Source: Acidobacteriota bacterium
GTDB taxonomy: Bacteria; Acidobacteriota; Terriglobia; Bryobacterales; UBA6623
NCBI GenBank assembly: GCA_016125275.1
Contig: WGMB01000003.1
Span: forward strand, 1,591,896 to 1,655,895
Direction of reading: 5' to 3'
DNA length: 64,000 bases
In this document: one piece after another, positions 1 through 64,000 of the stretch
How positions within the stretch are numbered: the stretch's first letter is position 1
Layout of the letters: each line of letters starts with the position of its first letter
Program-made: the position numbers and the translations under genes
The notes under the pieces: generated by a model
Seen by the model: the letters and a program-made list of their open reading frames with translations, nothing else
The model's database searches: none
What the model was told of the DNA's origin: nothing

Positions 1-2000
1 CAAAACGCCATACGCAGCGGCTCATGGCGCTCCAACACCTGCCGCAGGGCGGTCTCCAGTGCATCGCGGTCCAGCGGCCCGGTCAGCCGCAGGGACGCCG
101 CGACGTTGTACGCCGGGCTGCCGCCCTCGAAGCGATCCAGGAACCACAGGCTCCGCTGCCCCCAGGAGAGCGGACACGGCCCGGCGGCCGACCGGACAGG
201 CGCTGCGACCGCGTCGGAGGAGCCGGCCCCTTCCAGCGCCACGGCCATCTCCCGGAGCGTGGGACGGTCGAAAAACCGAGCCAGGGGCAGCTCCGCACGA
301 AGCTCCTGCCGCAGGCGCGCCGCCACCCGAGCCGCGGCCAGCGAGTGCCCGCCCAGCGCGAAAAAGTTGTCGTCCCGACGCGGCGCTTCGCAGCCCAGAA
401 CCTCCATCCAGAGCGCCGCCAAGCGCAACTCGGCCGGAGTCGCGGGCCCCTGCGGCGGCGCCTCCCGGCTCGCCAGCCGTCGCACCAGTTCCGCCACGTC
501 CACCTTGCCGGTCGGCCCCAGCGGCATCTTGTCCACGACCAGGATCTGCTGCGGCGTCTTGGAGGCTGACAGCCGCTCCGCCGCCCAGGCCCGGACGGAC
601 GGCAGTTGTGATTCGGCGGCGCCCGGGCCAACCGACTCGTCCAACACGACGGCGGCGGCTACGTTCTCGCCGAGCGTCGCATGCGGCGCGGCGAACACCG
701 CGGCCTCCCGCACGGCCGGATGCCCCAGTAGCGTCTCCTCCACCTCGCGAGGAGAGATCTTCTCCCCGCCCCGATTGATCACTCTCTTGCGGCGGCCGGT
801 CACGAACAGATAGCCGTCCTCGTCCAGATGGCCCAGGTCTCCGGTGCGCAGCCAGCCGCCGCGCAGCGCCCGGGCCGTGGCCGCGGGGTCGTTGGCATAG
901 CCGGCCGCCACGTTCGCCCCGCGAATCGCAATCTCGCCCGTCCAGCCCGGCGGAAGCTCCGCGCCCGCCTCGCCGAGAATCGCGATCTCCGGCCCCGCCG
1001 CCCGGCCCGCGGAGCCGGGCTTCCGCCGCGTCGGCGGTAGGCGATTGCTGGCGACCTGCGGGGCGGCCTCGGTCAATCCATAGGCCTCCAGCAAGGGAGC
1101 CCGCAAGACCTCCTCCAACTCGGCCAGCAGCGTCGGCGGCATCGGCGCCGACGCCGACCGCGCCAGTCGCAGCTTCGTCCGCTCGGCGAGCTCCGGGCGT
1201 CGCCGCAGCTCCTCCAGCATCATCCGGTGGATTGCCGGCGCCGCCGAATACCAGCTCGGCTCCGCCTCCGCCAACAGCTCCGCCAAACGGTCCGCTCCGG
1301 CGTCCTCCGGGCAGACGACGGACGCGCCCGCCGTCAGCGAGGCGAAGATCGTGCTCAGCCCGTGGATGTGAAACAGCGGCATCGCCGTCAGCGAGCGGTC
1401 CGCGGCGGTCAGCTCCAGGGCGTCCCGGATGCTCTCGGCGGCGGCGGTGAGATTGGCTTGGGTCAGCAGCACCAGGCGGGGCCGAGACTCCGTCCCCGAG
1501 GTGTACAGCGCCAGCGCCGCGTCATGCGGTTCCAGCAACCCGCCGGACGCCGGCTCCGCGGACTTGGCGCCGGCCAGCCGAAACGCCCCCGGCGCGCCCC
1601 CGTCCCCAACCGCCTCCAGCACGGCCAAGCCCAGCGCGCGGGCCGCCGCCACGACGCCGCCCGTTTCGCCCGGCCTCACCAGGACGGCCCGAGCGCCCAG
1701 CTCCCGCAGGCAAGCTTCAGCCTCGGCCGCCGGCTGCAGACGATACAGCGGCGCGCAGACCGCCGCGGACGAAACCCCCAGCGCTGCCAGCGCAAGCTCC
1801 GGCCCATCCGGCAGCGCTACGGCCACACAGTCGGAGCCGCCGACGCCGAAACCGCGTAGCTCCCGCGCCAGGACCCCGATCCAATCCCTCAGCTCCCCGT
1901 AGCACAGCGCCTCGCCTCGCTCGGAGAGCAGGAATGGCGCGTGGGGGGCCGCCTCGGCGTACTGCTCGATCCAGCGATGCAAACATTCCAAGATGTTCAC
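1..2000 (-). CDS. NRPS-like protein, acyl-CoA-ligase-type A domain, PCP, condensation domain (partial, continues past the left edge)
   Basis: Reading the minus strand from a GTG at 2000 gives one open frame to the window edge (about 666 residues visible). Residues 1-490 are an adenylate-forming domain; its A3 core near residue 166 reads TSGTESRPR, lacking the usual PKG lysine. The later cores LTEAAPQVASN and RGGEKISPREVEE resemble oxalyl-CoA synthetase-like ligases more than classical amino-acid A domains. The A10 lysine is kept in GPTGKVD. A carrier domain follows with FFALGGHSL, the phosphopantetheine serine being near residue 553. A condensation domain begins near 605 (PLSWGQRSLWFLDRFEGGSP). 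The GTG overlaps the TGA of the upstream HTTM gene as GTGA, implying translational coupling. Inference: it loads an acyl or amino-acid group and passes it to a downstream module outside the window. Confidence 0.9.
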   Translation of the reverse strand, partial: MNILECLHRWIEQYAEAAPHAPFLLSERGEALCYGELRDWIGVLARELRGFGVGGSDCVAVALPDGPELALAALGVSSAAVCAPLYRLQPAAEAEACLRELGARAVLVRPGETGGVVAAARALGLAVLEAVGDGGAPGAFRLAGAKSAEPASGGLLEPHDAALALYTSGTESRPRLVLLTQANLTAAAESIRDALELTAADRSLTAMPLFHIHGLSTIFASLTAGASVVCPEDAGADRLAELLAEAEPSWYSAAPAIHRMMLEELRRRPELAERTKLRLARSASAPMPPTLLAELEEVLRAPLLEAYGLTEAAPQVASNRLPPTRRKPGSAGRAAGPEIAILGEAGAELPPGWTGEIAIRGANVAAGYANDPAATARALRGGWLRTGDLGHLDEDGYLFVTGRRKRVINRGGEKISPREVEETLLGHPAVREAAVFAAPHATLGENVAAAVVLDESVGPGAAESQLPSVRAWAAERLSASKTPQQILVVDKMPLGPTGKVDVAELVRRLASREAPPQGPATPAELRLAALWMEVLGCEAPRRDDNFFALGGHSLAAARVAARLRQELRAELPLARFFDRPTLREMAVALEGAGSSDAVAAPVRSAAGPCPLSWGQRSLWFLDRFEGGSPAYNVAASLRLTGPLDRDALETALRQVLERHEPLRMAF

Positions 2001-2902
2001 TCCGGCCGGCGGTTCCACGCCGGCGGGCGGGCCCATCCCGCCACATCTCCAATCCTATTCCACGGAACCCAGAAGACGTAGGCGCCCAGCCAAGGGAACG
2101 TCGGCAGCGTCTTCAGCCACACCGCCAGCAGAAGCTGCATCAGGAACAGTCCGCCGATCCAGCCCGCCCGCAGCCAGGGCTTGCCGTCGAGCAGCGCCGC
2201 CGGGCTGCCGAGCTCGCACACGACCATGCCGGCGGCCATCACCAGCAGCAGCCCGTCGTAGTCGAGCAGTCTCAGGGTCAGCTCCGGCAGCTCCAGACCC
2301 TTCTCCGCCGCCTGCGGATAGTACTTGTAGAGCAGAAAGGCCCGCATGTTCTCCACCGGCTGGCTCAGCCAGTTCCCCAAAACCTTCCGCAGCCCCGCCG
2401 TGCACATCAGCGCCGTCAGGGTGAGCTGCGCCAGGCGGATCGGCCAGCGATAGTCGGCCGGATCGCGGACCAGCGGGCCTCGACGCAGCCACGCGTCGAG
2501 CGAGAAGGCGTCGCCGCACGGCGCCAGCGCCAGCGGCCAAGAGATCAACACCAGCGGAATGCAGTGAAAATTGATGAACCCGTAGCCGTTCATCACGCCA
2601 AACAGATACGCCCCCGTCACCGTCGCCGTGACTGTCGCCGCCCGCGTCCACAGCCCCAGGCACGACAGCAGCAGCGAAAGCTCCAGAATCCGCGCGATCC
2701 CCGCCGCCGTCGCTGCATCCGGCGCCGGGAACAGCCGCAGCAACACCGGCGGGTCCCACAGCTCGGCGGGCAACTCCGCGAACCGAGCCGGCTGATAGAC
2801 GCGCGCCTGCAGCAGGTACCAGCCATAGAACAGCGCGCGAGAGACCCCGAGCCGCAAGGCCGAACCGGGCCGCAGAAAGTACGACCGCAACGCCTCGATC
2901 AT
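1997..2902 (-). CDS. HTTM-type multi-pass membrane protein (vitamin K-dependent gamma-carboxylase-like fold)
   Basis: 301 residues, almost entirely hydrophobic with about six to eight membrane segments. The N-terminal stretch GSALRLGVSRALFYGWYLLQARVY and the later NGYGFINFHCIPLVLISW and LRKVLGNW segments resemble the HTTM domain shared with vitamin K-dependent gamma-carboxylase. The C-terminal half of the eukaryotic carboxylase is absent. The start is ATG at 2902, which overlaps the TGA of the 151-aa upstream gene as ATGA. Its own TGA overlaps the GTG of the NRPS gene. Its place between two NRPS genes suggests a role in tailoring, lipidation or export of the product, but no reaction can be read from the sequence. 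The family assignment is by pattern only. Confidence 0.8.
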   Translation of the reverse strand: MIEALRSYFLRPGSALRLGVSRALFYGWYLLQARVYQPARFAELPAELWDPPVLLRLFPAPDAATAAGIARILELSLLLSCLGLWTRAATVTATVTGAYLFGVMNGYGFINFHCIPLVLISWPLALAPCGDAFSLDAWLRRGPLVRDPADYRWPIRLAQLTLTALMCTAGLRKVLGNWLSQPVENMRAFLLYKYYPQAAEKGLELPELTLRLLDYDGLLLVMAAGMVVCELGSPAALLDGKPWLRAGWIGGLFLMQLLLAVWLKTLPTFPWLGAYVFWVPWNRIGDVAGWARPPAWNRRPE

Positions 2903-3354
2903 GGCGCCAGGTACTCCGCCAGCAGATGCGACTCGACGATCTCTCGCCGGCGCAAGTCCCACACACGGCGATACATCCGCAGGCCCTGCCAGCCGTCGCT
3001 CGCCGGCGTCCTCTCGCGCAGGTACTCGAAGAACAGCGCTGCCACATGGCGGCGCGCCTCGCCCGTCTCGGCCCGTCGCAGAGCTGCATCGAAGCGCCGC
3101 ACCACCCGGTGATCGACCACGCCCGCCGCCACCGCGCCGCGCTCGCCCTCCGGAGTGACGATGCACGTGACGAACGAGTCCGCCCGCAGGTCTCGCGAAA
3201 AGCCCATGTACACCGGAATTGGGCTGAACGGCCACAGCCGGCTCGTATCGAGCGCCACCGACAGCGCCTGCGCCGCCACCGTCACGGCCGTCCACGCCAG
3301 CACGGCGCAGAGTCGCAAGTCGAGTTGAGAGAGAGCCTTCGCCCTAGGCAGCAT
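2899..3354 (-). CDS. Small membrane-anchored protein paired with the HTTM gene
   Basis: 151 residues. An N-terminal hydrophobic segment (about residues 14-33, CAVLAWTAVTVAAQALSVAL) suggests a membrane anchor or uncleaved signal. The rest is soluble and contains WPFSPIPVYMGFSRDLRADS and an arginine-rich C-terminal half ending LLAEYLAP. The ATG at 3354 lies inside the last codons of the A-PCP-TE gene (11-base overlap), and the stop overlaps the HTTM start as ATGA. I do not recognise a named family. From memory, proteins with a WPF-x-PYPMY-like motif do sit next to HTTM genes in other bacteria, so a two-protein membrane complex is a reasonable inference. Confidence 0.8.
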   Translation of the reverse strand: MLPRAKALSQLDLRLCAVLAWTAVTVAAQALSVALDTSRLWPFSPIPVYMGFSRDLRADSFVTCIVTPEGERGAVAAGVVDHRVVRRFDAALRRAETGEARRHVAALFFEYLRERTPASDGWQGLRMYRRVWDLRRREIVESHLLAEYLAP

Positions 3355-5788
3355 CGCCCCGCCCCCGCTCCAGCGCCCGCGCCAAGGGCTCGGCCCAAGG
3401 CGCCTGGAACATCAACGGCAGGTGGATTCCCGGAATCGTCTCGGCGGTCAACGGCCCCTCGGCCCAACGGCCCCAGCCCAGGTAGGGATCGGCCGGCGTC
3501 CCGGGATAGGGATGCGAGAAGCGGACCACGTGCGTCCTCCCGGCATAGCGGCCCGTGTCATGGTGCCGCACGCCCAACGCCGCCCGCGGGGCGGGTTTCT
3601 CCACCAGAGCTTTGCGCAGAATGAAGCGCCAGTCGAGCCGATTGCGCAGCTCCGCACCGTAGGACCGGGCCCACTCGCGGCGGGCCTTGCCCTGCAGCCG
3701 CCGCCACGTACGCGCCTCGAAACGCCAGCAGTTCAGCGTATGGCGATAGACGGCCAGCCGGTTGCCCACCACCCCATGGTCGATCTCCCGCCCGGTCACG
3801 AAGCCAGGCGCATGACTGTCGATCAGCACCACGGCCGACACCCTGTCGTCGAGCAGCCGCGCCGCCTCGAACGCCAGATTGCCCCCAAACGAATAGCCCG
3901 CCAGGCTGAAGCGCCTGCGCGGCCAGCGCGCGTCGAGCTCCGAGGCGATCTTTGCGGCCACAGCGTGGATCTCCGTCTGCGTCCAACGCACGTGGAAGCC
4001 ATACACAGGCCCGCGCAAAGCCTTCGGCAGATCCCTGTACCAGGTGGTAGCCTCCGGCGGAGGCGGCAGCAGCAGCCACGGCTCCCCCTCGCCGTCCGCC
4101 AATGGAGCCAGCCCGCCCTCGTGGATCGCGCCGTCCGTCACGGCTTGGCTCATCGCCCGCGGCGTGGGCGCCCAGAACAGCGCGCTCACCGGGACCTCGC
4201 GTTCGACCAGCCGGGAGATTCGCACGGCCAGCTCGCCGGCCCGCAACGAATCGCCGCCGAGGGCGAAGAAGTCGTCGTCCGCCCCCAAGTCGTCGCGTTC
4301 GAGCACGGACCGCCACAGCGCTGTGAGCTGGTGCTCCAGACCGGCCGCGGGCGCAGCGCCTCGCGCGGCGGGCTCCGGCAGAGACCGCCGGTCTACCTTG
4401 CCTGTCGCCGTCAGCGGCATCTCATCCAGCGCCACGTAGGCGTCCGGCCGCATCCACGGGGCAAGCTTGGCGGCGACTCTCGCCTCCAGCCCTTGCGGAG
4501 GCCGGACCACATACGCCAGCAGCCGGTCTCCGGCGGCGATCACGGCCGCCTCCGCCACCCCCGGCTCGGCCAGAATCACCCCTTCCACCTCCGCCAAGTC
4601 CACCAGGTAGCCGCGAACCTTCACGCGGCGGTCCTTGCGTCCCAGCAGATGCAGCCGGCCTTCCGCGTCGAACCGCCCCAGGTCGCCCGTGGCGTACTCT
4701 TCGCCGAAGTCCGGGCCGCCCCAGTAGCCCCTCGCCAGATAACGGCTGCTGACGATTGCCTCGCCCTGCTCGGAGATCCGCACCTGCTTGTCGTCGCACG
4801 GAAAGCCCGCCGGCACGACGGCGGAGTTCGGCCCCAGCTCGGCGCGCGCCTCCAGCGCCGCGATGTTGCCGGCCTCGCTCGACGAGTAGCGGTGCAACAC
4901 CGCGATCCCCGCGCCCAGCTTGGCCCGCAGCGCCCGCACGTCGGACCAGTAGATCGTCTCGCCCCCCAAAGCGACCAGCCGCAGCGCGGGCGGGTCGAGC
5001 GGCTCTTCGAGCAGCCCCAGAAAACGGCGCAGCAGGCCGACCGGCGGGTGCCACAGCGCCACACGGTCTTCCACGAGCCAGCGCGCCACCCCGCCCACGC
5101 CCCGCGAAGCCGGATAGCGGCTGACAGTCGCGCCGTTCAGCCAGGCGCCGAACAGGTCCGACTCGGCCCCCACGTGGCTCAGCGGTGCCATCAGCGCCTG
5201 CACGTCTCCCGGCCCCACGCCGCTGTGGCCGCGGTAGATCCAGGCGCGATGCAGCAGATTGCCGTGCGTGCGCACCACGCCCTTGGGCCGGGCCGTGGAG
5301 CCGGACGTGTAAACGATCGACACCGCCCGCTCGGGTCCGAAAGCCGTCGGCGGGTTGCGGTCTTCCCTGCCAACCTGCTCGATCGCACCAACCTGCTGGA
5401 TCACTGCGGCGTCGAGCGTCAGGCCCGGGCGCAGCTCCCGCACCAACGCGGCCTTCAGCTCGTCGCCGAGCCCTTCCGCCAGCGCCGTAAAGGGCTTGCC
5501 GGCCTTGCACGCCGCCAGCACGCCCACCAGCATCCAAGGGTCCGGGGCGGGCTCCAGGATCACGGGGATCTCGCCGTCGCCCAGCTCGGCGAGCAGCCTC
5601 CAGGCCAAGGCGTTGGCGGCCCGGTTCAGCGCGGCGTAGCTCCACGAGCGGCCGTCGCTGACCAGCGCCGGAGCGTCGGGACACAGTGCCGCCACCGCGG
5701 CAAAGCGCTCGCCCACGGTCCCTTCCAGGTCGGCGCGCGCCATCGCCGCCGCCTGGGCGCCAACTGCGTCCGCTCGCAGGCTCCCCAT
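3344..5788 (-). CDS. Single-module NRPS: adenylation, carrier and thioesterase domains
   Basis: 814 residues from ATG 5788; the frame stays open further upstream but would run into the preceding gene. The A domain spans about 15-480 with A3 VYTSGSTARPKGVV near 162, YATGDLGR and the A10 lysine in LTATGKVDRR. A carrier domain carries DDFFALGGDSL, serine near 514. A type I thioesterase follows from about 570 with nucleophile motif GYSFGG (serine near 633) and a C-terminal histidine in GIHLPLM. There is no condensation domain, so it can activate and load one amino acid and release or transfer it, while the C domain is supplied by the gene two positions downstream. The next gene overlaps it by 11 bases. 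An isomerase gene ends 44 bases upstream on the same strand. Confidence 0.92.
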   Translation of the reverse strand: MGSLRADAVGAQAAAMARADLEGTVGERFAAVAALCPDAPALVSDGRSWSYAALNRAANALAWRLLAELGDGEIPVILEPAPDPWMLVGVLAACKAGKPFTALAEGLGDELKAALVRELRPGLTLDAAVIQQVGAIEQVGREDRNPPTAFGPERAVSIVYTSGSTARPKGVVRTHGNLLHRAWIYRGHSGVGPGDVQALMAPLSHVGAESDLFGAWLNGATVSRYPASRGVGGVARWLVEDRVALWHPPVGLLRRFLGLLEEPLDPPALRLVALGGETIYWSDVRALRAKLGAGIAVLHRYSSSEAGNIAALEARAELGPNSAVVPAGFPCDDKQVRISEQGEAIVSSRYLARGYWGGPDFGEEYATGDLGRFDAEGRLHLLGRKDRRVKVRGYLVDLAEVEGVILAEPGVAEAAVIAAGDRLLAYVVRPPQGLEARVAAKLAPWMRPDAYVALDEMPLTATGKVDRRSLPEPAARGAAPAAGLEHQLTALWRSVLERDDLGADDDFFALGGDSLRAGELAVRISRLVEREVPVSALFWAPTPRAMSQAVTDGAIHEGGLAPLADGEGEPWLLLPPPPEATTWYRDLPKALRGPVYGFHVRWTQTEIHAVAAKIASELDARWPRRRFSLAGYSFGGNLAFEAARLLDDRVSAVVLIDSHAPGFVTGREIDHGVVGNRLAVYRHTLNCWRFEARTWRRLQGKARREWARSYGAELRNRLDWRFILRKALVEKPAPRAALGVRHHDTGRYAGRTHVVRFSHPYPGTPADPYLGWGRWAEGPLTAETIPGIHLPLMFQAPWAEPLARALERGRGDAA

Positions 5789-5832
5789 GTCGGGTTCTTC
5801 CGGTTTGGCCGCAGTGAGGGCCTTCGGGCCGC

Positions 5833-6732
5833 CTACACCCGGCGGACCCGCTCCAGCAGACGGGTCATCGAATACTCGCTGGCCTTGGCTTTGCTGTCGT
5901 CGATCTTGAAGTGCGTCTCGAGCGAGAAGGCGCCTTTGTAGCCGTCCTTCAGTAGGGCCCCAATCTGGCCCACGTGGTCGAACTCGCCGTCGCCCACGCC
6001 GCACCACTTCGCCCCGCCGTCGGGCGTGCGCTGGTAGTCGCGCAAGTGTACGTGGCGGATCCGGCCGGCGTCGAGCCGCTCATAGCCCTGGGGAAAGGGC
6101 TCCGGGTCGCCTTCCTGGGCGGCGTTGTTGGGGTCCCAGGTCAGCCCCAGCGCCGGGCTCTTCACGGCCGCCAGCAGGTCCGCGGCCTGCTTCGAGGTCG
6201 CCACGTAGCTGCCGCCCACGTTCTCCAAGGCGAACAGCATGCCGGCCTTCTCGGCCTTCTCGGCGGCCTGGGCCACCAGCTCGTAGATGCGCGGGTAGTG
6301 CGCCGGGTCCGGCTTGCCGTCCCGGGGATAGTTGAAGGCGAACACCCGGATCAGCTTCGTTCCCAGGATGTCCGCGTTCTCGAAAGCCTTGTCGAGCAGC
6401 TTCCACTGAGCCGCCAGCTCCTGGGCGTCCGGCAGGGCGACCTTGAAGAACCCCGTGTCGAGAATCGCCAGCTTCACCCCGGCCGCGTCGAGCTGCTTCC
6501 TCGCTTGCCGGATCACCGCCGCCGGCTGGGCCGTGTTGTACTTGCCCGCCAGATTGCGGATCTCCGCCCAGTGCAGCCCGAAACGCTCCAGAAACTGCAG
6601 CACCACGGCCAGATCATCGTCCACCTCGTCGGTGGTGATCGAGATCTTCAATTGGGCCGGATCCAGGGCCCGCAGCGTCGCCGCCAGGGCCGGAGCGGCG
6701 GCCAGGAGTCGGCGGCGGGTCCAAAGTGCCAT
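5833..6732 (-). CDS. Sugar phosphate isomerase/epimerase family protein (xylose isomerase-like TIM barrel)
   Basis: 299 residues. The N-terminus WTRRRLLAAAPALAATLRAL resembles a Tat or Sec signal, so the protein may be exported. The body has AP-endonuclease-2/xylose isomerase-like barrel features: EIRNLAGKYN, a metal-ligand glutamate in ALENVGG, GLTWDPNNAA, HVHLRDYQR and a C-terminal FSLETHFK. The substrate cannot be read; family members act on sugars, inosose or hydroxypyruvate. A TAGAAT box lies 8 bases before the ATG, suggesting a leaderless mRNA. It is 44 bases upstream of the NRPS operon on the same strand and may be co-transcribed with it. Confidence 0.88.
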   Translation of the reverse strand: MALWTRRRLLAAAPALAATLRALDPAQLKISITTDEVDDDLAVVLQFLERFGLHWAEIRNLAGKYNTAQPAAVIRQARKQLDAAGVKLAILDTGFFKVALPDAQELAAQWKLLDKAFENADILGTKLIRVFAFNYPRDGKPDPAHYPRIYELVAQAAEKAEKAGMLFALENVGGSYVATSKQAADLLAAVKSPALGLTWDPNNAAQEGDPEPFPQGYERLDAGRIRHVHLRDYQRTPDGGAKWCGVGDGEFDHVGQIGALLKDGYKGAFSLETHFKIDDSKAKASEYSMTRLLERVRRV

Positions 6733-6740
6733 CGACGGCG

Positions 6741-6746
6741 ATTCTA
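6741..6746 (-). promoter_or_regulatory. -10-like box of the isomerase gene
   Basis: TAGAAT on the minus strand, 8 bases before ATG 6732. This distance leaves essentially no 5' leader. Confidence 0.45.
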
Positions 6747-6812
6747 GCAGGCTCCGGGCATGGATCTGCGCGGCGCTTCTGGTATGGTAATCACCGACGG
6801 ACGGTCGGAGAG

Positions 6813-9800
6813 ATGAAAGGCGTTTGTCTGCAATTGTTTGTCTTGGCTTCCGCCTTGCCCCTGGCGCCTCGTCTGGCGGCGGCGCCCAAGCCGGCCGATC
6901 TCGAGTTCTTTGAGAAGCAGGTCCGCCCCACGCTGGCGGAAAACTGCTACGCCTGCCATAGCGCCAAGGCCCCGGCCGTCTTCGCGGGACTGCGGCTCGA
7001 CAGCCGCGCAGCCGTGGTGCAGGGTGGCGACGCCGGCCCGGTGGTCGTCGTCGGCGACCCCTCCTCCAGCAAGCTCGTGCGCATGCTGCACGGCGAAGGC
7101 CTCCAGATGCCCCCCACCGGCAAGCTGCCGGCGGACAAGATCGCCGCCCTGGAACGCTGGATCGAGCTGGGCCTTCCCTGGCCCGAAGAAGCCGCCCCGG
7201 CGCCCGATCCTTCGGCCAAGTTCGACCTGGAGCAGCGCCGCAGCGAGCACTGGGCCTGGCAGCCCGTCCGCAAGCCCGCCATTCCGAACCCCACCCGGGC
7301 CGATTGGGCCTCCGGCGCCGTCGACCGCTTTCTGCTGTCTCGGCTGGAGCAGGAAGGGCTGCAACCGGCCGAGGTCGCCGACCGCCGCAGCTTCATCCGG
7401 CGCGCGAGCTTCGACCTCACCGGCCTGCCGCCGACTCCCCAGGAGATCGCCGCCTACCTCGCCGACGACGCGCCGGACGCCGACGAGCGCCTGATCGACC
7501 GCCTGCTCGCCTCGCCCCACTACGGCGAACGCCAAGCCCGGCTCTGGATGGACCTGATGCGCTACGCCGAGTCGCACGGCTCCGAGGGCGACCCGGACAC
7601 TCGCGAGGCTTGGCGTTACCGCGACTATCTGATCCGGGCCTTCAACGAGGACGTCCCCTACGATCAGCTCGTCCGCGAGCACCTCGCCGGCGACCTGCTC
7701 GCCGAGCCCCGCATTGACAGCGAGCTCGGCCTCAATGAGTCTCTGTTGGCGACGGCCCACTGGCGGCTGGTCGAGCACGGCTTCCAGCCCGTCGACCCCT
7801 GGGAGGACCGCGTGAAGTGGACCGACAACCAGATCGACGTGTTGTCGAAGACCTTCTTGGGCCTCACCGTCTCCTGCGCCCGCTGCCACGACCACAAGTT
7901 CGACGCCATCAGCCAGAAGGACTACTACGCGCTGTTCGGGACCATCAAGAACGCCCGCCCCACTATGCGCGCCGTCGAGTCTCCCGAGCGGTTGGACCTC
8001 CACCGCGAGCGGCTGACCGCGCTCAAGGGCGCGATCCGCGCCGGCCTCGCCAAGGCCTGGGCGCAGGCCGCCGAGGGTTTGGGCGCCCGGCTCGAGCAGG
8101 ACCACGCGGTCGCTGCCGTCGAGGCCGCCCTGCAAGATTCCGCCCATCCCTTGCGACCCTGGGCCGTGCTCCGCGGCGCCCAGGGCGAGGCTTTCCGCGA
8201 AGGCTGGCGGACCCTGGTCGCCGCCCGCCAAGCCGAGATGGACGCCCGCCGCGCCTACAACGCCGAGCATTTCGAGACCCGTTGGGATCTGCGGCACGAG
8301 AGCGACTTCCGCCAGTGGCTGGGGCACGGCGAAGGGCTGCCCGCCGCAGCTTCCAAGCCGGGCGAGATCGACATCGCCGCCAAGGGCCCGCAGGTCATCG
8401 GCGGCGTGCTGCAACCCGGCGCCTGGTCGCACCGCATCAGCTCCAAGCACGGGGCCGTCTTGCAGTCGCCGCGCTTCAAGATCGAGACCGACTACATCAG
8501 CTTCGAGACCGCCGGCGAAGGCTGGAGCAACGCCCAGCTCATCATCGAGAACTACGCCGTGCCGCGCGCCGGCATCTACCACCTGCGCTACCGCCCCAAG
8601 AGCCGCGATCTGGTCTGGTCCACCTGGAAGACGGACTACTGGAAAGGCTTCACGGCCTACTTCGAGCTCGCCACCCAGCAGGAGATCACGCAGTTCCAGA
8701 TGGACGCCGAGGACTCCCAGACCACGCCTCGTCCCAAGCCCAACGACGACGGCCGCTCCTGGTTCGGGGCCGGCGCGATCGTCTTCCACAACCAGGAGCG
8801 CACGCCGCGGTCGCTGCTGGACCCGCTGGCCCCCTTGCTCTCCACAGACCCCGCCGGGCCTTCCGAGCTGGCGGCTTGGTACTCCCAGGCGGTCGGCCAG
8901 GCCGTCGAGGCCTGGAGCGAGGACCATGCCACGGCCGAGCAGGCGGCTCTGCTGGACGCTTTGGTGCGCGCCGAGCTGCTGCCCAACCGCCTGACGGCGC
9001 TCGAGGACCTCCGGCCGTTGGTCGCCGAGTACCGCAAGCTCGAAGCCGAGATCCCCGTGGCCCGTCGCGCGCCCGGCGTGGTGGACGAAGGCGGCGACGA
9101 CCAGCCGCTGCTCATCCGCGGCCAGCACAAGCGTCCCGGCGACCCCGTGCCGCGCCGCTTTCTCACCGCCCTCGGCGGCCAACCCTACGACGATCCCCGG
9201 CTGGCGCGGTTACGGCTGGCGGAGGCGATCGCCTGCGGCGACAATCCCCTCGCCGCCCGCGTACAAGTCAATCGCCTCTGGCGGCAGATGTTCGGCGACG
9301 GCATCGTCCGGACCGAGGACAACTTCGGCAAGCTCGGCGAAGCGCCCACGCACCCGGAGCTGCTGGACTACCTGGCCGGCCGCTACGTCGCCGAAGGCTG
9401 GTCGACCAAGCAACTCCTGCGGGAGCTGGCGACCTCGCGCGCCTACCGCATGAGCAGCCTCCCTTCCGCCGCCGCCCGCGAGCGCGATCCGGGCAATAAG
9501 CTGCTCTCGCACATGCCGGTGCGCAGGCTCGAGGCCGAGCAGATTCGCGACGCCATTCTGGCGGCCTCCGGCGAGCTCGACCCCGCCCTGCAAGGCCGCT
9601 CCATCCCGGTCTACTACGCCTACGCCACCGGCAAGACGAAAGGCGACAACCCCAAGGGTCCGCTCGACGGCGACGGCCGCCGCTCCATCTACCAGGAGAT
9701 TCGCCGCAACTCCCACAACCCCTTTCTCGAGGTCTTCGACCTGCCCAAGCCGGCCACGGCCCGCCCGCAGCGTGACGTGACCAACGTGCCGGCCCAATCG

Positions 9801-10058
9801 CTGACCATGCTCAACAGCCCGTTCGTCATCGGCCAGGCCAAGAAGTGGGGCGAGAAGGTCGCGGCTTCGCCCGACGGCCCCTCCCAGCGCGTAGGCGCCA
9901 TGTTCGAGCAAGCGCTCGGCCGCCCGCCCTCGCCGCAAGAGACCGACCGCGCCCTGAGCTACCTCGCCGCCGCCGACGGCGGTCGGCTCGACGCTCAGGC
10001 CTGGGCCGACTTGGCGCAGTCCCTGTTCAACCTCAAGGAGTTCCTCTATGTGCGGTAG
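6813..10058 (+). CDS. PSD1-type exported cytochrome with DUF1549 and DUF1553 domains
   Basis: 1081 residues. ATG 6813 is preferred because it starts a clean signal peptide (LQLFVLASALPLAPRLAAA); the frame is open further upstream. A planctomycete-type cytochrome C domain has the heme motif CYACH at residues 45-49. A DUF1549 domain follows from about 180 and holds a second motif, CARCHDHKFD. Then comes an insert of roughly 200 residues of unknown fold, and DUF1553 occupies the C-terminal third (VNRLWRQMFGDGIV, LATSRAYRMSS). The family is exported and its reaction is unknown; a periplasmic redox role with the adjacent DUF1501 protein is inferred from constant co-occurrence. It leads a plus-strand operon with the DUF1501 and sulfatase genes. 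Confidence 0.9.
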   Translation: MKGVCLQLFVLASALPLAPRLAAAPKPADLEFFEKQVRPTLAENCYACHSAKAPAVFAGLRLDSRAAVVQGGDAGPVVVVGDPSSSKLVRMLHGEGLQMPPTGKLPADKIAALERWIELGLPWPEEAAPAPDPSAKFDLEQRRSEHWAWQPVRKPAIPNPTRADWASGAVDRFLLSRLEQEGLQPAEVADRRSFIRRASFDLTGLPPTPQEIAAYLADDAPDADERLIDRLLASPHYGERQARLWMDLMRYAESHGSEGDPDTREAWRYRDYLIRAFNEDVPYDQLVREHLAGDLLAEPRIDSELGLNESLLATAHWRLVEHGFQPVDPWEDRVKWTDNQIDVLSKTFLGLTVSCARCHDHKFDAISQKDYYALFGTIKNARPTMRAVESPERLDLHRERLTALKGAIRAGLAKAWAQAAEGLGARLEQDHAVAAVEAALQDSAHPLRPWAVLRGAQGEAFREGWRTLVAARQAEMDARRAYNAEHFETRWDLRHESDFRQWLGHGEGLPAAASKPGEIDIAAKGPQVIGGVLQPGAWSHRISSKHGAVLQSPRFKIETDYISFETAGEGWSNAQLIIENYAVPRAGIYHLRYRPKSRDLVWSTWKTDYWKGFTAYFELATQQEITQFQMDAEDSQTTPRPKPNDDGRSWFGAGAIVFHNQERTPRSLLDPLAPLLSTDPAGPSELAAWYSQAVGQAVEAWSEDHATAEQAALLDALVRAELLPNRLTALEDLRPLVAEYRKLEAEIPVARRAPGVVDEGGDDQPLLIRGQHKRPGDPVPRRFLTALGGQPYDDPRLARLRLAEAIACGDNPLAARVQVNRLWRQMFGDGIVRTEDNFGKLGEAPTHPELLDYLAGRYVAEGWSTKQLLRELATSRAYRMSSLPSAAARERDPGNKLLSHMPVRRLEAEQIRDAILAASGELDPALQGRSIPVYYAYATGKTKGDNPKGPLDGDGRRSIYQEIRRNSHNPFLEVFDLPKPATARPQRDVTNVPAQSLTMLNSPFVIGQAKKWGEKVAASPDGPSQRVGAMFEQALGRPPSPQETDRALSYLAAADGGRLDAQAWADLAQSLFNLKEFLYVR

Positions 10059-10096
10059 CCGCCGAAGCCCAAGCGCTCCGCCCACGCTCCTGGTGG

Positions 10097-10118
10097 CGAC
10101 GGACACTCCGGTCCGTCG
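10097..10118. repeat. Intergenic palindrome, GGAC..GTCC repeat family
   Basis: Inverted repeat CGACGGAC / GTCCGTCG with a 6-base loop (ACTCCG). It lies between the PSD1 and DUF1501 genes, upstream of the GGAGG ribosome binding site of the latter. It is related to the palindromes at 13142, 13192 and 49886. Confidence 0.7.
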
Positions 10119-10145
10119 ATCCCCAGCGTCGCAGGAGGCTGTCCG

Positions 10146-11582
10146 ATGAAGAAGTGTTGCCAACCGCTCACCCGCCGCGAAGCCCTGCAGCGCGCCTCAA
10201 TGGGCTTCGGAGGGCTCGCCCTGGCCGGCCTGCTGGGCCGCGAGCAAGCCGCCGCCTCTCCGCGCGGCGAGGGCGACCCGATGGCTCCCCGCGAGCCCGA
10301 CATGCCTGCGGCGGTCGACCACGTCATCCTCTGCTACCTCTCCGGCGGCCTCTCGCACATCGACTCCTTCGACCCCAAGCCGCGGCTGGCCAAGGAAGCC
10401 GGTCAGCCAATGCCCTTCCCCACCGAGCGCACGATGTTCAACAACGACGGGAACATCATGCCCTGCCCCTGGGAGTTCCACCGGTACGGCCAGTCCGGCA
10501 TTCCCATCAGCGACCTCTTCCCCACCATCGGCAAGACGGTCGCTGACGAGCTCACCGTCATCCGCTCCATGACGGCGCCGTTCATGGAGCACGCCCAAGG
10601 CAACTTCTTCTTCCATTCCGGCATGCCCTTCACGGGCTTTCCGTCGATGGGCGCCTGGACGACCTACGGCCTCGGCTCACAGAACCAGAACCTGCCCGGC
10701 TTCGTGGTCCTGGGCAGCGGCGTCATCCCGCTGGGCGGCATCAACATGTACGGCAACGGTTTTCTGCCGGCCGTGCACCAGGGCTCGTTCCTGTACCCGG
10801 AGAACGAGGAGCCGCTCAACAACATCCGGCCCAAGGAGTCCGACGCAGGCCAGAAGCTGCGGCTGGACTTCATCCGCGACATGGACGAGGCCTACGTGGA
10901 GCGGCTGCAAGGCTTCGAGCCGGTCGAGACGGCCATTCGGAACTACGAGACGGCCTACCTGATGCAGTCGGCCGTGCCCGAGCTGGTCGACCTCTCGGGC
11001 GAATCCGAAGCCACCAAGAAGCTCTACGGGCTCGACTCCGACAACGCCCCCCGGCGCGCCTACGCCCGGCAGTGCCTGCTGGCGCGGCGGCTGGTGGAGC
11101 GCGGCGTGCGCTTTGTGGAGCTCACCACCGTCGCCGCCGGCTACGGCACCATGGGCAACCCCTGGGATCAGCACGGCCAGTTGCGCGAGGGTCACGAGGC
11201 CAACGCCTACACCGTCGACCAGCCGGTGGCGGCCTTGATCCAGGACCTGAAGGCCCGCGGGCTGCTCGAGAGGACGCTCGTCATCTTCTCGGGCGAGTTC
11301 GGCCGCACGCCCTTCGCCCAGGGCAGTGACGGGCGAGACCACAACCCTTACGCCTTCAGCCTCGCCATGGCCGGCGGAGGCCTCAAGAAAGGCTTCATCT
11401 ACGGCGAGAGCGACGAGTACGGCTACCGCGTGGTGGACGGCACGCGCACCATCCATGACCTGCACGCGACCGTGCTGCGGCTGCTCGGGCTCGACCACGA
11501 GAAGCTGACCTATCGCTTCGGAGGACGCGACTTCCGGCTCACCGACGTCCACGGCCACGTGATCGAGGAGATTCTCTCCTAG
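10146..11582 (+). CDS. DUF1501 family protein with Tat-type signal
   Basis: 478 residues. The N-terminus TRREALQRASMGFGGLALAGLL fits a twin-arginine-like export signal. DUF1501 proteins have an alkaline phosphatase/sulfatase-like fold; here the conserved pieces are YLSGGLSHIDSFDPKP, LIRSMTAPFMEHAQGN and SGEFGRTPFAQGSDGRDHNP. The ATG is preceded by AGGAGG 8 bases upstream. It lies 87 bases after the PSD1 gene and 1 base before the sulfatase gene. DUF1501 and PSD1 proteins are nearly always neighbours; the molecular function is unknown. Confidence 0.9.
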   Translation: MKKCCQPLTRREALQRASMGFGGLALAGLLGREQAAASPRGEGDPMAPREPDMPAAVDHVILCYLSGGLSHIDSFDPKPRLAKEAGQPMPFPTERTMFNNDGNIMPCPWEFHRYGQSGIPISDLFPTIGKTVADELTVIRSMTAPFMEHAQGNFFFHSGMPFTGFPSMGAWTTYGLGSQNQNLPGFVVLGSGVIPLGGINMYGNGFLPAVHQGSFLYPENEEPLNNIRPKESDAGQKLRLDFIRDMDEAYVERLQGFEPVETAIRNYETAYLMQSAVPELVDLSGESEATKKLYGLDSDNAPRRAYARQCLLARRLVERGVRFVELTTVAAGYGTMGNPWDQHGQLREGHEANAYTVDQPVAALIQDLKARGLLERTLVIFSGEFGRTPFAQGSDGRDHNPYAFSLAMAGGGLKKGFIYGESDEYGYRVVDGTRTIHDLHATVLRLLGLDHEKLTYRFGGRDFRLTDVHGHVIEEILS

Positions 11583-11583
11583 G

Positions 11584-13140
11584 ATGCTCAGCCGCAGAGA
11601 ATGGTTGGCCGCGGCGACCGGCCTGGGCGCGGCGGCGTGCGGCGGCTCCGCTTCCGCCAAACCACCGAACATTCTGTTCGCCTTGGCCGACGACCAGTCC
11701 TACCCCCACACGGGAGCCTCCGGCGACCCCGTCGTACAGACGCCCGCCTTCGACCGCGTCGCCGCCGAAGGGGTTCTGTTCACGCATTCCTTTGCCACCT
11801 GCCCTTCGTGCACGCCGTCGAGGACCTCGATCCTCACGGGCCGGCAGATGTGGCGCACCGGCGACGGCGGGCTGCTCTACGGCACGATTCCGGCCGATCT
11901 CCCGCTGGTCACCCACCGCTTGGCCGACGCCGGCTGGCACGTGGGCTTTACCGGCAAGTGCTGGGCGCCCGGCGACTGGCAGGCCGGCGGCCTCACGCGC
12001 CACCCCAACGGCCGCGAGTACAACCAGCGCCTGCACGCCGAGCCCGTCCCGGTTGGCATCGACCAGCGCGACTACGCCGCCAACTTCGACGACTTTCTCG
12101 CCGGCCGCCCCTCCGGCGCGCCCTTCTTCTTTTGGTTCGGCTGCACCGAACCGCACCGCATCTACGAGGACGGCGCCGGCCGACGCCGCGGCATGCGCCT
12201 GGAAGACGTCCGCGTGCCCGCCTCCCTGCCCGACGCCGAGCGCCTGCGCGGCGACATCGCCGACTACTATTTCGAGATCGAGTGGTTCGACCGCCAGCTC
12301 GCCAAAATGCTGGCCCGGCTGGAGGAGATGGGCGAGCTCGACAACACGCTCGTGGTCGTCACCTCCGACAACGGCATGCCCTTCCCGCGCGCCAAGGTCA
12401 ACCTCTACGACCCCGGTCTGCACATGCCCTTGGCGGTGCGCTGGCCGGAGGGGGTTCCGGGCGGACGCACGGTCGACGACTTCGTCAGCCACACGGACTT
12501 CGCCCCGACCTTCCTGGAGATCGCCGGCCTGGAGCCGCTCCCCGACATCGACGGCCGTAGCCTGCTGCCGCTGCTCGCGGCGTCCGGCCAGGGCGTGCTC
12601 GACCCGGCGCGCGATCACGCCATGGGCGGGCTGGAGCGCCACACGTGGTGCCGTCCCGAGGGCGCGACCTACCCGGCCCGCATGCTGCGGACGCGCGAGT
12701 TCCTCTACATCCGCAACTTCGAGCCCGACCGCTGGCCGACCGGCGGCCCCGAGTTCGTCTCGTCCAACAAGACCTTCCACGGCGACGTGGACGCCTGCCC
12801 GGCCAAGGATTTCATGATCGAGAACCGGGAACGGTTCCCCGCGCTCTACGAGCTGGCGTTCGGCAAGCGCCCGGCCGAAGAGCTCTACGACGTCCGCGCC
12901 GACCCCGACAATGTGAAGAATCTGGCCGGCGACCCGGCCTACGCCTCCCAAAAACAAGCCCTGGCCGAGCGCTTGGAGAGCGAGCTGCGCACCTCGGGCG
13001 ATCCGCGCATCGAGGGCCGAGACATCTGGCAGCAAGCCGTCTACCACCAGACCATTGGCTTCGGGGCCACCTTCAACCGCAGCCTCAGCGAAGCCGAGCG
13101 CGAGGAGGCCGCCGGCCGCGGCTCGCACAAGCCGGAATAA
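11584..13140 (+). CDS. Exported sulfatase, cysteine type
   Basis: 518 residues. The sulfatase signature CTPSR at residues 76-80 contains the cysteine that is converted to formylglycine. Metal-binding ALADDQ near 34 and the TSDNGMPFPRAKVN segment also match the family. The N-terminus RREWLAAATGLGAAACGG has a Tat-like arginine pair and a possible lipobox cysteine at 19, so it may be a lipoprotein. It hydrolyses sulfate esters, probably on polysaccharides or glycosides. No formylglycine-generating enzyme is visible in the window. It is the third gene of the operon, separated by one base from the DUF1501 gene, and is followed by a strong terminator. Confidence 0.92.
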   Translation: MLSRREWLAAATGLGAAACGGSASAKPPNILFALADDQSYPHTGASGDPVVQTPAFDRVAAEGVLFTHSFATCPSCTPSRTSILTGRQMWRTGDGGLLYGTIPADLPLVTHRLADAGWHVGFTGKCWAPGDWQAGGLTRHPNGREYNQRLHAEPVPVGIDQRDYAANFDDFLAGRPSGAPFFFWFGCTEPHRIYEDGAGRRRGMRLEDVRVPASLPDAERLRGDIADYYFEIEWFDRQLAKMLARLEEMGELDNTLVVVTSDNGMPFPRAKVNLYDPGLHMPLAVRWPEGVPGGRTVDDFVSHTDFAPTFLEIAGLEPLPDIDGRSLLPLLAASGQGVLDPARDHAMGGLERHTWCRPEGATYPARMLRTREFLYIRNFEPDRWPTGGPEFVSSNKTFHGDVDACPAKDFMIENRERFPALYELAFGKRPAEELYDVRADPDNVKNLAGDPAYASQKQALAERLESELRTSGDPRIEGRDIWQQAVYHQTIGFGATFNRSLSEAEREEAAGRGSHKPE

Positions 13141-13141
13141 A

Positions 13142-13173
13142 CCAGGGGCCGGACAATCTTGTCCGGCCCCTGG
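13142..13173. terminator. Strong hairpin terminator after the sulfatase gene
   Basis: Perfect 14-base arms (CCAGGGGCCGGACA / TGTCCGGCCCCTGG) around a 4-base loop, followed by CGTTTGCTTTT on the plus strand. The core GGACAATCTTGTCC links it to the palindrome family. It separates two convergent operons. Confidence 0.85.
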
Positions 13174-13191
13174 CGTTTGCTTTTGGGTGGA

Positions 13192-13211
13192 GACGGACAT
13201 TCCTGTCCGTC
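13192..13211. repeat. Intergenic palindrome, core GGACATTCCTGTCC
   Basis: Perfect GACGGACA / TGTCCGTC arms with a TTCC loop, 16 bases before the stop of the convergent DUF1501 gene. The core is the same as the copy at 49886. Confidence 0.8.
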
Positions 13212-13227
13212 GATCTTCTACGGTCGC

Positions 13228-14574
13228 TTAGGCCCCGAACAGCTCGCGCACCGGCTCGCCCGTGGAATCCTGGAAGGAGTTCGCGATCTTGATCGGCCGG
13301 CCCACCGGCGTCATGTACTCCTTGGTCCAATCGATGCCCATGGCCTTGTAGACCGTCGCGAACAGGTCGCCGATGCTCGTCTTGCGATCGACCACGTTGG
13401 CCGCCCGCTCGTCGCTCTCGCCCACGACCATGCCCGTGTTGAGACCGCCGCCGCCCAGCGCCAACGACCAGCACTGCGGCCAGTGATCGCGGCCCAGGCC
13501 CGGGTTGATGTCCGGCGTGCGGCCGAACTCGCCCATTACGATCACGATGGTCTCGTCGTAGAGGCCGCTGGCGCTCAAGTCATCCAGCAGCGCCGCCAAG
13601 CCCTGGTCCAGCGGCGGCGTCAGCCGGTCGCGGTGCCCCTTGTCGTTGTCCGAGTGCGTATCCCAGGAGTTGGCGTGGTACCCCGCCGCCGTCACAAAGC
13701 GCGTTCCGGCTTCTACCAACCGCCGCGCCAGCAGCAGGCTCTGGCCCACCGAGTTGCGCCCGTAGGCGTCCTTGGTCTTGTCCGATTCCGACGACAGGTC
13801 AAAAGCCTTCTGCACGCCCGGCGCCAGCAGCATCTCCCAGGCCTTGGCCTGGAAGGCGTCCATCTTGGCGTGCTCGGCGCTGGCCACCTTCGAGCGGTAG
13901 TTGTTGTCGACGATGTCGAGAAACGACCGCCGGTTTTCCACCGCCGCCGGGGCCAAGCCCTTGGGCAGGCTCAGATCCGTCACCGCGAAGTTGTCCTTCG
14001 ACGGGTCCGGCACCAGCATCGGGTCGTAGTCCGGGCCCAGGAACGCCGAGCGGAAATAGTCTTCGTACTGCCGGCCCTTCTCCCACCGCGGCACGATCGC
14101 GTACGGCGGCATTGCGTTGCGCGGGCCCAGCTCCTTGCCCACGATCGAGCCCAGGCTCGGGAACGCCATCGCCGGGTTGTGCAGGTGGCCGCAGGCCGCA
14201 TAGTGCACCGCCTGCGGGTGGTCGTCGCCGAACGAGCTCATCGAGCGGATCAGCGCCAGCTTGTCCATCCGCTTCGCGGACTCCGGCAGCAGCTCGGAGA
14301 CCTGGATGCCGGAGACGTTGGTCGAGATCGGGCGAAACGAGCTGTTCGGCTTCGGGTCCCAGGTGTCCATCTGCGCCGGGCCGCCCTCGAGCCACACCAG
14401 AATGCAGGACTTCGCCTTGGCCGACTGTTGGAGCGTCGATGCGCTCGCCGCCTGCAGCCGCAACGACTGGCTGAGGGTCATTCCAAGGAAGCCGAGCGAG
14501 CCGACCCGCAGAAAGTCGCGCCGCGCCGACTGCGTTGCGCTCTCGTGGAGGCATCCAAGCTTTCGATACGCCAT
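13228..14574 (-). CDS. DUF1501 family protein (second copy)
   Basis: 448 residues. A Tat-like N-terminus (SARRDFLRVGSLGFLGMTL) precedes the DUF1501 body: LVWLEGGPAQMDTWDPKP, LIRSMSSFGDDHPQAVHYAA, a HANSWDTHSDN segment and MGEFGRTPDINPGLGRDHWP. It is a shorter and clearly divergent subtype compared with the copy at 10146. It is the last gene of a minus-strand operon, 12 bases after the DUF1549/DUF1553 gene. The likely role is an exported partner of that cytochrome; the reaction is unknown. Confidence 0.9.
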   Translation of the reverse strand: MAYRKLGCLHESATQSARRDFLRVGSLGFLGMTLSQSLRLQAASASTLQQSAKAKSCILVWLEGGPAQMDTWDPKPNSSFRPISTNVSGIQVSELLPESAKRMDKLALIRSMSSFGDDHPQAVHYAACGHLHNPAMAFPSLGSIVGKELGPRNAMPPYAIVPRWEKGRQYEDYFRSAFLGPDYDPMLVPDPSKDNFAVTDLSLPKGLAPAAVENRRSFLDIVDNNYRSKVASAEHAKMDAFQAKAWEMLLAPGVQKAFDLSSESDKTKDAYGRNSVGQSLLLARRLVEAGTRFVTAAGYHANSWDTHSDNDKGHRDRLTPPLDQGLAALLDDLSASGLYDETIVIVMGEFGRTPDINPGLGRDHWPQCWSLALGGGGLNTGMVVGESDERAANVVDRKTSIGDLFATVYKAMGIDWTKEYMTPVGRPIKIANSFQDSTGEPVRELFGA

Positions 14575-14586
14575 CTCGTCGTTCTC

Positions 14587-17124
14587 CTAGTGATTCTCAG
14601 CAAGCTCGCGGGCGCTGACGATCGCCCACTGCAAATCCTGCAAAGCTTGCTCCCGCGTCGGGGTCGCGGCAATCTGCGCCTGGATCGCCTTTCGCTCCGC
14701 CGGCGTGGGCGAGCGTGTGAAAGCAGCCAAGAACAGCTCCTCGATGATCGCGTCATCGGAAGCTCCTGCCTCGACCAGATCATACACCCTGGCGCCGGGC
14801 TTCCAAAGTTTCTCGTTGTAGGTCGTGCCGGCCAGCATGTGCAGTGCTTGCGTCAGCTTCGGCGAGGTGTCCCGTTCGGGAACCGAGAAGCGGTTCGGCC
14901 GTCCGTAGGCGTCGAAGAACGCCGTCGGATACAGGTCGCCTTCCTTGAGCTGCACCGCGCGGCCGCCCATCGGCGTAATGCCGCCCTTCCAGTCGCCGCG
15001 GTTGGTGCCCACGTCGAAGCGTTCGGCCACGCCCGTCACGTCCGCAATCGCGTCCAGCAGAATCTCGGCGTCCAACGCCCGCGGCAGCGCATGCGAGTAG
15101 TTGATCTTGTCCGCCGCGTTGGACTCGTTGGCGATGTTCGAGAGCTGATACGTCTTCGACAGCACGATCGTCCGCATCAGCGGCTTGAGGTGATAGCCCT
15201 GGTCCGCGAAGCCCTTGGCCAGCTTCGCCAGCAGCTCCGGATGCGTCGGCGGATTCGTCGAGCGGAAGTCGTCGATCGGATCCACGATGCCCCGCCCAAA
15301 GAAGTTGCTCCAGATGCGGTTGACCGTCGCCTCGGCGAAGAACTTGTGCGACGTCATCCACTCCGCCAGCTCGCGCCGGGGGAACTCCGACTGGTCATAC
15401 GGCACCACCCGGCCGTCGAGAAACGCCGGCTGCACCGGTTCCTTCGTCCGCGGGTGGAACACGCCAAGCGGCGTCGGAGACGGCACGTCCGCCGCGATCT
15501 CCTTGCCGTCGGGAAAATCAAAAATCACCGAGCTGGGGTTGCCGCCCAGCTTGAACATCGGCCCGAAGAACGCCGTCAGGCCCCAGAACTGGTCCTGCGT
15601 CCACTCTTCATAAGGATGGTCGTGGCACTGCGCACAGTCGAAACGGCGTCCCAGGAAGACCCGCATCTCCTCGCCCATCATGTTCTCGGCCGGGGGAATC
15701 ACCAGGTATGGCAGGTAGTGCCGCGAAGCCGGGCTGTAGCCCTGCGCGGCGATGCGCTCCCGCGCCACCTCGTCGTAGGGCCGGTCGCGGTCGATCGCGT
15801 CACGAATCCACTCGTAGTACGCCTGCGTCCACTTCGGGTTGATGCCCACCGGGAACAGCGCCACGCGGTACAGGTCCGCGAACCGGAACGTCCAGTAGTC
15901 CACGTACTCCGGTGAGCCCAGAAGGGCGTCCACCACCTTCTCGCGCTTGTCCGGCGACTTGTCGGCCACGAACTGCTTCACGCGCTCGGGCGGCGGCAGC
16001 CGACCCGTCAAATCCAGGCAAACGCGCCGCAGGAACTCCTCGTCCGATGACAGCTTCGAGGGCGCGATGTTGAACCGCCGCAGCTTGGCAAACACCTCTT
16101 CGTCGATGAAGTTGTTGGCGCTGATCTCGGGGTAGTTCTCGAGCTCCGCGCCCACCACGCCCACGCCGATGCGTACGCTGCGTCCGGCCGCCTTCACCAG
16201 CACCGCCGTCTCGCCCGGCTGGCGAGCCTCGATCACGCCGTCCGACGACATCGAAGCGATTCCCGTGTCATGCACGGTCGCCAATACCTGGTGCGTGAAA
16301 TCCTCGGTCCGGCCGTCGTCATAGTGCGCCGTGATCAGCACCCGGTGCTTCTGGCCCGGGTCAAGCACCAGCCCGGAAGGAAACGCCTCCAGCCGCACGA
16401 TCTTCGGCTCGTTCGAGCCGCCTTCCTCACCGTACGGCGCGCCTTCGCGCACCCATTCGAGAATCGTGTTGTAGTCGTCCGAGCCCTTCTCGAAGCGCGG
16501 GCCGCCGCCGTGCGGAATCTCCATCACGGCCTTCTGCAGCAGCAGGCTCGCCTCCGGCTTGTCCACGTTGATGCGCGGCGTCGCGTCGCCCAACGGCTCG
16601 TCGGTCAGCACCCGGAACGTGCCGCCCTCCACGATCCACTTGTAGTCGTCGTGCGGGTGAACGCCGTTGTCGGACAGCTTGAAGCCCGCCTGCCCCTTCA
16701 CGCCGCCGTGGCAGCCCTTGCCGTTGCAACCGCGCCGGGTAAAGATGCCGCCGACGTCGCGGGCGAAGCTGAACGGCCGGTGGTCCGCCGAGCCGGAAAT
16801 CTCCAGCTTGGCCGTCGACGACAGCCCAGCGTAGCTCGCCGTCACCTCGGTCGCGCCGTCGCTCGTGCCAAAAACCCTCGCCCCTTCGCGCAGCTCCGCC
16901 GCGGCGGGATCGGCCACCACCAGGGAGGCCTCGCCGGTCACGTCGATCTCCGCGCCTTCGGCCGTCTTGCCCAGCACCAGCAACTGTTGCGAGGCGCCGC
17001 TGCCGGTCAGCCGACTCTCGGCCGGTACGATCCGCAGCGAAACCACCGCCGGATCGGCGGCGGCCGCAACGGCCGCAAACACGAGCATGGCGCTGACGCC
17101 GGGGATCGTTCGAGATAGAAGCAT
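14587..17124 (-). CDS. Exported DUF1549/DUF1553 protein with Ig-like domain and heme-type cysteines
   Basis: 845 residues. After a signal peptide, residues 25-110 look like a Big_2-type bacterial Ig domain. The first heme-like motif is unusual: CNGKGCH at 133-139 has four residues between the cysteines, a spacing commonly seen in this planctomycete-type family. A second Ig-like stretch near 250-320 precedes DUF1549, which contains a regular CAQCHDHPYEEW. DUF1553 forms the C-terminus (TVNRIWSNFFGRGIVDPIDD). The gene lies 20 bases after the IPT/PPC gene and 12 before DUF1501. Exported redox or cell-surface function is inferred. Confidence 0.9.
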   Translation of the reverse strand: MLLSRTIPGVSAMLVFAAVAAAADPAVVSLRIVPAESRLTGSGASQQLLVLGKTAEGAEIDVTGEASLVVADPAAAELREGARVFGTSDGATEVTASYAGLSSTAKLEISGSADHRPFSFARDVGGIFTRRGCNGKGCHGGVKGQAGFKLSDNGVHPHDDYKWIVEGGTFRVLTDEPLGDATPRINVDKPEASLLLQKAVMEIPHGGGPRFEKGSDDYNTILEWVREGAPYGEEGGSNEPKIVRLEAFPSGLVLDPGQKHRVLITAHYDDGRTEDFTHQVLATVHDTGIASMSSDGVIEARQPGETAVLVKAAGRSVRIGVGVVGAELENYPEISANNFIDEEVFAKLRRFNIAPSKLSSDEEFLRRVCLDLTGRLPPPERVKQFVADKSPDKREKVVDALLGSPEYVDYWTFRFADLYRVALFPVGINPKWTQAYYEWIRDAIDRDRPYDEVARERIAAQGYSPASRHYLPYLVIPPAENMMGEEMRVFLGRRFDCAQCHDHPYEEWTQDQFWGLTAFFGPMFKLGGNPSSVIFDFPDGKEIAADVPSPTPLGVFHPRTKEPVQPAFLDGRVVPYDQSEFPRRELAEWMTSHKFFAEATVNRIWSNFFGRGIVDPIDDFRSTNPPTHPELLAKLAKGFADQGYHLKPLMRTIVLSKTYQLSNIANESNAADKINYSHALPRALDAEILLDAIADVTGVAERFDVGTNRGDWKGGITPMGGRAVQLKEGDLYPTAFFDAYGRPNRFSVPERDTSPKLTQALHMLAGTTYNEKLWKPGARVYDLVEAGASDDAIIEELFLAAFTRSPTPAERKAIQAQIAATPTREQALQDLQWAIVSARELAENH

Positions 17125-17144
17125 CGTAGTTTGGTGTTATCGAC

Positions 17145-18860
17145 TCATCGGCCGTCGGTCAGAACACCCGTCTCGGGGCTCTCGGTCGCGTCCGCCACGA
17201 CCATCATCAAAATCTGCTTGGCCAGGATCTTCTCGCCCAGCTTGCCGCCTACCGCCGGCCGAGCGTAGATGCGCGCGGCCACCGGCGTCGGCGTCAGCGG
17301 AGCGTCGGCCGCCGGCATCAGCACAAAGGTCGCCTTCTGGCTCTTGGTGGTGAAGCGCTCCTTCTTGCCTTCGTTGAACGGCGGCGGCGAGTCCGGGTCG
17401 ACGTCGGCGCCCATCAGCGCCTCGACTCCGGGCGGCAGCCCTTCGATCGAAAACGTCGCCAGGCCCTCGTAGCCCTCTTCCTGGTCGATCACCACGTTGA
17501 GGTTCTGCGCCTTGCCCGCCACCAGGTTCACCCGGTCCGGACCGACATGCGCCTCGCCCAAGTGCGGCACGAACGGCCGGATCAGGACCTTGTAGTCCAT
17601 GCCCCGCCCGCCGTAGACGGCCGTGATGTCGCGAATCTCGAGCGTGAATTCGCCCGCCCGCGGGAAGGAATACTGCGTCTTGGGGTAAATCTGCTTGGAG
17701 ATGTTGCCGTTCGCGTTTACCCGCGACCAGACGTTCGTCAGCGCTTCCACGCCTTTGTCGTCGACGATGCGCAGCAGCGGATTGAGCTCCGGCAGAGACT
17801 TCTCCGGCGTCTGAATCTCGAACGTCAGGTTGTCGCCCTCGGCCACCGAGAAGCGCACCTTGTCGATGTCTCCGGCGCGCTCGATCGAGCCCACGACCAG
17901 CGTCGGGCCGGAGATCTTCGGCGGCTCCACCGGCAACTGCGTCACCTCGGCGTCGGCGTCCAGCACCTGAATCTTCGCCGGCTCGGCCTCGGCGACCGTG
18001 CGTCCGGCCAGCCGCGCCATGCGGTCCTCGTCCAGCGGACGCCGCCAGGTGCGCTCGGTCCACAGTGACTCCGGGGTAGCCGGCGGCCAATCCACCGGGC
18101 CGTCCGGCGCGGGGTCGATCAGGAGGGCGTACACGTGGTCCGCGCCGCCGTAGCCCCAAAATCCGTTCACGCGCACCAAGTACTCTCCGGCTTTGTCGAA
18201 ACGGTAGCGCAACACCGTCTCCACCGGCTCGTCGGGATACTCTACCGGCTCGTCGGCAAAAGCCAGCCGGGTGGGACGGTCCGGGTCGAACCAGCTTCCG
18301 GTGAGCTCGTAGATCTCGACGCCCGGGTCCAGCGGAGCGCTCGAGAACGTGCGGAACAGCAGCTCCTGGCCCGCCTTCACTTGCAGGGAGTAGAAATCGA
18401 CTTCGCCGACCTCGGCGATGCGACCGTGTACGACGGCCGGCCAAGCCTCGATCTTCTGCGCTTGGCGCGGCAGATCGTGCGCCTCGGCGCTTTCCTGCAC
18501 CGCCGGCTGCTCATGCGCCAGCATTTGCACGGCGTTCGACAGCCCTTGCGGCGTAATCACGCGCAGATCATGGGCCCCGACGGTCAGCGCCTTCGTAAAA
18601 TGAAAGCGCACCTTCAGCGCGTCCGGGTCCTTGTCCGTCTTGCCGGACTCCACGCCCAGCACCTCGGCGGTCAAGCCCTCGCTGGGCGACCAAACCCGCG
18701 TTACGCCTTCCAGATTCTTGCCCCGCAGGGTCGCCTCGAAGCTCGCCCCTGGGCGTCCGCCGATCGGGGCCACCGAGATCAGCTCCGGCGGCGCAGCCTT
18801 TGGCGCCGCGCCCCAAACGGGAACGGCAAGGAGGAACAACGCAAGGGCGGATGCTCTCAT
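17145..18860 (-). CDS. Exported protein with IPT/TIG-like and pre-peptidase C-terminal-like domains
   Basis: 571 residues from ATG 18860, chosen because a signal peptide (MRASALALFLLAVPVWG) starts there; a longer in-frame start at 18923 is less likely. Residues 25-110 look IPT/TIG-like (SVAPIGGRPGASFEATLRGKNLEGV in outline). Around 160-270 there is a PPC-like beta domain (GEVDFYSLQVKAGQELLF and YLVRVNGFWGYGG). A second PPC-like region lies near 350-450. There are no catalytic motifs, so binding or structural work at the cell surface is likely. It leads the operon that continues with the cytochrome and DUF1501 genes. A TATACT box lies 28 bases upstream of the ATG. Confidence 0.85.
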   Translation of the reverse strand: MRASALALFLLAVPVWGAAPKAAPPELISVAPIGGRPGASFEATLRGKNLEGVTRVWSPSEGLTAEVLGVESGKTDKDPDALKVRFHFTKALTVGAHDLRVITPQGLSNAVQMLAHEQPAVQESAEAHDLPRQAQKIEAWPAVVHGRIAEVGEVDFYSLQVKAGQELLFRTFSSAPLDPGVEIYELTGSWFDPDRPTRLAFADEPVEYPDEPVETVLRYRFDKAGEYLVRVNGFWGYGGADHVYALLIDPAPDGPVDWPPATPESLWTERTWRRPLDEDRMARLAGRTVAEAEPAKIQVLDADAEVTQLPVEPPKISGPTLVVGSIERAGDIDKVRFSVAEGDNLTFEIQTPEKSLPELNPLLRIVDDKGVEALTNVWSRVNANGNISKQIYPKTQYSFPRAGEFTLEIRDITAVYGGRGMDYKVLIRPFVPHLGEAHVGPDRVNLVAGKAQNLNVVIDQEEGYEGLATFSIEGLPPGVEALMGADVDPDSPPPFNEGKKERFTTKSQKATFVLMPAADAPLTPTPVAARIYARPAVGGKLGEKILAKQILMMVVADATESPETGVLTDGR

Positions 18861-18933
18861 CGAGAATCGATCAAAACCAATGCGTTCGAGTATACCGCCC
18901 TCTTTCGCGGCGCGCAGCGGCAAAACGAAGAAA

Positions 18934-18964
18934 GCCGGCCGCCCCGTCGCCGAGGTCGGCCGGC
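18934..18964 (-). terminator. Hairpin terminator after receptor 1
   Basis: GCCGGCCG / CGGCCGGC arms around a 15-base loop. On the minus strand the stem is followed by TTTCTTCGTTTT. It lies just past the receptor stop at 18985. Confidence 0.75.
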
Positions 18965-18984
18965 CGGTCCCGCCTGAAGCCTTT

Positions 18985-21900
18985 TCAGAACCGATACTTC
19001 AAGGCGTACTGAAAGATCCTCGGACCTCCGCCGCGTCCCACCTGGCCCACTTGGCTCAGCAGGCCGCCGGCGATGCCGTCAAAGAACGTCATGTCGTCCT
19101 GGATGATGAAGTTGGCGCGGTTCAGGATGTTGAACGTCTCGAGCCGCAACTGCAGGTTCTGCCCCTCGCGGATCTTGAAGTTCTTCGATAGCGCCACGTC
19201 CGTCGACCACAGCCCCGGACCGTCCAGAATGTTGCGGCCGGCGTTGCCGAAGCCGAACGGAGAAAATCCGTTCGAGCTCTGGGTGATGCAGCCCGTCGGC
19301 ACGTCCGTCGGGTCCTCTACGTAGCAGGGCACGGCCTCGAACGCCGTCAGGTCGTAGAAGGGATAGTCCACGCCCCTCTTGCCCACGCCGGCGTCGTTGG
19401 TGATCGCTCCGTCGCGAATGCGGTTCGGCCGCGCCGAGCCGCCCAGGTTCAGGTTGGGCACCGTCGTCTCGATCGTCATCGGCGAGCCCGTATACATCGT
19501 CATTGTGCCGGAGAGCTGCCAGCCCCCCAGGATCGTCTGCGTCACTCCGCTCCAGTTCGAGCCGATCGCCCGGCCCCGCCCAAACGGCAGGTTGGAGTTG
19601 GCGATCATCGTGAACACGTGCCGCCGGTCCCAGTCCGAGCGGCCCCGGTCCAGCCACAGGTTCCGAGAGTCCAGCGCCTGGGCGAAGCCGCCCTGCGACT
19701 GCCCGTTGGCCTGCGACGCCGTGTCGATCGACTTCGACCAAGAGTAGTTGAGGCGCCAGAACAAGCCTCCGCGGCTGCGCTTGCGCCAGGACGCGTTGAA
19801 GGCGTTGTAGTTCGAATTCGCGCTCGCCGAGAAGATGTTGATCGCGTTCCACTGCGAAATCGGCCGCGCGAACCCTTGCCCGGAGACGTACGAGGCCAAA
19901 TCCCGGTACGGTTGGTTGAAGTCGTAGCGCCGCTGCAGGAAGGTGCCCTTGGAGCCTCTGTAGTCCAGCTCCAGCGCCGTGCCGCCTGGCAACTGCCGCT
20001 CGATCGTCATGTTCCACGACTGCAGGTAGGCTTGGTTGGGGTCCATCGTGAACCCGTTCGTCGTGGTCGTGCCACTGAAGGTCAGCCGAGCGTCCGGGAA
20101 CGGCGTCTGCAACGAAACCAGGTTCGGCGTCCCGTTCACGCCCACGAAGTTCTGGTTGATGGCGAACGGAAACTGGTTCGACAGGTTGTTGCGCAGGTTG
20201 TTCAGGATGTCTCCGGCGATGAAGATGCCGTAGCCGCCCCGCAGCACCGACTTGTCGTTGACCCGGTAAGCGAAGCCTGCCCGCGGCGTGAAGTTGTTCC
20301 AGTCGGTCGAGATCACCGAGCGAGAGCGGCCCACCGCGCCCGCCGTCGTGATCACGTCCCGCAAGCCCGTCTCGTCGAGCAGGTCCTGGTAGTTGGCTGG
20401 CGCGTTGGCGTCGTCGGCGATCACGAGCTTGAGCGTATCGGTGTCATAGCTGCCCAGCCGGTCATACTTATCCCACGGCGCCCGGTTGACCTCCCAGCGA
20501 ATGCCTAGATTCAGCGTCAGCTTGCGGGTGGTCTTCCAGTCGTCGTTGAAGAACGCGCCCAGCGCGTGCTGGCGCCAGTAGTTGCGGTTGAAGCCCACCT
20601 GGCGCGTCACGTTATTGAGCCAGCCGAGCTCCATGTCGGCGATCGAGTTGCCCGTGCGGTTGCCGACGAAGCGGTAGGTGCCGCGCTGGTTGTTGAAGTA
20701 AGGCTGGTTCATCTGCACGAAGTTCGAATTGAACCCGAACTTCATGTTGTGCTTGCCCTTGATCCAGGTCATCTTCGCGCCGTACTGCCAGTCCGTGGTG
20801 AAGTACTGGACCGGCATGTTGGCTCCCGGCCCAAGCTGCGAGAAGTTGTTGCCGGCGAAGATCTGCGGCCAATCCAGCAGCCCCGGCTCGTTCTTCGCCT
20901 CGCCTTCCGGAATCAGGTCCGGCAGGCCCAGCTCCTTGGAGATGTTCTGCCCGGCGTTGCGGCCCTCCTGCCAGGTCGCGTTGCGGGCGTAGCCGAAGCG
21001 CACTTCGAACAGCAGGCTCGGCGAGAACATGTGCGTATAGTCGATGCCCGCCAAGCTGCGGTCGTCCTTCGTGAACAACCCGAACTGACCCGTGTCGCTG
21101 CCCGCGAACGGATTCTGCGTGTCGTTGTAGCGAGTCTGCCAGCGGAAGGCCAAGTTGTTTTCGCCCAGCTTGTGGTCGATCTTGAACAGCGGGCTGTTCC
21201 AGTTGTCCACGTCCGGCGCCACGGTGAAGTAGTTGAAGCCGGTCGGCCCCACGTCTCGGTTCGGAACCGGGTAGGTCGTCGCCAAGGTCATCCCGATCGG
21301 GTCGCGCCGGCTCAAGGGGACGAAGTTGTTCGCGAAGCAAGATTTCTGGTTGTTCGCGTTGCAGGCGCCCGACGCCAGCCGGTCCCGCAGGTACAAGGCT
21401 GCGCCGCCGGTGTTGAGCGACTGGGAGAAGTCTCCGTCGCGCTCCATCAGCGAGGGCACGCGGGTGAGCTTGGTGCTGTCTTGGATGCGACGCATCCCCT
21501 CGAAGCTCACCAGGAAGAACGTCTTGTTCTTCACGATCGGACCGGCCACGGTCACCGCGAACTGGTTCTGCCGCAGCCGGATCTTGTCCCGCTCGAAGAA
21601 GCCGCGCGCGTCGTTGATGTCGTTGCGCAGAAAGTAGTTGATGTTGCCGTGGAACTCGTTGGTTCCCGAGCGCAGCGCCATATTCATCACGCCGCCGGCC
21701 ATCCGTCCGTACTCGGCCGAATAGCCCGAAACCTCCATCTTGAACTCCTGCAGCGCGTCGATGTTCGGGCGCACCTGCGCCGCCGCGCCCCTCGCGTTCC
21801 GGTTGTCGAAGCCGTCCACGTAGAAGTTCGTATTCGACGCCCTCGCGCCGTTCACGGCCAGGCCCGAACCCTGGCCGCCCTCGGCCTTCGGCACCACGCC

Positions 21901-22377
21901 GGGCGTGAAGAACGCCAAGTCCGTGAAGTCCCGGCCGGCCAGCGGCAGCTCTTGGATCTCCTCCTGCACGATCACGTCGCCCTTGATCGTGCCGTTCTCG
22001 GTGTTCAGCGTCACCAGTTGGGCGTCCACCGTCACCGTCTCGGTCACTTGGCCGAGCTCCAACCGCACATCGGCGCGGAGCGTCTGGCCGGTCAGCAGCT
22101 CGATGCCCCGCTGCGTGTAGGTCGAGAAGCCTTCGGAGACCACCGTCAGCTCATACTTGCCCGGCTGCAGGCTGGTGACCGTATAGTTTCCGGTGGCTCC
22201 GGTCTGGACTTCTCGGGAGACCCCCGTCCCCGTATTCAGGATGGCTACCGTAGCGCCGGGAATCACGGCGTCGGCGGCGTCGGTCACAATCCCGGTGACC
22301 GTTGCTAGATTGGCCTGCGCTCCGAGCAGGCTGGCGAACAGGGCTGCCACGAGGGCAGCTCGCGTTATCGATACCAT
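18985..22377 (-). CDS. Oar-like TonB-dependent receptor, copy 1
   Basis: 1130 residues. A signal peptide (ALVAALFASLLGAQA) is followed by a carboxypeptidase-regulatory-like Ig domain (TGIVTDAADAVIPGATVAIL, about 25-105). Next come a plug-like region with VNGARASNTNFYVDGFDNRN and a large beta-barrel ending in the outer-membrane signature FQYALKYRF with terminal phenylalanine. It imports or senses a large substrate across the outer membrane, using TonB encoded elsewhere; such receptors are greatly expanded in Solibacter relatives. The ATG at 22377 has GGGGTGA about 7 bases upstream. It is the most downstream of three paralogues in the same orientation. Confidence 0.93.
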   Translation of the reverse strand: MVSITRAALVAALFASLLGAQANLATVTGIVTDAADAVIPGATVAILNTGTGVSREVQTGATGNYTVTSLQPGKYELTVVSEGFSTYTQRGIELLTGQTLRADVRLELGQVTETVTVDAQLVTLNTENGTIKGDVIVQEEIQELPLAGRDFTDLAFFTPGVVPKAEGGQGSGLAVNGARASNTNFYVDGFDNRNARGAAAQVRPNIDALQEFKMEVSGYSAEYGRMAGGVMNMALRSGTNEFHGNINYFLRNDINDARGFFERDKIRLRQNQFAVTVAGPIVKNKTFFLVSFEGMRRIQDSTKLTRVPSLMERDGDFSQSLNTGGAALYLRDRLASGACNANNQKSCFANNFVPLSRRDPIGMTLATTYPVPNRDVGPTGFNYFTVAPDVDNWNSPLFKIDHKLGENNLAFRWQTRYNDTQNPFAGSDTGQFGLFTKDDRSLAGIDYTHMFSPSLLFEVRFGYARNATWQEGRNAGQNISKELGLPDLIPEGEAKNEPGLLDWPQIFAGNNFSQLGPGANMPVQYFTTDWQYGAKMTWIKGKHNMKFGFNSNFVQMNQPYFNNQRGTYRFVGNRTGNSIADMELGWLNNVTRQVGFNRNYWRQHALGAFFNDDWKTTRKLTLNLGIRWEVNRAPWDKYDRLGSYDTDTLKLVIADDANAPANYQDLLDETGLRDVITTAGAVGRSRSVISTDWNNFTPRAGFAYRVNDKSVLRGGYGIFIAGDILNNLRNNLSNQFPFAINQNFVGVNGTPNLVSLQTPFPDARLTFSGTTTTNGFTMDPNQAYLQSWNMTIERQLPGGTALELDYRGSKGTFLQRRYDFNQPYRDLASYVSGQGFARPISQWNAINIFSASANSNYNAFNASWRKRSRGGLFWRLNYSWSKSIDTASQANGQSQGGFAQALDSRNLWLDRGRSDWDRRHVFTMIANSNLPFGRGRAIGSNWSGVTQTILGGWQLSGTMTMYTGSPMTIETTVPNLNLGGSARPNRIRDGAITNDAGVGKRGVDYPFYDLTAFEAVPCYVEDPTDVPTGCITQSSNGFSPFGFGNAGRNILDGPGLWSTDVALSKNFKIREGQNLQLRLETFNILNRANFIIQDDMTFFDGIAGGLLSQVGQVGRGGGPRIFQYALKYRF

Positions 22378-22435
22378 TCCCGTTTCACCCCTTAATCAGC
22401 ACCCCCTAGAGATCGGGGGCCCCAAAATCAGCCTC

Positions 22436-22466
22436 TCTATGCTGGCCGCAACCAGACGAAAGTCAA
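22436..22466 (-). promoter_or_regulatory. Promoter of receptor 1
   Basis: On the minus strand TTGACT (22461-22466) and CATAGA (22436-22441) are separated by 19 bases and followed by GAGGCTG. The same arrangement and flanking bases occur before receptor 2. Confidence 0.6.
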
Positions 22467-22562
22467 TCCCCTTACATCAACTGAAAGCGCATACAAAATT
22501 AGGGGTGTTTAGACTGGAGGTGTAACCTGCCGGGAAGGGGCCCCGTGCTTCGTACAATGGAA

Positions 22563-22589
22563 AAGGGCGGGCCCCATGGGCCCGCCCTT
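22563..22589 (-). terminator. Hairpin terminator after receptor 2
   Basis: AAGGGCGGGCCC / GGGCCCGCCCTT perfect 12-base arms with a 3-base loop, followed on the minus strand by TTCC after the stem's own T tract. Confidence 0.85.
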
Positions 22590-22618
22590 CGGCAACCGCC
22601 GTTGCACGGGAACGTCCG

Positions 22619-25600
22619 TCAGAACCGGTACTTGAGCGCGTACTGGAAGATGCGCGGACCGCCTCCGCGGCCCACCGCGCCCACCTGGCTCAACAACCCT
22701 CCCGCGATGCCGTCGAAGAACGTCATGTCGTCGACGATGATGAAGTTCGCATGGTTGAAAACGTTGAACGACTCGACCCGTAACTGGAGGTTGTGACCCT
22801 CCCGGATACGGAAGTTCTTTGACAGCGCAAAGTCGGTGGAGATCAGGTTCGGACCGTCGAGGATGTTACGCCCCGAATTGCCGAATCCAAACGGCGAAAA
22901 ACCGTACTGGCTCTGCGTGATGCAACCGGCCGCCGGCGGCTCCCCGTCGGGCGCGTAGCACGGCACCGACTCGAACGCCGTCAGGTCGTAAAAGGGGTAG
23001 TCCACGCCCCTCTTGCCCACGCCGGCATTGTTCGAGATCGCCCCGTTGCGGATGCGGTTCGGCCGCGCCGAGCCTCCCAGGTTCAGGTTCGGCGTCGTCG
23101 TCTCGATCGTCATCGGCGCCCCGGAATAGGCCGTCATCGTGCCCGAGATCTGCCAGCCGCCCAGAATGGCGTCCACCGCCCGGTTCCAGTTCGCGCCGAT
23201 CGCGCGCCCCTTGCCGAACGGCAAGTTGGCGTTGCCGATCATCGTGAACACATGCCGCCGATCCCAGTCCGAGCGGCCCCGGTCCAGCGCCAGATTCCGC
23301 GAGTCCAGCGCGCCCACGAAGCCGCCCGCCGACTGCCCGTCCGCCTGCGAAGCCGTGTCGATCGACTTCGAGAACGAGTAGTTCACCCGCCAGAACAGCC
23401 CTCCGCGGCTGCGCTTGCGCCAGGAGACGTTGAAGGCGTTGTAGTTCGAGTTCGCGCTGGTCGAGAAGATGTTGATCGCGTTCCACTGCGGGATGGGCCG
23501 GGCAAAGCCTTCGCCGGACACGTAGGTCGCCAAGTCGCGGTACGGCTGGTTGAAGTCATAGCGCCTCTGCAGGAAGGTCCCCTTCGAGCCGCGGTAATCC
23601 ATCTCGATCGCCGTTCCGAACGGCAACTGCCGCTCGATCGTCAGGTTCCAGGACTGCAAGTAGGCCTGCTTGGGGTCCATCGTGAAACCGTTGACCGCCG
23701 TCGTGCCGGTCAAGGTCTCGCGCGCGGACGGGAAAGGCGTTTGCAGCGACACCAGGTTCGGGTCGGTGTTCACGCCCACGAAGTTCTGGTTGATCGCGAA
23801 CGGAAACTGGTTCGACAGGTTGTTGCGCAGGTTGTTCAGGATGTCTCCGGCCATGAACACGCCGTAGCCGCCGCGCACCACCGACTTGTCGCCCACTCGA
23901 TAGGCGAAGCCCACCCGCGGCGAAATGTTGTTCCAGTCGGTGGTGATCACCGACCGCGGCCGCCCCAGCTGTTCGGACGTCACCACCACGTCGCGCAGGT
24001 TCGTCTGGTCGAGCAGGTCCTGGTAATTGGCCGGCGCGTTGAGGTCGTCGGCGATCACCAGCTTCAACGTATCGGTGTCATAGCTGCCCAGCCGGTCGTA
24101 CTTGTCCCACGGCGCGCGGTTGACTTCCCAGCGCACGCCCAGGTTCAGCGTCAGGTTGCGCGTCGCCTTCCAGTCGTCGTTGAAGAACGTCCCAAAGGCC
24201 TGCTGCCGCCAGTAGTTGCGGTTGAAGCCCACCTGCCGCGTCACGTTGTTGAGCCAGCCCAGCGCCATATCGCCCAGCGAGTTGCCCGTGCGGTTGCCCA
24301 CGAACCGGAACGTGCCGCGCTGGTTGTTGTAGTACGGCTGGTTCATCTGCACGAAGTTCCAGTTGTAGCCGACCTTGATGTTGTGTTTTCCCTTGATCCA
24401 GGTCAGCTTCGCGCCGTACTGCCAGTCGGTCACGAAGTACTGCACGGGCATGTTCGCGCCGGGGCCCAGGTCAGCATAGTTGTTGCCCGAGAAGATCTGC
24501 GGCCAATCCAGCAGGCGCGGCTCGTTCTTCGCCTCGCCGTCCGGAATCAGGTTCGGCAAGCCCAGCTCGGCGGCCACGTTCCGGCCCGCGTCGCGGCCCT
24601 CCTGGTAGGTCACGCTGCGGGCGTAGCCAACCCGCACCTCCAGCAGCAGGCTCGGCGAGAACATGTGCGTGTAGTCCAGGCCCGCCAGACTGCGGTCATC
24701 CCGCGTAAAGATGCCGAACAGCCCCGTGTCGCTGCCCGTGAACGGGTTCTGCGTGTCGTTGTAGCGGGTCTGCCACCGGAAGGCCAGGTTGTTCTCCCCC
24801 AGCTTGTGGTCGATCTTGAACAGCGGGCTGTACCAGCGATCCCTGTCCGGCGCGACCGTGAAGTAGTTGTATCCGGTCGCCCCGGCCGAGCGGTTCGGAA
24901 TCGGGTAGGTGTTGAGCAGCGTCGTCCCGATCGGGTCCCGCCGCGACTCCGGGATCAAGTTGTTCGGGAAGCAGGACCGCGACACCGTCGCGCTACAGTT
25001 GCCCGACGCCAGCCGGTCCCGCAGATAGAGCGTGTCCCCATTCGTATTCAGGGACTCCGAGAAATCCCCCTGCCGCTCGAGCATCGACGGCACCCGCGTC
25101 AGCCGCGTCGCGTCCACGTTCGCGATCAAGCCCTCGTAGCTCACCAGAAAGAACGTCTTGTTCTTGATGATGGGCCCGGCCAGCGTTACCGCGTACTGGT
25201 TCTGGCGCAGGGCGATCTTGTTGGCCTCGAAGAAGCCGCGGGCGTCAAAGACGTCGTTGCGCAGAAAGTAGTTCAAATTGCCGTGGAGCTCGTTGGTCCC
25301 CGACCGCAGCGCCATGTTCATCACGCCGCCGGCCATCCGCCCGTACTCGGCCGAATAGCCCGAAACCTCCATCTTGAACTCCTGCAGCGCGTCGATGTTC
25401 GGACGCACCTGCGCCGCCGCTCCCCGCGCGTTGCGATTGTCGAAGCCGTCCACGTAAAAGTTCGTATTGGACGCGCGCGCTCCGTTCACCGCCAGGCCCG
25501 AACCCTGGCCGCCTTCGGCCTTCGGCACCACCCCGGGCGTAAAGAAGGCCAAGTCCGTAAAATCGCGGCCGGCCAGCGGCAGTTGTTGAATCTCCTCCTG

Positions 25601-26011
25601 CACGATCACTTCGCCCTTGATCGTGCCGTTCTCCGTGTTCAACGTCACCAGTTGGGCGTCCACCGTCACCGTCTCGGTCACTTGGCCGAGTTCCAGGCGC
25701 ACGTCCACGCGCAGCACCTGCCCGGTCACCAGGTTGATCGCGCGCTGGGTGTAGGTCGAGAAACCTTCCGAGACGACCGTGAGGTCATAGTCGCCCGGCT
25801 GCAGACTGGTCAGCGTGTAGGTTCCCGATTCGTTGGTTGCCATTTCCCGGGAGATTCCCGTCCCGGTATTGAGGATTGAGACCGTTGCGCCGGGTATCAC
25901 GGCGTCGGCGGCGTCAGTCACGATCCCGGTGACTGTCGCTAGGTTGGCTTGGCCCAGCAGCGGGCCGGACAGCAGAGCCGCAAGCAAGGCGGCGCGCACT
26001 CCCTTTCCCAT
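22619..26011 (-). CDS. Oar-like TonB-dependent receptor, copy 2
   Basis: 1130 residues from ATG 26011 (MGKGVRAALLAALLSGPLLG signal); an in-frame ATG at 26053 would add 14 residues without improving the signal. Domain order is the same as copy 1: carboxypeptidase-regulatory-like domain, plug with YVDGFDNRNARGAA, barrel and terminal FQYALKYRF. Long stretches are identical to copy 1, for example around QVRPNIDALQEFKMEVSGYS. Differences cluster in predicted surface loops, including the region around residues 340-400. This suggests tandem duplication with divergence of substrate recognition. Confidence 0.92.
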   Translation of the reverse strand: MGKGVRAALLAALLSGPLLGQANLATVTGIVTDAADAVIPGATVSILNTGTGISREMATNESGTYTLTSLQPGDYDLTVVSEGFSTYTQRAINLVTGQVLRVDVRLELGQVTETVTVDAQLVTLNTENGTIKGEVIVQEEIQQLPLAGRDFTDLAFFTPGVVPKAEGGQGSGLAVNGARASNTNFYVDGFDNRNARGAAAQVRPNIDALQEFKMEVSGYSAEYGRMAGGVMNMALRSGTNELHGNLNYFLRNDVFDARGFFEANKIALRQNQYAVTLAGPIIKNKTFFLVSYEGLIANVDATRLTRVPSMLERQGDFSESLNTNGDTLYLRDRLASGNCSATVSRSCFPNNLIPESRRDPIGTTLLNTYPIPNRSAGATGYNYFTVAPDRDRWYSPLFKIDHKLGENNLAFRWQTRYNDTQNPFTGSDTGLFGIFTRDDRSLAGLDYTHMFSPSLLLEVRVGYARSVTYQEGRDAGRNVAAELGLPNLIPDGEAKNEPRLLDWPQIFSGNNYADLGPGANMPVQYFVTDWQYGAKLTWIKGKHNIKVGYNWNFVQMNQPYYNNQRGTFRFVGNRTGNSLGDMALGWLNNVTRQVGFNRNYWRQQAFGTFFNDDWKATRNLTLNLGVRWEVNRAPWDKYDRLGSYDTDTLKLVIADDLNAPANYQDLLDQTNLRDVVVTSEQLGRPRSVITTDWNNISPRVGFAYRVGDKSVVRGGYGVFMAGDILNNLRNNLSNQFPFAINQNFVGVNTDPNLVSLQTPFPSARETLTGTTAVNGFTMDPKQAYLQSWNLTIERQLPFGTAIEMDYRGSKGTFLQRRYDFNQPYRDLATYVSGEGFARPIPQWNAINIFSTSANSNYNAFNVSWRKRSRGGLFWRVNYSFSKSIDTASQADGQSAGGFVGALDSRNLALDRGRSDWDRRHVFTMIGNANLPFGKGRAIGANWNRAVDAILGGWQISGTMTAYSGAPMTIETTTPNLNLGGSARPNRIRNGAISNNAGVGKRGVDYPFYDLTAFESVPCYAPDGEPPAAGCITQSQYGFSPFGFGNSGRNILDGPNLISTDFALSKNFRIREGHNLQLRVESFNVFNHANFIIVDDMTFFDGIAGGLLSQVGAVGRGGGPRIFQYALKYRF

Positions 26012-26041
26012 GGTTGTGTCTTCACCCCTATTCGAGTTCCC

Positions 26042-26059
26042 CGTCGGTTTCAACCGACG
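26042..26059. repeat. Perfect inverted repeat in the leader of receptor 2
   Basis: CGTCGGTT / AACCGACG with a 2-base centre, between the promoter and the start codon of receptor 2. It could be an mRNA hairpin or an operator. Confidence 0.55.
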
Positions 26060-26073
26060 AAAAAAACAGCCTC

Positions 26074-26104
26074 TCTATACTGAACGGGCGGACACCGAAC
26101 GCAA
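26074..26104 (-). promoter_or_regulatory. Promoter of receptor 2
   Basis: TTGCGT (26099-26104) and TATAGA (26074-26079) with a 19-base spacer and the same GAGGCTG after the -10 box as receptor 1. The shared 16-base core CAGYATAGAGAGGCTG covers 26067-26082 here and 22429-22444 there. Confidence 0.65.
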
Positions 26105-26203
26105 TCCCCCTGCTGTCAGAGAAGGCGAGCACGAACTTGGAGTGTCGAATCCCCCCGAAACAATCCCGGGGGACGAATGTAAATCCTGCAAAACAAATGC
26201 AAA

Positions 26204-26228
26204 ACGGGCGGCCCGTGGGGCCGCCCGT
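26204..26228 (-). terminator. Hairpin terminator after receptor 3
   Basis: ACGGGCGGCCC / GGGCCGCCCGT arms with a 3-base loop. On the minus strand it is followed by TTTGCATTTGTTTT. Confidence 0.85.
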
Positions 26229-26253
26229 CCGTTTCGGGAAGTAACCTCGACGA

Positions 26254-29200
26254 CTAGAAGCGATACTTCAGGGCGTACTGGAAGATGCGCGGTCCGCCCC
26301 CTCGTCCCACGGCCCCGACCGCGCTGAGCAGCCCCGCCGTGGGTGAATTGAAGAACGTCATGTCGTCCTGAATGATGAAGTTCGTGCGGTTGAAAATGTT
26401 GAAAGTTTCCAGCCGCAGTTGCAGTCGATGCCCTTCCTTGATCTGGAAGTTCTTCGTAAAAGCCGTATTGAACGAGATCAGCCCCGGCCCGTCCAAGATG
26501 TTCCGGCCGGCGTTGCCGAACCCGAACGGCGAGAACCCCGCCGCGCTGGTCGGACACACATCGTCCTGGCAGCCCGGCACCGCTTCGAAGGCGGCCGGAT
26601 CATACCAGGGGAAGTCCGCGCCCTTCTTGCCGGCCTGCGAGTCCGCCGCGACCCGCCCGTTCGCCAGCCGGTTCGGCCGCACGGACTCGCCGTTGTTCAG
26701 CGCCGCCCCGGTAGTCTCGATCGTCATCGGCGAGCCGGTGTAGGCCGACCCCGTGCCGGAGAGCTGCCAGCCGCCCAGGATCGCGTCCACCGCCGGGTGC
26801 CAGTTCGCCCCGATCGCCCGGCCCTTGCCGAACGGCAGGTTGTAGTTGCCCACCACGGTGAAGATATGTCCGCGGTCCCAGTCCGAGCGCGCCCGGTCCA
26901 GGTTCAGGTTCCGCGAGTCCAGCGCCTGCGCAAAGCCGCCCTGCGACTGCCCGTTGGCCTGCGAAGCCGTGTCGATCGACTTCGAGTACGAATAGTTCAC
27001 CCTCCAGAACAGCCCGCCGCGGCTGCGCTTGCGGAACGAGGCGTTGAAGGCGTTGTAGATGGAGTTCGCCGACGTCGAGAAGATGTTCAGCGCGTTCCAC
27101 TGCGGGATCGGGCGTGCAAAGCCCGCCCCGGCCACGAAGCTGTCGATGCTGCGGAAGGGCTGGTTGAAGTCGTACCGCCGTTGCAGGAAGGTGCCCTTCG
27201 AGCCGCGGTAGTCCACCTCGATCGCCGTACCGCCGAACAACTGCCGCTCGAAGGTCATGTTCCAGGACTGCAAGTAGGCCTGATTCGGCTCCATCGTGAA
27301 GCCGTTGGCCGTGGTCGAGCCGGTGAAAACCTCCTTCGAATCCGGAAATGGATTGGAGTAGGAGACCAGGCTCGGATTGTTGTTCTGCCCCGTGAAGGTC
27401 TGATTGATGGCGAACGGGAACTGGTTCGAGAGGTTGTTGCGCAGATTGTTGAGGATGTCTCCGGCCAGGAAGATGCCGTAGCCGCCCCGAACAACCGACT
27501 TGTCCGTCAGCCGGTAGGCGAAGCCCACGCGCGGGGTGAAGTTGATCCAGTCGGTCTTGACCACCGACCGCGACAGCCCCAGCTCCGGCGCCGTCGCCAC
27601 CACGTCCCGCACGCCCGCCCGATCGAGCAGCTCCTGGTAGTTGGCCGGCGTGTTGGCGTCGTCGGCGATCACCAGTTTCAGCCGGTCGGTGTCATACACG
27701 CCCAGCCGATCGTACTTATCCCACGGCGCCCGGTTCACCTCCCAGCGCATGCCGAGATTCAGAGTCAGCTTGCGGGTGGCCTTCCAGTCGTCGTTGAAGA
27801 ACGCGCCCAGGGCGTGTTGGCGCCAGTAGTTGCGGTTGAAGCCCATCTGCCGATTCGCCACGTGCAGCCAACCCAACTGTAGGTCCGCCAGTGCGTTGCC
27901 GGTGCGCCGGCCGCGCGTGCGGTAGGTGCCGCGCTGGTTGTTGTAGTAGGGCTGGTTGAACTGCACGAAGTTCGAATTGAACCCGAACTTGATGTTGTGC
28001 TTGCCCTTGATCCAGGTCATCTTCGCGCCGTACTGCCAGTCGGTCACGAAGAACTGCACCGGCTGGTTCGCCCCCGTGCCGATCTGCGCGAAGTTGTCCA
28101 CCAGGAACCTCGGCCAGTCCAGCGTCTCGGGCAGGTCCTTCGACTCGCCTTCGGGAATCTGGTTCGGCATCCCCAGCTCCGCCGCGATGTTCTGTCCTGG
28201 ATAGAAACCTTGCTGGTAGGCCGAGTTGCGCGCGAATCCGCCGCGCACCTCCAGCAACAGACTCGGCGAAAACATGTGCGTGTAGTCCAGCCCGCCTAGA
28301 CTGCGGTTGTCTTGGATGTCCGCTCCGTACACCCCTAGGTCCGAACCGCCCGCAAACGGATTCTGGGTGTCGTTGTAGCGGACCTGGTAGCGGAAGGCCA
28401 GGTTGTTCTCGCCCAGCTTGTGGTCCACTTTGAACAGCAGTGAATCCCAGTTGTCCTCGTCCGGCTGCTGCACCAGGTAGTTGAATCCGATCGCCTTCGA
28501 CGAGCTGCCGACCCGGTTTACCAGCGGGTAGTACTCCTGGATCGCCAGCCCGATCGGGTCCTTGCGCGTCTCCGGAATCACGTTGTTGGCGAAGCAGGAC
28601 TTGCTGTTGTTGGCGTTGCAAGCCCCCGACGCCTCGCGGTCCCGCAGATAGAGAGGCTTGTTGTCCCACGTCAGCGATTGCGAGAAGTCTCCGCCGCGCT
28701 CGAGCGCCGTCGGCACCCTGGTCAGCTTCGTCTGGTCCGCGATCCGCCGCATCCCCTCGTAGCTCACCATGAAGAACGTCTTGTTCTTCACGATCGGCCC
28801 GGCCGTCGTCACCGCGAACTGGTTCTGCCGCAGCTTGTTCTTGTTGGCCTCGAAGAAGCCCCGCGCGTCGTTGGCGTCGTTGCGCAGAAAGTAGTTGATG
28901 TTGCCGTGGAACTCGTTGGTTCCCGACCGCAGCGCCATGTTCATCACGCCGCCGGCCATCCGCCCGTACTCGGCCGAATAGCCCGAAACCTCCATCTTGA
29001 ACTCCTGCAGCGCGTCGATGTTCGGGCGCACCTGCGCCGCCGCTCCCCTCGCATTGCGATTGTCGAAGCCGTCCACGTAGAAGTTCGTATTCGACGCCCG
29101 CGCGCCGTTGATGTTCATCGCCGAGCCCTGGCCGCCTTCGGCCTTCGGCACCACGCCCGGCGTAAAGAAGGCCAGGTCGGTGAAGTCGCGCCCGTTGAGC

Positions 29201-29634
29201 GGCAGCTCCTGGATCTCCTCCATCACGATCACGTCGCCCTTGATCGTGCCGTTCTCGGTGTTCAGCGTCACCAGTTGCGCGTCCACGGTGACGGACTCGG
29301 TCACCTGTCCCAGCTCCAGCCGCACGTCGGCGCGGAGCGTCTGCCCCGTCTGCAGCTCGATGCCTTGCTGGATGTAGGTCGAAAAGCCTTCTGAAACAAC
29401 CGTCAGCTCATACTGGCCCGGCTGCAGGCTGGTGATCGTATAGGAACCGGCCGGACCCGTCGTGATCTCTCGCGAGATCCCCGTCCCGGTATTCATGATG
29501 GCCACTGTCGCCCCCGGTATTACGGCGTCAGCAGCGTCGGTCACAATCCCGGTGACCGTTGCCAGATTGGCTTGCCCCCACAAAGTCGTCGCCCACAGGA
29601 GGGCCAACGCAGCCACACCCGAAGTCTTTTTCAT
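26254..29634 (-). CDS. Oar-like TonB-dependent receptor, copy 3
   Basis: 1126 residues with AGGGG a few bases before the ATG at 29634. Signal peptide (VAALALLWATTLWG), carboxypeptidase-regulatory-like domain, plug-like region and barrel match the other two copies. It is the most divergent: the plug has NINGARAS in place of AVNGARAS, the 330-400 loop is different, and the C-terminal region carries CQDDVCP. The last residues FQYALKYRF are identical. It is the upstream-most of the three and lacks the promoter shared by copies 1 and 2. Confidence 0.92.
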   Translation of the reverse strand: MKKTSGVAALALLWATTLWGQANLATVTGIVTDAADAVIPGATVAIMNTGTGISREITTGPAGSYTITSLQPGQYELTVVSEGFSTYIQQGIELQTGQTLRADVRLELGQVTESVTVDAQLVTLNTENGTIKGDVIVMEEIQELPLNGRDFTDLAFFTPGVVPKAEGGQGSAMNINGARASNTNFYVDGFDNRNARGAAAQVRPNIDALQEFKMEVSGYSAEYGRMAGGVMNMALRSGTNEFHGNINYFLRNDANDARGFFEANKNKLRQNQFAVTTAGPIVKNKTFFMVSYEGMRRIADQTKLTRVPTALERGGDFSQSLTWDNKPLYLRDREASGACNANNSKSCFANNVIPETRKDPIGLAIQEYYPLVNRVGSSSKAIGFNYLVQQPDEDNWDSLLFKVDHKLGENNLAFRYQVRYNDTQNPFAGGSDLGVYGADIQDNRSLGGLDYTHMFSPSLLLEVRGGFARNSAYQQGFYPGQNIAAELGMPNQIPEGESKDLPETLDWPRFLVDNFAQIGTGANQPVQFFVTDWQYGAKMTWIKGKHNIKFGFNSNFVQFNQPYYNNQRGTYRTRGRRTGNALADLQLGWLHVANRQMGFNRNYWRQHALGAFFNDDWKATRKLTLNLGMRWEVNRAPWDKYDRLGVYDTDRLKLVIADDANTPANYQELLDRAGVRDVVATAPELGLSRSVVKTDWINFTPRVGFAYRLTDKSVVRGGYGIFLAGDILNNLRNNLSNQFPFAINQTFTGQNNNPSLVSYSNPFPDSKEVFTGSTTANGFTMEPNQAYLQSWNMTFERQLFGGTAIEVDYRGSKGTFLQRRYDFNQPFRSIDSFVAGAGFARPIPQWNALNIFSTSANSIYNAFNASFRKRSRGGLFWRVNYSYSKSIDTASQANGQSQGGFAQALDSRNLNLDRARSDWDRGHIFTVVGNYNLPFGKGRAIGANWHPAVDAILGGWQLSGTGSAYTGSPMTIETTGAALNNGESVRPNRLANGRVAADSQAGKKGADFPWYDPAAFEAVPGCQDDVCPTSAAGFSPFGFGNAGRNILDGPGLISFNTAFTKNFQIKEGHRLQLRLETFNIFNRTNFIIQDDMTFFNSPTAGLLSAVGAVGRGGGPRIFQYALKYRF

Positions 29635-29940
29635 CGTTACCCCTTGGCGTCACGCCCGCGCGGCGGCCCGCTTCCCAGATGAAGCGTTCTTCGGGTTCCC
29701 TAACCCCAATGGCTCGGTTTCACACGGGCGATACATACTGTGAATTAGGGTGTAACCTTTTGTCAACTGAAATTTTGAAAGCGCATTCACAGACAGTGTC
29801 GGCCGTGGCGTTGATTCAATAAAAGTATCAATATCAGTATGTTGTGAACGTTTAGCGAGGCGATACTACTGCCATAGCGTCGGCTACGAGATCACCGCCA
29901 CACCACCACTTTCGTTTGGATCAGAAAATCGCCCCCAAGA
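29635..29940. other. Gene-free spacer, relatively AT-rich
   Basis: About 306 bases between receptor 3 and the oxidoreductase gene. It holds a minus-strand TTGACA (29761-29766), but no good -10 box 16-19 bases on. An AT-rich stretch runs from about 29760 to 29850. Pieces such as TCAACTGAAA and GCGCAT also occur upstream of receptor 1 (22477-22491), so the spacers may share ancestry. No convincing gene or RNA was seen. Confidence 0.5.
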
Positions 29941-31008
29941 TCAGGGAGCTTCCGAGGCGTAGGCCCGCAGCACGATCTCCAGCGCCCGCAGCCCGTCCTC
30001 GCCCAGCGGCGCGTCGGCCGGAGGATGGCCTTCCACGGCGTCGAAGAACGCCCGCCACTGCGTCTCGAACGTGTCGACTCGCGGCGGCCACAGCGCCACC
30101 CAGCCTGGGCGGCTGTCGCCCCACCAGCGGTCCGGCCGCGTCCACGCCAGCACGTCCCGCGGCAGAGCCTTCTCCGGGGCCTCTTCCAGGAACACCGCCA
30201 GCGGAGCCGACTGGAACGGGTTGACCACCGCCGCCCCGAAACAAGCCGTCGCCCGCGTCCCCACCAGCGTGCACGGCGAGAAGAAGCCGCGCGAGAAGCG
30301 GTGGAAGGCCAGCGTGCCCAGCGCTCCGGACTGCATCTCCAGCTCCACCAGCACGCTGTCGTCAAGCTCGTGCGTGGGCAGCACCGACCGAGTCCGGCAA
30401 CGCACCGCCGCCACCTCGCCCAGCAGCGCCCGGATCTGGTCCACCCGGTGCGAACCCAAATCCATCAGGGTCAGCCCGCCGCCCTGCTCGCGCGAGAAGC
30501 GGTAGTTCGCCGTCCCGCCCGGAATCACGTCGATCGGCTCGCACACCACGCTGTGGAACGCCCGCACGTCGCCCAGAACGCCGGCCTCCAGCAGCCGCCG
30601 GATCGCCTGGTGCTCAGCGCTGAAGCGCTGGTGGAACCCCGTGAACAGGATCTTCCCGGCCGCCTCGGCCGCCACCACCATCGCCCGCGCGTCCTCCAGC
30701 GTCAGCGCCAGCGGCTTCTCGCACAGCGCGTGCTTGCCGGCGGCCAGCGCCAGCTCCGCTCCGGCCCGGTGGAACGAGTTCGGCGAGGCAATCAGCACGG
30801 CGTCCACGTCGGCGCCCTCGACAGCCTCCGCCAGGCTCTCCGCCACCCGCGGGATCGAAAATTCCTCGGCTACGGCCTGCGCCTTGGCCCGGTCCGGGTC
30901 GAAGATCGCCCGCGCGACGCCTCGGCCGCTGGCGACCAAGCCCGGCAGATGCCGCGCCGAGACCACCGCGCCGGCGCCCACGAACGCCACGCCGTACGTC
31001 TCGCTCAT
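29941..31008 (-). CDS. Gfo/Idh/MocA family oxidoreductase
   Basis: 355 residues. An N-terminal Rossmann fold has VAFVGAGAVVSARHLPGL, and the family motif is CEKPLALT (EKP) near residue 96. A catalytic-type region contains GGGLTLMDLGSHRVDQI. It is an NAD(P)-dependent dehydrogenase acting on a sugar or cyclitol-like substrate; the substrate is not readable. There is no export signal, so it is cytoplasmic. Its ATG overlaps the stop of the cyclase gene (ATGA), so the two are co-transcribed and probably act in one pathway. Confidence 0.9.
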   Translation of the reverse strand: MSETYGVAFVGAGAVVSARHLPGLVASGRGVARAIFDPDRAKAQAVAEEFSIPRVAESLAEAVEGADVDAVLIASPNSFHRAGAELALAAGKHALCEKPLALTLEDARAMVVAAEAAGKILFTGFHQRFSAEHQAIRRLLEAGVLGDVRAFHSVVCEPIDVIPGGTANYRFSREQGGGLTLMDLGSHRVDQIRALLGEVAAVRCRTRSVLPTHELDDSVLVELEMQSGALGTLAFHRFSRGFFSPCTLVGTRATACFGAAVVNPFQSAPLAVFLEEAPEKALPRDVLAWTRPDRWWGDSRPGWVALWPPRVDTFETQWRAFFDAVEGHPPADAPLGEDGLRALEIVLRAYASEAP

Positions 31009-31805
31009 GCCAGCGCCAACGGGCGGATCGGCGCGCCCGTGCCTCCCACGATCTTCAACGGCGCCGCCACGAAGGCGAACTCGTGGACGCCCGCCTGCGC
31101 CAGCGGTTCGAGATCCAGCGCCTCCAGGATGTGGATGCCCTGCTCCACCAGAAAGTGCACGTGCACCGGCATCCGCGGGTCCGGCTGAAACTCAAAAGCC
31201 ACGGTGTCGGAACCGCCCGCAAAAATCCCTCGTTCCGAGAGCCAGCGAGCGCCTTCGAGGCCCGGCCCGGGCGCCCGCCCGCCGTTGTGGAACGCCCGCG
31301 CGTCGGCCCAGCGCCGCGCCCAGCCGGTCCGCAGCAGCGCCACGTCATCCTCGCGCAAGTCCACGCCCTGCTGCGCCGCGGCGCGCTCCAGAACCTCCGG
31401 CCCGATCACCGTGTCCGCCTCCAGCGCGTCCATTCCGGCGGCGGCCGCCACGTCCAGCATCACGCCACGCCGCACGATCGGCTCGATCGTCTCCACGCCG
31501 TGCTTGTCCAGCCCGCCGCCCCAGGTCTGCGCCGCCTCGGCGTCGAAGCCGCCGTGCAGCAGCCCGTCCTTGGAGAAATGGCACAGGGCGTCAATATGCG
31601 TGCCCACGTGAGCCCCCAGCGCGATGGCTTCCGACGCCGAGCTCGCTCCGTCCACGAACAGGATGTCGCCGTGGCCCTTGGTCATGCCGTACAGGTAGGG
31701 CGCGTGCGCCGGATGGTGCGGCATCCCGACGTAGTACGGTTGAGAAAGGTCGAATACACGGGAACGGGCGAGCAGCTCCAGCAACGCGGCGGGCATCGCG
31801 CCCAT
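31005..31805 (-). CDS. Cyclase family protein (kynurenine formamidase-like)
   Basis: 266 residues from ATG 31805; a second in-frame ATG at 31796 is an alternative. The cyclase-family signature HVGTHIDALCHF near residue 64 provides metal ligands, preceded by FDLSQPYYVGMP. Members hydrolyse amide or lactone-type bonds, for example N-formylkynurenine, or act on polyketides and isatin. The pairing with a Gfo/Idh/MocA dehydrogenase (4-base overlap) suggests catabolism of a cyclic compound. It is transcribed divergently from the methyltransferase with only 15 bases between start codons. Confidence 0.88.
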   Translation of the reverse strand: MGAMPAALLELLARSRVFDLSQPYYVGMPHHPAHAPYLYGMTKGHGDILFVDGASSASEAIALGAHVGTHIDALCHFSKDGLLHGGFDAEAAQTWGGGLDKHGVETIEPIVRRGVMLDVAAAAGMDALEADTVIGPEVLERAAAQQGVDLREDDVALLRTGWARRWADARAFHNGGRAPGPGLEGARWLSERGIFAGGSDTVAFEFQPDPRMPVHVHFLVEQGIHILEALDLEPLAQAGVHEFAFVAAPLKIVGGTGAPIRPLALA

Positions 31806-31820
31806 TCTCGCAAAGCCTTT

Positions 31821-32594
31821 ATGCAATCCGCCTATCAGTTCGGGGACGGCGATCTGGCGTCGCGCCGCTTGGCCCTGCTGGCCGAAGTCTTCGAGCCCAC
31901 CACGGCCGACCTGCTGCGGACCGCCGCCCCGCCGTCGCCGGCCCTCGCCGTGGACCTGGGCTGTGGCCCCGGTCACACCACAGCCCTGCTCGCTCGGACC
32001 CTCCGGCCGCGGCGGCTCCTCGGCGTGGACGCCTCCGAGACCTTCCTCACCGAAGCCCGCCTGCGCGTCCCCGAGGCCCGCTTCGAGCGGCGCGACCTGC
32101 TCACCGAACCGCCTTGCGCCGAACCCGCCGCGCTGCTGTTCGCCCGCTACCTGCTCTCGCACCTGCCCGAGCCGGCCCGCGCTCTCTCGTTGTGGAGCGC
32201 CTCGCTCGTCTGCGGCGGGGTCTTGGCGGTCGAAGAGCTCGAAGCCATCGAGCCGGGTCAGGAGGACTTCGCCGAATACCTCTCGGTCGTCGAAGCCATG
32301 CTCGCCGACCAAGGCTCCACGCTCTACGTCGGCCCGGCCCTGGCCGCGCTGCCCGATCCGCCCGGAACCGTCCGCAGCCTCGACCGGCCTCGGCGCTTCC
32401 CCGTCGACGCCCGCCAAGCTTCCCGGATGTTTCAGATGAACATCCCCAACTGGCGCGACCGCCCGTTCATCCGGGAGCGTTTCGGCGACGCCCGCATCGA
32501 CCGCCTCGCCGCGGCCCTGCGGCGCATCGAGGAACGCGGCGCCGCAAACGCCCCGCAATGGACGCTGCGCCAAATCGCCTGGCAAAAGCTCTAG
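31821..32594 (+). CDS. Class I SAM-dependent methyltransferase
   Basis: 257 residues. Motif I is AVDLGCGPGHTTALLA near 43-58, motif II has LLGVDASETFL and motif IV LLFARYLLSHLPEP. The substrate is unknown. It starts 15 bases from the divergent cyclase gene and its TAG shares a CTAG with the stop of egtD on the opposite strand, so it is packed between two minus-strand operons. A metabolic link with ergothioneine synthesis is possible but only suggested by adjacency. Confidence 0.88.
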   Translation: MQSAYQFGDGDLASRRLALLAEVFEPTTADLLRTAAPPSPALAVDLGCGPGHTTALLARTLRPRRLLGVDASETFLTEARLRVPEARFERRDLLTEPPCAEPAALLFARYLLSHLPEPARALSLWSASLVCGGVLAVEELEAIEPGQEDFAEYLSVVEAMLADQGSTLYVGPALAALPDPPGTVRSLDRPRRFPVDARQASRMFQMNIPNWRDRPFIRERFGDARIDRLAAALRRIEERGAANAPQWTLRQIAWQKL

Positions 32595-33571
32595 CGCACG
32601 TCCAGCCAGTGCAGGCTGAACAGCCCATCCGGGTCCGTCCACACCCTCACCGGGCGGAATCCCGCCTGCTCGGCCAGTCGCTGAAAGCCTTCCAGCGTGA
32701 ACTTGTGAGAGTTCTCCGTGTGGATCGTCTCGCCGGCCGCGAAGCCGAACACCGCCTCGCCCACCCGCACCTGCTGATCCCGCAGGCTCGCCAAGTGCAT
32801 CTCCACCCGGCCCGCCGGGCGGTTGTAGAACGCCTTGTGCTCGAAGGCGCCGAGATCGAAGTCCGCGTCGAGCTCCCGGTTGATGCGCCGCAGCAGGTTC
32901 AGGTTGAACGCCGCCGTCACGCCGGCTGCGTCATCGTAGGCTGCGTCGAGAATCCGAGCGTCCTTGTCCAGGTCCACGCCGATCAGCAGCGAGCCGCCCG
33001 GCCCGATCGTCTGCGCCGTGTTGCACAGGAAGCCCACTGCCTCGGAGGGTGAAAAATTGCCGATCGTCGAACCCGGAAAGAACGCCACCCTCCGGCCCGC
33101 GCCCTCCAAGGCCGAAGGCGGCAGGGGGTAGGGCTTGGAGTAGTCCGCGCAGACGGCGTACACCGCCACCGCCGGAAACTCCTCGGCCAAAGCCGCCACC
33201 GACTCGAGCAGGTGCTGCTTCGAGATGTCGATCGCCACGTAGCGAGCGTCCCGGCCCGCCAGAGCTTCCAGCAGAATGCGGATCTTGCGGCTGCTGCCCG
33301 AGCCGTATTCCAGCAGCAACGGCTTGGGCCCGCACAGCTCCGCAATCTCGCCCGCCGCCGCTTCGAGGATCCCGATCTCGGTGCGGGTCGGGTAGTATTC
33401 GGGCAGCTCGGTGATACGGTCGAACAGCTCCGAGCCGACCTTGTCGTAGAAGTACTTCGGCGCCAGCCGCTTGGGCCGCGCCGCCAACCCCGCCAGCACG
33501 TCGGCGTGAAAGTCGCCGGCGGCGGGGTGGTTGTCGAGAAATTCCAGAATGGGGGTTTCGGTCGCCGTCAT
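32591..33571 (-). CDS. egtD: L-histidine N-alpha-methyltransferase EgtD
   Basis: 326 residues, close to the family's usual length of about 320. It trimethylates histidine to hercynine using SAM, the first step of ergothioneine synthesis. Family hallmarks are PKYFYDKVGSELFDRITELPEYYPTR in outline, LLEYGSGSSRKI (SAM site), FFPGSTIGNFSP and the C-terminal ENSHKFTLEGF. The ATG overlaps the TGA of egtB as ATGA, so the two are translationally coupled. Confidence 0.96.
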   Translation of the reverse strand: MTATETPILEFLDNHPAAGDFHADVLAGLAARPKRLAPKYFYDKVGSELFDRITELPEYYPTRTEIGILEAAAGEIAELCGPKPLLLEYGSGSSRKIRILLEALAGRDARYVAIDISKQHLLESVAALAEEFPAVAVYAVCADYSKPYPLPPSALEGAGRRVAFFPGSTIGNFSPSEAVGFLCNTAQTIGPGGSLLIGVDLDKDARILDAAYDDAAGVTAAFNLNLLRRINRELDADFDLGAFEHKAFYNRPAGRVEMHLASLRDQQVRVGEAVFGFAAGETIHTENSHKFTLEGFQRLAEQAGFRPVRVWTDPDGLFSLHWLDVR

Positions 33572-34860
33572 GGGTCTTCCGCCAGTCGTATCCCGCTGAA
33601 CTGCCAACGGGCGTCCGGAGGAAAGAAGTTGCGGTACGTCGGCCGGATGTGATCCGCGGGAGTGGCCGCCGAGCCGCCCCGCAATACGTACTGGTTGCAC
33701 ATGAACTTGCCGTTGTACTCGCCGATGGCTCCCTCCGGAGCCCTGTAGCCGGGGTACGCCGTGTAGGAGCTCGCGGTCCACTCCCACACATCCCCGTACA
33801 TCTGATGCAAGCCCGGGCGCCTGTGTTGCAACGGAATCGGGTGCAGCCGCGCCGGGTCCAGCAGATTTCCGGCCACCGGCGCGCCCTCCGCGGCCGTCTC
33901 CCACTCCGCCTCGGTCGGCAGGCGCTTGCCGGCCCACGCGGCGTAGGCCTCGGCCTCGAAGTAGCTCACGTGGCAAACCGGCTCGGCCGGGTCTAGCGGC
34001 TGCAGCCCCGCCAGGGTGATCTGCCGCCAGCCGTCGTCTAGCTTGCGCCAGTACAGCGGCGCCTCCCAGCGCTGCTCCAGCACCGCGCTCCAGCCCAGCG
34101 AGAGCCAGTGCCGCGCCGTGCGGTAGCCGCCGTCCTCCACGAACTCCAGGTACTCGCCGTTGGTCAGCAGCCGGTCGGCCAGCCGAAACGGCCGCAGCAG
34201 CGTGGCGTGCCGCGGCAGCTCGTTGTCGAAGCAGAAGCCCGCGCCCTCGAAGCCGATCTCCCGCACGCCCCCGTCGATCTCTTTCCATCCGAGAGGCGGC
34301 GCGTCGACCGGCGGCTCCGGAGCACGCTCCCGGTACGCCGGGTGCAGCGGATTCATCGCCAGAATGTGCTTGAAGTCGGTCACCAGCAGCTCTTGGTGCT
34401 GCTGCTCGTGGTGCAGGCCCAGCTCGATCAGCGCCGCAAGCTCCCACTGCAACGCCTCGTCGGCCCGCGCGAACAGCTCGCCCATCGCCTCGTCCACATG
34501 CCGCCGGTAAGCGAACACTTCGGCCACCGTGGGCCGTGACAGCAAGCCGCGCTGCGGCCGCGGATGCCGCTCGCCCACCGCCTCGTAGTAGCTGTTGAAC
34601 AGGTAGTTGTAGAGCGGATCGAGCTCGCGGTAGCCGGGCAGGTTGGGCTTGAGCAGGAAGGTCTCGAAGAACCAGGACGTATGCGCCAAGTGCCACTTCG
34701 GCGGGCTCACGTCCGGCATCGTCTGGACTACGTAGTCCTCGGTCGCCAGCGGCTCGCACAGCATCCGCGAAAGGCGGCGAACGTCCGCGTATCGGCTCGC
34801 CAGACGGGCCCAGTCGAGCTGGGCTGTACGGGCCGGGCCCGGAGCGGAAGTCGTTCCCAC
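33568..34860 (-). CDS. egtB: Hercynine oxygenase EgtB (iron-dependent sulfoxide synthase)
   Basis: 430 residues from GTG 34860. An N-terminal DinB-like domain carries the iron-binding motif HEQQHQE (near 147-153) and WHLAHTSWFFETF with a further histidine. The C-terminal formylglycine-generating-enzyme-like domain contains LPTEAEWETAAEG, GDVWEWTASSY and LRGGSAATP. It joins hercynine to a thiol with oxygen to form the sulfoxide intermediate of ergothioneine. No egtA, egtC or egtE is present nearby, so whether cysteine or gamma-glutamylcysteine is the sulfur donor, and where the lyase is encoded, remain open. TAGCAT lies 9 bases before the GTG. Confidence 0.95.
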   Translation of the reverse strand: MGTTSAPGPARTAQLDWARLASRYADVRRLSRMLCEPLATEDYVVQTMPDVSPPKWHLAHTSWFFETFLLKPNLPGYRELDPLYNYLFNSYYEAVGERHPRPQRGLLSRPTVAEVFAYRRHVDEAMGELFARADEALQWELAALIELGLHHEQQHQELLVTDFKHILAMNPLHPAYRERAPEPPVDAPPLGWKEIDGGVREIGFEGAGFCFDNELPRHATLLRPFRLADRLLTNGEYLEFVEDGGYRTARHWLSLGWSAVLEQRWEAPLYWRKLDDGWRQITLAGLQPLDPAEPVCHVSYFEAEAYAAWAGKRLPTEAEWETAAEGAPVAGNLLDPARLHPIPLQHRRPGLHQMYGDVWEWTASSYTAYPGYRAPEGAIGEYNGKFMCNQYVLRGGSAATPADHIRPTYRNFFPPDARWQFSGIRLAEDP

Positions 34861-34869
34861 GCTCCCCTC

Positions 34870-34875
34870 ATGCTA
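34870..34875 (-). promoter_or_regulatory. -10-like box of egtBD
   Basis: TAGCAT on the minus strand 9 bases before the egtB GTG. The intervening bases also contain GAGGGG, so a very short leader with a ribosome binding site is equally possible. Confidence 0.4.
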
Positions 34876-34922
34876 GCGTGCGGCCCCCGGGCCCCCGGCA
34901 AGAATTTACGCCCGGCGAGGCC

Positions 34923-35756
34923 TCATGGCTGCGGAGTCTCGCCGCCCTCCGACGGCTCGAACGTGATCGACGTATCGGCGCTGAAGCGCTTGTAGTCGGC
35001 GTAGTCGATCTCATAACGAACCCTCTGCAGCCCGCTCGGGAAGGCCAGCGTATCCTGCGCCTCGGTCCGCACCGGAAACCAGAACTTCCCGTCGATCGGC
35101 TCATAGACCGTCATGAAGCGCGGGAACAGATTGGCGTCCTTGGTGTGATAGTGCTGCGGCTGCGGCTGTCCGGCGGCCTGCACCACCTGCAGGACCTCCG
35201 GGTCCACCCAGATCCGTCCGTCCAGCAGCCGCTGCCCTTCCAGCAGTTGCCGCGGGCTCACCCGGTAGACGTAGCAGTTGCGCCCCTGCACCGGCTCCTC
35301 GCCCTCGTAGCGGGTGTCGTAGAGCCACAAAGTGTCCTCGGTGAGCACGAACGGCTGCATGTCGCGGATGTCGCGAAAGTCCTCCTCGGTCAACCGCATA
35401 TTCCGCAGCCGGTCGATCGGCCCCTTCACGAACGCCTCGGTCCGCTCGCCGGCCGGGTCGAAGGTCACGTCGCGCACCTCCAGATAGTCCCCTCGCGGGC
35501 CGCCGCGCTGGTCGAGCTCGAAGAAGTGGAAGGTCTGGCGGTAGGTGTAGCGCCCCAGCTCGCGCTCGAACAGGCTGCCATTGGCCGCGATCGTCTTCAG
35601 CAGCGTGTTCGGCGGCGCCGCCGACTGGCCTCGCGCCGCCGGCCCGCTCAGCGCCAGGAGCAGCAGCGCAAACCCGTAGAATAGGGTCTTGCCCGAGTCT
35701 CGAGAGATCGCGGCAGCCCCGTCGCTGCGCTCGTACTGGATCACCGTCGGGTCCAT
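34923..35756 (-). CDS. Exported outer-membrane lipoprotein-carrier-like protein of unknown function
   Basis: 277 residues from ATG 35756. A hydrophobic signal (TLFYGFALLLLALSGPAARG) follows an unusually long 22-residue N-terminus. The body is beta-rich with FMTVYEPIDGKFWFPVRTEA and YKRFSADTSITFE, reminiscent of the LolA/LolB or DUF4292-like folds that read substrate release through outer-membrane-type barrels; this is a shape impression only. AGGAGG lies 12 bases before the ATG and a TTG immediately precedes it. The first 68 bases overlap head to head with the divergent CPBP gene. Confidence 0.75.
   Translation of the reverse strand: MDPTVIQYERSDGAAAISRDSGKTLFYGFALLLLALSGPAARGQSAAPPNTLLKTIAANGSLFERELGRYTYRQTFHFFELDQRGGPRGDYLEVRDVTFDPAGERTEAFVKGPIDRLRNMRLTEEDFRDIRDMQPFVLTEDTLWLYDTRYEGEEPVQGRNCYVYRVSPRQLLEGQRLLDGRIWVDPEVLQVVQAAGQPQPQHYHTKDANLFPRFMTVYEPIDGKFWFPVRTEAQDTLAFPSGLQRVRYEIDYADYKRFSADTSITFEPSEGGETPQP
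35677..35682 (+). promoter_or_regulatory. -10-like box of the CPBP protease gene
   Basis: TAGAAT 6 bases before TTG 35689. It lies inside the coding region of the divergent gene and supports the TTG start. Confidence 0.4.
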
Positions 35757-36720
35757 CAACGCCCTGCTCCTCCTGGCCGGCATCCTATTTGCGCGCCTCG
35801 AGTCGATCCCGGCCGCCACCGCGGCTCCCATTATCGCCGCGTTCCTGCTGCAAGCCGCCGTCTATCTCGGAACCGGTTTCGACTCCGTTCGCCGCCGCCT
35901 CACGCTGGCTCTCAGCCCCGCTTGGCGCGGAACGGCGCTGCTCATCGTATCGCTCGCGCCCTACCTGGTCTACTCGCTGCCGCTGGGCCTGTTTTCGTGG
36001 GCCTCGTTGGCCAAGCTGGCCCTGCTGTGCGCCCCGGCTGCGTTCCTGTTCGTGATCGCGCCGCCGCGCCGCCAGGCCCTGAGCTGGCAAGACCTCATCG
36101 TGCTCGCCATCCTGGTCACGCCCGTCATCAGCGGCACCACCGACCTGTTCAAGCAGATCTACCCCAGCCCCGGCGACCCCGTCCCTCGGCTCGACATCCT
36201 CGGCAAGCTCATGGTCATCGCCCTGGGCGCTTACTCTTTCCTGATCCTGCGGTGCGTCGAGGGCGCCGATTTCCGCTTCTCCGTGCGCCGCGCCGACCTT
36301 AGGACCGGGGGGCGTTTCTTCTTGTACTACTTGCCCATCGGAATCCCTGTGGCCCTGGCGGTCGGTTTCGTCCGTTGGGCGCCGGGGCCTCTCGAGAGCT
36401 GGGCCGACCTCGGCGAGATCGTCGGCAAGGCCGTCGGAATCTTCCTGGCCACCGCCCTGCCCGAGGAGCTCTGTTTTCGCGGCATCCTGCAACGCCTGTT
36501 GAGCGGCCTCCTGGGCCGTCCCAGGCTGGCCCAAGCCCTCGCTGCGCTGGCCTTCGGGGCCGTCCATCTCTCCTTCCGTTTCTTCCCTAACTGGCCCTTC
36601 GCCGTCACCGCCGCCACCGCCGGGTGGTTCTACGGGGAAGCCTACCGTCGCGGAGGCGTACCCGCCGCCGCCGTCACGCATACGCTCACGGTCATAACCT
36701 GGACCTTCCTTTTCGACTAG
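35689..36720 (+). CDS. CPBP family intramembrane glutamic protease
   Basis: 343 residues with about eight membrane segments. The CPBP (Abi/CAAX) motifs are EELCFRG, giving the EExxxR catalytic glutamates near residue 259, and FGAVHLS with the metal- or water-binding histidine. Such proteins cleave prenylated or membrane peptides, or act in bacteriocin self-protection and signalling. It is cytoplasmic-membrane bound. The start is TTG 35689; no ATG or GTG start fits the first membrane segment. The 5' end overlaps the divergent exported-protein gene. Confidence 0.87.
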   Translation: MPESREIAAAPSLRSYWITVGSINALLLLAGILFARLESIPAATAAPIIAAFLLQAAVYLGTGFDSVRRRLTLALSPAWRGTALLIVSLAPYLVYSLPLGLFSWASLAKLALLCAPAAFLFVIAPPRRQALSWQDLIVLAILVTPVISGTTDLFKQIYPSPGDPVPRLDILGKLMVIALGAYSFLILRCVEGADFRFSVRRADLRTGGRFFLYYLPIGIPVALAVGFVRWAPGPLESWADLGEIVGKAVGIFLATALPEELCFRGILQRLLSGLLGRPRLAQALAALAFGAVHLSFRFFPNWPFAVTAATAGWFYGEAYRRGGVPAAAVTHTLTVITWTFLFD

Positions 36721-36900
36721 GACACGGCCGAGGCGCCTTCCCCCATTGGTCCCACCTAGTTACTCCGGGGCATAGAAGCAACCCTGACTCGCTATCGGGT
36801 AAGGCGCCCTAGGAAATAGGCGAATTCGCGGATTCCTGCACCGCAAGGCCGTTCCTACAATCGGATCAAGTCGGGCTGCTAGAAGGCCGGCCCCAGACTT

Positions 36901-37134
36901 ATGAACCCGATGCAAATCAGCCTGCCCTCCGGTAAAGCGGAGTTCAATTTTCAGGAAGCGGCGACCCTTTTGGGGATGACGTCCGAGGAGCTCGAGGCCC
37001 TGGTCGCCCTGCACCTCGTCAACGACGAGGACGACGGTCCCGGCAATCTCGCCCGCATGCGCTTTCGCCCGGCGGACCTGATCTTGCTCAATCTCATGCA
37101 GTCCACCGCGGCCGCCAAGCTCAACGCGCCCTAG
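36901..37134 (+). CDS. Small acidic protein, possibly DNA-binding
   Basis: 77 residues beginning MNPMQISLPSGKAEFNFQEA. Residues 16-45 (EAATLLGMTSEELEALVALHLV) could form a helix-turn-helix like those of excisionase or MerR N-termini, followed by an acidic DEDD. A TACAAT box at 36856-36861 sits 39 bases before the ATG. It is not recognised as a known family. It precedes the polysaccharide exporter genes by 111 bases and could regulate them. Confidence 0.6.
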   Translation: MNPMQISLPSGKAEFNFQEAATLLGMTSEELEALVALHLVNDEDDGPGNLARMRFRPADLILLNLMQSTAAAKLNAP

Positions 37135-37245
37135 TCCGGCCCCGGTCCGCCTTTCACGCCCCGCCCCTGACGTTCTAGAGTAGGAAGATCGGCCGATGCG
37201 ACCGCGGCGCCCCCGTCGGCGTCGCATCGAGCTGTCCTGCTCGGG

Positions 37246-38010
37246 ATGACCTCCTCTTCTCCAGACTCCCTGCTCATTCTTCGAAGCCTGATCTCCAAGG
37301 ACTTCAAGGTGCGCTACCGGAACATGTCCCTGGGCATCTTCTGGTCCCTGGTCAATCCCTTGGTCATGATGGGCGTGCTCACCTTCTGCTTCACGCGCAT
37401 CCTCAAAAACGATCAGCCTTACTTTCCCCTCTTCGTGCTGATGGGGCTGTTGCCCTTCAACTTCTTCACCTTGGCGTGGGCCAGCGGCGCCAACTCCGTC
37501 ATCGAGAACACCGCGCTGGTCAAGAAGGTCCCCTTCCGCCGCGAGCTGTTGCCCATCTCGGTAGTGCTGGCCAACGCCCTGCACTACGTCATTCAGCTCG
37601 TGCTGCTGCTGCTCGGCGTCTGCTTCACCGTCGGTGTCTCGACGAGCTGGGCTTGGCTGCCCTTGGTTCTGCTGCTGCAGATCGTGTTCGTCTGCGGCAT
37701 GGCCCTGCTGTTCTCCGCCCTGGACGTCTATTTTCGAGACACGCGCTACATCATCGAGTCCACCAACCTGGTGATGTTCTGGCTGGTGCCGATCTTCTAC
37801 AGCTTCGAGAACGTGGCGCCGCAATACGCCTGGATCTACGAGCTCAACCCGATCGCCGCGGTGATTCTTCTGACGCGGACGATCCTGCTCGACGGCGTCT
37901 CGCCCAACCCGGCCACGCTCGGCAAGCTGGCCGCCGTCTCCGTGGGAGCGCTGTTGGTCGGCGGAGTCGTCTTCCGCCGCATCGAGCGCAACTTCACGGA
38001 CTATTTGTAA
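37246..38010 (+). CDS. Polysaccharide/polyol-phosphate ABC exporter permease (Wzm type)
   Basis: 254 residues with six predicted membrane segments, the ABC-2 architecture. KDFKVRYRNMSLGIFWSLVNPL at the N-terminus and the late YELNPIAAVILLTR motif are typical of O-antigen and teichoic-acid exporters. It forms the channel with the ATPase encoded 7 bases downstream and moves a lipid-linked glycan across the inner membrane. No glycosyltransferase genes lie next to it in the window, which is unusual for this family. Confidence 0.92.
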   Translation: MTSSSPDSLLILRSLISKDFKVRYRNMSLGIFWSLVNPLVMMGVLTFCFTRILKNDQPYFPLFVLMGLLPFNFFTLAWASGANSVIENTALVKKVPFRRELLPISVVLANALHYVIQLVLLLLGVCFTVGVSTSWAWLPLVLLLQIVFVCGMALLFSALDVYFRDTRYIIESTNLVMFWLVPIFYSFENVAPQYAWIYELNPIAAVILLTRTILLDGVSPNPATLGKLAAVSVGALLVGGVVFRRIERNFTDYL

Positions 38011-38017
38011 GGACGCA

Positions 38018-38776
38018 ATGGGCGCCATCATCCTCGAACAGGTCAGCAAGCGCTACTACTTGCACCGCCAGCGCCAGTTGCTGGCCAAGCGCGCCCTGGA
38101 GTCGCTGCGGTGGAGGGCGCGCCGGCACGAAGAGCTTTGGGCTCTGCGGGACCTCACCTTCACCATCCAGCCCGGCGAACGCGTCGCCATCGTCGGCCGT
38201 AACGGCGCCGGCAAGAGCACCTTGCTCAGCATCGTCGCCGGCGTGACGGCCCCCACCTCGGGAACGGTCAAGAGAACCGGCCGCATCAGCGCCCTGCTCG
38301 AGCTCGGCTCGGGCTTCCACCCCGACCTCACCGGCCGCGAGAACGCCATCCTCAACGCCGGACTGCTCGGCCTCACCGGCCCCGAGATCCGCCGCAAGTT
38401 CGACTCCATCGTCGCCTTCTCCGAGCTCGACCGCTTCATCGACGAGCCCCTGCGCACCTACTCCAGCGGCATGGGCGCCCGCCTCGGCTTCTCGGTCGCC
38501 ATCCACGTCGAGCCTGAAATCCTCGTGCTCGACGAAGTGCTCAGCGTCGGCGACGCCGCCTTCCAGCTCAAGTGCCGCCAGCGCATCGACGAGATGGTCG
38601 CCTCCGGCGTCACCTTGCTCGTCGTCGCCCACGACGCCTCCATCGAGACCATCTGCGAGCGCGCCCTCTGGCTCGACAAAGGCGCCATGCGCCTGGACGG
38701 CGAGGCGACGGAAGTCCTGCAGGCGTATCGAGACGCCACGGTTCCACCCGTGCCCGAACCCGTCCCCACGGTCTAA
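38018..38776 (+). CDS. Polysaccharide ABC exporter ATPase (Wzt type)
   Basis: 252 residues. Walker A is GRNGAGKST near 67, the signature region YSSGMGARLGF near 147 and Walker B EILVLDEVL. The N-terminal VSKRYYLH and the LELGSGFHPDLTGRENA segment are specific to the Wzt/TagH subfamily. It lacks the C-terminal glycan-binding domain found in some Wzt proteins, so it is the short type. Partner of the preceding permease. Confidence 0.93.
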   Translation: MGAIILEQVSKRYYLHRQRQLLAKRALESLRWRARRHEELWALRDLTFTIQPGERVAIVGRNGAGKSTLLSIVAGVTAPTSGTVKRTGRISALLELGSGFHPDLTGRENAILNAGLLGLTGPEIRRKFDSIVAFSELDRFIDEPLRTYSSGMGARLGFSVAIHVEPEILVLDEVLSVGDAAFQLKCRQRIDEMVASGVTLLVVAHDASIETICERALWLDKGAMRLDGEATEVLQAYRDATVPPVPEPVPTV

Positions 38777-38844
38777 AATCCCGCTTGGGGCGACAATGAG
38801 GGGCGGACCGCCCGAGTGGCGCCCGCCGTGCCGGAGTCCTTGCC

Positions 38845-41376
38845 ATGCGATCGCTTCTCTTGACCGCTTTGTGCTGCCTCGCCCTCGGCGCCGGCGCGCT
38901 GCCCGCCCAGGAGCTCTACTCCGGCGTCTCCCGCGACTTCCGCTTCGATCCTACGGCCCAGCCGCGGCTGGTCGGCAATGTGACGTTTCAAACGCCGGCC
39001 GGCTCCCAATGGGCGATCGTCGAAGCCATCACGGAATCGCCCGATCAGGACGTCGACCTCTACGTCCGCTTCGGCCAACCCGTCGAACGCCTCAACGACG
39101 GCTCCATCGTGGCGGACTTCCGCAGCGAAACCCTCGGCGGCCCCGACGAGCACGTCTTCATCAGCCCCACCGGCGCGCCGCCGCTCCAGAACGGCCTCTA
39201 CTTCGTCGCCCTCGTCATCCGTTCGCTCAACCAAGAGATCCGCCTCACGCTCAAGGCGACCATCCCGCGCGGCGGCGCCGCCACCACGCGCATCATCTCG
39301 ACTTTCGACGACCTCAACGACGAGGGCTGGACCCGCAACTTCCCCGGCTCCGGGCTGCCGGGAACGGTCACCGGCGACCCGGCCGGCAACATCGCCGTGC
39401 TGCCCGAAGGCTTCCTCCGCATTACCGACTTCGACGGCCCCAACCGCGACTACGCCGTCGCCCCGCCCAAGTTCCTCGGCAACCTGGCCGGCTTCTCCGA
39501 CCCCTACTTCGAGTACGACTTCCGCCAGTTCGAGGGCCCCGAACCCCTGTTTCCGCTGGAGATCCGCCTGCTCGGCGCCAGCGCGGCCTTCCAGTGGCGC
39601 GGCGACCTCCCCCCGCGCCAGGAGTGGGTGCACGTCCACGTCCCGCTCAGCGTGGGTTCTTGGAAGCGGTTGGAGGGGTCGGCCTCCTTCACCCAGGTAC
39701 TCGCCAACGTCCAGCGCATCGAGGTCTCCATGGACCACGCCCCGGGCGCCGAAGCGAGCGACCTCGATAACTTCCGCTTCTCCGGCGGTCCCCTGCCGCC
39801 GCCCACCGGCCCCGGCGGCCCCGACTACTCGGACTTCGAGACTGGCGTCGACGGCTGGTCGCGCAACTTCCCGGCCTCGGCCATCCCCTGGGCCAGCTTC
39901 GGCTCGGAGAACGCGGCCGTCTTGCACGGGCTGGGCGGCAACGACTCCGAAGGCTTCCTGCTGCTCGTCGACGGCGGCGGCCGCAATACAGACTTCGCCG
40001 TGGCGCCGGAAAAGTTCATCCGCGGCCTCGCCGACCTCGACCGACCCTGGTACGAGTTCGAGTTCCGCCGCTTCGAAGGCGCCTTTCCGCAGTTCCAGGT
40101 CAAGCTCCGCATGCTCGGCAACGGCGCCGTCTATGAGTGGGACGGCATCCGCCCCCGCGAGATGTGGGACCGCTACCGCGTCCCCATCGACGCCCAGAAC
40201 TGGGTGCACGTGCAGGGCCCCAAGGACTTCGACGCCATGCTGCGCTCGGTCCAGCGCCTCGAGCTCTCCATGGATTTCTCGAACGGCTTCGAGGTCGCCG
40301 GGCTCGACAACTTCCGCCTCCGCACCCAGTACACCCCGCCCGTCGGCCCCGCCCTCCACCTGGACCGGAACGCAATCGAGGTCTCCGTCGCGTCCCCCAA
40401 CGACCTGCTTCCGCTCGAGGACCTCGCCATCACCGCCACCGGCGCCGAAGTGGACTGGCGCGCCGCGGTGGAACCCGCCGACGCCGACTGGCTGAGCCTG
40501 ACCGGCGCCGCCGGCCGCACGCCCGACCAGACGCAAATTCTCATCGACCCCGAACGCCTCGGCCCCGGCGTCCACACGGCCGAGGTCGTCGTTACGGCCA
40601 CCCTGTTCGGCGTGCCCGCCGTGCGCCTTCCCGTCACCCTGGTGATCGGGGCCGACCCACGCGTGCCGGTGCTCAACCCCGGCGGCGCCATCCACGCCGC
40701 CAACCCGGCCGTGTCGCTGAGCCCCGGCGCGCTCGGCTCGCTGTTCGGCGTCTTTCTCTCGTCGGAGTGGCTCACGCCGGGGCTCTCCGACGGCCGCCTG
40801 CCGACCTCCGCCGGCGGCGTCGAGCTGCGCCTGCTGCGCACCGACGGCTCGCTCATCGCGCCAGCGCCGTTGGTCTTCCTGAGCCCCGGCCAGATCAACT
40901 TCCAGACGCCCTACGAAGTCGCCGGAGAAACGGCGGTGCAGCTCGAACTGGTGCGCGAAGGCGTCGCGAGCAACCGCATCTCCGTCTCCCTGGCCGACGC
41001 CGCACCGGGCGTCTTCCCGATCAATGCGGACGCCGCCGCCGTCACCGATCTCGACGGCCGCCTCATCTCGCCCGAGAACCCCGCCTCCGCCGGCGCCGTC
41101 CTTACCGTCTACTACAGCGGCGGAGGCGTCCCACAGCCGCCGCTCGCCAGCGGCCAAGCCGCCCCGGCCGAACCCTTGGCCGTCCCCATGGGACCCTTGC
41201 GGGCCGACGTCGAGGGCCGCTCGGCCGAGGTCCTGGGCGCGGCCCTCTCGCCGGGTTTCGTCGGCCTCGAGCAGCTCAGCCTGCGGCTGCCGCAGGGCCT
41301 CTCCCCGGGTCGCGCCGTCCTGCGTATCACCGTCGCCGGCCGCGTCTCCAACGGCGTCCCCATCTGGGTCCGCTAA
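38845..41376 (+). CDS. Exported protein with two laminin-B-like domains, BACON-like domain and Solibacter TIGR03437 C-terminus
   Basis: 843 residues. Signal peptide SLLLTALCCLALGAGALPAQ. Residues about 152-315 and 327-494 are an internal duplication: each starts with an FDD or FET motif and WTRNFP/WSRNFP, and ends in a VQRIEVSMD-type and LDNFR segment, a pattern like laminin-B or related carbohydrate-binding sandwiches. Residues 505-598 resemble a BACON domain (ADWLSLTGAAGRTP). From about 606 to the end is the Solibacter TIGR03437 domain (SLFGVFLS, LSPGQINFQTPYE, APGVFPI). Likely a secreted or surface binding protein. TAAAAT at 38774-38779 may be its -10 box. Confidence 0.88.
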   Translation: MRSLLLTALCCLALGAGALPAQELYSGVSRDFRFDPTAQPRLVGNVTFQTPAGSQWAIVEAITESPDQDVDLYVRFGQPVERLNDGSIVADFRSETLGGPDEHVFISPTGAPPLQNGLYFVALVIRSLNQEIRLTLKATIPRGGAATTRIISTFDDLNDEGWTRNFPGSGLPGTVTGDPAGNIAVLPEGFLRITDFDGPNRDYAVAPPKFLGNLAGFSDPYFEYDFRQFEGPEPLFPLEIRLLGASAAFQWRGDLPPRQEWVHVHVPLSVGSWKRLEGSASFTQVLANVQRIEVSMDHAPGAEASDLDNFRFSGGPLPPPTGPGGPDYSDFETGVDGWSRNFPASAIPWASFGSENAAVLHGLGGNDSEGFLLLVDGGGRNTDFAVAPEKFIRGLADLDRPWYEFEFRRFEGAFPQFQVKLRMLGNGAVYEWDGIRPREMWDRYRVPIDAQNWVHVQGPKDFDAMLRSVQRLELSMDFSNGFEVAGLDNFRLRTQYTPPVGPALHLDRNAIEVSVASPNDLLPLEDLAITATGAEVDWRAAVEPADADWLSLTGAAGRTPDQTQILIDPERLGPGVHTAEVVVTATLFGVPAVRLPVTLVIGADPRVPVLNPGGAIHAANPAVSLSPGALGSLFGVFLSSEWLTPGLSDGRLPTSAGGVELRLLRTDGSLIAPAPLVFLSPGQINFQTPYEVAGETAVQLELVREGVASNRISVSLADAAPGVFPINADAAAVTDLDGRLISPENPASAGAVLTVYYSGGGVPQPPLASGQAAPAEPLAVPMGPLRADVEGRSAEVLGAALSPGFVGLEQLSLRLPQGLSPGRAVLRITVAGRVSNGVPIWVR

Positions 41377-41421
41377 AAGCCGGGCCGGCTTCGGGGGTGT
41401 GGTAGCATCCCCTCCGGAACG

Positions 41422-43932
41422 ATGCGCAAGACAGCCTTGGCCCTGCTCGCCCTGGCCGCCGTCCCCCTCGCCGGCGACCCCCAATCCGCTCCCGACTGGC
41501 CCCCGCCCGTCCAGAAGATCTCGGGGGAAGCGCCCGCCCTGCCGGTGCAGGAAGCGCTGAAGACCTTCTTCCTGCCACCCGGCTACAAGCTCGAGCTCGT
41601 CGCCGCCGAACCCCTCGTCTCCGACCCGATCGTGATGGACCAGGACGCCGACGGCCGCCTGTGGGTCGTCGAGATGCCCGCCTTCGCCATCGACGAAAGC
41701 ATGCAGGACTCCAAGGAGCCCATCAACCGGGTCGTGGTGCTGGAGGACGAGGACGACGACGGCCTGTTTGACAAGCGCACCGTCTTCGCCGACAACCTCG
41801 TGCTGCCCCGCGCCATCAAGGTCCTCGATCAAGGCGTTCTGATCGGCGAGCCGCCCAACCTCTGGCTGATGAAGGACTCCGACGGCGACCTCAAAGCCGA
41901 CTCCAAGGAGCTGGTGCGCAACGACTTCGGCCGCGCCAACGCCAACATCGAGCACAATGCCAACGGCCTCTATTGGGGCATGGACAATACGCTCTACACC
42001 TCCGAGCACGACTGGAATCTGCGCTGGAAGGACGGCAAGTTCCTCGAGGAGGAAAGCCTGGTGCGCGGCCAGTGGAACCTTTCCCAGGACGACGCCGGCC
42101 GCATCTACCGCAACTGGAACGAGCAGCCGCTGTTCGCCGACATCGTCCCCGTCCGCTACTTCGTCCGCAACCCCAACATGGTTCGCACCCGCGGGCTCTA
42201 CGACATCCTCATCGAGCGTGACGAAACCGCCATCTGGCCGGTCCGCCCGACGCCCGGCCTGCAGCGCGCCTACCGCCAAGGCTTCCTGCGCGAGGACGGC
42301 ACGGCCACGACCTACGCCTCATCCGCCGATCCCTACATCTTTCGCGGTGACCGCTTGCCGAAGGAGGTGCAGGGAGGCGCCTTCGTGGCCGACTCGCCCA
42401 CCAACCTCGTCCACTGGCTCGCCATCGAAGACGATGGGACCGGCCGGCTGAAAGCCCGCGACGGCTACGAGAAGGGTGAGATCGTGGCTTCGACGGACGA
42501 GCGTTTCCGGCCGGTGAACCTGTTTTCGGCCGCCGACGGAACGCTCTACATCATCGATATGTACCGCGGCGTCGTGCAGGACATCGCCTACCAGACCGAA
42601 TACCTCAACACCTACATCAAGGAGCACGACCTGGCGTTGCCGGTCGGTCTGGGGCGCATCTACCGCCTGGCTCATGAGTCTCTGGAGCGCGGCCCGAAGC
42701 CTTCGCTGTCCCAGGCGACGCCGCAGGAGCTCGTCCGGACCCTGTCGCATCCCAACGGCTGGTGGCGGGATACCGCGCAGCAATTGCTCGTCCAGCGCAA
42801 GGCCGTCTCCGTGGCCGGCGATCTGAAGAAACTGGCCGTCGGGGCGCCGGACTGGCGCACCAAGCTGCATGCTCTCTGGACCCTCGACGGACTCGACTCC
42901 ATCGACCCGGGGACAGTCGAGAAGGCCCTGGGCGACCGGAACCCCGATGTCCGCGCCGCCGCGATTCGCATCTCCGAGCGCTGGCTGCGACAAGGCGGCC
43001 AGCCGGTGACCAAGAAAGTCCTGGCGACGAAGGACGACCCCAACTGGATCGTCCGTCGCCAGCTCGCCGCGTCGCTCGGCGAGCTGCCGCAGAAGGACCG
43101 CGCCGAGCCGCTGGTCGAGATGCTGCGCCTCTACGGGGACGACCCGATCACCGTGGACGCCGCCATCAGCGGGCTGGCCGGACAAGAGCCGCTGGTCCTC
43201 GACCGTCTGCTCTCGATGAACCTCAACGAGCAGAAGGCCGCCGACGTCGTGACGATGTTGGCCGCCACGATCGCCCGCTCGAAGGACGCCCCTGCCGTCA
43301 GCCGCCTCGCCGACGCCGCGGGCGATTCCGGCGCTGCGCCTTGGCGCCGCCAAGCTCTGCTGGCCGGGCTCGCGATGGGTCTGCCAAGCGGCAAGCTCTC
43401 GCTGGCCGCCGAGCCGAAAGCGCTCGCCAGTCTGGGCGGCGGCTCGGGAGCAGACGCCGAGGCCGCCAACGAGGTCATCGCCAAGCTCGACTGGCCGGGC
43501 AAACCGGCCCCGCCGAAAGGTCCTGCGCTCACCGCCGCCGAGCGTGAACGCGTGGCCGCAGGCGAGAAGCTCTACACGAATTTCTGCGCCGGCTGCCATC
43601 TGGCCAACGGCGAAGGCAACCAAGGCGGCCATACGAACCTGGCGGCCTCGAAGCTCGTCGCGGGCAGCCCGGCCGTCACGATGCGCGTCGTGCTGAACGG
43701 TAAGGAAGGCGAAGCCGGCCTGATGCCTCCGCTCGGCGGCGCGCTCGACGACGATCAGGTCGCCGCCGTCATCAGCTACATCCGCAACGCCTGGGGCCGC
43801 AGCGAGTTCCCCATCAGCGGCCCGGACGTCCAGGAAGTCCGCGGCGAGTCCTCACTCCGCAAGCAGCCCTGGACGGACGCCGAGCTGGTCAAATACGGCG
43901 AGAGGCGCTTCGTCCGGCGGTCGGGGCGGTAG
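41422..43932 (+). CDS. PVC-type heme-binding protein with dehydrogenase-like propeller, HEAT repeats and cytochrome c domain
   Basis: 836 residues with signal peptide (TALALLALAAVPLAG). Residues 45-420 form a membrane-bound-dehydrogenase-type propeller (FFLPPGYKLELVAAEPLVSDP in outline, DQDADGRLWVVEMP, YIIDMYRGVVQD). The middle 430-690 has HEAT-like alpha repeats. A C-terminal cytochrome c domain carries CAGCH at 722-726 with a distal methionine in GLMPPLGG. Members are exported and thought to oxidise carbohydrates or other substrates; the substrate is unknown. It lies 45 bases after the TIGR03437 gene. Confidence 0.92.
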   Translation: MRKTALALLALAAVPLAGDPQSAPDWPPPVQKISGEAPALPVQEALKTFFLPPGYKLELVAAEPLVSDPIVMDQDADGRLWVVEMPAFAIDESMQDSKEPINRVVVLEDEDDDGLFDKRTVFADNLVLPRAIKVLDQGVLIGEPPNLWLMKDSDGDLKADSKELVRNDFGRANANIEHNANGLYWGMDNTLYTSEHDWNLRWKDGKFLEEESLVRGQWNLSQDDAGRIYRNWNEQPLFADIVPVRYFVRNPNMVRTRGLYDILIERDETAIWPVRPTPGLQRAYRQGFLREDGTATTYASSADPYIFRGDRLPKEVQGGAFVADSPTNLVHWLAIEDDGTGRLKARDGYEKGEIVASTDERFRPVNLFSAADGTLYIIDMYRGVVQDIAYQTEYLNTYIKEHDLALPVGLGRIYRLAHESLERGPKPSLSQATPQELVRTLSHPNGWWRDTAQQLLVQRKAVSVAGDLKKLAVGAPDWRTKLHALWTLDGLDSIDPGTVEKALGDRNPDVRAAAIRISERWLRQGGQPVTKKVLATKDDPNWIVRRQLAASLGELPQKDRAEPLVEMLRLYGDDPITVDAAISGLAGQEPLVLDRLLSMNLNEQKAADVVTMLAATIARSKDAPAVSRLADAAGDSGAAPWRRQALLAGLAMGLPSGKLSLAAEPKALASLGGGSGADAEAANEVIAKLDWPGKPAPPKGPALTAAERERVAAGEKLYTNFCAGCHLANGEGNQGGHTNLAASKLVAGSPAVTMRVVLNGKEGEAGLMPPLGGALDDDQVAAVISYIRNAWGRSEFPISGPDVQEVRGESSLRKQPWTDAELVKYGERRFVRRSGR

Positions 43933-43958
43933 CGAGAACCGGCCGCAGGACTCGCCCC

Positions 43959-44993
43959 TCACATCTGGCCTTCGCGCGCGATCGCGTAGTACACGCACTC
44001 GGTCTGGATGTCCATGTACCGCAGGTAGCCCTGCTTGCCGACCACGAAGGGATTCGGGTCGCCGTCTCGGCGCAGCCGCAGGATCTCCAGCTTCTGCAAC
44101 GCCAGGTCGCGCGTTTGGTGGTTGGCGATCAAGGTGTCCACGCCGGCCTCTTCAGCGAGCTTCCGGAACCGGTCGATGGACGCCAGCACCGTCTTCTTGT
44201 CCTCCAGCGAGGCCGGCATCCCCAACGATCCATACAATGCCGCCACATGCGGCTCGCCGCGATCGGTCGACTCGAAGATCAACGCCAGCGTGCCGGGCGT
44301 ATGCCCGGGCGTGATGTAGAAACGCAGCGTCGTGTCGCCCAGCCGGAACGCCTGCCCGTCCTCGATCTCCACATCGCGCTCCGGCGCCAACCGCGCCCAA
44401 GCCTCCGGCAGCCGCCGCCGGCCCGCCGCCGGGGGCTCCTTCGGGGCGGTCTTCATCTTCTCCATCACGCCCCAATCGACCTTCGAGGCCGCGATCCGAG
44501 CGCCGAAGGAATCCTTCAAATAGTTCGCTCCGCCAAAGTGGTCGCCGTGCGCATGCGTCACCACCACATACTTGATCTCCGCTGGGTCCAGGCCCAGCTC
44601 CCGCAGCCCGCCGACGATGTATTTTTCCGCCTCTTCCCCGTTGTTGAGGGCGTCGATCACGATCAGCCCCTCGCTCGTCCGGATCGCCCAAGACGAGGCC
44701 GCGTTCTGCCCGATGAAGTAGAGGTTGTCCATCACCTGCAGCGGCCGAATGTCGCCCGGCTGCTGGATGCCGCGCGAGATCGTCCAGCGGTAGTGCTGAT
44801 CGACGATGCAGGCGTGCGCGAAATGCGGATACAGATCCAACCCGGCGATCTGCTGCGCCTTCTTGAAGTGCGCATACATGGCGTCGGCGTCGGCGTTCTC
44901 CGCCGGAATGAACTGCGCCTCTGCGCCGCCGGCGAGGAGCAAAGCCGCCACCGAAAGGACATTCGGCAAGCGGCGGGCGAGTCGATTCAACAT
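43959..44993 (-). CDS. Exported MBL-fold metallo-hydrolase
   Basis: 344 residues from ATG 44993, chosen for its AGGGGG ribosome binding site and signal peptide (RRLPNVLSVAALLLAGGAEA). The metal site is VTHAHGDHFGG (HxHxDH), and FYITPGHTPGT supplies the third ligand. The overall motif order is like subclass B3 beta-lactamase relatives, but B3 activity cannot be claimed from this. A long N-terminal segment before the fold (residues 25-85) is uncommon. Likely a periplasmic Zn-dependent hydrolase. Confidence 0.88.
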   Translation of the reverse strand: MLNRLARRLPNVLSVAALLLAGGAEAQFIPAENADADAMYAHFKKAQQIAGLDLYPHFAHACIVDQHYRWTISRGIQQPGDIRPLQVMDNLYFIGQNAASSWAIRTSEGLIVIDALNNGEEAEKYIVGGLRELGLDPAEIKYVVVTHAHGDHFGGANYLKDSFGARIAASKVDWGVMEKMKTAPKEPPAAGRRRLPEAWARLAPERDVEIEDGQAFRLGDTTLRFYITPGHTPGTLALIFESTDRGEPHVAALYGSLGMPASLEDKKTVLASIDRFRKLAEEAGVDTLIANHQTRDLALQKLEILRLRRDGDPNPFVVGKQGYLRYMDIQTECVYYAIAREGQM

Positions 44994-45102
44994 GGAAAAC
45001 CCCCTGGTGGAGCCCGCGGCCCCTTCGGTCGGCCCGCGGCCCAGGGGCACGCTACCACAGCCGCCGCAGCCGAACAAGCCCGCTCCCGCTGGAGCGCCCG
45101 CG

Positions 45103-47421
45103 CTACCGCGACACGTAGCAGGTCTGCTCGCAACCGCACTTCCGGCAATGCAGCGCCCAGGCCTTCAGGGTCCCTTCCTCATAGCGGATCATCGTCGGCA
45201 GCTCCGCGTTCGGCGCCAGCGCTCCCCCGCAGCCGCAGCGCAGCCACGTCAGCGCCTCCGCAATCGATTCCCCCAAAGCCGTCTGCGGAGACTCCCCCGG
45301 CCGGAACCCCGCGCTCCGCGGCCTCGACCGGCTCCGCCGAGCATGGGAAACCCCATACAGCAGGGCCAGCAACGCGAACGGCGCCGCGAACACCCAGTGG
45401 CCGGGCAGCTCCGTCGTCGTCGTGCTCCCGTTCTGGTCGATGCGGTATCCCGCGATGGCCTGCATCCGGTCCAGCTTGGAAAGATACTCGGTCACCCCTT
45501 CCGGCGGGATGTGGTCCCGCAGGCTCCTCGCCTGCCACATCAGCTTTACGCCGTCCGCCTCCTCCGTCTCCTCGAAGTCCGTCACCAGCCCTTCGCTGAG
45601 GATCTTCGTGGTCGGGCCCTCGGTGGTGATCCGCCCGATCCCGGTAACGTGGATCGTCTGCCGAACCCACACCGGGTGCTCCACCGCCAGCGGCGTCGAG
45701 CGCGCCCGGACGTCCGGCCAGCTCAGAGCGCTCTTGAGCGCCCAGGCGTCGAACTTCCTCTGGCCGTCCGACCAGAACTTCGGAATGCGGTAGCGCTCGA
45801 TCGCCGTCAGCACGTTCGCCGCTTCGTCGTCCCGGATCTCCAACGCGCCGGCGGGCTCCACGTCGGCGTCCGTCCGAGCGTAGAAGTTCAGATAGTCGCG
45901 CGCGAGCTCCGCATGCGACTGGCCGGCAAAGCTGTACCGCATGGAATCGGCGTCCGTTCCCCGATACGTCGTCGTGACCGTGAAGGCCACCGAGCCGTCC
46001 GGCTGTACGGCATACTCCTCCACGATCTCCGTCAGCGGCTCCGCCGGCGCCGGCGACGGAATCGTCTCCAAAGCGGTCGTGTCGCCGGAGATCACCAGCG
46101 CCTTCCCGAAAGCCGGCGGCGTCCGAGACAGCAGCGCGCCCCGCTGCATCGACTGCGTCGCATCCAGCCACACGCTCTGCCCGCCGATGCGGGCCACGGC
46201 GATCTCATGGTCGAACAGGTACGGCGACGGCAGCATCTCCTCGACCCCCGCCCCCCAATCGACGTCCACCAGCGCCGTATCCGCCTCGATCCCCATCGCA
46301 TTCAAGATCGAGACCAGCAGCAGGGACTTGTCCTTGCAGTCCCCAAATCGCCGCTCGAACACCGACGCCGGATCATGCGGAATCAGTCCCGACGAACCGA
46401 TCTCGATGCCCAGGTAGCGCACTTCGTCCTGCACGAACTGGAGCGCCGCCTGCGTGCGCTCGGCCTTCGACCCCAAAGCCTCCCATTCCGCCACCTTCGC
46501 GCGAAGCTCTTCCGGCATCCGCTCTCGCGTCAGCCGCAGGGGCCGGTAGCGCTGCTCGGCCCAGTCGGCGACCTCGGCCCACGTCTCGAAGTCCGTCACC
46601 TGCAACGTCGGAACCGAGATTCGCCACGCCGGCTGGTCGTCTTCATAGACCTCCGCCGGGACGTCGTCGACGGCCCAACGGTACTCCGTCGTCTCGCCTT
46701 GGCGCGTCACCGTCGGCTGCACCTCGCCCTGGAACTGCCGAAAGCGCAGCGGCCTCCCCGACGACAAGATCCGCAGCCGCAACTTGGCGACGGGCGTGCT
46801 GTAGCCCAACCGCCACCAGTCCGCATGATGATCGCCCAGAGCGGGATTGCGGCCCGAAGTCGTCCAGCTCCACTCCACCACGTCGCCCACCCGCACGTCG
46901 GGCAACATCGCAACCACCTGCAGGGCGCCGTTATAGATGCGCCGGTCGAGCTCCTTTTCCTGCTGCAGGGTCTTGAGCTGCGCCGGGTCGAGAGCGTCGA
47001 TCCGCCGGTCTCCCCGGTGAATCCGGATGGAATGAATCTCCAGCCGCTCATAGCTCGGGTCGAAGCTCAGGACGACTTCGGAAACATCGCTGATTCCCCG
47101 CGGGGAAATGACTTGCTGGGCGCGATGGAAGTACCGCGCCTCGTCGCTTCGACTGGTGCGAACCTGGTCTTCGACCAGTAAATAACGGCTATCGCCCCAC
47201 TTCGCTGCGTCAGGCGTGGCTTCGGACTCTGGAACCGTCTCTTCCCGAACCCAGGACGGCACGGGAGCGGGCGCGGTCCACTGCTGGGCGCCGAACGAGA
47301 AACCGGAGAACGCCCCGGCCCAAAGCCCGCAAAACAACAACGGCCGCAAACAAGCTCGAAATAGTTCAGCCCTCCGCCCCTCCGTGTCGCCGGAAGAGCG
47401 GGTTCGAAAGCTCTGTGTCAT
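45103..47421 (-). CDS. DUF3857 transglutaminase-like protein with C-terminal zinc-ribbon-like tail
   Basis: 772 residues. An N-terminal signal anchor is followed by a DUF3857 beta domain (about 70-250) and a transglutaminase-like core with the catalytic cysteine in RRFGDCKDKSLLL and histidine in FDHEIAVA. A membrane segment near 680 (HWVFAAPFALLALLYGV) precedes a cytoplasmic tail containing LRCGCGG and HCRKCGCEQTC, two cysteine clusters suited to zinc binding. Most family members stop before such a tail. Function unknown; a membrane-bound peptide-modifying or scaffold role is possible. Confidence 0.88.
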   Translation of the reverse strand: MTQSFRTRSSGDTEGRRAELFRACLRPLLFCGLWAGAFSGFSFGAQQWTAPAPVPSWVREETVPESEATPDAAKWGDSRYLLVEDQVRTSRSDEARYFHRAQQVISPRGISDVSEVVLSFDPSYERLEIHSIRIHRGDRRIDALDPAQLKTLQQEKELDRRIYNGALQVVAMLPDVRVGDVVEWSWTTSGRNPALGDHHADWWRLGYSTPVAKLRLRILSSGRPLRFRQFQGEVQPTVTRQGETTEYRWAVDDVPAEVYEDDQPAWRISVPTLQVTDFETWAEVADWAEQRYRPLRLTRERMPEELRAKVAEWEALGSKAERTQAALQFVQDEVRYLGIEIGSSGLIPHDPASVFERRFGDCKDKSLLLVSILNAMGIEADTALVDVDWGAGVEEMLPSPYLFDHEIAVARIGGQSVWLDATQSMQRGALLSRTPPAFGKALVISGDTTALETIPSPAPAEPLTEIVEEYAVQPDGSVAFTVTTTYRGTDADSMRYSFAGQSHAELARDYLNFYARTDADVEPAGALEIRDDEAANVLTAIERYRIPKFWSDGQRKFDAWALKSALSWPDVRARSTPLAVEHPVWVRQTIHVTGIGRITTEGPTTKILSEGLVTDFEETEEADGVKLMWQARSLRDHIPPEGVTEYLSKLDRMQAIAGYRIDQNGSTTTTELPGHWVFAAPFALLALLYGVSHARRSRSRPRSAGFRPGESPQTALGESIAEALTWLRCGCGGALAPNAELPTMIRYEEGTLKAWALHCRKCGCEQTCYVSR

Positions 47422-47527
47422 GGCAATGATGGAGCGAAAGAATCCCTCGATTCCTCGCCGTTTGGAGATTCCTGAGATTACACCACGCGATCGCGGGGAA
47501 CAATTGGAAAAGACCCCGCCGGGTAAG

Positions 47528-48346
47528 CTACAGCCCCGCGCCGAGCCCTCGGTAGAACGCCCTCAGCCGCCGTCCGTACTCCGCGCCGGCCCGCTCCACA
47601 ATGTCGTTGTGGCCGGCCCCGGGCAGGCTCCAGAGCTCCTTCGGCTCGCGGGCGGCGGCAAAGGTCTCGCGCCCCAGGCTGTGGGGAATCACCCCGTCGG
47701 CCGTCCCATGCACGACCAGCACGGGAGCTTCGATCGTGGCGAGCTTGGCGGCCGTGTCGAACCCGCGAGCCAGGAGCGGCCCGAGAACCGGCAGAACCCG
47801 CGCAGCCACGGCGGCGCGAGACGGAAACGGCGCCTCCAGAATCACCCCCGCGCAGGGTCGCCTCGTCGCCAGATCGGCGGCCACGGCGGTCCCGAGCGAC
47901 TCCCCGTGGCAGACGATCCGGTCCGCCGGTGCGCCGCTCTCCACGAGCCAGTCGTAGGCGGCCGCCGCGTCCCTGTACAGACCCTCCTCGCTCGGCGAGC
48001 CCTCGCTCTTGCCGTACCCGCGGTAGTCCAGGATCAGCAGGTCGGAGCCCGCCCGGGCGATCGCCTCGATGTGCGCGATGCGGTGTGTCAGATTGCCGGC
48101 GTTGCCGTGCAGGAACAGCGTCGTCGCCGCGGCGGCCTCCCCTGCAGCCGGCACGCGCCAAGCATGCAGTCGGACCCCGTCAACGGCCTCGAGCGAGACA
48201 TCCTCGGCGCCCAAACGATCCGCGAGATCCCACCAACCATCCGGGTAGGCCGCCGGATGGAACGTCATCGAGTCCACGAACGAGCGCAACACGAGGAACC
48301 CTCCGCAGGCTAGCAAGGCCGCGAAGATCCACGGGCGGAGTCGCAT
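47528..48346 (-). CDS. Membrane-anchored alpha/beta hydrolase (BEM46/ABHD13-like)
   Basis: 272 residues. An N-terminal helix (PWIFAALLACGGFLVL) anchors the protein. The hydrolase core has FLHGNAGN (oxyanion), YRGYGKSEGSPSE, nucleophile motif CHGESLGT, an acid in VVHGTADGVIP and histidine in PGAGHNDI. The substrate is unknown. It lies 15 bases downstream of the alcohol dehydrogenase gene and is probably co-transcribed. Confidence 0.9.
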   Translation of the reverse strand: MRLRPWIFAALLACGGFLVLRSFVDSMTFHPAAYPDGWWDLADRLGAEDVSLEAVDGVRLHAWRVPAAGEAAAATTLFLHGNAGNLTHRIAHIEAIARAGSDLLILDYRGYGKSEGSPSEEGLYRDAAAAYDWLVESGAPADRIVCHGESLGTAVAADLATRRPCAGVILEAPFPSRAAVAARVLPVLGPLLARGFDTAAKLATIEAPVLVVHGTADGVIPHSLGRETFAAAREPKELWSLPGAGHNDIVERAGAEYGRRLRAFYRGLGAGL

Positions 48347-48361
48347 CGGAGGCCGCAGCCG

Positions 48362-49396
48362 CTAGATCTCGATCAGCGGCTTGATCACGCCGTCCGAGTA
48401 AGCCCCCATCGTCGCAAACGCCTTGCCGCCGTCCGCCAGCGAAAACCGGTGCGACATGATCTTCTCGGCGTCGAGCTTGCCGGCCTTGATCACTTCCAAG
48501 GCCTCGTGATCGTTGCCGTTGCTGCGCTTCTGCACCTTGATCGTCGCCTCGGCGTGCAGCGCCTGCCAAAACGGGAACGGCGTATCCGCTTCCGACGGGA
48601 TGCCGATCACCACGATGCGGCCACCGGGACGCAGCGAGCGCACCGCGGCGTTGAACGAAGCCGGCTTGCCGGCCGCGTCGATCACCACGTCCGCGCCCTG
48701 ATTCCGCGTCAGGTCCTTCACGGCCTCCCAGATCGGCTGCTTGGAGACGTCAACGGCCAAATCCGCGCCCATCTCGCGCGCCCTCTCCAGCCGATGCGGC
48801 AGCATATCGCCGCACACCACCACCGAGGCCCCCGCGAGCTTCGCCATCGCACAGCCCAGAATGCCGATCGGCCCGGCGCCCATGATCGCCACCGTCTCGC
48901 CGGGCTTCAGCTCCGCCAGCTCCAGCGCATGCAGCAGAATCGCCACCGGCTCGATCATCGCCGCCTCGGCCCAGCTCATCGTCTGCGGAATCTTCAGCGC
49001 ATTCGTCGCCGGAATCGTGGCGTACTCGAGCAGCAGTCCGGGCAACTGTATCCCGATCATGAACTGCACGCGCACGCACAAGTTGCGCTTGCCGGCCTTG
49101 CAGTACTCGCAGCGTCCGCAGGTGACGGCCGGCTCCACGGCGACCTTGTCGCCCACCGCCAGCGACTCCACGCCCGGCCCCACGGCCACGACCTCGCCGG
49201 CCGGCTCATGCCCCACCACCATCGGAAAGCGCGCCGGCGTCCCCGCCGAGCAGCCTTCCAGATAGAAGTGCATATCCGAGCCGCAGACCCCACAGGCGCG
49301 GATGCGGACCGAGACTTCACCCGGACCCGGCTCGGGGGGATCGGGCACGGTGTGCAGCTCCATCTCGCGGGGAGCGACCAGTTGCAGGGCTTGCAT
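48362..49396 (-). CDS. Zinc-dependent alcohol dehydrogenase (sorbitol/threonine dehydrogenase-like MDR)
   Basis: 344 residues. The catalytic zinc site is CGVCGSD and GHEPAGEV; the structural zinc site has four cysteines in CGRCEYCKAGKRNLC. The nucleotide fold carries IMGAGPIGILG. It oxidises a polyol or secondary alcohol with NAD(P); the substrate is not readable. CACAAT lies 9 bases before the ATG. Divergent to the HIT gene. Confidence 0.92.
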   Translation of the reverse strand: MQALQLVAPREMELHTVPDPPEPGPGEVSVRIRACGVCGSDMHFYLEGCSAGTPARFPMVVGHEPAGEVVAVGPGVESLAVGDKVAVEPAVTCGRCEYCKAGKRNLCVRVQFMIGIQLPGLLLEYATIPATNALKIPQTMSWAEAAMIEPVAILLHALELAELKPGETVAIMGAGPIGILGCAMAKLAGASVVVCGDMLPHRLERAREMGADLAVDVSKQPIWEAVKDLTRNQGADVVIDAAGKPASFNAAVRSLRPGGRIVVIGIPSEADTPFPFWQALHAEATIKVQKRSNGNDHEALEVIKAGKLDAEKIMSHRFSLADGGKAFATMGAYSDGVIKPLIEI

Positions 49397-49405
49397 GAAC
49401 AGACG

Positions 49406-49411
49406 ATTGTG
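49406..49411 (-). promoter_or_regulatory. -10-like box of the alcohol dehydrogenase gene
   Basis: CACAAT on the minus strand, 9 bases before ATG 49396. Confidence 0.35.
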
Positions 49412-49433
49412 CCACAGTCCGAGGGCCGCTCAA

Positions 49434-49439
49434 TACAAT
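49434..49439 (+). promoter_or_regulatory. -10 box of the HIT gene, start-deciding
   Basis: TACAAT ends 7 bases before ATG 49447 and overlaps the earlier ATG at 49438. If it is the -10 box, translation must begin at 49447. Confidence 0.55.
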
Positions 49440-49446
49440 GGCCCTC

Positions 49447-49860
49447 ATGCCCGCCGACTGCATCTTCTGCCGCATCATCGCCGGCCAGGCCCCGGCGGAC
49501 ATCGTCTTCCAAGACGCTTGCTGCGTCGGCTTTCTCGACGCTCGCCCGCTCTTCCCCGGCCACGTCCTGCTGGCGCCACGGGCCCACGTCGTGACCTTGC
49601 CGGAGCTACCGGCGGAGTCGCTGGCGCCCCTGTTCGGAGCCGCGCAACGGCTCTGCCGCGCGGTGGAGCAAGCCTGCGCCGCGCAGGGGACCTTCGTGGC
49701 GATGAACAACCGCGTCAGCCAGAGCGTGCCGCACTTGCACGTCCACATCGTGCCCCGCTCGAAGGGCGACGGGCTCAAGGGCTTCTTCTGGCCCCGCAAG
49801 GGCTACCGGGACGACGCCGAGCGCCTGGAGACGGCGCGCAAGATCCAAGCGGCCCTGTAG
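49447..49860 (+). CDS. HIT family nucleotide hydrolase
   Basis: 137 residues from ATG 49447, giving the common N-terminus [13 protein letters not shown]; a start at 49438 adds three residues but overlaps a -10 box. Zinc-type cysteines CIFC and the histidine triad [10 protein letters not shown] are intact. Members split nucleotide phosphoramidates or dinucleotides such as AMP-lysine or Ap4A. Cytoplasmic housekeeping enzyme. A palindrome follows the stop. Confidence 0.93.
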
Positions 49861-49885
49861 CCGAATAACCGCGCCGCCTCAGTGG

Positions 49886-49907
49886 GGCCGGACATTCCTG
49901 TCCGGCC
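49886..49907. repeat. Intergenic palindrome between convergent genes, core GGACATTCCTGTCC
   Basis: GGCCGGACA / TGTCCGGCC arms with a TTCC loop, between the stops of the HIT gene and purH. It could serve as a bidirectional terminator. The 14-base core is identical to that at 13195-13208. Confidence 0.8.
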
Positions 49908-49917
49908 GACAAGACAA

Positions 49918-51462
<1,545 letters not shown>

Positions 51463-51472
51463 GGGAAAGCCC

Positions 51473-51478
51473 ATCCTA
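51473..51478 (-). promoter_or_regulatory. -10-like box of purH
   Basis: TAGGAT on the minus strand, 10 bases before ATG 51462 and overlapping the alternative ATG 51474, so it favours the shorter protein. Confidence 0.4.
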
Positions 51479-51504
51479 TCACTGCCCCTCGGGCGAGGGG
51501 ACCT

Positions 51505-52605
51505 CTACCGGCTGTGCAGCTTCACCAGCCGGCGGCTCACCGCCGCCAGGTTCGGAGTCCCCGAAAGCCCCATCGCCAGCGCCAGCTCGCTCTGCAGCAG
51601 CGTCAGCAGCCGCTGCACGCCCTCGGCCCCGTAGGCCGCCAGGGCCCACAGCACCGGGCGCCCCAGCAGTACCGCATCGGCGCCGAAAGCCAGGGCCTTC
51701 AAAATATCCGAGCCCCGTCGAAAGCCCCCGTCCGCCAGCACCGGAACCCTCTCGCCCACCGCATCGGCTACCGCCGGCAGCGCTTCGATCGTCGACGGCA
51801 GCCCGTCCACGATCCGCCCTCCGTGGTTGGAGACGCACACCGCAGCCGCCCCGGCCTCCACGGCGGCCCGCGCTGCCTCGGCCGTCAGCAAACCCTTCGC
51901 CACTACGGGCAACCCGATCTCTTTCCGCAACCGTTCGAGGGCCGCTCGGCCGTCCGGACGCGTGGGCGCGATCCCCGCCGGCGGCCAGCCCTTGGCGCTT
52001 CCGCGCCGCACATCGGCGTCCAGCGGGCGCCTCGGCCCGCCGTCCAGCGTCAGCACCACTGCAACCGCCCCCAGCCGCTGCGCCTCGCGCACCCGCTCCA
52101 GGTCGCCGTCCGGGCTGGTCTGGATCCACCACGGCCCGCCCGCCGCCGGACCGATCTCCGCCAGCGGCCGCGAGCTCCGCTCGCTCACCACGGCCAGCGC
52201 CCGCGCCAGGGCCGCGCCCTTCACCGTCGCCGCCTCGCCCTCCGGGTGGAAGCGCCCCTGCAAGCCGGTCGGCCCGGCCAGGATCGGCGCGAACATCGTC
52301 TGCCCCAGCAACTCGCTCGAAAGGTCCAGCTCCGTCACGTCCACCAGCATCCGCGGCCGGAACGTGATGCGCTCGAAGAACTCCCGGTTGGCCCGCACCG
52401 TGCGCCCCGACTCCGCGCCCGCCGCGATGTGCTCGAACAGCTCCGGCGACAGACGGCTGCGGGCGGCCTCCTCGATCTCCCAGCAGTTGATCAGCCCGTC
52501 CAGCGGCGTGGTGCGCTCCGGGTCGCTCTCCGGACGCTGCGCCAGCAGCGGCGAGGCGAGAACGAGTCCCCAGAACCGGGCGATGGCTTCGCGGCGGCCG
52601 AGCAT
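51505..52605 (-). CDS. Alpha-hydroxy-acid oxidase family FMN enzyme, possibly exported
   Basis: 366 residues. The FMN-dependent family motif SNHGGRIVDG holds the catalytic histidine, and DGGFRRGSDILKALAFGAD the phosphate-binding arginine; ILAGPTGLQGRFHPEGE is also conserved. The N-terminus GRREAIARFWGLVLASPLLAQ looks like a Tat-type signal, unusual for this normally cytoplasmic or membrane-associated family. It oxidises lactate, glycolate or a similar acid. It is 30 bases upstream of purH on the same strand. Confidence 0.88.
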   Translation of the reverse strand: MLGRREAIARFWGLVLASPLLAQRPESDPERTTPLDGLINCWEIEEAARSRLSPELFEHIAAGAESGRTVRANREFFERITFRPRMLVDVTELDLSSELLGQTMFAPILAGPTGLQGRFHPEGEAATVKGAALARALAVVSERSSRPLAEIGPAAGGPWWIQTSPDGDLERVREAQRLGAVAVVLTLDGGPRRPLDADVRRGSAKGWPPAGIAPTRPDGRAALERLRKEIGLPVVAKGLLTAEAARAAVEAGAAAVCVSNHGGRIVDGLPSTIEALPAVADAVGERVPVLADGGFRRGSDILKALAFGADAVLLGRPVLWALAAYGAEGVQRLLTLLQSELALAMGLSGTPNLAAVSRRLVKLHSR

Positions 52606-52614
52606 GGCGGCCTC

Positions 52615-52620
52615 AAGCTA
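52615..52620 (-). promoter_or_regulatory. -10-like box of the hydroxy-acid oxidase gene
   Basis: TAGCTT on the minus strand, 9 bases before ATG 52605. Confidence 0.3.
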
Positions 52621-52675
52621 CCACGGCCGGGGCCCTGCGTGCGATGATGCGGGCGTTCGAGCCTTACGCGAGCCC

Positions 52676-55219
52676 TTGCTCGCGCCGCTGGCCGCCGTCG
52701 CCGGCGGCGTCTTCGCGGCCCGCTTCGCCGACTTCTCCACGCCCGACGTCGCCCTCGGCGCGGCCTGCGCCGCGCTGCTGGCCGCTTTCGGTCTGCGCCG
52801 GCCCGACCTTCACGCGACCCGCGCCGGCATGACCGCCTGCCTGCTCGGCTTCGCGCTCTGCGCCGCCTGGCTCCAGGGCCTCTCGCTGCGCCCGGCCCCG
52901 GATCGCGTCGACCAAGTCCTCGACCGGGCCGCCGTGGACTGGGACCTCCCGCTGCGCTGGCAAGGCTGGGTGCGCAGCCCGCCGCGCGACCTCGGCGACG
53001 CCGACCAGCTTGTCCTCGAAGTCGAATCGATCACTGGTGTCGGCCCGGCTCACGGAGGCGTGCAAGCGACGGTGGCGCGCGAGCCCGGCGACCCGCCTCT
53101 CGCCTTGCGCTACGGCGACCGCGTGGAATGGCTCGGCCGGCCCCGGCGGCTCGCCAACCTCGGCAATCCCGGCGCCTTCGACCGCGTCGGCTGGCTCGCC
53201 CGGCGCAGAATCCATCTGGCCGTCTCGGTCCGCCCTAAGGCTCCTTGGGCCCCTCTGCCCGGCCGCGGCGGCTCGCGTTTCGAGGCCTGGCGGTGGCGGC
53301 TCCGGGAGCTACTACGGCAGCGTCTGCGGGCTTTGGCCGCCCGCGCCGGGCGCTCCGGCTCCGACGCCGAGGCCTCTCTGGAGGCCATGCTGCTGGGCGA
53401 GCGCGCCGCCCTGCGCCCGGGCCTCCGCGCGGACTTTCAGCGCTCCGGGGTCTACCACGTGCTGGTCGTCTCCGGGCTCCACGTGGGCCTGCTCGCCGCC
53501 GCCGCCTTCTGGCTCTGCCGTCTCGTGGGAGCGCCTCGCCGCTGGGGAGCCGCGGCCGGTCTGGCGGCGGCGGTCGGCTACGCCCTGCTGCTCGAAGATT
53601 CCACGCCCACCGGCCGCGCCGCCTGGATGCTGGCCCTCTATACCGCCGCCGCCCTGCTGTTTCGCCAGCGCCGGCCCCTCAACGTCATCGCCGCCGTCGC
53701 TCTCGGCTTCCTGCTCTTCCAGCCGGCCCTGCTGGCCGACGTCGGCTTCCAGCTCTCGTTCCTGTCGGTCGGCCTCATCGCCGGCATCGTCGCGCCGCTG
53801 TTCGAACGCACCGTCGAGCCCTGGCGCCAAGCCTTCCGTCAGCCCTGGAACGCCGACCTGGACCTGCACCTCGACGCCGCCGCGGCGGCCCGCCGCGTCC
53901 GCCTGCGGGAGTGGCTGGAGCCTCTGGAGCGGCTTAGCCGCCTGCCGCGCCCCTGGGCTTCCGGGCTGCTGGTCGCGGCGGCGCGGTCGGGCCTGGCCGT
54001 CGTCTCCATGGCGCTGCTCTCCAGCGTCTTGAGCCTCGGGCTGGCGGGCCCTCTGGCCTGGCACTTTCAGCAGTTCGCCGGCGGCGGCCCCTTGGCCAAT
54101 CTCTTCGCCGCTCCCCTGCTCGCCGTCATCGTCCCTGCCGGCCTGCTGGGCCTGGCGCTCGACGCCGCGCCGCTGTACACGCTCGCCGCCCGCGCCGTCG
54201 AAGCCCTCGCCGCCGTCGCCCGCTGGACCGTCGAGACGCTGCCGCTCGACCGCGACGTCCCCCCGCCGCCCGCCTGGCTCGTGGCCGCCGCCCTGGCCGC
54301 CGCGGTCGGCTGGGGCTGGGCCCTGCGCCGGCCCCGCTTCGGCCTGCTCCTCGCCGCCGCGCCGGCCTGTCTCGCCGCCGCCTGCATCGTCGTGCATCCC
54401 TTCCCCCCAGCGATCGAGCCCGGCAAGCTCGAGCTGACCGCCATCGACGTGGGCCAGGGCGACGCCCTGTTGCTGGGGCTGCCCGACGGCTCCGCCGGCC
54501 TCGTCGACGCCGGCGGTCTGCCGCGCTACGGCCCCGACCCCGCATCGTTCGACATCGGCGAGGAGGTCGTCGCGCCCTACCTCTGGCGCCGCTCCATCCG
54601 CCGCCTGGCCTTCCTCGCCGTCACGCACCCCGACGCCGACCACCTGGGCGGAGCCGCCGCCATCCTCCGCCGATTCCCGGTCGACCGACTCTGGCTCGGC
54701 CCCGTCTCCTACCCGGCCTATGAGCCCTTGCTGGCTCTGGCGAAGGAGCGCGGCGTCCCCGTCGAGCGGCTTTCCCAAGGCCGCACGCTGTCGCTCGGCG
54801 GAGCGGCGTTCGACGCGCTCTGGCCTCCCGCGACGGCTTCTCCCCTGGCCGCCTCCAACAACAACTCCCTTACCTTGCTGGTCCGCTACGGCAGCCACGA
54901 GTTGCTGCTCGCCGGCGACCTGGAGTCCGACGGGGAGGCGGCCGTCGCCCAAGCCGTGCGCGGCTACAACGGCGAGGTCCTCAAGCTGGCCCACCACGGC
55001 AGCCGCACCTCCTCCACCTCTCTGCTGCTCCAAACCTTCCGCCCGGAGCTCGCCATCGCCTCGGTCGGCCTCGGCAACCCCTTCGGCCATCCCCACGCCG
55101 CCGCGCTGGACCGCCTCCGCGCCGCCCACGCGCGCCTGTATCGCACCGACCTCGACGGCGCGGTCACCGTGCTCAGCGACGGCCGCCGCCTCGAGATCCG
55201 CTCCTTCCGCCGGCCCTAG
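52676..55219 (+). CDS. comEC: ComEC/Rec2 DNA-uptake channel protein; 5' end uncertain
   Basis: 847 residues from TTG 52676. Domains in order: N-terminal DUF4131 with membrane helices (about 1-200), the Competence polytopic region (FQRSGVYHVLVVSGLHVGLLA near 255, then about eight helices) and a C-terminal MBL-fold domain with DVGQGDALLL, THPDADHLGG and LAHHGSRTSST. It forms the inner-membrane channel for single-stranded DNA in natural transformation; the MBL domain may degrade the other strand. The TTG has no ribosome binding site. An ATG at 52644 reads MMRAFEPYASP in another frame; one extra C in the run at 52673-52675 would join it to LLAPLAAV here. Confidence 0.9.
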   Translation: MLAPLAAVAGGVFAARFADFSTPDVALGAACAALLAAFGLRRPDLHATRAGMTACLLGFALCAAWLQGLSLRPAPDRVDQVLDRAAVDWDLPLRWQGWVRSPPRDLGDADQLVLEVESITGVGPAHGGVQATVAREPGDPPLALRYGDRVEWLGRPRRLANLGNPGAFDRVGWLARRRIHLAVSVRPKAPWAPLPGRGGSRFEAWRWRLRELLRQRLRALAARAGRSGSDAEASLEAMLLGERAALRPGLRADFQRSGVYHVLVVSGLHVGLLAAAAFWLCRLVGAPRRWGAAAGLAAAVGYALLLEDSTPTGRAAWMLALYTAAALLFRQRRPLNVIAAVALGFLLFQPALLADVGFQLSFLSVGLIAGIVAPLFERTVEPWRQAFRQPWNADLDLHLDAAAAARRVRLREWLEPLERLSRLPRPWASGLLVAAARSGLAVVSMALLSSVLSLGLAGPLAWHFQQFAGGGPLANLFAAPLLAVIVPAGLLGLALDAAPLYTLAARAVEALAAVARWTVETLPLDRDVPPPPAWLVAAALAAAVGWGWALRRPRFGLLLAAAPACLAAACIVVHPFPPAIEPGKLELTAIDVGQGDALLLGLPDGSAGLVDAGGLPRYGPDPASFDIGEEVVAPYLWRRSIRRLAFLAVTHPDADHLGGAAAILRRFPVDRLWLGPVSYPAYEPLLALAKERGVPVERLSQGRTLSLGGAAFDALWPPATASPLAASNNNSLTLLVRYGSHELLLAGDLESDGEAAVAQAVRGYNGEVLKLAHHGSRTSSTSLLLQTFRPELAIASVGLGNPFGHPHAAALDRLRAAHARLYRTDLDGAVTVLSDGRRLEIRSFRRP

Positions 55220-55249
55220 CGGCCCCCGCGCCCGCTACCCTGGTATGCA

Positions 55250-56230
55250 ATGCGCGTTCTGGTCATCGGCGGCACGCTGTTTCTCGGGCGAGGTTTGGTG
55301 CGGGCTCTGCTCGACCAGGGCCACGCCGTCACCCTGCTGCACCGCGGCAAGCACAACCCCTTCGGAGACGCCGTGGCGGAAGTCCGCTGCGACCGCAACG
55401 ACCCCGTCGCCGTCGCCCAAGCCCTGCGCGAAGGCGACTACGAGGCCGTCTTCGACAACGTCTACGACTGGAAGCGCGGCACCACCGCCGAGCAGGTCGA
55501 AGCCGCCGCCCGAGCCTGCGGCCCCAACCTCCGCCGCTACGTCTTCACCTCCAGCGTGGCCGCCTACGCCGGCGGCCTGGACCACGACGAAGACGACCCC
55601 CTGGCTCCGGACGACTGCCCCGACAAATACAGCCGCGACAAGGCCCAAACCGAGCGCATGCTGCTGGGCCTGCACCGCGAATGCGGCTTTCCCGCCGTCA
55701 CCCTGCGGCCCCCCTTCATCTACGGGCCGGAGAACCCTTTCGAGCGCGAGCAGTTCTTCTGGGACCGCATCCTTCGCGACCGCCCCGTGCTGGTTCCTGA
55801 CGACGGCGAGCGCCTGATGCAGTTCGTCTATCGCGACGACTTCGTGCGGGCCGCCCTACTGGCTCTCGAAACCGAAGCCGCCGCCGGCCGCGCCTACAAC
55901 ATCGCCCACGCCGCGCCCATCACGCAGGCCGAGCTCGTCGCCGCCCTGGCCCGCGCCGCTGGCCGCGACGTCCGCCTCGTCTTCGTCAAGCGCGCCAAGC
56001 TGCTCGAGCTCGGCGGCAACGTCTTCCAGCCCCCGTTCTATTTCGCACAGTATTACGACATGCCGCCGATCACCCAGAAGATCGAACGCGCCCGCCGCGA
56101 GCTCGGCTTCGAACCCTCTGTGTTTGAAGACAGTCTGCGGCGCTCTTTCGCGTGGTACCAGAGCCTCACGCGCCCCGAGCCGGACTTTTCGTTTGACGAC
56201 AAGGTTCTCGCCTCCGTCGGCGCGCTGTGA
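55250..56230 (+). CDS. NAD-dependent epimerase/dehydratase family protein (extended SDR)
   Basis: 326 residues. The nucleotide site is IGGTLFLGRGLV; the active-site tyrosine and lysine are in YSRDK (YxxxK), and serine in FTSSVAAY. LRPPFIYGP and FVYRDDFVRA are typical of this subgroup, which resembles plant chloroplast RNA-binding CSP41-like and sugar-nucleotide SDRs. The substrate is unknown. TACCCT lies 8 bases before the ATG. It starts 30 bases after comEC. Confidence 0.88.
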   Translation: MRVLVIGGTLFLGRGLVRALLDQGHAVTLLHRGKHNPFGDAVAEVRCDRNDPVAVAQALREGDYEAVFDNVYDWKRGTTAEQVEAAARACGPNLRRYVFTSSVAAYAGGLDHDEDDPLAPDDCPDKYSRDKAQTERMLLGLHRECGFPAVTLRPPFIYGPENPFEREQFFWDRILRDRPVLVPDDGERLMQFVYRDDFVRAALLALETEAAAGRAYNIAHAAPITQAELVAALARAAGRDVRLVFVKRAKLLELGGNVFQPPFYFAQYYDMPPITQKIERARRELGFEPSVFEDSLRRSFAWYQSLTRPEPDFSFDDKVLASVGAL

Positions 56231-56239
56231 CCGGACCGC

Positions 56240-56245
56240 TACAAT
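56240..56245 (+). promoter_or_regulatory. -10 box of the 56253 gene
   Basis: TACAAT 7 bases before ATG 56253. Confidence 0.5.
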
Positions 56246-56252
56246 CTTCTGC

Positions 56253-56729
56253 ATGCGGTCTCTGATCGTTCTCCTCTTCGCGGCGCTGGCCGCGCCGGCG
56301 CAGGAGCAGGCCGTGCCCACGCCGCCGCAGGCTGACAAGCCCTACCTAATCTTCCCCGGCGGACGCCTGGTGCCCACCGAAGAGGCCGTGGCCGTCAATA
56401 TTTCCGACAAGAAGTTCACCAAGTACGCCATCGAAGGCGCCTCGTCCGGCGTGCAGACGCCGCTGGCCCTGCCCGAGTTCGCCTTCCTGTCCGACCAGAT
56501 CGACCCGTCCACGCTCGAGCTCTACGGCTTCGAGGTCGTCAACGGGCGCCGCGAAATCACCCTCGCCAAAAAGGACAAACCCGTGGCGCAGTCCTACCAC
56601 ATCACGCCTCTGCCGGAGAAAGGCGCCGAAGGCCTCTTCCGCATTCGGGTCGCCTCCAGCCTGCCCAAGGGCGAGCACTGCCTCACGCCGCGCACCTCTG
56701 ACGAGGTCTTCTGCTTCACGGTCTTCTAG
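56253..56729 (+). CDS. Small exported protein of unknown function
   Basis: 158 residues. Signal peptide RSLIVLLFAALAAPAQ, then a proline-rich linker and a beta-rich domain with IFPGGRLVPTEEAVAVNISD and a C-terminal pair of cysteines (HCLTP, VFCFTVF) that could form a disulfide. No family recognised. The start is fixed by the signal peptide and a TACAAT box 7 bases upstream. It converges with the DUF6483-like gene, 6 bases from its stop. Confidence 0.78.
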   Translation: MRSLIVLLFAALAAPAQEQAVPTPPQADKPYLIFPGGRLVPTEEAVAVNISDKKFTKYAIEGASSGVQTPLALPEFAFLSDQIDPSTLELYGFEVVNGRREITLAKKDKPVAQSYHITPLPEKGAEGLFRIRVASSLPKGEHCLTPRTSDEVFCFTVF

Positions 56730-56735
56730 CCGATC

Positions 56736-57398
56736 CTAACCGTCCCGGCGCGCCCAAGCCGCTCTCCAAGCCTCCAGTCCGTCCTCCACCTCATCGCGTG
56801 GCAGACCGCCGGCTTCCAGCTCTTCGTCACCGAGCGCTTCGAGCCGCCCGTAGAAGGCGTCGCCGGCTTCCCGCGAAGCCCCGTCGCCGGCTTCAGCCAG
56901 CCGGAACCAAGCGTCCTCGGCCGCCGAGAGCCGCCCGCGCCTCTCATGCCACAGCGGCGCCTGCCGGGCCAGGCTCAGCGGCAGCCCCTCGCCCTCAAGC
57001 CGCTCCAGCAATGCATCCACGTCCTCAGAGAGGAACTCCAGCCGCGGCGCCCCGCGCCCCAGAAACGCCTCCCAGAACAGCGCCAGCGCCTTCGCGCGGC
57101 GCGGCCCGGCCTCCAGCGGCGCCTCCAGTCCTTCCAGCGACTCGGCCTCCTCGCTGAGCAGCTTGGCCGCCATCGCGAGCTGCTCGGGCCCGAAAAGCCC
57201 CGAGCGGCCCATTTCGATGAGCCCCTCGGCCGACTGGCTGTCGATGAAATCGGCGTCGACCCCTAGAAACGCCCGATAGGCCTTCCGCACGGCCGTCAAA
57301 GCCTCCGCATAGCGACGCTCCTGCCGATAGTTCAGCACCCGCTTCAGGATCTGAAAGAACTGCTCGATCAGCCGCAGCACGTAGTCGCTTCGGACCAT
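56736..57398 (-). CDS. DUF6483-like cytoplasmic protein
   Basis: 220 residues from ATG 57398 (MVRSDYVLRLIEQFFQIL); an ATG at 57428 adds ten residues but a TACAGT box 9 bases before 57398 favours the shorter form. The helical N-terminus resembles the DUF6483 family; the rest is acidic and TPR-like. There is no signal or catalytic motif. Function unknown. It is downstream of the toxin-antitoxin pair but separated by a hairpin. Confidence 0.75.
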   Translation of the reverse strand: MVRSDYVLRLIEQFFQILKRVLNYRQERRYAEALTAVRKAYRAFLGVDADFIDSQSAEGLIEMGRSGLFGPEQLAMAAKLLSEEAESLEGLEAPLEAGPRRAKALALFWEAFLGRGAPRLEFLSEDVDALLERLEGEGLPLSLARQAPLWHERRGRLSAAEDAWFRLAEAGDGASREAGDAFYGRLEALGDEELEAGGLPRDEVEDGLEAWRAAWARRDG

Positions 57399-57407
57399 AT
57401 GTTCGGT

Positions 57408-57413
57408 ACTGTA
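57408..57413 (-). promoter_or_regulatory. -10-like box of the DUF6483-like gene
   Basis: TACAGT on the minus strand, 9 bases before ATG 57398. Confidence 0.4.
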
Positions 57414-57433
57414 GCGGTTCCGGACCATGAAAG

Positions 57434-57454
57434 CCCGCCCCGGCTGCGGGCGGG
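57434..57454 (-). terminator. Hairpin terminator after the toxin gene
   Basis: CCCGCCC / GGGCGGG arms with a 7-base loop, followed on the minus strand by CTTTCA. It lies between the PIN toxin stop and the next minus-strand gene. Confidence 0.65.
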
Positions 57455-57458
57455 TATC

Positions 57459-57872
57459 CTAGCGCACCACCTCGAACGCTCTGCGCGACGCCTCGCCAAA
57501 CCGGTAGACCGCGAAATGGTGATCGAACGTCGCCACTCGCTCCAGCCCCAGCCGCTCCATGACGGCGAAGCTTGTCCGATCGACGATCGAGAAGCTCTGA
57601 TCCGGAAAGCGCTCTCCAATCCGCATCGCTGTTTCCAGATCCCCGCTCCCAACTACCTCGATCGCGGCGACTCCCGCCATGATCTGCCGATAGAATCGCT
57701 CCCCGACGCCCCAACCGAGCCTATGGGCCAGGAGCCTCCAGGTCTCGATCAGAACGTGATCGGAGGTCCACAAAGACTCTCCCCGGGAAAGGATCTCGAC
57801 GGCGCGAGAGTGGCTGGCATCGCTTCGATCCGCCGCTGCGTACCAGGCGGACGTATCGACGAAAAGACTCAT
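57459..57872 (-). CDS. PIN-domain ribonuclease toxin (VapC type)
   Basis: 137 residues. The PIN metal-binding acids are visible: FVDTSAWYAA (D6), an acid in the middle (LIETWRLL, E44), and SIVDRTSFAVM plus FDHHF near the C-terminus. It is predicted to cleave RNA when free of its antitoxin. The ATG overlaps the antitoxin TGA as ATGA, the usual toxin-second arrangement. Confidence 0.9.
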   Translation of the reverse strand: MSLFVDTSAWYAAADRSDASHSRAVEILSRGESLWTSDHVLIETWRLLAHRLGWGVGERFYRQIMAGVAAIEVVGSGDLETAMRIGERFPDQSFSIVDRTSFAVMERLGLERVATFDHHFAVYRFGEASRRAFEVVR

Positions 57873-58117
57873 CTTCGAGGATGCGCCGCTTCAGCGGCTT
57901 GGTTGAGCATGACCTCTTTGTCGCGGGCGATGTCCGATCCTCCCGAATCGCCCAACGCAAAGATCGACGAAGGGTCCACTTGCGGACGACGAACTTGCAG
58001 GTCGCTTTCCACGAGTCGCCGCAGGTATTCGCTCGGCGAAAGGCCCAGCTGCGCCGCTCTGCTGCGCGCGGCCTGCTCGATCTCGGAGTCGAGAGTGATC
58101 GGGCTGGGAACCGGCAT
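57869..58117 (-). CDS. Ribbon-helix-helix type antitoxin (VapB-like)
   Basis: 82 residues. The N-terminus PSPITLDSEIEQAARSRAAQ plus GLSPSEYLRRLV has the beta-strand then two-helix layout of ribbon-helix-helix DNA-binding domains. The C-terminal half would wrap the toxin. It would repress its own operon and neutralise the PIN toxin. A TATACT box lies 6 bases before the ATG. Confidence 0.85.
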   Translation of the reverse strand: MPVPSPITLDSEIEQAARSRAAQLGLSPSEYLRRLVESDLQVRRPQVDPSSIFALGDSGGSDIARDKEVMLNQAAEAAHPRR

Positions 58118-58123
58118 GCGCTC

Positions 58124-58129
58124 AGTATA
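58124..58129 (-). promoter_or_regulatory. -10 box of the toxin-antitoxin operon
   Basis: TATACT on the minus strand, 6 bases before the antitoxin ATG; the mRNA is predicted to be leaderless. Confidence 0.55.
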
Positions 58130-58162
58130 GCCGCGCCGGCCGTCCCCGTCGCTCCGTCGGAG

Positions 58163-59350
58163 CTAGCGTCCCAACCGCAAATCCACCCCAATCGCATCAT
58201 GGTCCGACAGCGGCGGATAGCGCCCCTCCCGGAACTCATGCAGCACCACCGGATCGCGCGTTTCCAGCTCCCGTACGGCGAACCAGTCGATCTTCAGCGG
58301 ACACTGGCCGTCATGATTGCGCAGCGCCCAGCGGATGAAGTCGAAGCACCAGTTCGGCACCCACTCCCGCAAGTTCTTGTGCGTCTTGGCGTCGCTCACG
58401 TCGTACGAGGTCGTCCGCTCGCCCGGCGCGTTGCAGCGGTCGCAGTCGAAACCGGCCGCCCGCAACCGCTCGAACAGCTCCCGCTCGAACTTCGTCCCCG
58501 GGTGCAAAAAGTGGTTGCGGATCACGTTGTCCGGCCCCATGAACACCCGCACCCAAAAGCCTAGGATGGCGTGCGTGGCGCTCGACGAGTTGAACGTCGT
58601 CGTGTTCCAGTCGCCGCCGATCACCGCCGGTCCCGCGGGCGGCAGCCCTCCCAGCACGTCCCGCATCTGGCGGGCGCGGTGCGGCTGGCTCGAGTTGGCG
58701 TCCAAGTGCACGGAGACGAAAGGCACGGGCCCCTGCGGCAGCTCGACCGTCGCCACCGCCGCCGTCTGACGGCCCAGCCGCTTCTCGCGCCCCTTCATCT
58801 TGTCCTTGCCGTTTTCGAGCGCAATCGGCCGCATGCCGCTCAGCGGATAGCGGCTCAAAATGGCGTTGCCGTGCAGCCCCAGCTCGTTCTCCCCGGCCAT
58901 GTCGTACTCCACGCCCGACCCCTTGGCCAGGTTCAGGTAGCAAGGCGTGAAGACGTAGTGCATCCTCAGCTCGCGCGCCAGCTCCCGCGCGATGTTGCGG
59001 TTGCCCGACCGCGCCATGCCGACGTCGGTCTCGGTCAGCAGCAGCACGTCCGCGGTCGACAGGTACGGGTGCGTCCGAAACTGCTCGAGCTGCCCCTCGT
59101 ACTGAATACCCCTTTCAAGGTTCCAGCCGACCACTCGGTAGAAGTCCTTGGCCGGCGCCGCCGACTCGGTGAAGTCGCCCGACTCCGGCGTGTCGAGCAC
59201 ATAGCGGGCCTTGTCGGCGATCGCCTGGTAGGCCGGGCTCGCCTCCAGCTCCGGGGTCGACTGCAGCTTGGCCAGCTCGGCGAAATGCGGCTGCAGCTCG
59301 TCGCGGATTACTCGGTGGACGGCGAGCAGCTCCTGTTGGTCAACGGACAT
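58163..59350 (-). CDS. Endonuclease/exonuclease/phosphatase family protein
   Basis: 395 residues from ATG 59350. After a helical N-terminus (about 1-70) the EEP fold appears: VVGWNLERGIQ (N and E metal ligands), LLLTETDVGM, a FVSVHLDANSS histidine, IGGDWNTTTF and the final PLSDHDAIGVDL catalytic Asp-His. The enzyme is a Mg-dependent phosphodiesterase or phosphatase; the substrate is unknown and no export signal is seen. It is divergent to uxaE with overlapping -10 boxes. Confidence 0.9.
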   Translation of the reverse strand: MSVDQQELLAVHRVIRDELQPHFAELAKLQSTPELEASPAYQAIADKARYVLDTPESGDFTESAAPAKDFYRVVGWNLERGIQYEGQLEQFRTHPYLSTADVLLLTETDVGMARSGNRNIARELARELRMHYVFTPCYLNLAKGSGVEYDMAGENELGLHGNAILSRYPLSGMRPIALENGKDKMKGREKRLGRQTAAVATVELPQGPVPFVSVHLDANSSQPHRARQMRDVLGGLPPAGPAVIGGDWNTTTFNSSSATHAILGFWVRVFMGPDNVIRNHFLHPGTKFERELFERLRAAGFDCDRCNAPGERTTSYDVSDAKTHKNLREWVPNWCFDFIRWALRNHDGQCPLKIDWFAVRELETRDPVVLHEFREGRYPPLSDHDAIGVDLRLGR

Positions 59351-59366
59351 GGAAGCTCGACCTTCC

Positions 59367-59376
59367 AGTGTACAAT
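59367..59376. promoter_or_regulatory. Overlapping divergent -10 boxes
   Basis: TACACT on the minus strand (59367-59372) for the phosphatase-fold gene and TACAAT on the plus strand (59371-59376) for uxaE share two bases. The predicted leaders are about 9 and 26 bases. Confidence 0.45.
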
Positions 59377-59408
59377 CTGGGGTTCGGCCGCCTGGGACGG
59401 CCGCCAAC

Positions 59409-60662
59409 ATGAGCAAACAACTCGAACGCTTCTCGCTCGGCGTCGGAGACCGCTTCGCCCACGAAGCCGTGGCGCAACTCCAGGCCTGCGTGCTGGCCGC
59501 CCGCCACGGCGTCGAGGTGGTTCCCGTCTGGAACAAGTCGCACCGTGAGCACAAGATCGTCGGCAGCAAGCCCGACTCGGTGCGCTTCGAGGCTGACGCC
59601 GCCGTCGACGCCCTGGACTGGAAGCATTCCTACTACGTCGACGCCGACCACATCAATCTACTCACCGTCGACGGCTACCTCGAAACCGCCGACTTCTTCA
59701 CCATCGACGTCGCCGACGAGATCGGCAAGGCCGCCCCGGCCGCCGACATCGACGCCTTCGTGGCGCGCCACCCCGAGCTCATCGGCGACCTGCGCATCGA
59801 AGGCATCGGGCGTTCCCTGCCCGCCACGGCGGACACCGTCCGCGCCACCGCCGGCAAGTACCTCGCCGCCGTCCGCCAAGCCGGACGCATCTACCGGCAC
59901 ATCGCCGCCCGCAAGCAGCAGGGCTCATTCATCACCGAGGTCTCCATGGACGAGACCGACTTTCCGCAAACGCCGCCCGAGCTGCTGGTCATCCTCGCCG
60001 CCATCGCCGACGAGGAGATCCCCATCCAGACCATCGCGCCCAAATTCACCGGCCGCTTCAACAAGGGCGTGGACTACGTCGGCGACGTGGAGCAGTTCGA
60101 GCGCGAGTTCCGCGACGACCTGGCCGTGATCGCCCACGCCGTGGCCGCCTACGGCCTGCCGTCCAACCTCAAGCTGAGCGTCCACTCCGGCAGCGACAAG
60201 TTTTCCATCTACGGGCCGATCCGCCGAGCCGTGCACGACACCGGCGCCGGCGTGCACGTCAAGACCGCCGGCACCACCTGGCTCGAAGAGCTCATCGGCC
60301 TGGCCGAGGACGGCGGCGAGGGCCTGGCCATGGCCCAGGAAGTCTACCGCGAAGCCTACGCCCACCGCGAGGCGCTCTGCGCCCCCTACGCGGCCGTCAT
60401 CGACATCGACGAGGCAAAGCTGCCCTCGCCTGCGACCGTGGACGACTGGTCTCCCGACGATTACGTGGCGGCCCTGCGGCACGACCCGCACAATCCGGCC
60501 TACAACCAGCACCTGCGCCAGCTCCTGCACGTGGGCTACAAGGTCGCCGCCCAAATGGAAGGCCGCTTTACGGCCATGCTGCACGAGGCCCGCGAGTCGA
60601 TCGTCCGCAACGTGACCCGCAACCTCTACGAGCGCCACATCCGGCCCGTCTTCATGGGCTAG
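59409..60662 (+). CDS. uxaE: Tagaturonate epimerase UxaE
   Basis: 417 residues. It matches the UxaE family (D-tagaturonate to D-fructuronate epimerase) at several places: YYVDADHINL, EVSMDETDFPQTPPELL in outline, GVDYVGDVEQFEREF and LSVHSGSDKFSIYGP followed by HVKTAGTTWLEEL. The metal ligands are expected among these acids and histidines. It lets galacturonate from pectin enter the glucuronate branch. No other uronate genes lie nearby. The start ATG 59409 gives the natural N-terminus MSKQLERFSLGVGDRF; a longer frame upstream overlaps the divergent gene. Confidence 0.92.
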   Translation: MSKQLERFSLGVGDRFAHEAVAQLQACVLAARHGVEVVPVWNKSHREHKIVGSKPDSVRFEADAAVDALDWKHSYYVDADHINLLTVDGYLETADFFTIDVADEIGKAAPAADIDAFVARHPELIGDLRIEGIGRSLPATADTVRATAGKYLAAVRQAGRIYRHIAARKQQGSFITEVSMDETDFPQTPPELLVILAAIADEEIPIQTIAPKFTGRFNKGVDYVGDVEQFEREFRDDLAVIAHAVAAYGLPSNLKLSVHSGSDKFSIYGPIRRAVHDTGAGVHVKTAGTTWLEELIGLAEDGGEGLAMAQEVYREAYAHREALCAPYAAVIDIDEAKLPSPATVDDWSPDDYVAALRHDPHNPAYNQHLRQLLHVGYKVAAQMEGRFTAMLHEARESIVRNVTRNLYERHIRPVFMG

Positions 60663-60673
60663 ACTCTTCTGCG

Positions 60674-61162
60674 ATGCCGCTGCCTTTCTGGGCGGAGTGG
60701 CTGGGCTGGGCGGCGACGCTGATCGCTCTCGGCATTACGGTTTGGCAATCGGTGAAGGCGCGCAAGGCTTCCGAGCTGGCGCGGGGAGAAGTTCTTCGCT
60801 TCCGAGACGTTCTCAACGTGCACGATCTCTCGGCGAGTCTCGCCGCAGGAATCGAAGCCCTCGACGGGCTCAGGCGAGATGGAAGCGGCCGCGAGCCCAA
60901 GGCTCTCCAAGATCGATTCGGACGGATCCGGCGGACTCTGGCCGAGCTGGCGGCGGGGCCGCTCCTGTCCGATAATGAGCGCACGGTGGCGCTCCGATCC
61001 CAGGGCCAAATCGTCCGTCTGTCTGAGCGAGTGGCGGACGCGCAAGTCCGGCCGTTCTCCCAAAGGGACCGCGCCGAGTTTGAAAAGGTGTTGATGGCCG
61101 AAGCCGACGCGCTGAGCGGAATACTCAGCCGGCTGCGCCGTCGGATCGGGGACGAACGATGA
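60674..61162 (+). CDS. Membrane-anchored helical protein, module copy A, first gene
   Basis: 162 residues, no family recognised. One membrane segment at about 9-25 (LGWAATLIALGITVWQSV) follows a tryptophan-rich PFWAEW start. Residues 27-162 are predicted mostly helical and highly charged, with coiled-coil-like character, and would face the cytoplasm by the positive-inside rule (KARKAS after the helix). Its TGA overlaps the ATG of the second gene (ATGA). TAGACT at 60660-60665, on the uxaE stop, is 8 bases upstream of the ATG. The layout matches the gene at 62581. Confidence 0.8.
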   Translation: MPLPFWAEWLGWAATLIALGITVWQSVKARKASELARGEVLRFRDVLNVHDLSASLAAGIEALDGLRRDGSGREPKALQDRFGRIRRTLAELAAGPLLSDNERTVALRSQGQIVRLSERVADAQVRPFSQRDRAEFEKVLMAEADALSGILSRLRRRIGDER

Positions 61163-61500
61163 CCCTCAATGAGAAGATCGCTCAGATCGTGCGCAACCTG
61201 AAGCACAAGACGGCCTCGGGCGAAGCGACCTGGGACACGATGATCGATGACGGGTTCATTACGAGCCGCCCGGACTCCTCGATCGTGATCGAGAAGACCC
61301 GCAGGACGCGGCCAGAGGGCTCCCGCAAGAACGCTCCTCTGCCCCCAAACGTCTTTCGGCTGATCCTGTCCGATTCGAAGGGCATGGAAGTGGCGGCTCT
61401 GGACGATTCGGATTTGCCTGACCCCACGGACCTGATCGAGCTCTACGAGCAGGTCGCCAAATCGAAGGCCGAAGTCCTTGCCGACGCCTGGCTCCGCTGA
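61159..61500 (+). CDS. Small soluble protein, module copy A, second gene
   Basis: 113 residues, no family recognised. It is homologous to the protein at 63116: both start MTLxEKxxxIV, then share a TW pair, the strictly kept PDSSI (here at 38-42), an ILxDxxGxEVxxL strand and a helical C-terminus. The fold looks like a small beta sheet followed by a long helix. It is translationally coupled to the membrane-anchored gene, so the products probably interact. Confidence 0.8.
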   Translation: MTLNEKIAQIVRNLKHKTASGEATWDTMIDDGFITSRPDSSIVIEKTRRTRPEGSRKNAPLPPNVFRLILSDSKGMEVAALDDSDLPDPTDLIELYEQVAKSKAEVLADAWLR

Positions 61501-61509
61501 TTCCGCTCG

Positions 61510-62553
61510 TCAGCCGATCTCCAACTCCGCCAAGAAAATCGCCGCCTTCTCGGTGGCGTGGCTGGAGTAGTACGACAGCAGCCCCCGCGTCGGGCTGATC
61601 TCGACGAAGCCAGGGTACGAGTTGTCCCCGCCGCTGGGCAGCGTGGCGATCTCCGTCAGCTCCGCCTTGTCCGGGTCCAGCCAGTACAGCGCGGTCACCG
61701 GGTCCTTGCCGTCGGTCATCCGGCGGCCCGCCACCAGGTAGCGGTCTCCCCAGCGCGCCAGCATCGGCCCGCCCAGGTAGCGGCCCAAGTCGCGCCGCCG
61801 GAAGGCTTCATACGGCGGTCGGGCTTGGCACAGCTCGGCGTTGCCGCGGTCGCCGCCGCGCGCCACCGCCAGCACCGCGCCGTCCTTCTCGAACAGAAAC
61901 GCCGTCTCGTTGCCGCCCGTTTCTTGGAACAGCCCCACCTTGTGGAAGATCAGCCCGTCGTCGCTCGCCATCAGCGCCGCCTCGACCGACGGACCACTGT
62001 CGGGATGCTTCTCGAACTTCTCGAACAGATGCTTGCGGCGGGCGCACAGCCAAGCCTTGCCGTCGTAGGCGGCCGCCCGCCATACGTAGTGACCGTAGGT
62101 CCCCTCCAGCATCTCCGGCCCGTGCCAATCCTGTCCGTCGGAGGACCAGGCGGCAAACCCCAACATCTCGTTCATGTCGCGGTTCTCCGGCGCCTTCTTG
62201 CCGGTGTACCAAGTGCCCGAATAGACGAACAGCTTGCCCTGAAAGACGAGAAAGTGCGGATCGCGCACATCGCGGTCCGGCACGGAAAACTCGTGAACCT
62301 GCCGCCAATCCTTCCCGTCCACGCTCTCCAGCACCAGAATCCGCGACGACGGAAACAGCATGTGCCCCTCCGGACACGTCCGGAACGTCAAGTACATCCG
62401 CCCCCGAAAGAGCACCATGTCCGTAAAGGCGTTGTGCTCGCCGTTGTGGAAGACCTGGCGGACGGAAACGACCTTCAAGGGAGCGGCGGCGGCGGCCAAA
62501 CGGGGCAGGAGAAGGCCTCCCGCGAGCAGCGTCCGGCGACTGATCGGGTGCAT
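61510..62553 (-). CDS. Exported sialidase-fold (exo-alpha-glycosidase-like) protein
   Basis: 347 residues from ATG 62553. A Tat-like signal (ISRRTLLAGGLLLPRLAAAA) leads into a beta-propeller with repeated short blades (MYLTFRTCPEGH, RDPHFLVFQGKLFVYSG, SSDGQDWHGPEML, ARWGDRYLVAGRRM). Asp-box-like SSDGQDW occurs, but the full arginine triad of active sialidases is not clear. It may act on or bind a glycan. It lies between the two copies of the membrane-anchor module, on the opposite strand. Confidence 0.82.
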   Translation of the reverse strand: MHPISRRTLLAGGLLLPRLAAAAAPLKVVSVRQVFHNGEHNAFTDMVLFRGRMYLTFRTCPEGHMLFPSSRILVLESVDGKDWRQVHEFSVPDRDVRDPHFLVFQGKLFVYSGTWYTGKKAPENRDMNEMLGFAAWSSDGQDWHGPEMLEGTYGHYVWRAAAYDGKAWLCARRKHLFEKFEKHPDSGPSVEAALMASDDGLIFHKVGLFQETGGNETAFLFEKDGAVLAVARGGDRGNAELCQARPPYEAFRRRDLGRYLGGPMLARWGDRYLVAGRRMTDGKDPVTALYWLDPDKAELTEIATLPSGGDNSYPGFVEISPTRGLLSYYSSHATEKAAIFLAELEIG

Positions 62554-62564
62554 GTCGTCAATGA

Positions 62565-62570
62565 TATACT
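62565..62570 (+). promoter_or_regulatory. -10 box of module copy B
   Basis: TATACT 10 bases before GTG 62581, in the 27-base gap between the two divergent genes. Confidence 0.45.
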
Positions 62571-62580
62571 TCCGGCGTCT

Positions 62581-63180
62581 GTGGAGGTTCCTCCGTGGAT
62601 CTTCGAACAGCCGCCGGGTTGGGTTTCCTGGCTGGTCTCTGGAGTCACGCTGCTTGGCTTCCCTCCCGCCTTCGTCGGGCTCGTTCTGGCGTGGGTCCAA
62701 CCGCGGCGCACCGTCCGAGCGGCCGAAGCCGCCGAGAAAGCCGCCCGCGATACTCGGGACAGGCTTCGGAGTTACGACGCAGCCATCTCCTGCCTCGAAG
62801 CGATCCGGCTCCTCCGAGAGATCAAGGCGGCGCTCAACTCTGCGCAATGGGAATCGATGTTGGACCGCCACGAGCAGCTCGCCATCGTGCTGATCCAAAT
62901 CAAGGAACGCTCCCAGGACTTGGTGACAGAAGCCGACAGAAAGAGCATGGGGGCCATGCTCAGGGAGCTCCACAAGATCGAGGCGCAGATCCGGCTGCGA
63001 TCCTCTCGCCCGCTGGACACGGAGGCGCTGGCGACTCTAGCATCAAGGCTGCAAGAGCAACTCAATCGCCTCGTGGAGATCTCGGCTCGCCTTCACGCCC
63101 ATCAGGAAATCAGCCATGACACTCGAAGAAAAAGTCGGCCGCATTGTGGATCGTCTCCTCGCAAAGACGATGGCGCATGA
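62581..63180 (+). CDS. Membrane-anchored helical protein, module copy B, first gene
   Basis: 199 residues from GTG 62581; the frame is open much further upstream but only as an antisense shadow. A tryptophan-rich start (VEVPPWIFEQPPGW) precedes one membrane segment at about 15-38 (VSGVTLLGFPPAFVGLVLAW), then PRR and a long charged helical region with coiled-coil character (about 40-175). It has the same architecture as the 60674 gene, though sequence identity looks low. It overlaps the second gene by 65 bases in another frame. Confidence 0.75.
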   Translation: MEVPPWIFEQPPGWVSWLVSGVTLLGFPPAFVGLVLAWVQPRRTVRAAEAAEKAARDTRDRLRSYDAAISCLEAIRLLREIKAALNSAQWESMLDRHEQLAIVLIQIKERSQDLVTEADRKSMGAMLRELHKIEAQIRLRSSRPLDTEALATLASRLQEQLNRLVEISARLHAHQEISHDTRRKSRPHCGSSPRKDDGA

Positions 63181-63451
63181 GATCACCTGGGAGAAGTCTT
63201 TCGACGGCAACGTCGGCTACACGTTCCCGGACTCCTCAATCGAGGTCTACCGTTCCGTGACTCCGGATCAAGAAGAGCAGGTCGGCGTGATCCTCTACGA
63301 CGAGAACGGCCGAGAAGTCCAGACGCTGCCGGGCGACCGCATCGGACGCCTCGAAGAGCTCAGGAAGCTCCACGACCTAGCCCAAAAGGATGTTCTCGGC
63401 GTCAACAAGATGGTCGACGCCCTGCTCGAACGCCTCGAGCGCGCCTCCTAA
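63116..63451 (+). CDS. Small soluble protein, module copy B, second gene
   Basis: 111 residues, homologue of the 61159 protein: [13 protein letters not shown] near 24, PDSSI at 37-41, [16 protein letters not shown] and a charged helical C-terminus (LLERLERAS). No family recognised and no catalytic motif evident. Its stop overlaps the stop of the convergent DUF1501 gene by four bases. Confidence 0.82.
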
Positions 63452-64000
63452 GCCAACAGCTTCTCCACCACGTTCCCGTGGACGTCGGTCAGCCGGAAAT
63501 CCCTGCCCTGGAAGCGGTATGTCAGCTTCTTGTGGTCAAAGCCCAACAGGTGCAGCAGCGTCGCGTGCAAGTCGTGCACGTGGACCTTGTCCTCCACCAC
63601 ATTGAAGCCCAGATCGTCGCTCTGGCCCAGCGTGATGCCCGGCTTCACGCCGCCGCCGGCCAGCCACATCGTAAACGCGTTGGGGTGATGGTCGCGCCCG
63701 TCGTCGCCGCCCTGCACCATCGGGGTCCGGCCGAACTCGCCGCCCCAAATCACCAGCGTATCCTCCAGCATCCCGCGGTTCTTCAGGTCTTTGATCAGCG
63801 CCGCCGCGGCCTGGTCGGTCGACTCGCAGTTCGCCTTGATCGCCTTCGTCAGGTTGCCGTGCTGATCCCAGGCCTCATGGAACAGCGTCACGAACCGCAC
63901 GCCCTTCTCCACCAGTCGCCGCGCCAGCAGGCAGTTGTTGGCGAATGAGCCCACGCCCGGCTTCGCGCCGTACATATCGAGCACGTGCTGCGGCTCGTTG
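63448..64000 (-). CDS. DUF1501 family protein (partial, N-terminus beyond the right edge)
   Basis: The C-terminal 183 residues are visible, ending [13 protein letters not shown]1501 landmarks are [49 protein letters not shown] and [19 protein letters not shown]. It is closer in motif wording to the 10146 copy ([15 protein letters not shown]) than to the 13228 copy. A PSD1-type partner would be expected upstream, outside the window. Confidence 0.9.

What the first reader, a model, noticed from the sequence alone, without database searches (positions are those of the whole stretch)
1..5788. HTTM membrane protein and its small partner embedded in an overlapping NRPS operon
All four genes overlap by 4-11 bases, so they are made together. 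Between an A-PCP-TE protein and an A-PCP-C protein lie a 151-aa membrane-anchored protein and an HTTM protein related to the membrane half of vitamin K-dependent carboxylase. HTTM proteins are usually orphan genes of unknown function. This arrangement suggests a membrane step in making or exporting a short peptide or acyl-amino acid.
Basis: partly seen in the sequence, partly recalled or inferred. Interest (0 to 1): 0.65.

Follow-up and report, generated by a model that had tools for sequence, protein, structure and literature searches.

The report
Peptide-synthetase operon with split membrane enzyme
An Acidobacteriota genome carries a compact operon for making a small acid-derived molecule; in the middle of it sits a two-piece membrane protein related to the vitamin K-dependent carboxylase and resembling the SdpA/SdpB toxin-maturation pair, which probably finishes the product at the membrane.

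Summary
Four minus-strand genes overlap by 11, 4 and 4 bases: A-PCP-TE, a 151-aa membrane-anchored protein, an HTTM protein, and a second synthetase. This NRPS-Ldh_2, usually with a separate A-PCP-(TE, ThDP enzyme or nothing) gene, recurs in Acidobacteriota, a planctomycete and Mesorhizobium. The HTTM pair is optional: among nine such loci it occurs here and in one other Terriglobia genome, convergent and touching. It is a true HTTM (88.6 bits; hydropathy-preserving shuffles at most 12.3) and keeps the lysine aligned with GGCX catalytic base K218, but not the TM7 histidine. HTTM genes here are not orphans: short ones usually follow an overlapping gene for a membrane-anchored partner; one partner is a detached GGCX-type luminal domain, another is fused to its HTTM. 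Pairs also sit beside PqqD/radical-SAM and PqqD/asparagine-synthase clusters. Best reading: an accessory SdpAB-like, split-carboxylase-like maturation module recruited to a conserved small-molecule assembly line. Product and reaction remain unknown.

The parts
3344..5788 (-). NRPS gene 1: A-PCP-TE, 814 aa (P0004). A about 4397-5701, PCP about 4139-4330, thioesterase about 3350-4051. PCP motif GGDSL and TE motif GYSFGG intact; the adenylation pocket has Val where Asp235 would be
2899..3354 (-). 151-aa partner (P0003): positively charged N-terminus, one TM helix (residues 13-31), then a small domain with the WPFSPIPVYM motif (codons at 3202-3234); overlaps gene 1 by 11 nt and HTTM by 4 nt. Topology N-in/C-out inferred from charge
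   Evidence: relative in L049 with the same ATGA overlap
1997..2902 (-). HTTM membrane protein, 301 aa (P0002); Lys173 (codon 2384-2386) aligns with the GGCX catalytic base K218
1..2000 (-). NRPS gene 2, first 666 of 2047 residues in the window (P0001): A1 (oxalate-CoA-ligase type)-PCP-start of C. Continues outside the window to L007:2753 (4.1 kb further) as C-A2-PCP-Ldh_2
5833..6732 (-). Upstream gene on the same strand, 44 nt before gene 1: sugar-isomerase-like TIM barrel (AP_endonuc_2). Probably not part of the system; not recognised next to the relatives

Best explanation
The operon encodes a small-molecule assembly line plus an accessory membrane maturation module. SHOWN: a conserved NRPS of form A-PCP-C-A-PCP-Ldh_2 and a separate A-PCP-TE, with intact carrier, condensation, thioesterase and Ldh_2 histidine motifs; a pair of overlapping genes (single-TM partner plus HTTM) between them; the same NRPS-plus-pair association in a second genome. 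INFERRED: A1, whose closest solved relatives are oxalate-CoA ligases, loads a small carboxylic acid. A2 and A3 lack the Asp235 that holds the alpha-amino group, so they load acids other than ordinary alpha-amino acids. Ldh_2 reduces an alpha-keto group (or C=N) on the carrier-bound unit, doing the job that ketoreductase domains do in cereulide and valinomycin synthetases. C joins two units and TE releases the product. The product, or a membrane-bound form of it, is then altered at the periplasmic face of the membrane by the HTTM/partner complex, which works like a split vitamin K-dependent carboxylase: HTTM holds quinol and the Lys base, and the partner supplies the extracytoplasmic substrate-facing domain. 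The reaction (carboxylation, oxidation, cleavage, or base-driven rearrangement) is not known.
For: Coding overlaps of 11, 4 and 4 nt. Full architecture. Orthologous NRPS-Ldh_2 in eight other loci, most with an A-PCP partner gene. HTTM and partner adjacent to NRPS-Ldh_2 in L049 with the same ATGA overlap; chance about 1e-3. HTTM identity. Lys218 equivalent kept; K218 is the quinol base in GGCX (PMC12589487). Other short HTTMs of the phylum have overlapping small partners. One partner (L015) is homologous to the luminal domain of GGCX-type proteins (30.1 bits, E=5e-10, 0 of 579 shuffles); a fusion exists in L072. One HTTM of the set weakly hits SdpB TIGR04033 (E=8e-4, under cut-off). Pairs lie beside PqqD/radical SAM (L073) and PqqD/Asn synthase (L077) clusters. 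A1 is nearest to oxalate-CoA ligases (293 bits against about 180 for FadD13). Asp235 is missing.
Against: The HTTM pair is absent near the NRPS in five loci with about 10 kb known on both sides. The trees do not show the two NRPS-linked HTTMs to be sisters. P0003 itself is not significantly similar to the GGCX luminal domain (9 of 853 shuffles as good), and its link to the partner family rests on L049 and on motif and position. The TM7 histidine (GGCX H287) is missing from P0002 and L049. Structure predictions failed (pLDDT 38 and 53). No product, substrate or activity is known.
Confidence: 0.55

Rival explanations
1. The HTTM pair is a passenger: a mobile, generic membrane unit that landed between two NRPS genes and works on something else.
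For: Most NRPS-Ldh_2 loci lack it. HTTM pairs occur in unrelated contexts, e.g. next to metG- and PilZ-like genes (L046) or a DCC1-like gene (L074). None of 60 near relatives has a match.
Against: An insertion that leaves 11-, 4- and 4-nt coding overlaps on both sides is hard to explain without selection for co-expression. A second, differently arranged association exists in L049.
Confidence: 0.25
2. The pair protects the producer from, or helps export, the NRPS product rather than modifying it.
For: No other transporter or immunity gene was recognised in the operon; the pair is membrane-bound with one partner predicted to face outwards (and charge pattern).
Against: Characterised relatives act in maturation: SdpA/SdpB are needed to process SdpC, while immunity is a different protein, SdpI (PMC6818787); GGCX modifies its substrate. 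The catalytic lysine is kept.
Confidence: 0.12
3. The operon makes a siderophore-like hydroxy-carboxylate, the membrane pair being incidental to that role.
For: In Mesorhizobium STM 4661 the same two NRPS genes are followed by FepC-, ExbB-, ExbD- and TonB-like genes, with a PPTase gene upstream; alpha-hydroxy acids bind iron (general knowledge).
Against: No iron-uptake genes were recognised beside the other loci, including the window; the adjacency is in one strain only.
Confidence: 0.08

Closest known systems
SdpA/SdpB of Bacillus subtilis (TIGR04033 for SdpB)
   Same: Two-gene pair of a small protein and an HTTM-type membrane protein in an operon making a secreted small product; both needed for maturation (PMC6818787)
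   Different: The substrate there is the ribosomally made SdpC, here an NRPS line. P0002 and P0003 have no NCBIfam Sdp hit themselves; only the related L073 HTTM does, weakly
Vitamin K-dependent gamma-carboxylase (GGCX) and its bacterial homologues (such as L008-L012, L014)
   Same: HTTM domain; Lys218 equivalent; overall plan of HTTM plus extracytoplasmic domain
   Different: Here the extracytoplasmic part would be a separate gene; no propeptide-binding domain; TM7 His missing; no propeptide substrate gene seen
Linaridin clusters with an HTTM protein (corynaridin crdG, PMC9927463)
   Same: HTTM protein together with an alpha/beta hydrolase in a natural-product cluster
   Different: RiPP, not NRPS
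Cereulide and valinomycin synthetases (modules with an embedded ketoreductase)
   Same: In-line reductase in an NRPS; alpha-keto acid chemistry proposed here
   Different: The reductase is Ldh_2 (PF02615) at the C-terminus, not an embedded KR
Oxalate-CoA ligases AAE3/Pcs60 and FadD7
   Same: Closest known relatives of the A1 domain
   Different: A1 is fused to a PCP and C domain; substrate untested

Membership tests
HTTM (PF05090) | Significant similarity to the HTTM profile | tested here: met
   22.6 bits to Pfam, below the 27.7 cut-off, but 88.6 bits to a wider HTTM profile built without it or L049, shuffles at most 12.3; the L049 relative passes Pfam
Vitamin K-dependent gamma-carboxylase | Catalytic base Lys218 | tested here: met
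   K173 of P0002 aligns with K218
Vitamin K-dependent gamma-carboxylase | TM4 His160 | tested here: inconclusive
   H114 lies at the position in P0002, but the local alignment of the set is unstable
Vitamin K-dependent gamma-carboxylase | Conserved His of the seventh TM segment (column of GGCX H287) | tested here: not met
   Gln in P0002, Leu in L049; His in the rest of the set
Vitamin K-dependent gamma-carboxylase | Fused luminal substrate/propeptide-binding domain | tested here: not met
   P0002 ends after the membrane domain; a separate P0003 is present, whose similarity to that domain is not significant
SdpA/SdpB pair | Hit to TIGR04033 or an SdpA model | tested here: not met
   No hit for P0002 or P0003 even at E=10; described as SdpAB-like only
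SdpA/SdpB pair | SdpC-like precursor and SdpI-like immunity gene nearby | tested here: inconclusive
   None recognised among the ORFs of the operon or its immediate neighbours; no dedicated search, and small ORFs under 90 aa not examined
NRPS assembly line | A, PCP and C domains with intact carrier serine and HHxxxDG | tested here: met
alpha-amino-acid-activating A domain | Asp at position 235 | tested here: not met
   Ser in A2, Val in A3

The most novel reading that the evidence does not exclude
A split, quinol-dependent GGCX-like membrane enzyme acts on the product of an NRPS line that builds from oxalate- or keto-type acids with an in-line Ldh_2 reductase: vitamin K carboxylase-type chemistry on a non-ribosomal small molecule, and part of a wider set of HTTM/partner modules used by different biosynthetic clusters.
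Probability: 0.2. Interest if true: 0.8.

Novelty: new variant of a known kind. Interest (0 to 1): 0.55.

Why it matters
The chemistry of bacterial HTTM proteins is largely unknown. An HTTM/partner pair tied to a defined assembly line gives a concrete small-molecule system in which to test it. The finding that short HTTMs go with separate partner genes, while GGCX-type ones carry the domain fused, suggests what the small partners are for. The NRPS-Ldh_2 architecture, conserved across at least three phyla and not found in the papers searched, is a discrete genome-mining target, with Mesorhizobium loti DSM 2626 as a strain in which the NRPS part can be studied.

Tried and rejected
AlphaFold2 models of the HTTM and the partner, each with a two-row alignment, were too poor to use (pLDDT 38.1 and 53.2), so no fold search was run. 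Direct searches with P0002 found nothing in 60 relatives, genome contigs, viral contigs or plasmids; the Ldh_2 domain of the second synthetase was the handle that worked. A profile of all other partners did not find P0003; a P0003+L049 profile against the others gave 82% probability. Homology of P0003 to the GGCX luminal domain was tested and is not significant. An A2-profile search of the PDB found nothing. One PDB search was wasted on the wrong strand. G280 at first looked like another HTTM/Ldh_2 pair, but the Ldh_2 there is separate and only 35% identical: rejected. No full-text paper was found for NRPS with Ldh_2 or with HTTM.

Full report
OBSERVATION. The window lies at G000:C14:1591896-1655895 in a 7.55-Mb genome. 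The four genes are on the minus strand and overlap by 11, 4 and 4 nt. Gene 1 is A-PCP-TE. Gene 2 is a 151-aa protein with one TM segment. Gene 3 is HTTM. Gene 4 leaves the window; on the contig (L007:2753-8896, minus) it is 2047 aa, A-PCP-C-A-PCP-Ldh_2, with Ldh_2 at 359 bits. The next gene is convergent, so the operon ends there. The genome has one copy of the pair.

HTTM IDENTITY. P0002 alone is below the Pfam cut-off (22.6 bits). Its relative in L049 is above it (34.2); they share 30% identity, E=5e-24. A profile of other HTTMs lacking both scores P0002 at 88.6 bits; 500 shuffles within 20-residue blocks, which keep the hydropathy profile, reach 12.3. In an alignment with human GGCX taken from the PDB search, K173 matches K218, the base that deprotonates the quinol (PMC12589487). 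The TM7 histidine (GGCX H287) is missing in P0002 and L049.

THE ASSEMBLY LINE IS CONSERVED. The Ldh_2 domain found an NRPS fusion at 66% identity in another acidobacterial family (G290). A scan of 84,980 species gave NRPS-Ldh_2 proteins in Bryobacteraceae (L047), Phycisphaerales (L048), Terriglobia (L049), three Mesorhizobium (L050, L053, L054), G290 again (L051) and an unnamed bacterium (L052); Chloroflexota have an Ldh_2 without the NRPS domains. With the window that is nine loci. Most have an A-PCP gene beside it: A-PCP-TE (L048, L050), A-PCP-ThDP enzyme (L047), A-PCP (L052), A alone (L053, L054); none next to L051; L049 is cut by the contig end. A1 is nearest to oxalate-CoA ligases (293 bits). 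A2 has Ser and A3 Val at position 235, so neither looks like an ordinary alpha-amino-acid domain. The Ldh_2 histidine is kept (alignment). From these I infer, but have not shown, acid building blocks and keto reduction.

THE MEMBRANE PAIR. Of the nine loci only the window and L049 have an HTTM. In L049 the partner (stop at 3137) and HTTM (start 3140) share the same ATGA overlap, and the pair is convergent with the NRPS, their 3' ends overlapping by about 70 nt. From HTTM density in 396 genomes, the chance of one within 10 kb of any of the eight other loci is about 1e-3. Trees place the L049 NRPS with L047 and leave the two HTTMs unresolved, so one ancestral association or two are both possible.

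HTTM GENES COME IN PAIRS. Short HTTMs in the phylum mostly follow an overlapping gene for a small TM-anchored protein: L015, L016, L028, L020, L022, L023, L046, L073, L074, L075, three in L077. Longer GGCX-type HTTMs (L008-L012, L014) carry the extra domain themselves. In L072 HTTM and partner are fused. The L015 partner is homologous to the GGCX-type luminal domain (30.1 bits, E=5e-10; 0 of 579 shuffles). P0003 shows only a hint (9 of 853 shuffles as good); its place in the partner family rests on position, topology, the WPF motif and a P0003+L049 profile (82%). The L073 pair lies beside PqqD, radical SAM and HprK-like genes, the L077 pairs beside PqqD-like and Asn synthase genes (the L077 PqqD is by eye). 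The L073 HTTM weakly hits SdpB. SdpA and SdpB are required to process SdpC to the SDP toxin (PMC6818787), and a linaridin cluster carries an HTTM gene (PMC9927463).

CONCLUSION. The arrangement is real and probably functional. The pair works like SdpAB or a split GGCX, but is not filed as a member of either, because defining features were tested and not met. The reaction and the product are open.

Noticed in passing
L015 (G377:C214), ORFs about 1000-1456 and 1375-2436 on the HTTM strand: A clear split GGCX: a short HTTM preceded by an overlapping gene homologous to the TM9-plus-luminal domain of GGCX-type proteins.
   Followed up: partly
L072:13285-14634 (minus): HTTM fused to a C-terminal partner-type domain (WPFAGYPRF motif) in one polypeptide.
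   Followed up: partly
L077 (G102:C16): Three HTTM/partner pairs within about 15 kb, together with an asparagine-synthase gene and, by eye, PqqD-like and signal-peptidase-like genes; looks like an unusual RiPP-type cluster.
   Followed up: partly
L073:9252-13943 (minus): HTTM/partner pair next to PqqD, radical SAM and HPr-kinase-like genes.
   Followed up: partly
L047:1211-4846: A-PCP fused to a complete ThDP-dependent (acetolactate-synthase-like) enzyme, beside NRPS-Ldh_2 in Bryobacteraceae.
   Followed up: partly
L050:13942-17289: FepC-like ABC ATPase (Pfam: ABC_tran) and, by eye, ExbB, ExbD and TonB genes directly after the NRPS pair in Mesorhizobium sp. STM 4661; possible iron link.
   Followed up: no
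L055-L061: Chloroflexota carry an Ldh_2 without NRPS domains, 54-60% identical to the NRPS-fused domain; possible source of the fused domain.
   Followed up: no
L076:8693-10648 (G000:C8): The same genome has a second weak HTTM-like gene (651 aa) elsewhere.
   Followed up: no
window 6726-14574: By eye: a large cytochrome-like/PSD1-type protein, two DUF1501-type proteins and a sulfatase, unrelated to the operon.
   Followed up: no

Follow-up and report, generated by a model that had tools for sequence, protein, structure and literature searches.

Two copies of a two-gene layout

The window, i.e., the whole stretch of 64,000 nucleotides that was analyzed, carries two copies (W1 and W2) of a layout in which a gene for a predicted membrane anchor is followed by a gene for a small partner protein. 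This layout had been described in an earlier note, and both copies were indeed present at its positions, with the starts of the small genes overlapping the anchor genes by 4 nt and 65 nt. The features are as follows:

60674..61162, plus strand: W1 anchor (162 aa), matched at E 2.4e-17 by an anchor profile from other genomes
61159..61500, plus strand: W1 small partner (113 aa, pI 5.2), profile E 3.6e-08
61510..62553 (start set by eye, approximate), minus strand: gene for an exported-looking protein between the pairs, not part of the module
~62581..63180, plus strand: W2 anchor (~199 aa from GTG 62581), profile E 4.2e-22
63116..63451, plus strand: W2 small partner (111 aa, pI 4.8), profile E 3.5e-13, with a predicted alpha-beta4-alpha-alpha domain

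The W1 anchor starts 11 nt after the end of a UxaE-like gene (tagaturonate-epimerase-like; Pfam PF16257, E 5.6e-47) and has a single N-terminal hydrophobic stretch at approximately residues 5-23, followed by a basic helical body; its gene overlaps that of the small partner by 4 nt. For the W2 anchor, the start is uncertain (GTG 62581 or GTG 62548), and a hydrophobic stretch at approximately residues 18-36 is again followed by a helical body. Its last ~20 residues, where the 65-nt overlap with the small gene lies, are located outside the family-aligned region. A distance of 27 nt separates the start of the W2 pair from the probable start of the exported-looking gene on the opposite strand (61510-~62553). 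For this gene, no Pfam match was found at E 0.01, a result that gave the earlier note's sialidase fold no confirmation.

Between positions 60500 and 63600, one weak sigma-70-like site (0.4 expected) and five terminator-like sites (2.2 expected) were counted, none of them attributable to the pairs. Flanking repeats of at least 16 nt were found neither around the window pairs nor around a pair from another genome (L093), these being the loci checked; at the window pairs, the only repeats were short matches attributable to chance and the conserved stretch that encodes PDSSI. The source genome has a size of 7.55 Mb. A search of it for the small gene gave only the two known copies at E 0.01, with weaker matches at E 0.31 and 1 (L003 and L004), and a weak third anchor-like match (L088, E 0.007) was dropped, as its ORFs match neither profile.

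Homology of the two protein families

The small proteins of the window match each other by BLASTP at 36% over 81 columns (E 2e-10) and are homologous, as had been proposed, while the two anchors show no pairwise match (E 0.12). Profiles of both families were built from 14 pairs of other genomes and scanned against all window ORFs of at least 50 aa. Exactly the four expected ORFs were picked, the next-best ORF reaching E 0.75 (anchor) and 0.14 (small), and shuffled W1 and W2 controls (400 per family) scored at most 9.1 bits with the anchor profile and 6.0 bits with the small one. In leave-one-out runs with an earlier set, 12 out of 12 small proteins were recovered at E ≤9.4e-09 and 10 out of 10 anchors at E ≤4e-08. 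With regard to these matches and controls, it can be concluded that both families are real and that both window copies belong to them. At the sequence level, both window anchors are homologous, a relationship that is visible by profile but not pairwise. The earlier description of the anchors as sharing architecture but little sequence thus stood for the common layout of one helix and a helical body, but not for the sequence (profile E 4.2e-22 and 2.4e-17).

Neither family had been recognized in the earlier note, and this remained so. No window protein scored above the family cut-offs of Pfam and NCBIfam, and weak matches (DASH_Dad3, CcmD, Cas3, and others) were rejected for lying below them. 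PHROGs gave no convincing match to the window proteins (best E 0.0098), and their relatives had no convincing family match in Pfam, NCBIfam, or PHROGs. With PADLOC, none of the four proteins from the window had a family match at E 10, and ten relatives showed weak matches only (best E 0.0022). In one open-licence literature library, no work on this gene pair was found with the terms used.

Spread and pairing

The two genes are found paired again in bacteria scattered over two phyla, which identifies them as a real, uncharacterized system. Both genes are carried by 19 loci of Acidobacteriota and Pseudomonadota, the window's two included, and the anchor always comes first. Searches that started from the small protein gave 19 accepted small loci, again with the window's two, and 13 of these have an anchor directly upstream (W1, W2, the decayed L007, L008, L036, L041 with a broken anchor, L042, L043, L045, L058, L060, L061, and L067). 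At the other six, the small domain occurs without an anchor, either alone (L068 and L033, the latter with an upstream view limited to ~460 nt) or as the N-terminus of proteins of 390-492 aa (L069-L072). A renewed search for the anchor at E 0.01 found none in the genomes G388, G1081, G1012, G1152, G1233, G1247, and G400, of which the last had a small match (L038) that was later dropped.

The anchor-first profile search matched 9 of 181 genomes of the class, i.e., three known genomes (G000, G090, and G429) and six new loci (L089, L090, L091, L093, L094, and L095), and a small gene lies immediately downstream at all six new loci. No accepted anchor without an adjacent small gene was found among the nine matched genomes. 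This first look was loose and in certain genomes scored a fraction of the candidates (e.g., 19 of 73 in one anchor-first genome), so that anchors standing alone may have escaped it. The earlier note had named small homologues mostly lacking a neighboring anchor as the finding that would speak against its two-component idea. The opposite was observed, and at the gene level the module behaves as a two-gene unit (13 of 19 loci small-first, six of six anchor-first).

With a single small sequence, 1 of 18 genomes of the taxonomic family was matched, and with a two-row profile 1 of 396 genomes of the phylum, in both cases the source genome alone. Two further genuine matches (G429 and G004) were obtained from 41 relatives, 18 of which had some match at E 10; apart from the source genome's own, the remaining matches, at E 0.2 or worse, were dropped. 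A three-row profile matched 7 of the 396 phylum genomes at E 0.05, with G000, G388, and G090 kept, and of the order's 250 genomes, eight were matched by a five-row profile (E 0.01) and seven kept. The GTDB contigs held three loci, one of them new, and matches were found in 3 of 296 genomes of the Altererythrobacter order, which we take to be Sphingomonadales, and in 7 of 398 genomes of Pseudomonadota. Six candidates (L034, L035, L037, L038, L046, and L047) were rejected, as the 16-pair profile gave no match at E 0.05 for 10,000 sequences. Plasmids, phages, and IMG/VR contigs yielded none by tblastn or pattern scans, which were single-sequence or narrow-pattern searches blind to distant members, with the phage records searched once. 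Due to overlapping samples and the partial scoring of first-look candidates, the spread counts are lower bounds.

Gene overlap, co-divergence, and age of the copies

Gene spacing was measured for 16 pairs, excluding L007, L041, and L095 with their broken anchors. The two genes are adjacent, on the same strand, and overlapping or closely spaced in all 16: 13 pairs overlap, seven of them by exactly 4 nt, and the other three are 1, 2, and 40 nt apart. Given this usual overlap, both genes are probably translationally coupled. The distance matrices of anchors and small proteins correlate (Mantel r 0.44, p 5e-5, 16 pairs) in a test that cannot tell functional coupling from shared ancestry. Groups common to both trees are L093 with L094, L036 with L091, and a six-member group of these four with L042 and L090, whose split is strongly supported in the anchor tree (100/99) and weakly in the small tree (50/73), many inner branches of the trees being weak. 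Both trees also unite the three Altererythrobacter-order pairs, which L067 joins in the small tree. On these genomic grounds, i.e., pairing, overlap, and correlated divergence, the view that both proteins work jointly is well supported.

The two copies in the window had been regarded as a paired duplication. Two copies do exist, but the anchors are not sisters (0% of 200 bootstraps), and the small proteins group with L045 (95/94) and were strict sisters in 10% of the bootstraps. Judged by both trees, the two copies did not arise by recent local duplication and are rather old paralogues or separate arrivals. Frame changes break the anchor at 4 of the 19 pair loci (L007, L041, L043 near its end, and L095) and the small gene at one (L007), an asymmetry that is too small to test, with most genomes in many contigs and some named metagenome assemblies.

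Protein anatomy and fold

In all 11 computed anchors, a single hydrophobic stretch lies at the N-terminus, with a mean hydropathy of 1.38-2.22 and with 0-1 K/R before and 1-5 after it. The positive-inside rule ties the placement of K/R to membrane topology, and as the K/R follow the membrane helix, the anchor body is predicted to be cytosolic. The model of the W2 anchor is all-helical at low confidence (pLDDT 60.5). Matches of the anchor profile to WA20 and SUWA (E 0.002), which are designed helical proteins, were set aside, as they say no more than "helical bundle".

The small proteins are acidic, with a pI of at most 5.2 in 14 out of 15 and 6.2 in L045 (the list includes the later dropped L038). 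The W2 small partner was modeled with a mean pLDDT of 89.3 in the order helix, four strands, and two main helices, and the model confidently predicts an alpha-beta4-alpha-alpha fold without a close solved relative. Foldseek returned no PDB match for this model at E 0.001, and no family was prominent in VIA (best Z 4.8, rmsd 3.3, 57 residues). The small profile matched only fibrinogen chains among solved structures (E 0.07), and these were discarded. The best fold match was the BFVD model of Q9FZU9, an uncharacterized protein of Bacillus phage GA-1 (E 5.3e-4), which differs from the W2 small partner with a TM of 0.40/0.45, an rmsd of 8.4, and 18% identity. PUR repeats are beta4-alpha nucleic-acid-binding domains, and two of them resemble the model weakly: 3nm7_B in sheet and helix (Foldseek E 0.59, TM 0.32/0.45) and 5fgp_A in part (VIA Z 3.4, 43 residues, rmsd 2.0). 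This likeness is far under a confident match, and the acidity of the small body makes it an unlikely binder of nucleic acids.

Five of the 21 single-domain small proteins (L058, L060, L061, L067, and the decayed L007) end in PF, with the C-termini EDDFPF, SDEVPF, LDDTPF, LRAPF, and DDDVPF. In four of them PF follows acidic residues, the exception being L067 (LRAPF). The background was 4 of 1300 other ORFs of at least 100 aa in the fetched regions, taken from six frames and including many that are not genes; the enrichment is equivalent to a binomial value of 5e-9, or 0.0014 if the cases are counted as two lineages. PF is lacking in 16 of the 21 members, among them the window proteins, which end in DAWLR and LERAS. 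In a passage of PMC5872125, the SSB-Ct motif is given as DDDIPF. Acidic residues with a terminal PF are the likeness to this tip in L058, L060, and L061 of Pseudomonadota and in the decayed acidobacterial L007. Unlike SSB, the small partner has an acidic body, and the window copies are tipless. With regard to the OB-fold ssDNA-binding domain of SSB, the body was modeled as alpha-beta4-alpha-alpha, without a Foldseek match in the PDB at E 0.001.

Genomic neighborhood

The pair follows recA in L008, nrdB in L058, L060, and L061, and the UxaE-like gene in W1. In the Altererythrobacter order, all three pairs found lie after nrdB. In L093 and L095, the pair is located between two CoA-transferase genes (scoA and scoB), which it overlaps by 4 nt each in L093, resulting in a closely packed four-gene unit. 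L094 has, by eye, the same upstream gene, and its contig ends before the second CoA-transferase gene. Overall, the pair adjoins scoA in three genomes of one family (f91). Neighboring Pfam families were mainly housekeeping ones among the 25 of 85 listed, with tallies of 1 for RecA, 3 for Ribonuc_red_sm, and 4 for CoA_trans, the members being unnamed in the tally.

From 234 ORFs, 75 proteins at 18 loci were selected for the neighbor scan, two of them with trimmed starts. PADLOC matched six families in this set, each with at most two proteins, and no defense island was found at these loci. Single cases were a KAP NTPase gene at L067 and a SIR2 gene at the anchorless L033. A fragment with weak likeness to integrases and an HTH_3 protein are found close to L049, and the decayed copy L007 lies just downstream of a tRNA-Gln gene. 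The UxaE gene was present in five of seven relatives tested, and none of these five genomes has a small-gene match; by eye, UxaE was followed in four of them by an N-formylglutamate-amidohydrolase-like ORF and in the fifth by one resembling a methyltransferase.

Interpretation of the module

As a tentative explanation, the pair may be an accessory module of a membrane-anchored active part and a small inhibitor or trigger, comparable to toxin-antitoxin or abortive-infection systems. In the physical complex that we infer, along with its topology, translational coupling, and effector and inhibitor roles, the gene 1 product would sit in the membrane with one N-terminal helix and expose a helical-bundle body to the cytosol, where the gene 2 product, a small acidic alpha/beta protein, would bind this body at the membrane. 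The anchor would be the active and potentially costly part, which the small partner would restrain or trigger. The acting part is assigned to the anchor on the grounds that none was found retained without its partner and that it is broken more often (4 of 19 versus 1 of 19). Toxin-antitoxin and abortive-infection systems include a general kind of two-gene pair with a small membrane effector. The likeness to them lies in two short, mostly overlapping genes of patchy occurrence that encode a membrane protein and a small acidic soluble protein, and in a putative toxin gene that was not found without its partner here (six of six new anchors in the loose first look). In contrast to toxin-antitoxin pairs, there is no PADLOC or NCBIfam match above cut-off, the putative effector gene comes first, and the neighbors are housekeeping genes. 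The patchy presence, with seven genomes kept of 250 in the order, supports an effector, whereas the mostly housekeeping neighbors count against it, and the lineage-stable sites (nrdB, scoA) are as compatible with a settled function in the cell as with a mobile toxin pair. Due to the small numbers and to housekeeping settings that fit a cellular role equally well, we consider an effector with its inhibitor possible, with doubt outweighing belief.

The same patchiness, together with fast-diverging and sometimes broken genes, would also fit anti-phage defense by membrane damage, in which the small protein is the sensor, and the single SIR2 and KAP NTPase neighbors as well as the surroundings of L049 point in this direction. 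However, the pairs lie outside defense islands, PADLOC matched none of the window proteins and ten relatives only weakly, and plasmids, phages, and IMG/VR contigs gave no member in searches blind to distant ones, so that we regard a role in defense as rather unlikely. The pair might also be a cellular regulator that is linked to the operon around it and adjusts the neighboring enzyme or an envelope process, which would agree with the tight packing of the L093 pair against scoA and scoB and with the 11 nt between UxaE and the W1 pair. Such a regulator is improbable too, since the neighboring enzymes vary by lineage (recA, nrdB, scoAB, UxaE) and the pair is absent from the five relatives that have the UxaE gene. 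The varied sites, the patchiness, the broken copies, and the decayed copy beside the tRNA-Gln gene could, on the other hand, reflect a selfish or near-neutral cassette hitch-hiking on housekeeping promoters, but the two-gene structure and the conservation of the domains in two phyla speak for selection, and no flanking repeats were found at the three pairs checked. We consider a cassette of this kind very unlikely.

An explanation that builds on the resemblance of the small partner's C-terminal tip to that of SSB appears unlikely as well. The enriched PF ends and the presence of recA and nrdB among the neighbors favor it, whereas PF is absent from the window copies and from most members, the recA and nrdB sites may be chance, and no DNA-binding family was matched. 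A far-reaching version, to which we assign little credence, would be an undescribed membrane-tethered complex of at least two phyla, in which SSB-tip mimicry in some lineages draws or sequesters repair and replication proteins at the inner membrane and thereby guards against phage or controls repair.

Irrespective of the role, two families that are absent from the libraries searched turn out to be parts of a single module that recurs in two phyla. As one partner has a confident fold model, two hypothetical proteins become a testable system, for which the SSB-like tips provide a concrete molecular lead.

Other genes in the window

Three further open reading frames of the window were annotated by eye:
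51827-55219, + strand, ORF whose C-terminal part resembles a ComEC-type DNA-uptake channel with a metallo-hydrolase domain
57459-57872, - strand, PIN-domain-like ORF
57869-58117, - strand, small DNA-binding-like ORF, which precedes the PIN-domain-like ORF with a 4-nt overlap

To the eye, the latter two (57459-58117, - strand) look like a toxin-antitoxin pair.

Surroundings of the pair in other genomes

At two loci, the anchor and small genes are enclosed by the genes that encode the two CoA-transferase subunits (L093, 1477-2312; L095, 1477-2314). The L093 pair overlaps the subunit gene on each side by 4 nt, and at L095 the anchor is frameshifted while the small gene is open. At L007 (1438-2640), ARAGORN detects a tRNA-Gln gene, and a decayed anchor-small pair follows closely downstream of it. 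Directly upstream of the L036 pair, a gene for a 310 aa protein without a Pfam match at E 0.01 (L055, 8257-9189) is a possible third member at this locus.

Four Pseudomonadota genomes, in which no anchor was found, encode proteins of 390-492 aa (L069-L072, 1489 to about 2661-2967) that begin with the small domain and carry long acidic tails, with RFNPWN or RFNPWS as the last residues.

In the Altererythrobacter order, nrdB directly precedes all three pairs found (L058, 6400-8384; L060, 1465-3321; L061, 1486-3348). These pairs are divergent copies, and in L060 and L061 they are followed by an HTH-like gene and an HNH-like gene, recognized by eye; this pattern suggests that the position after nrdB is an exchange site.
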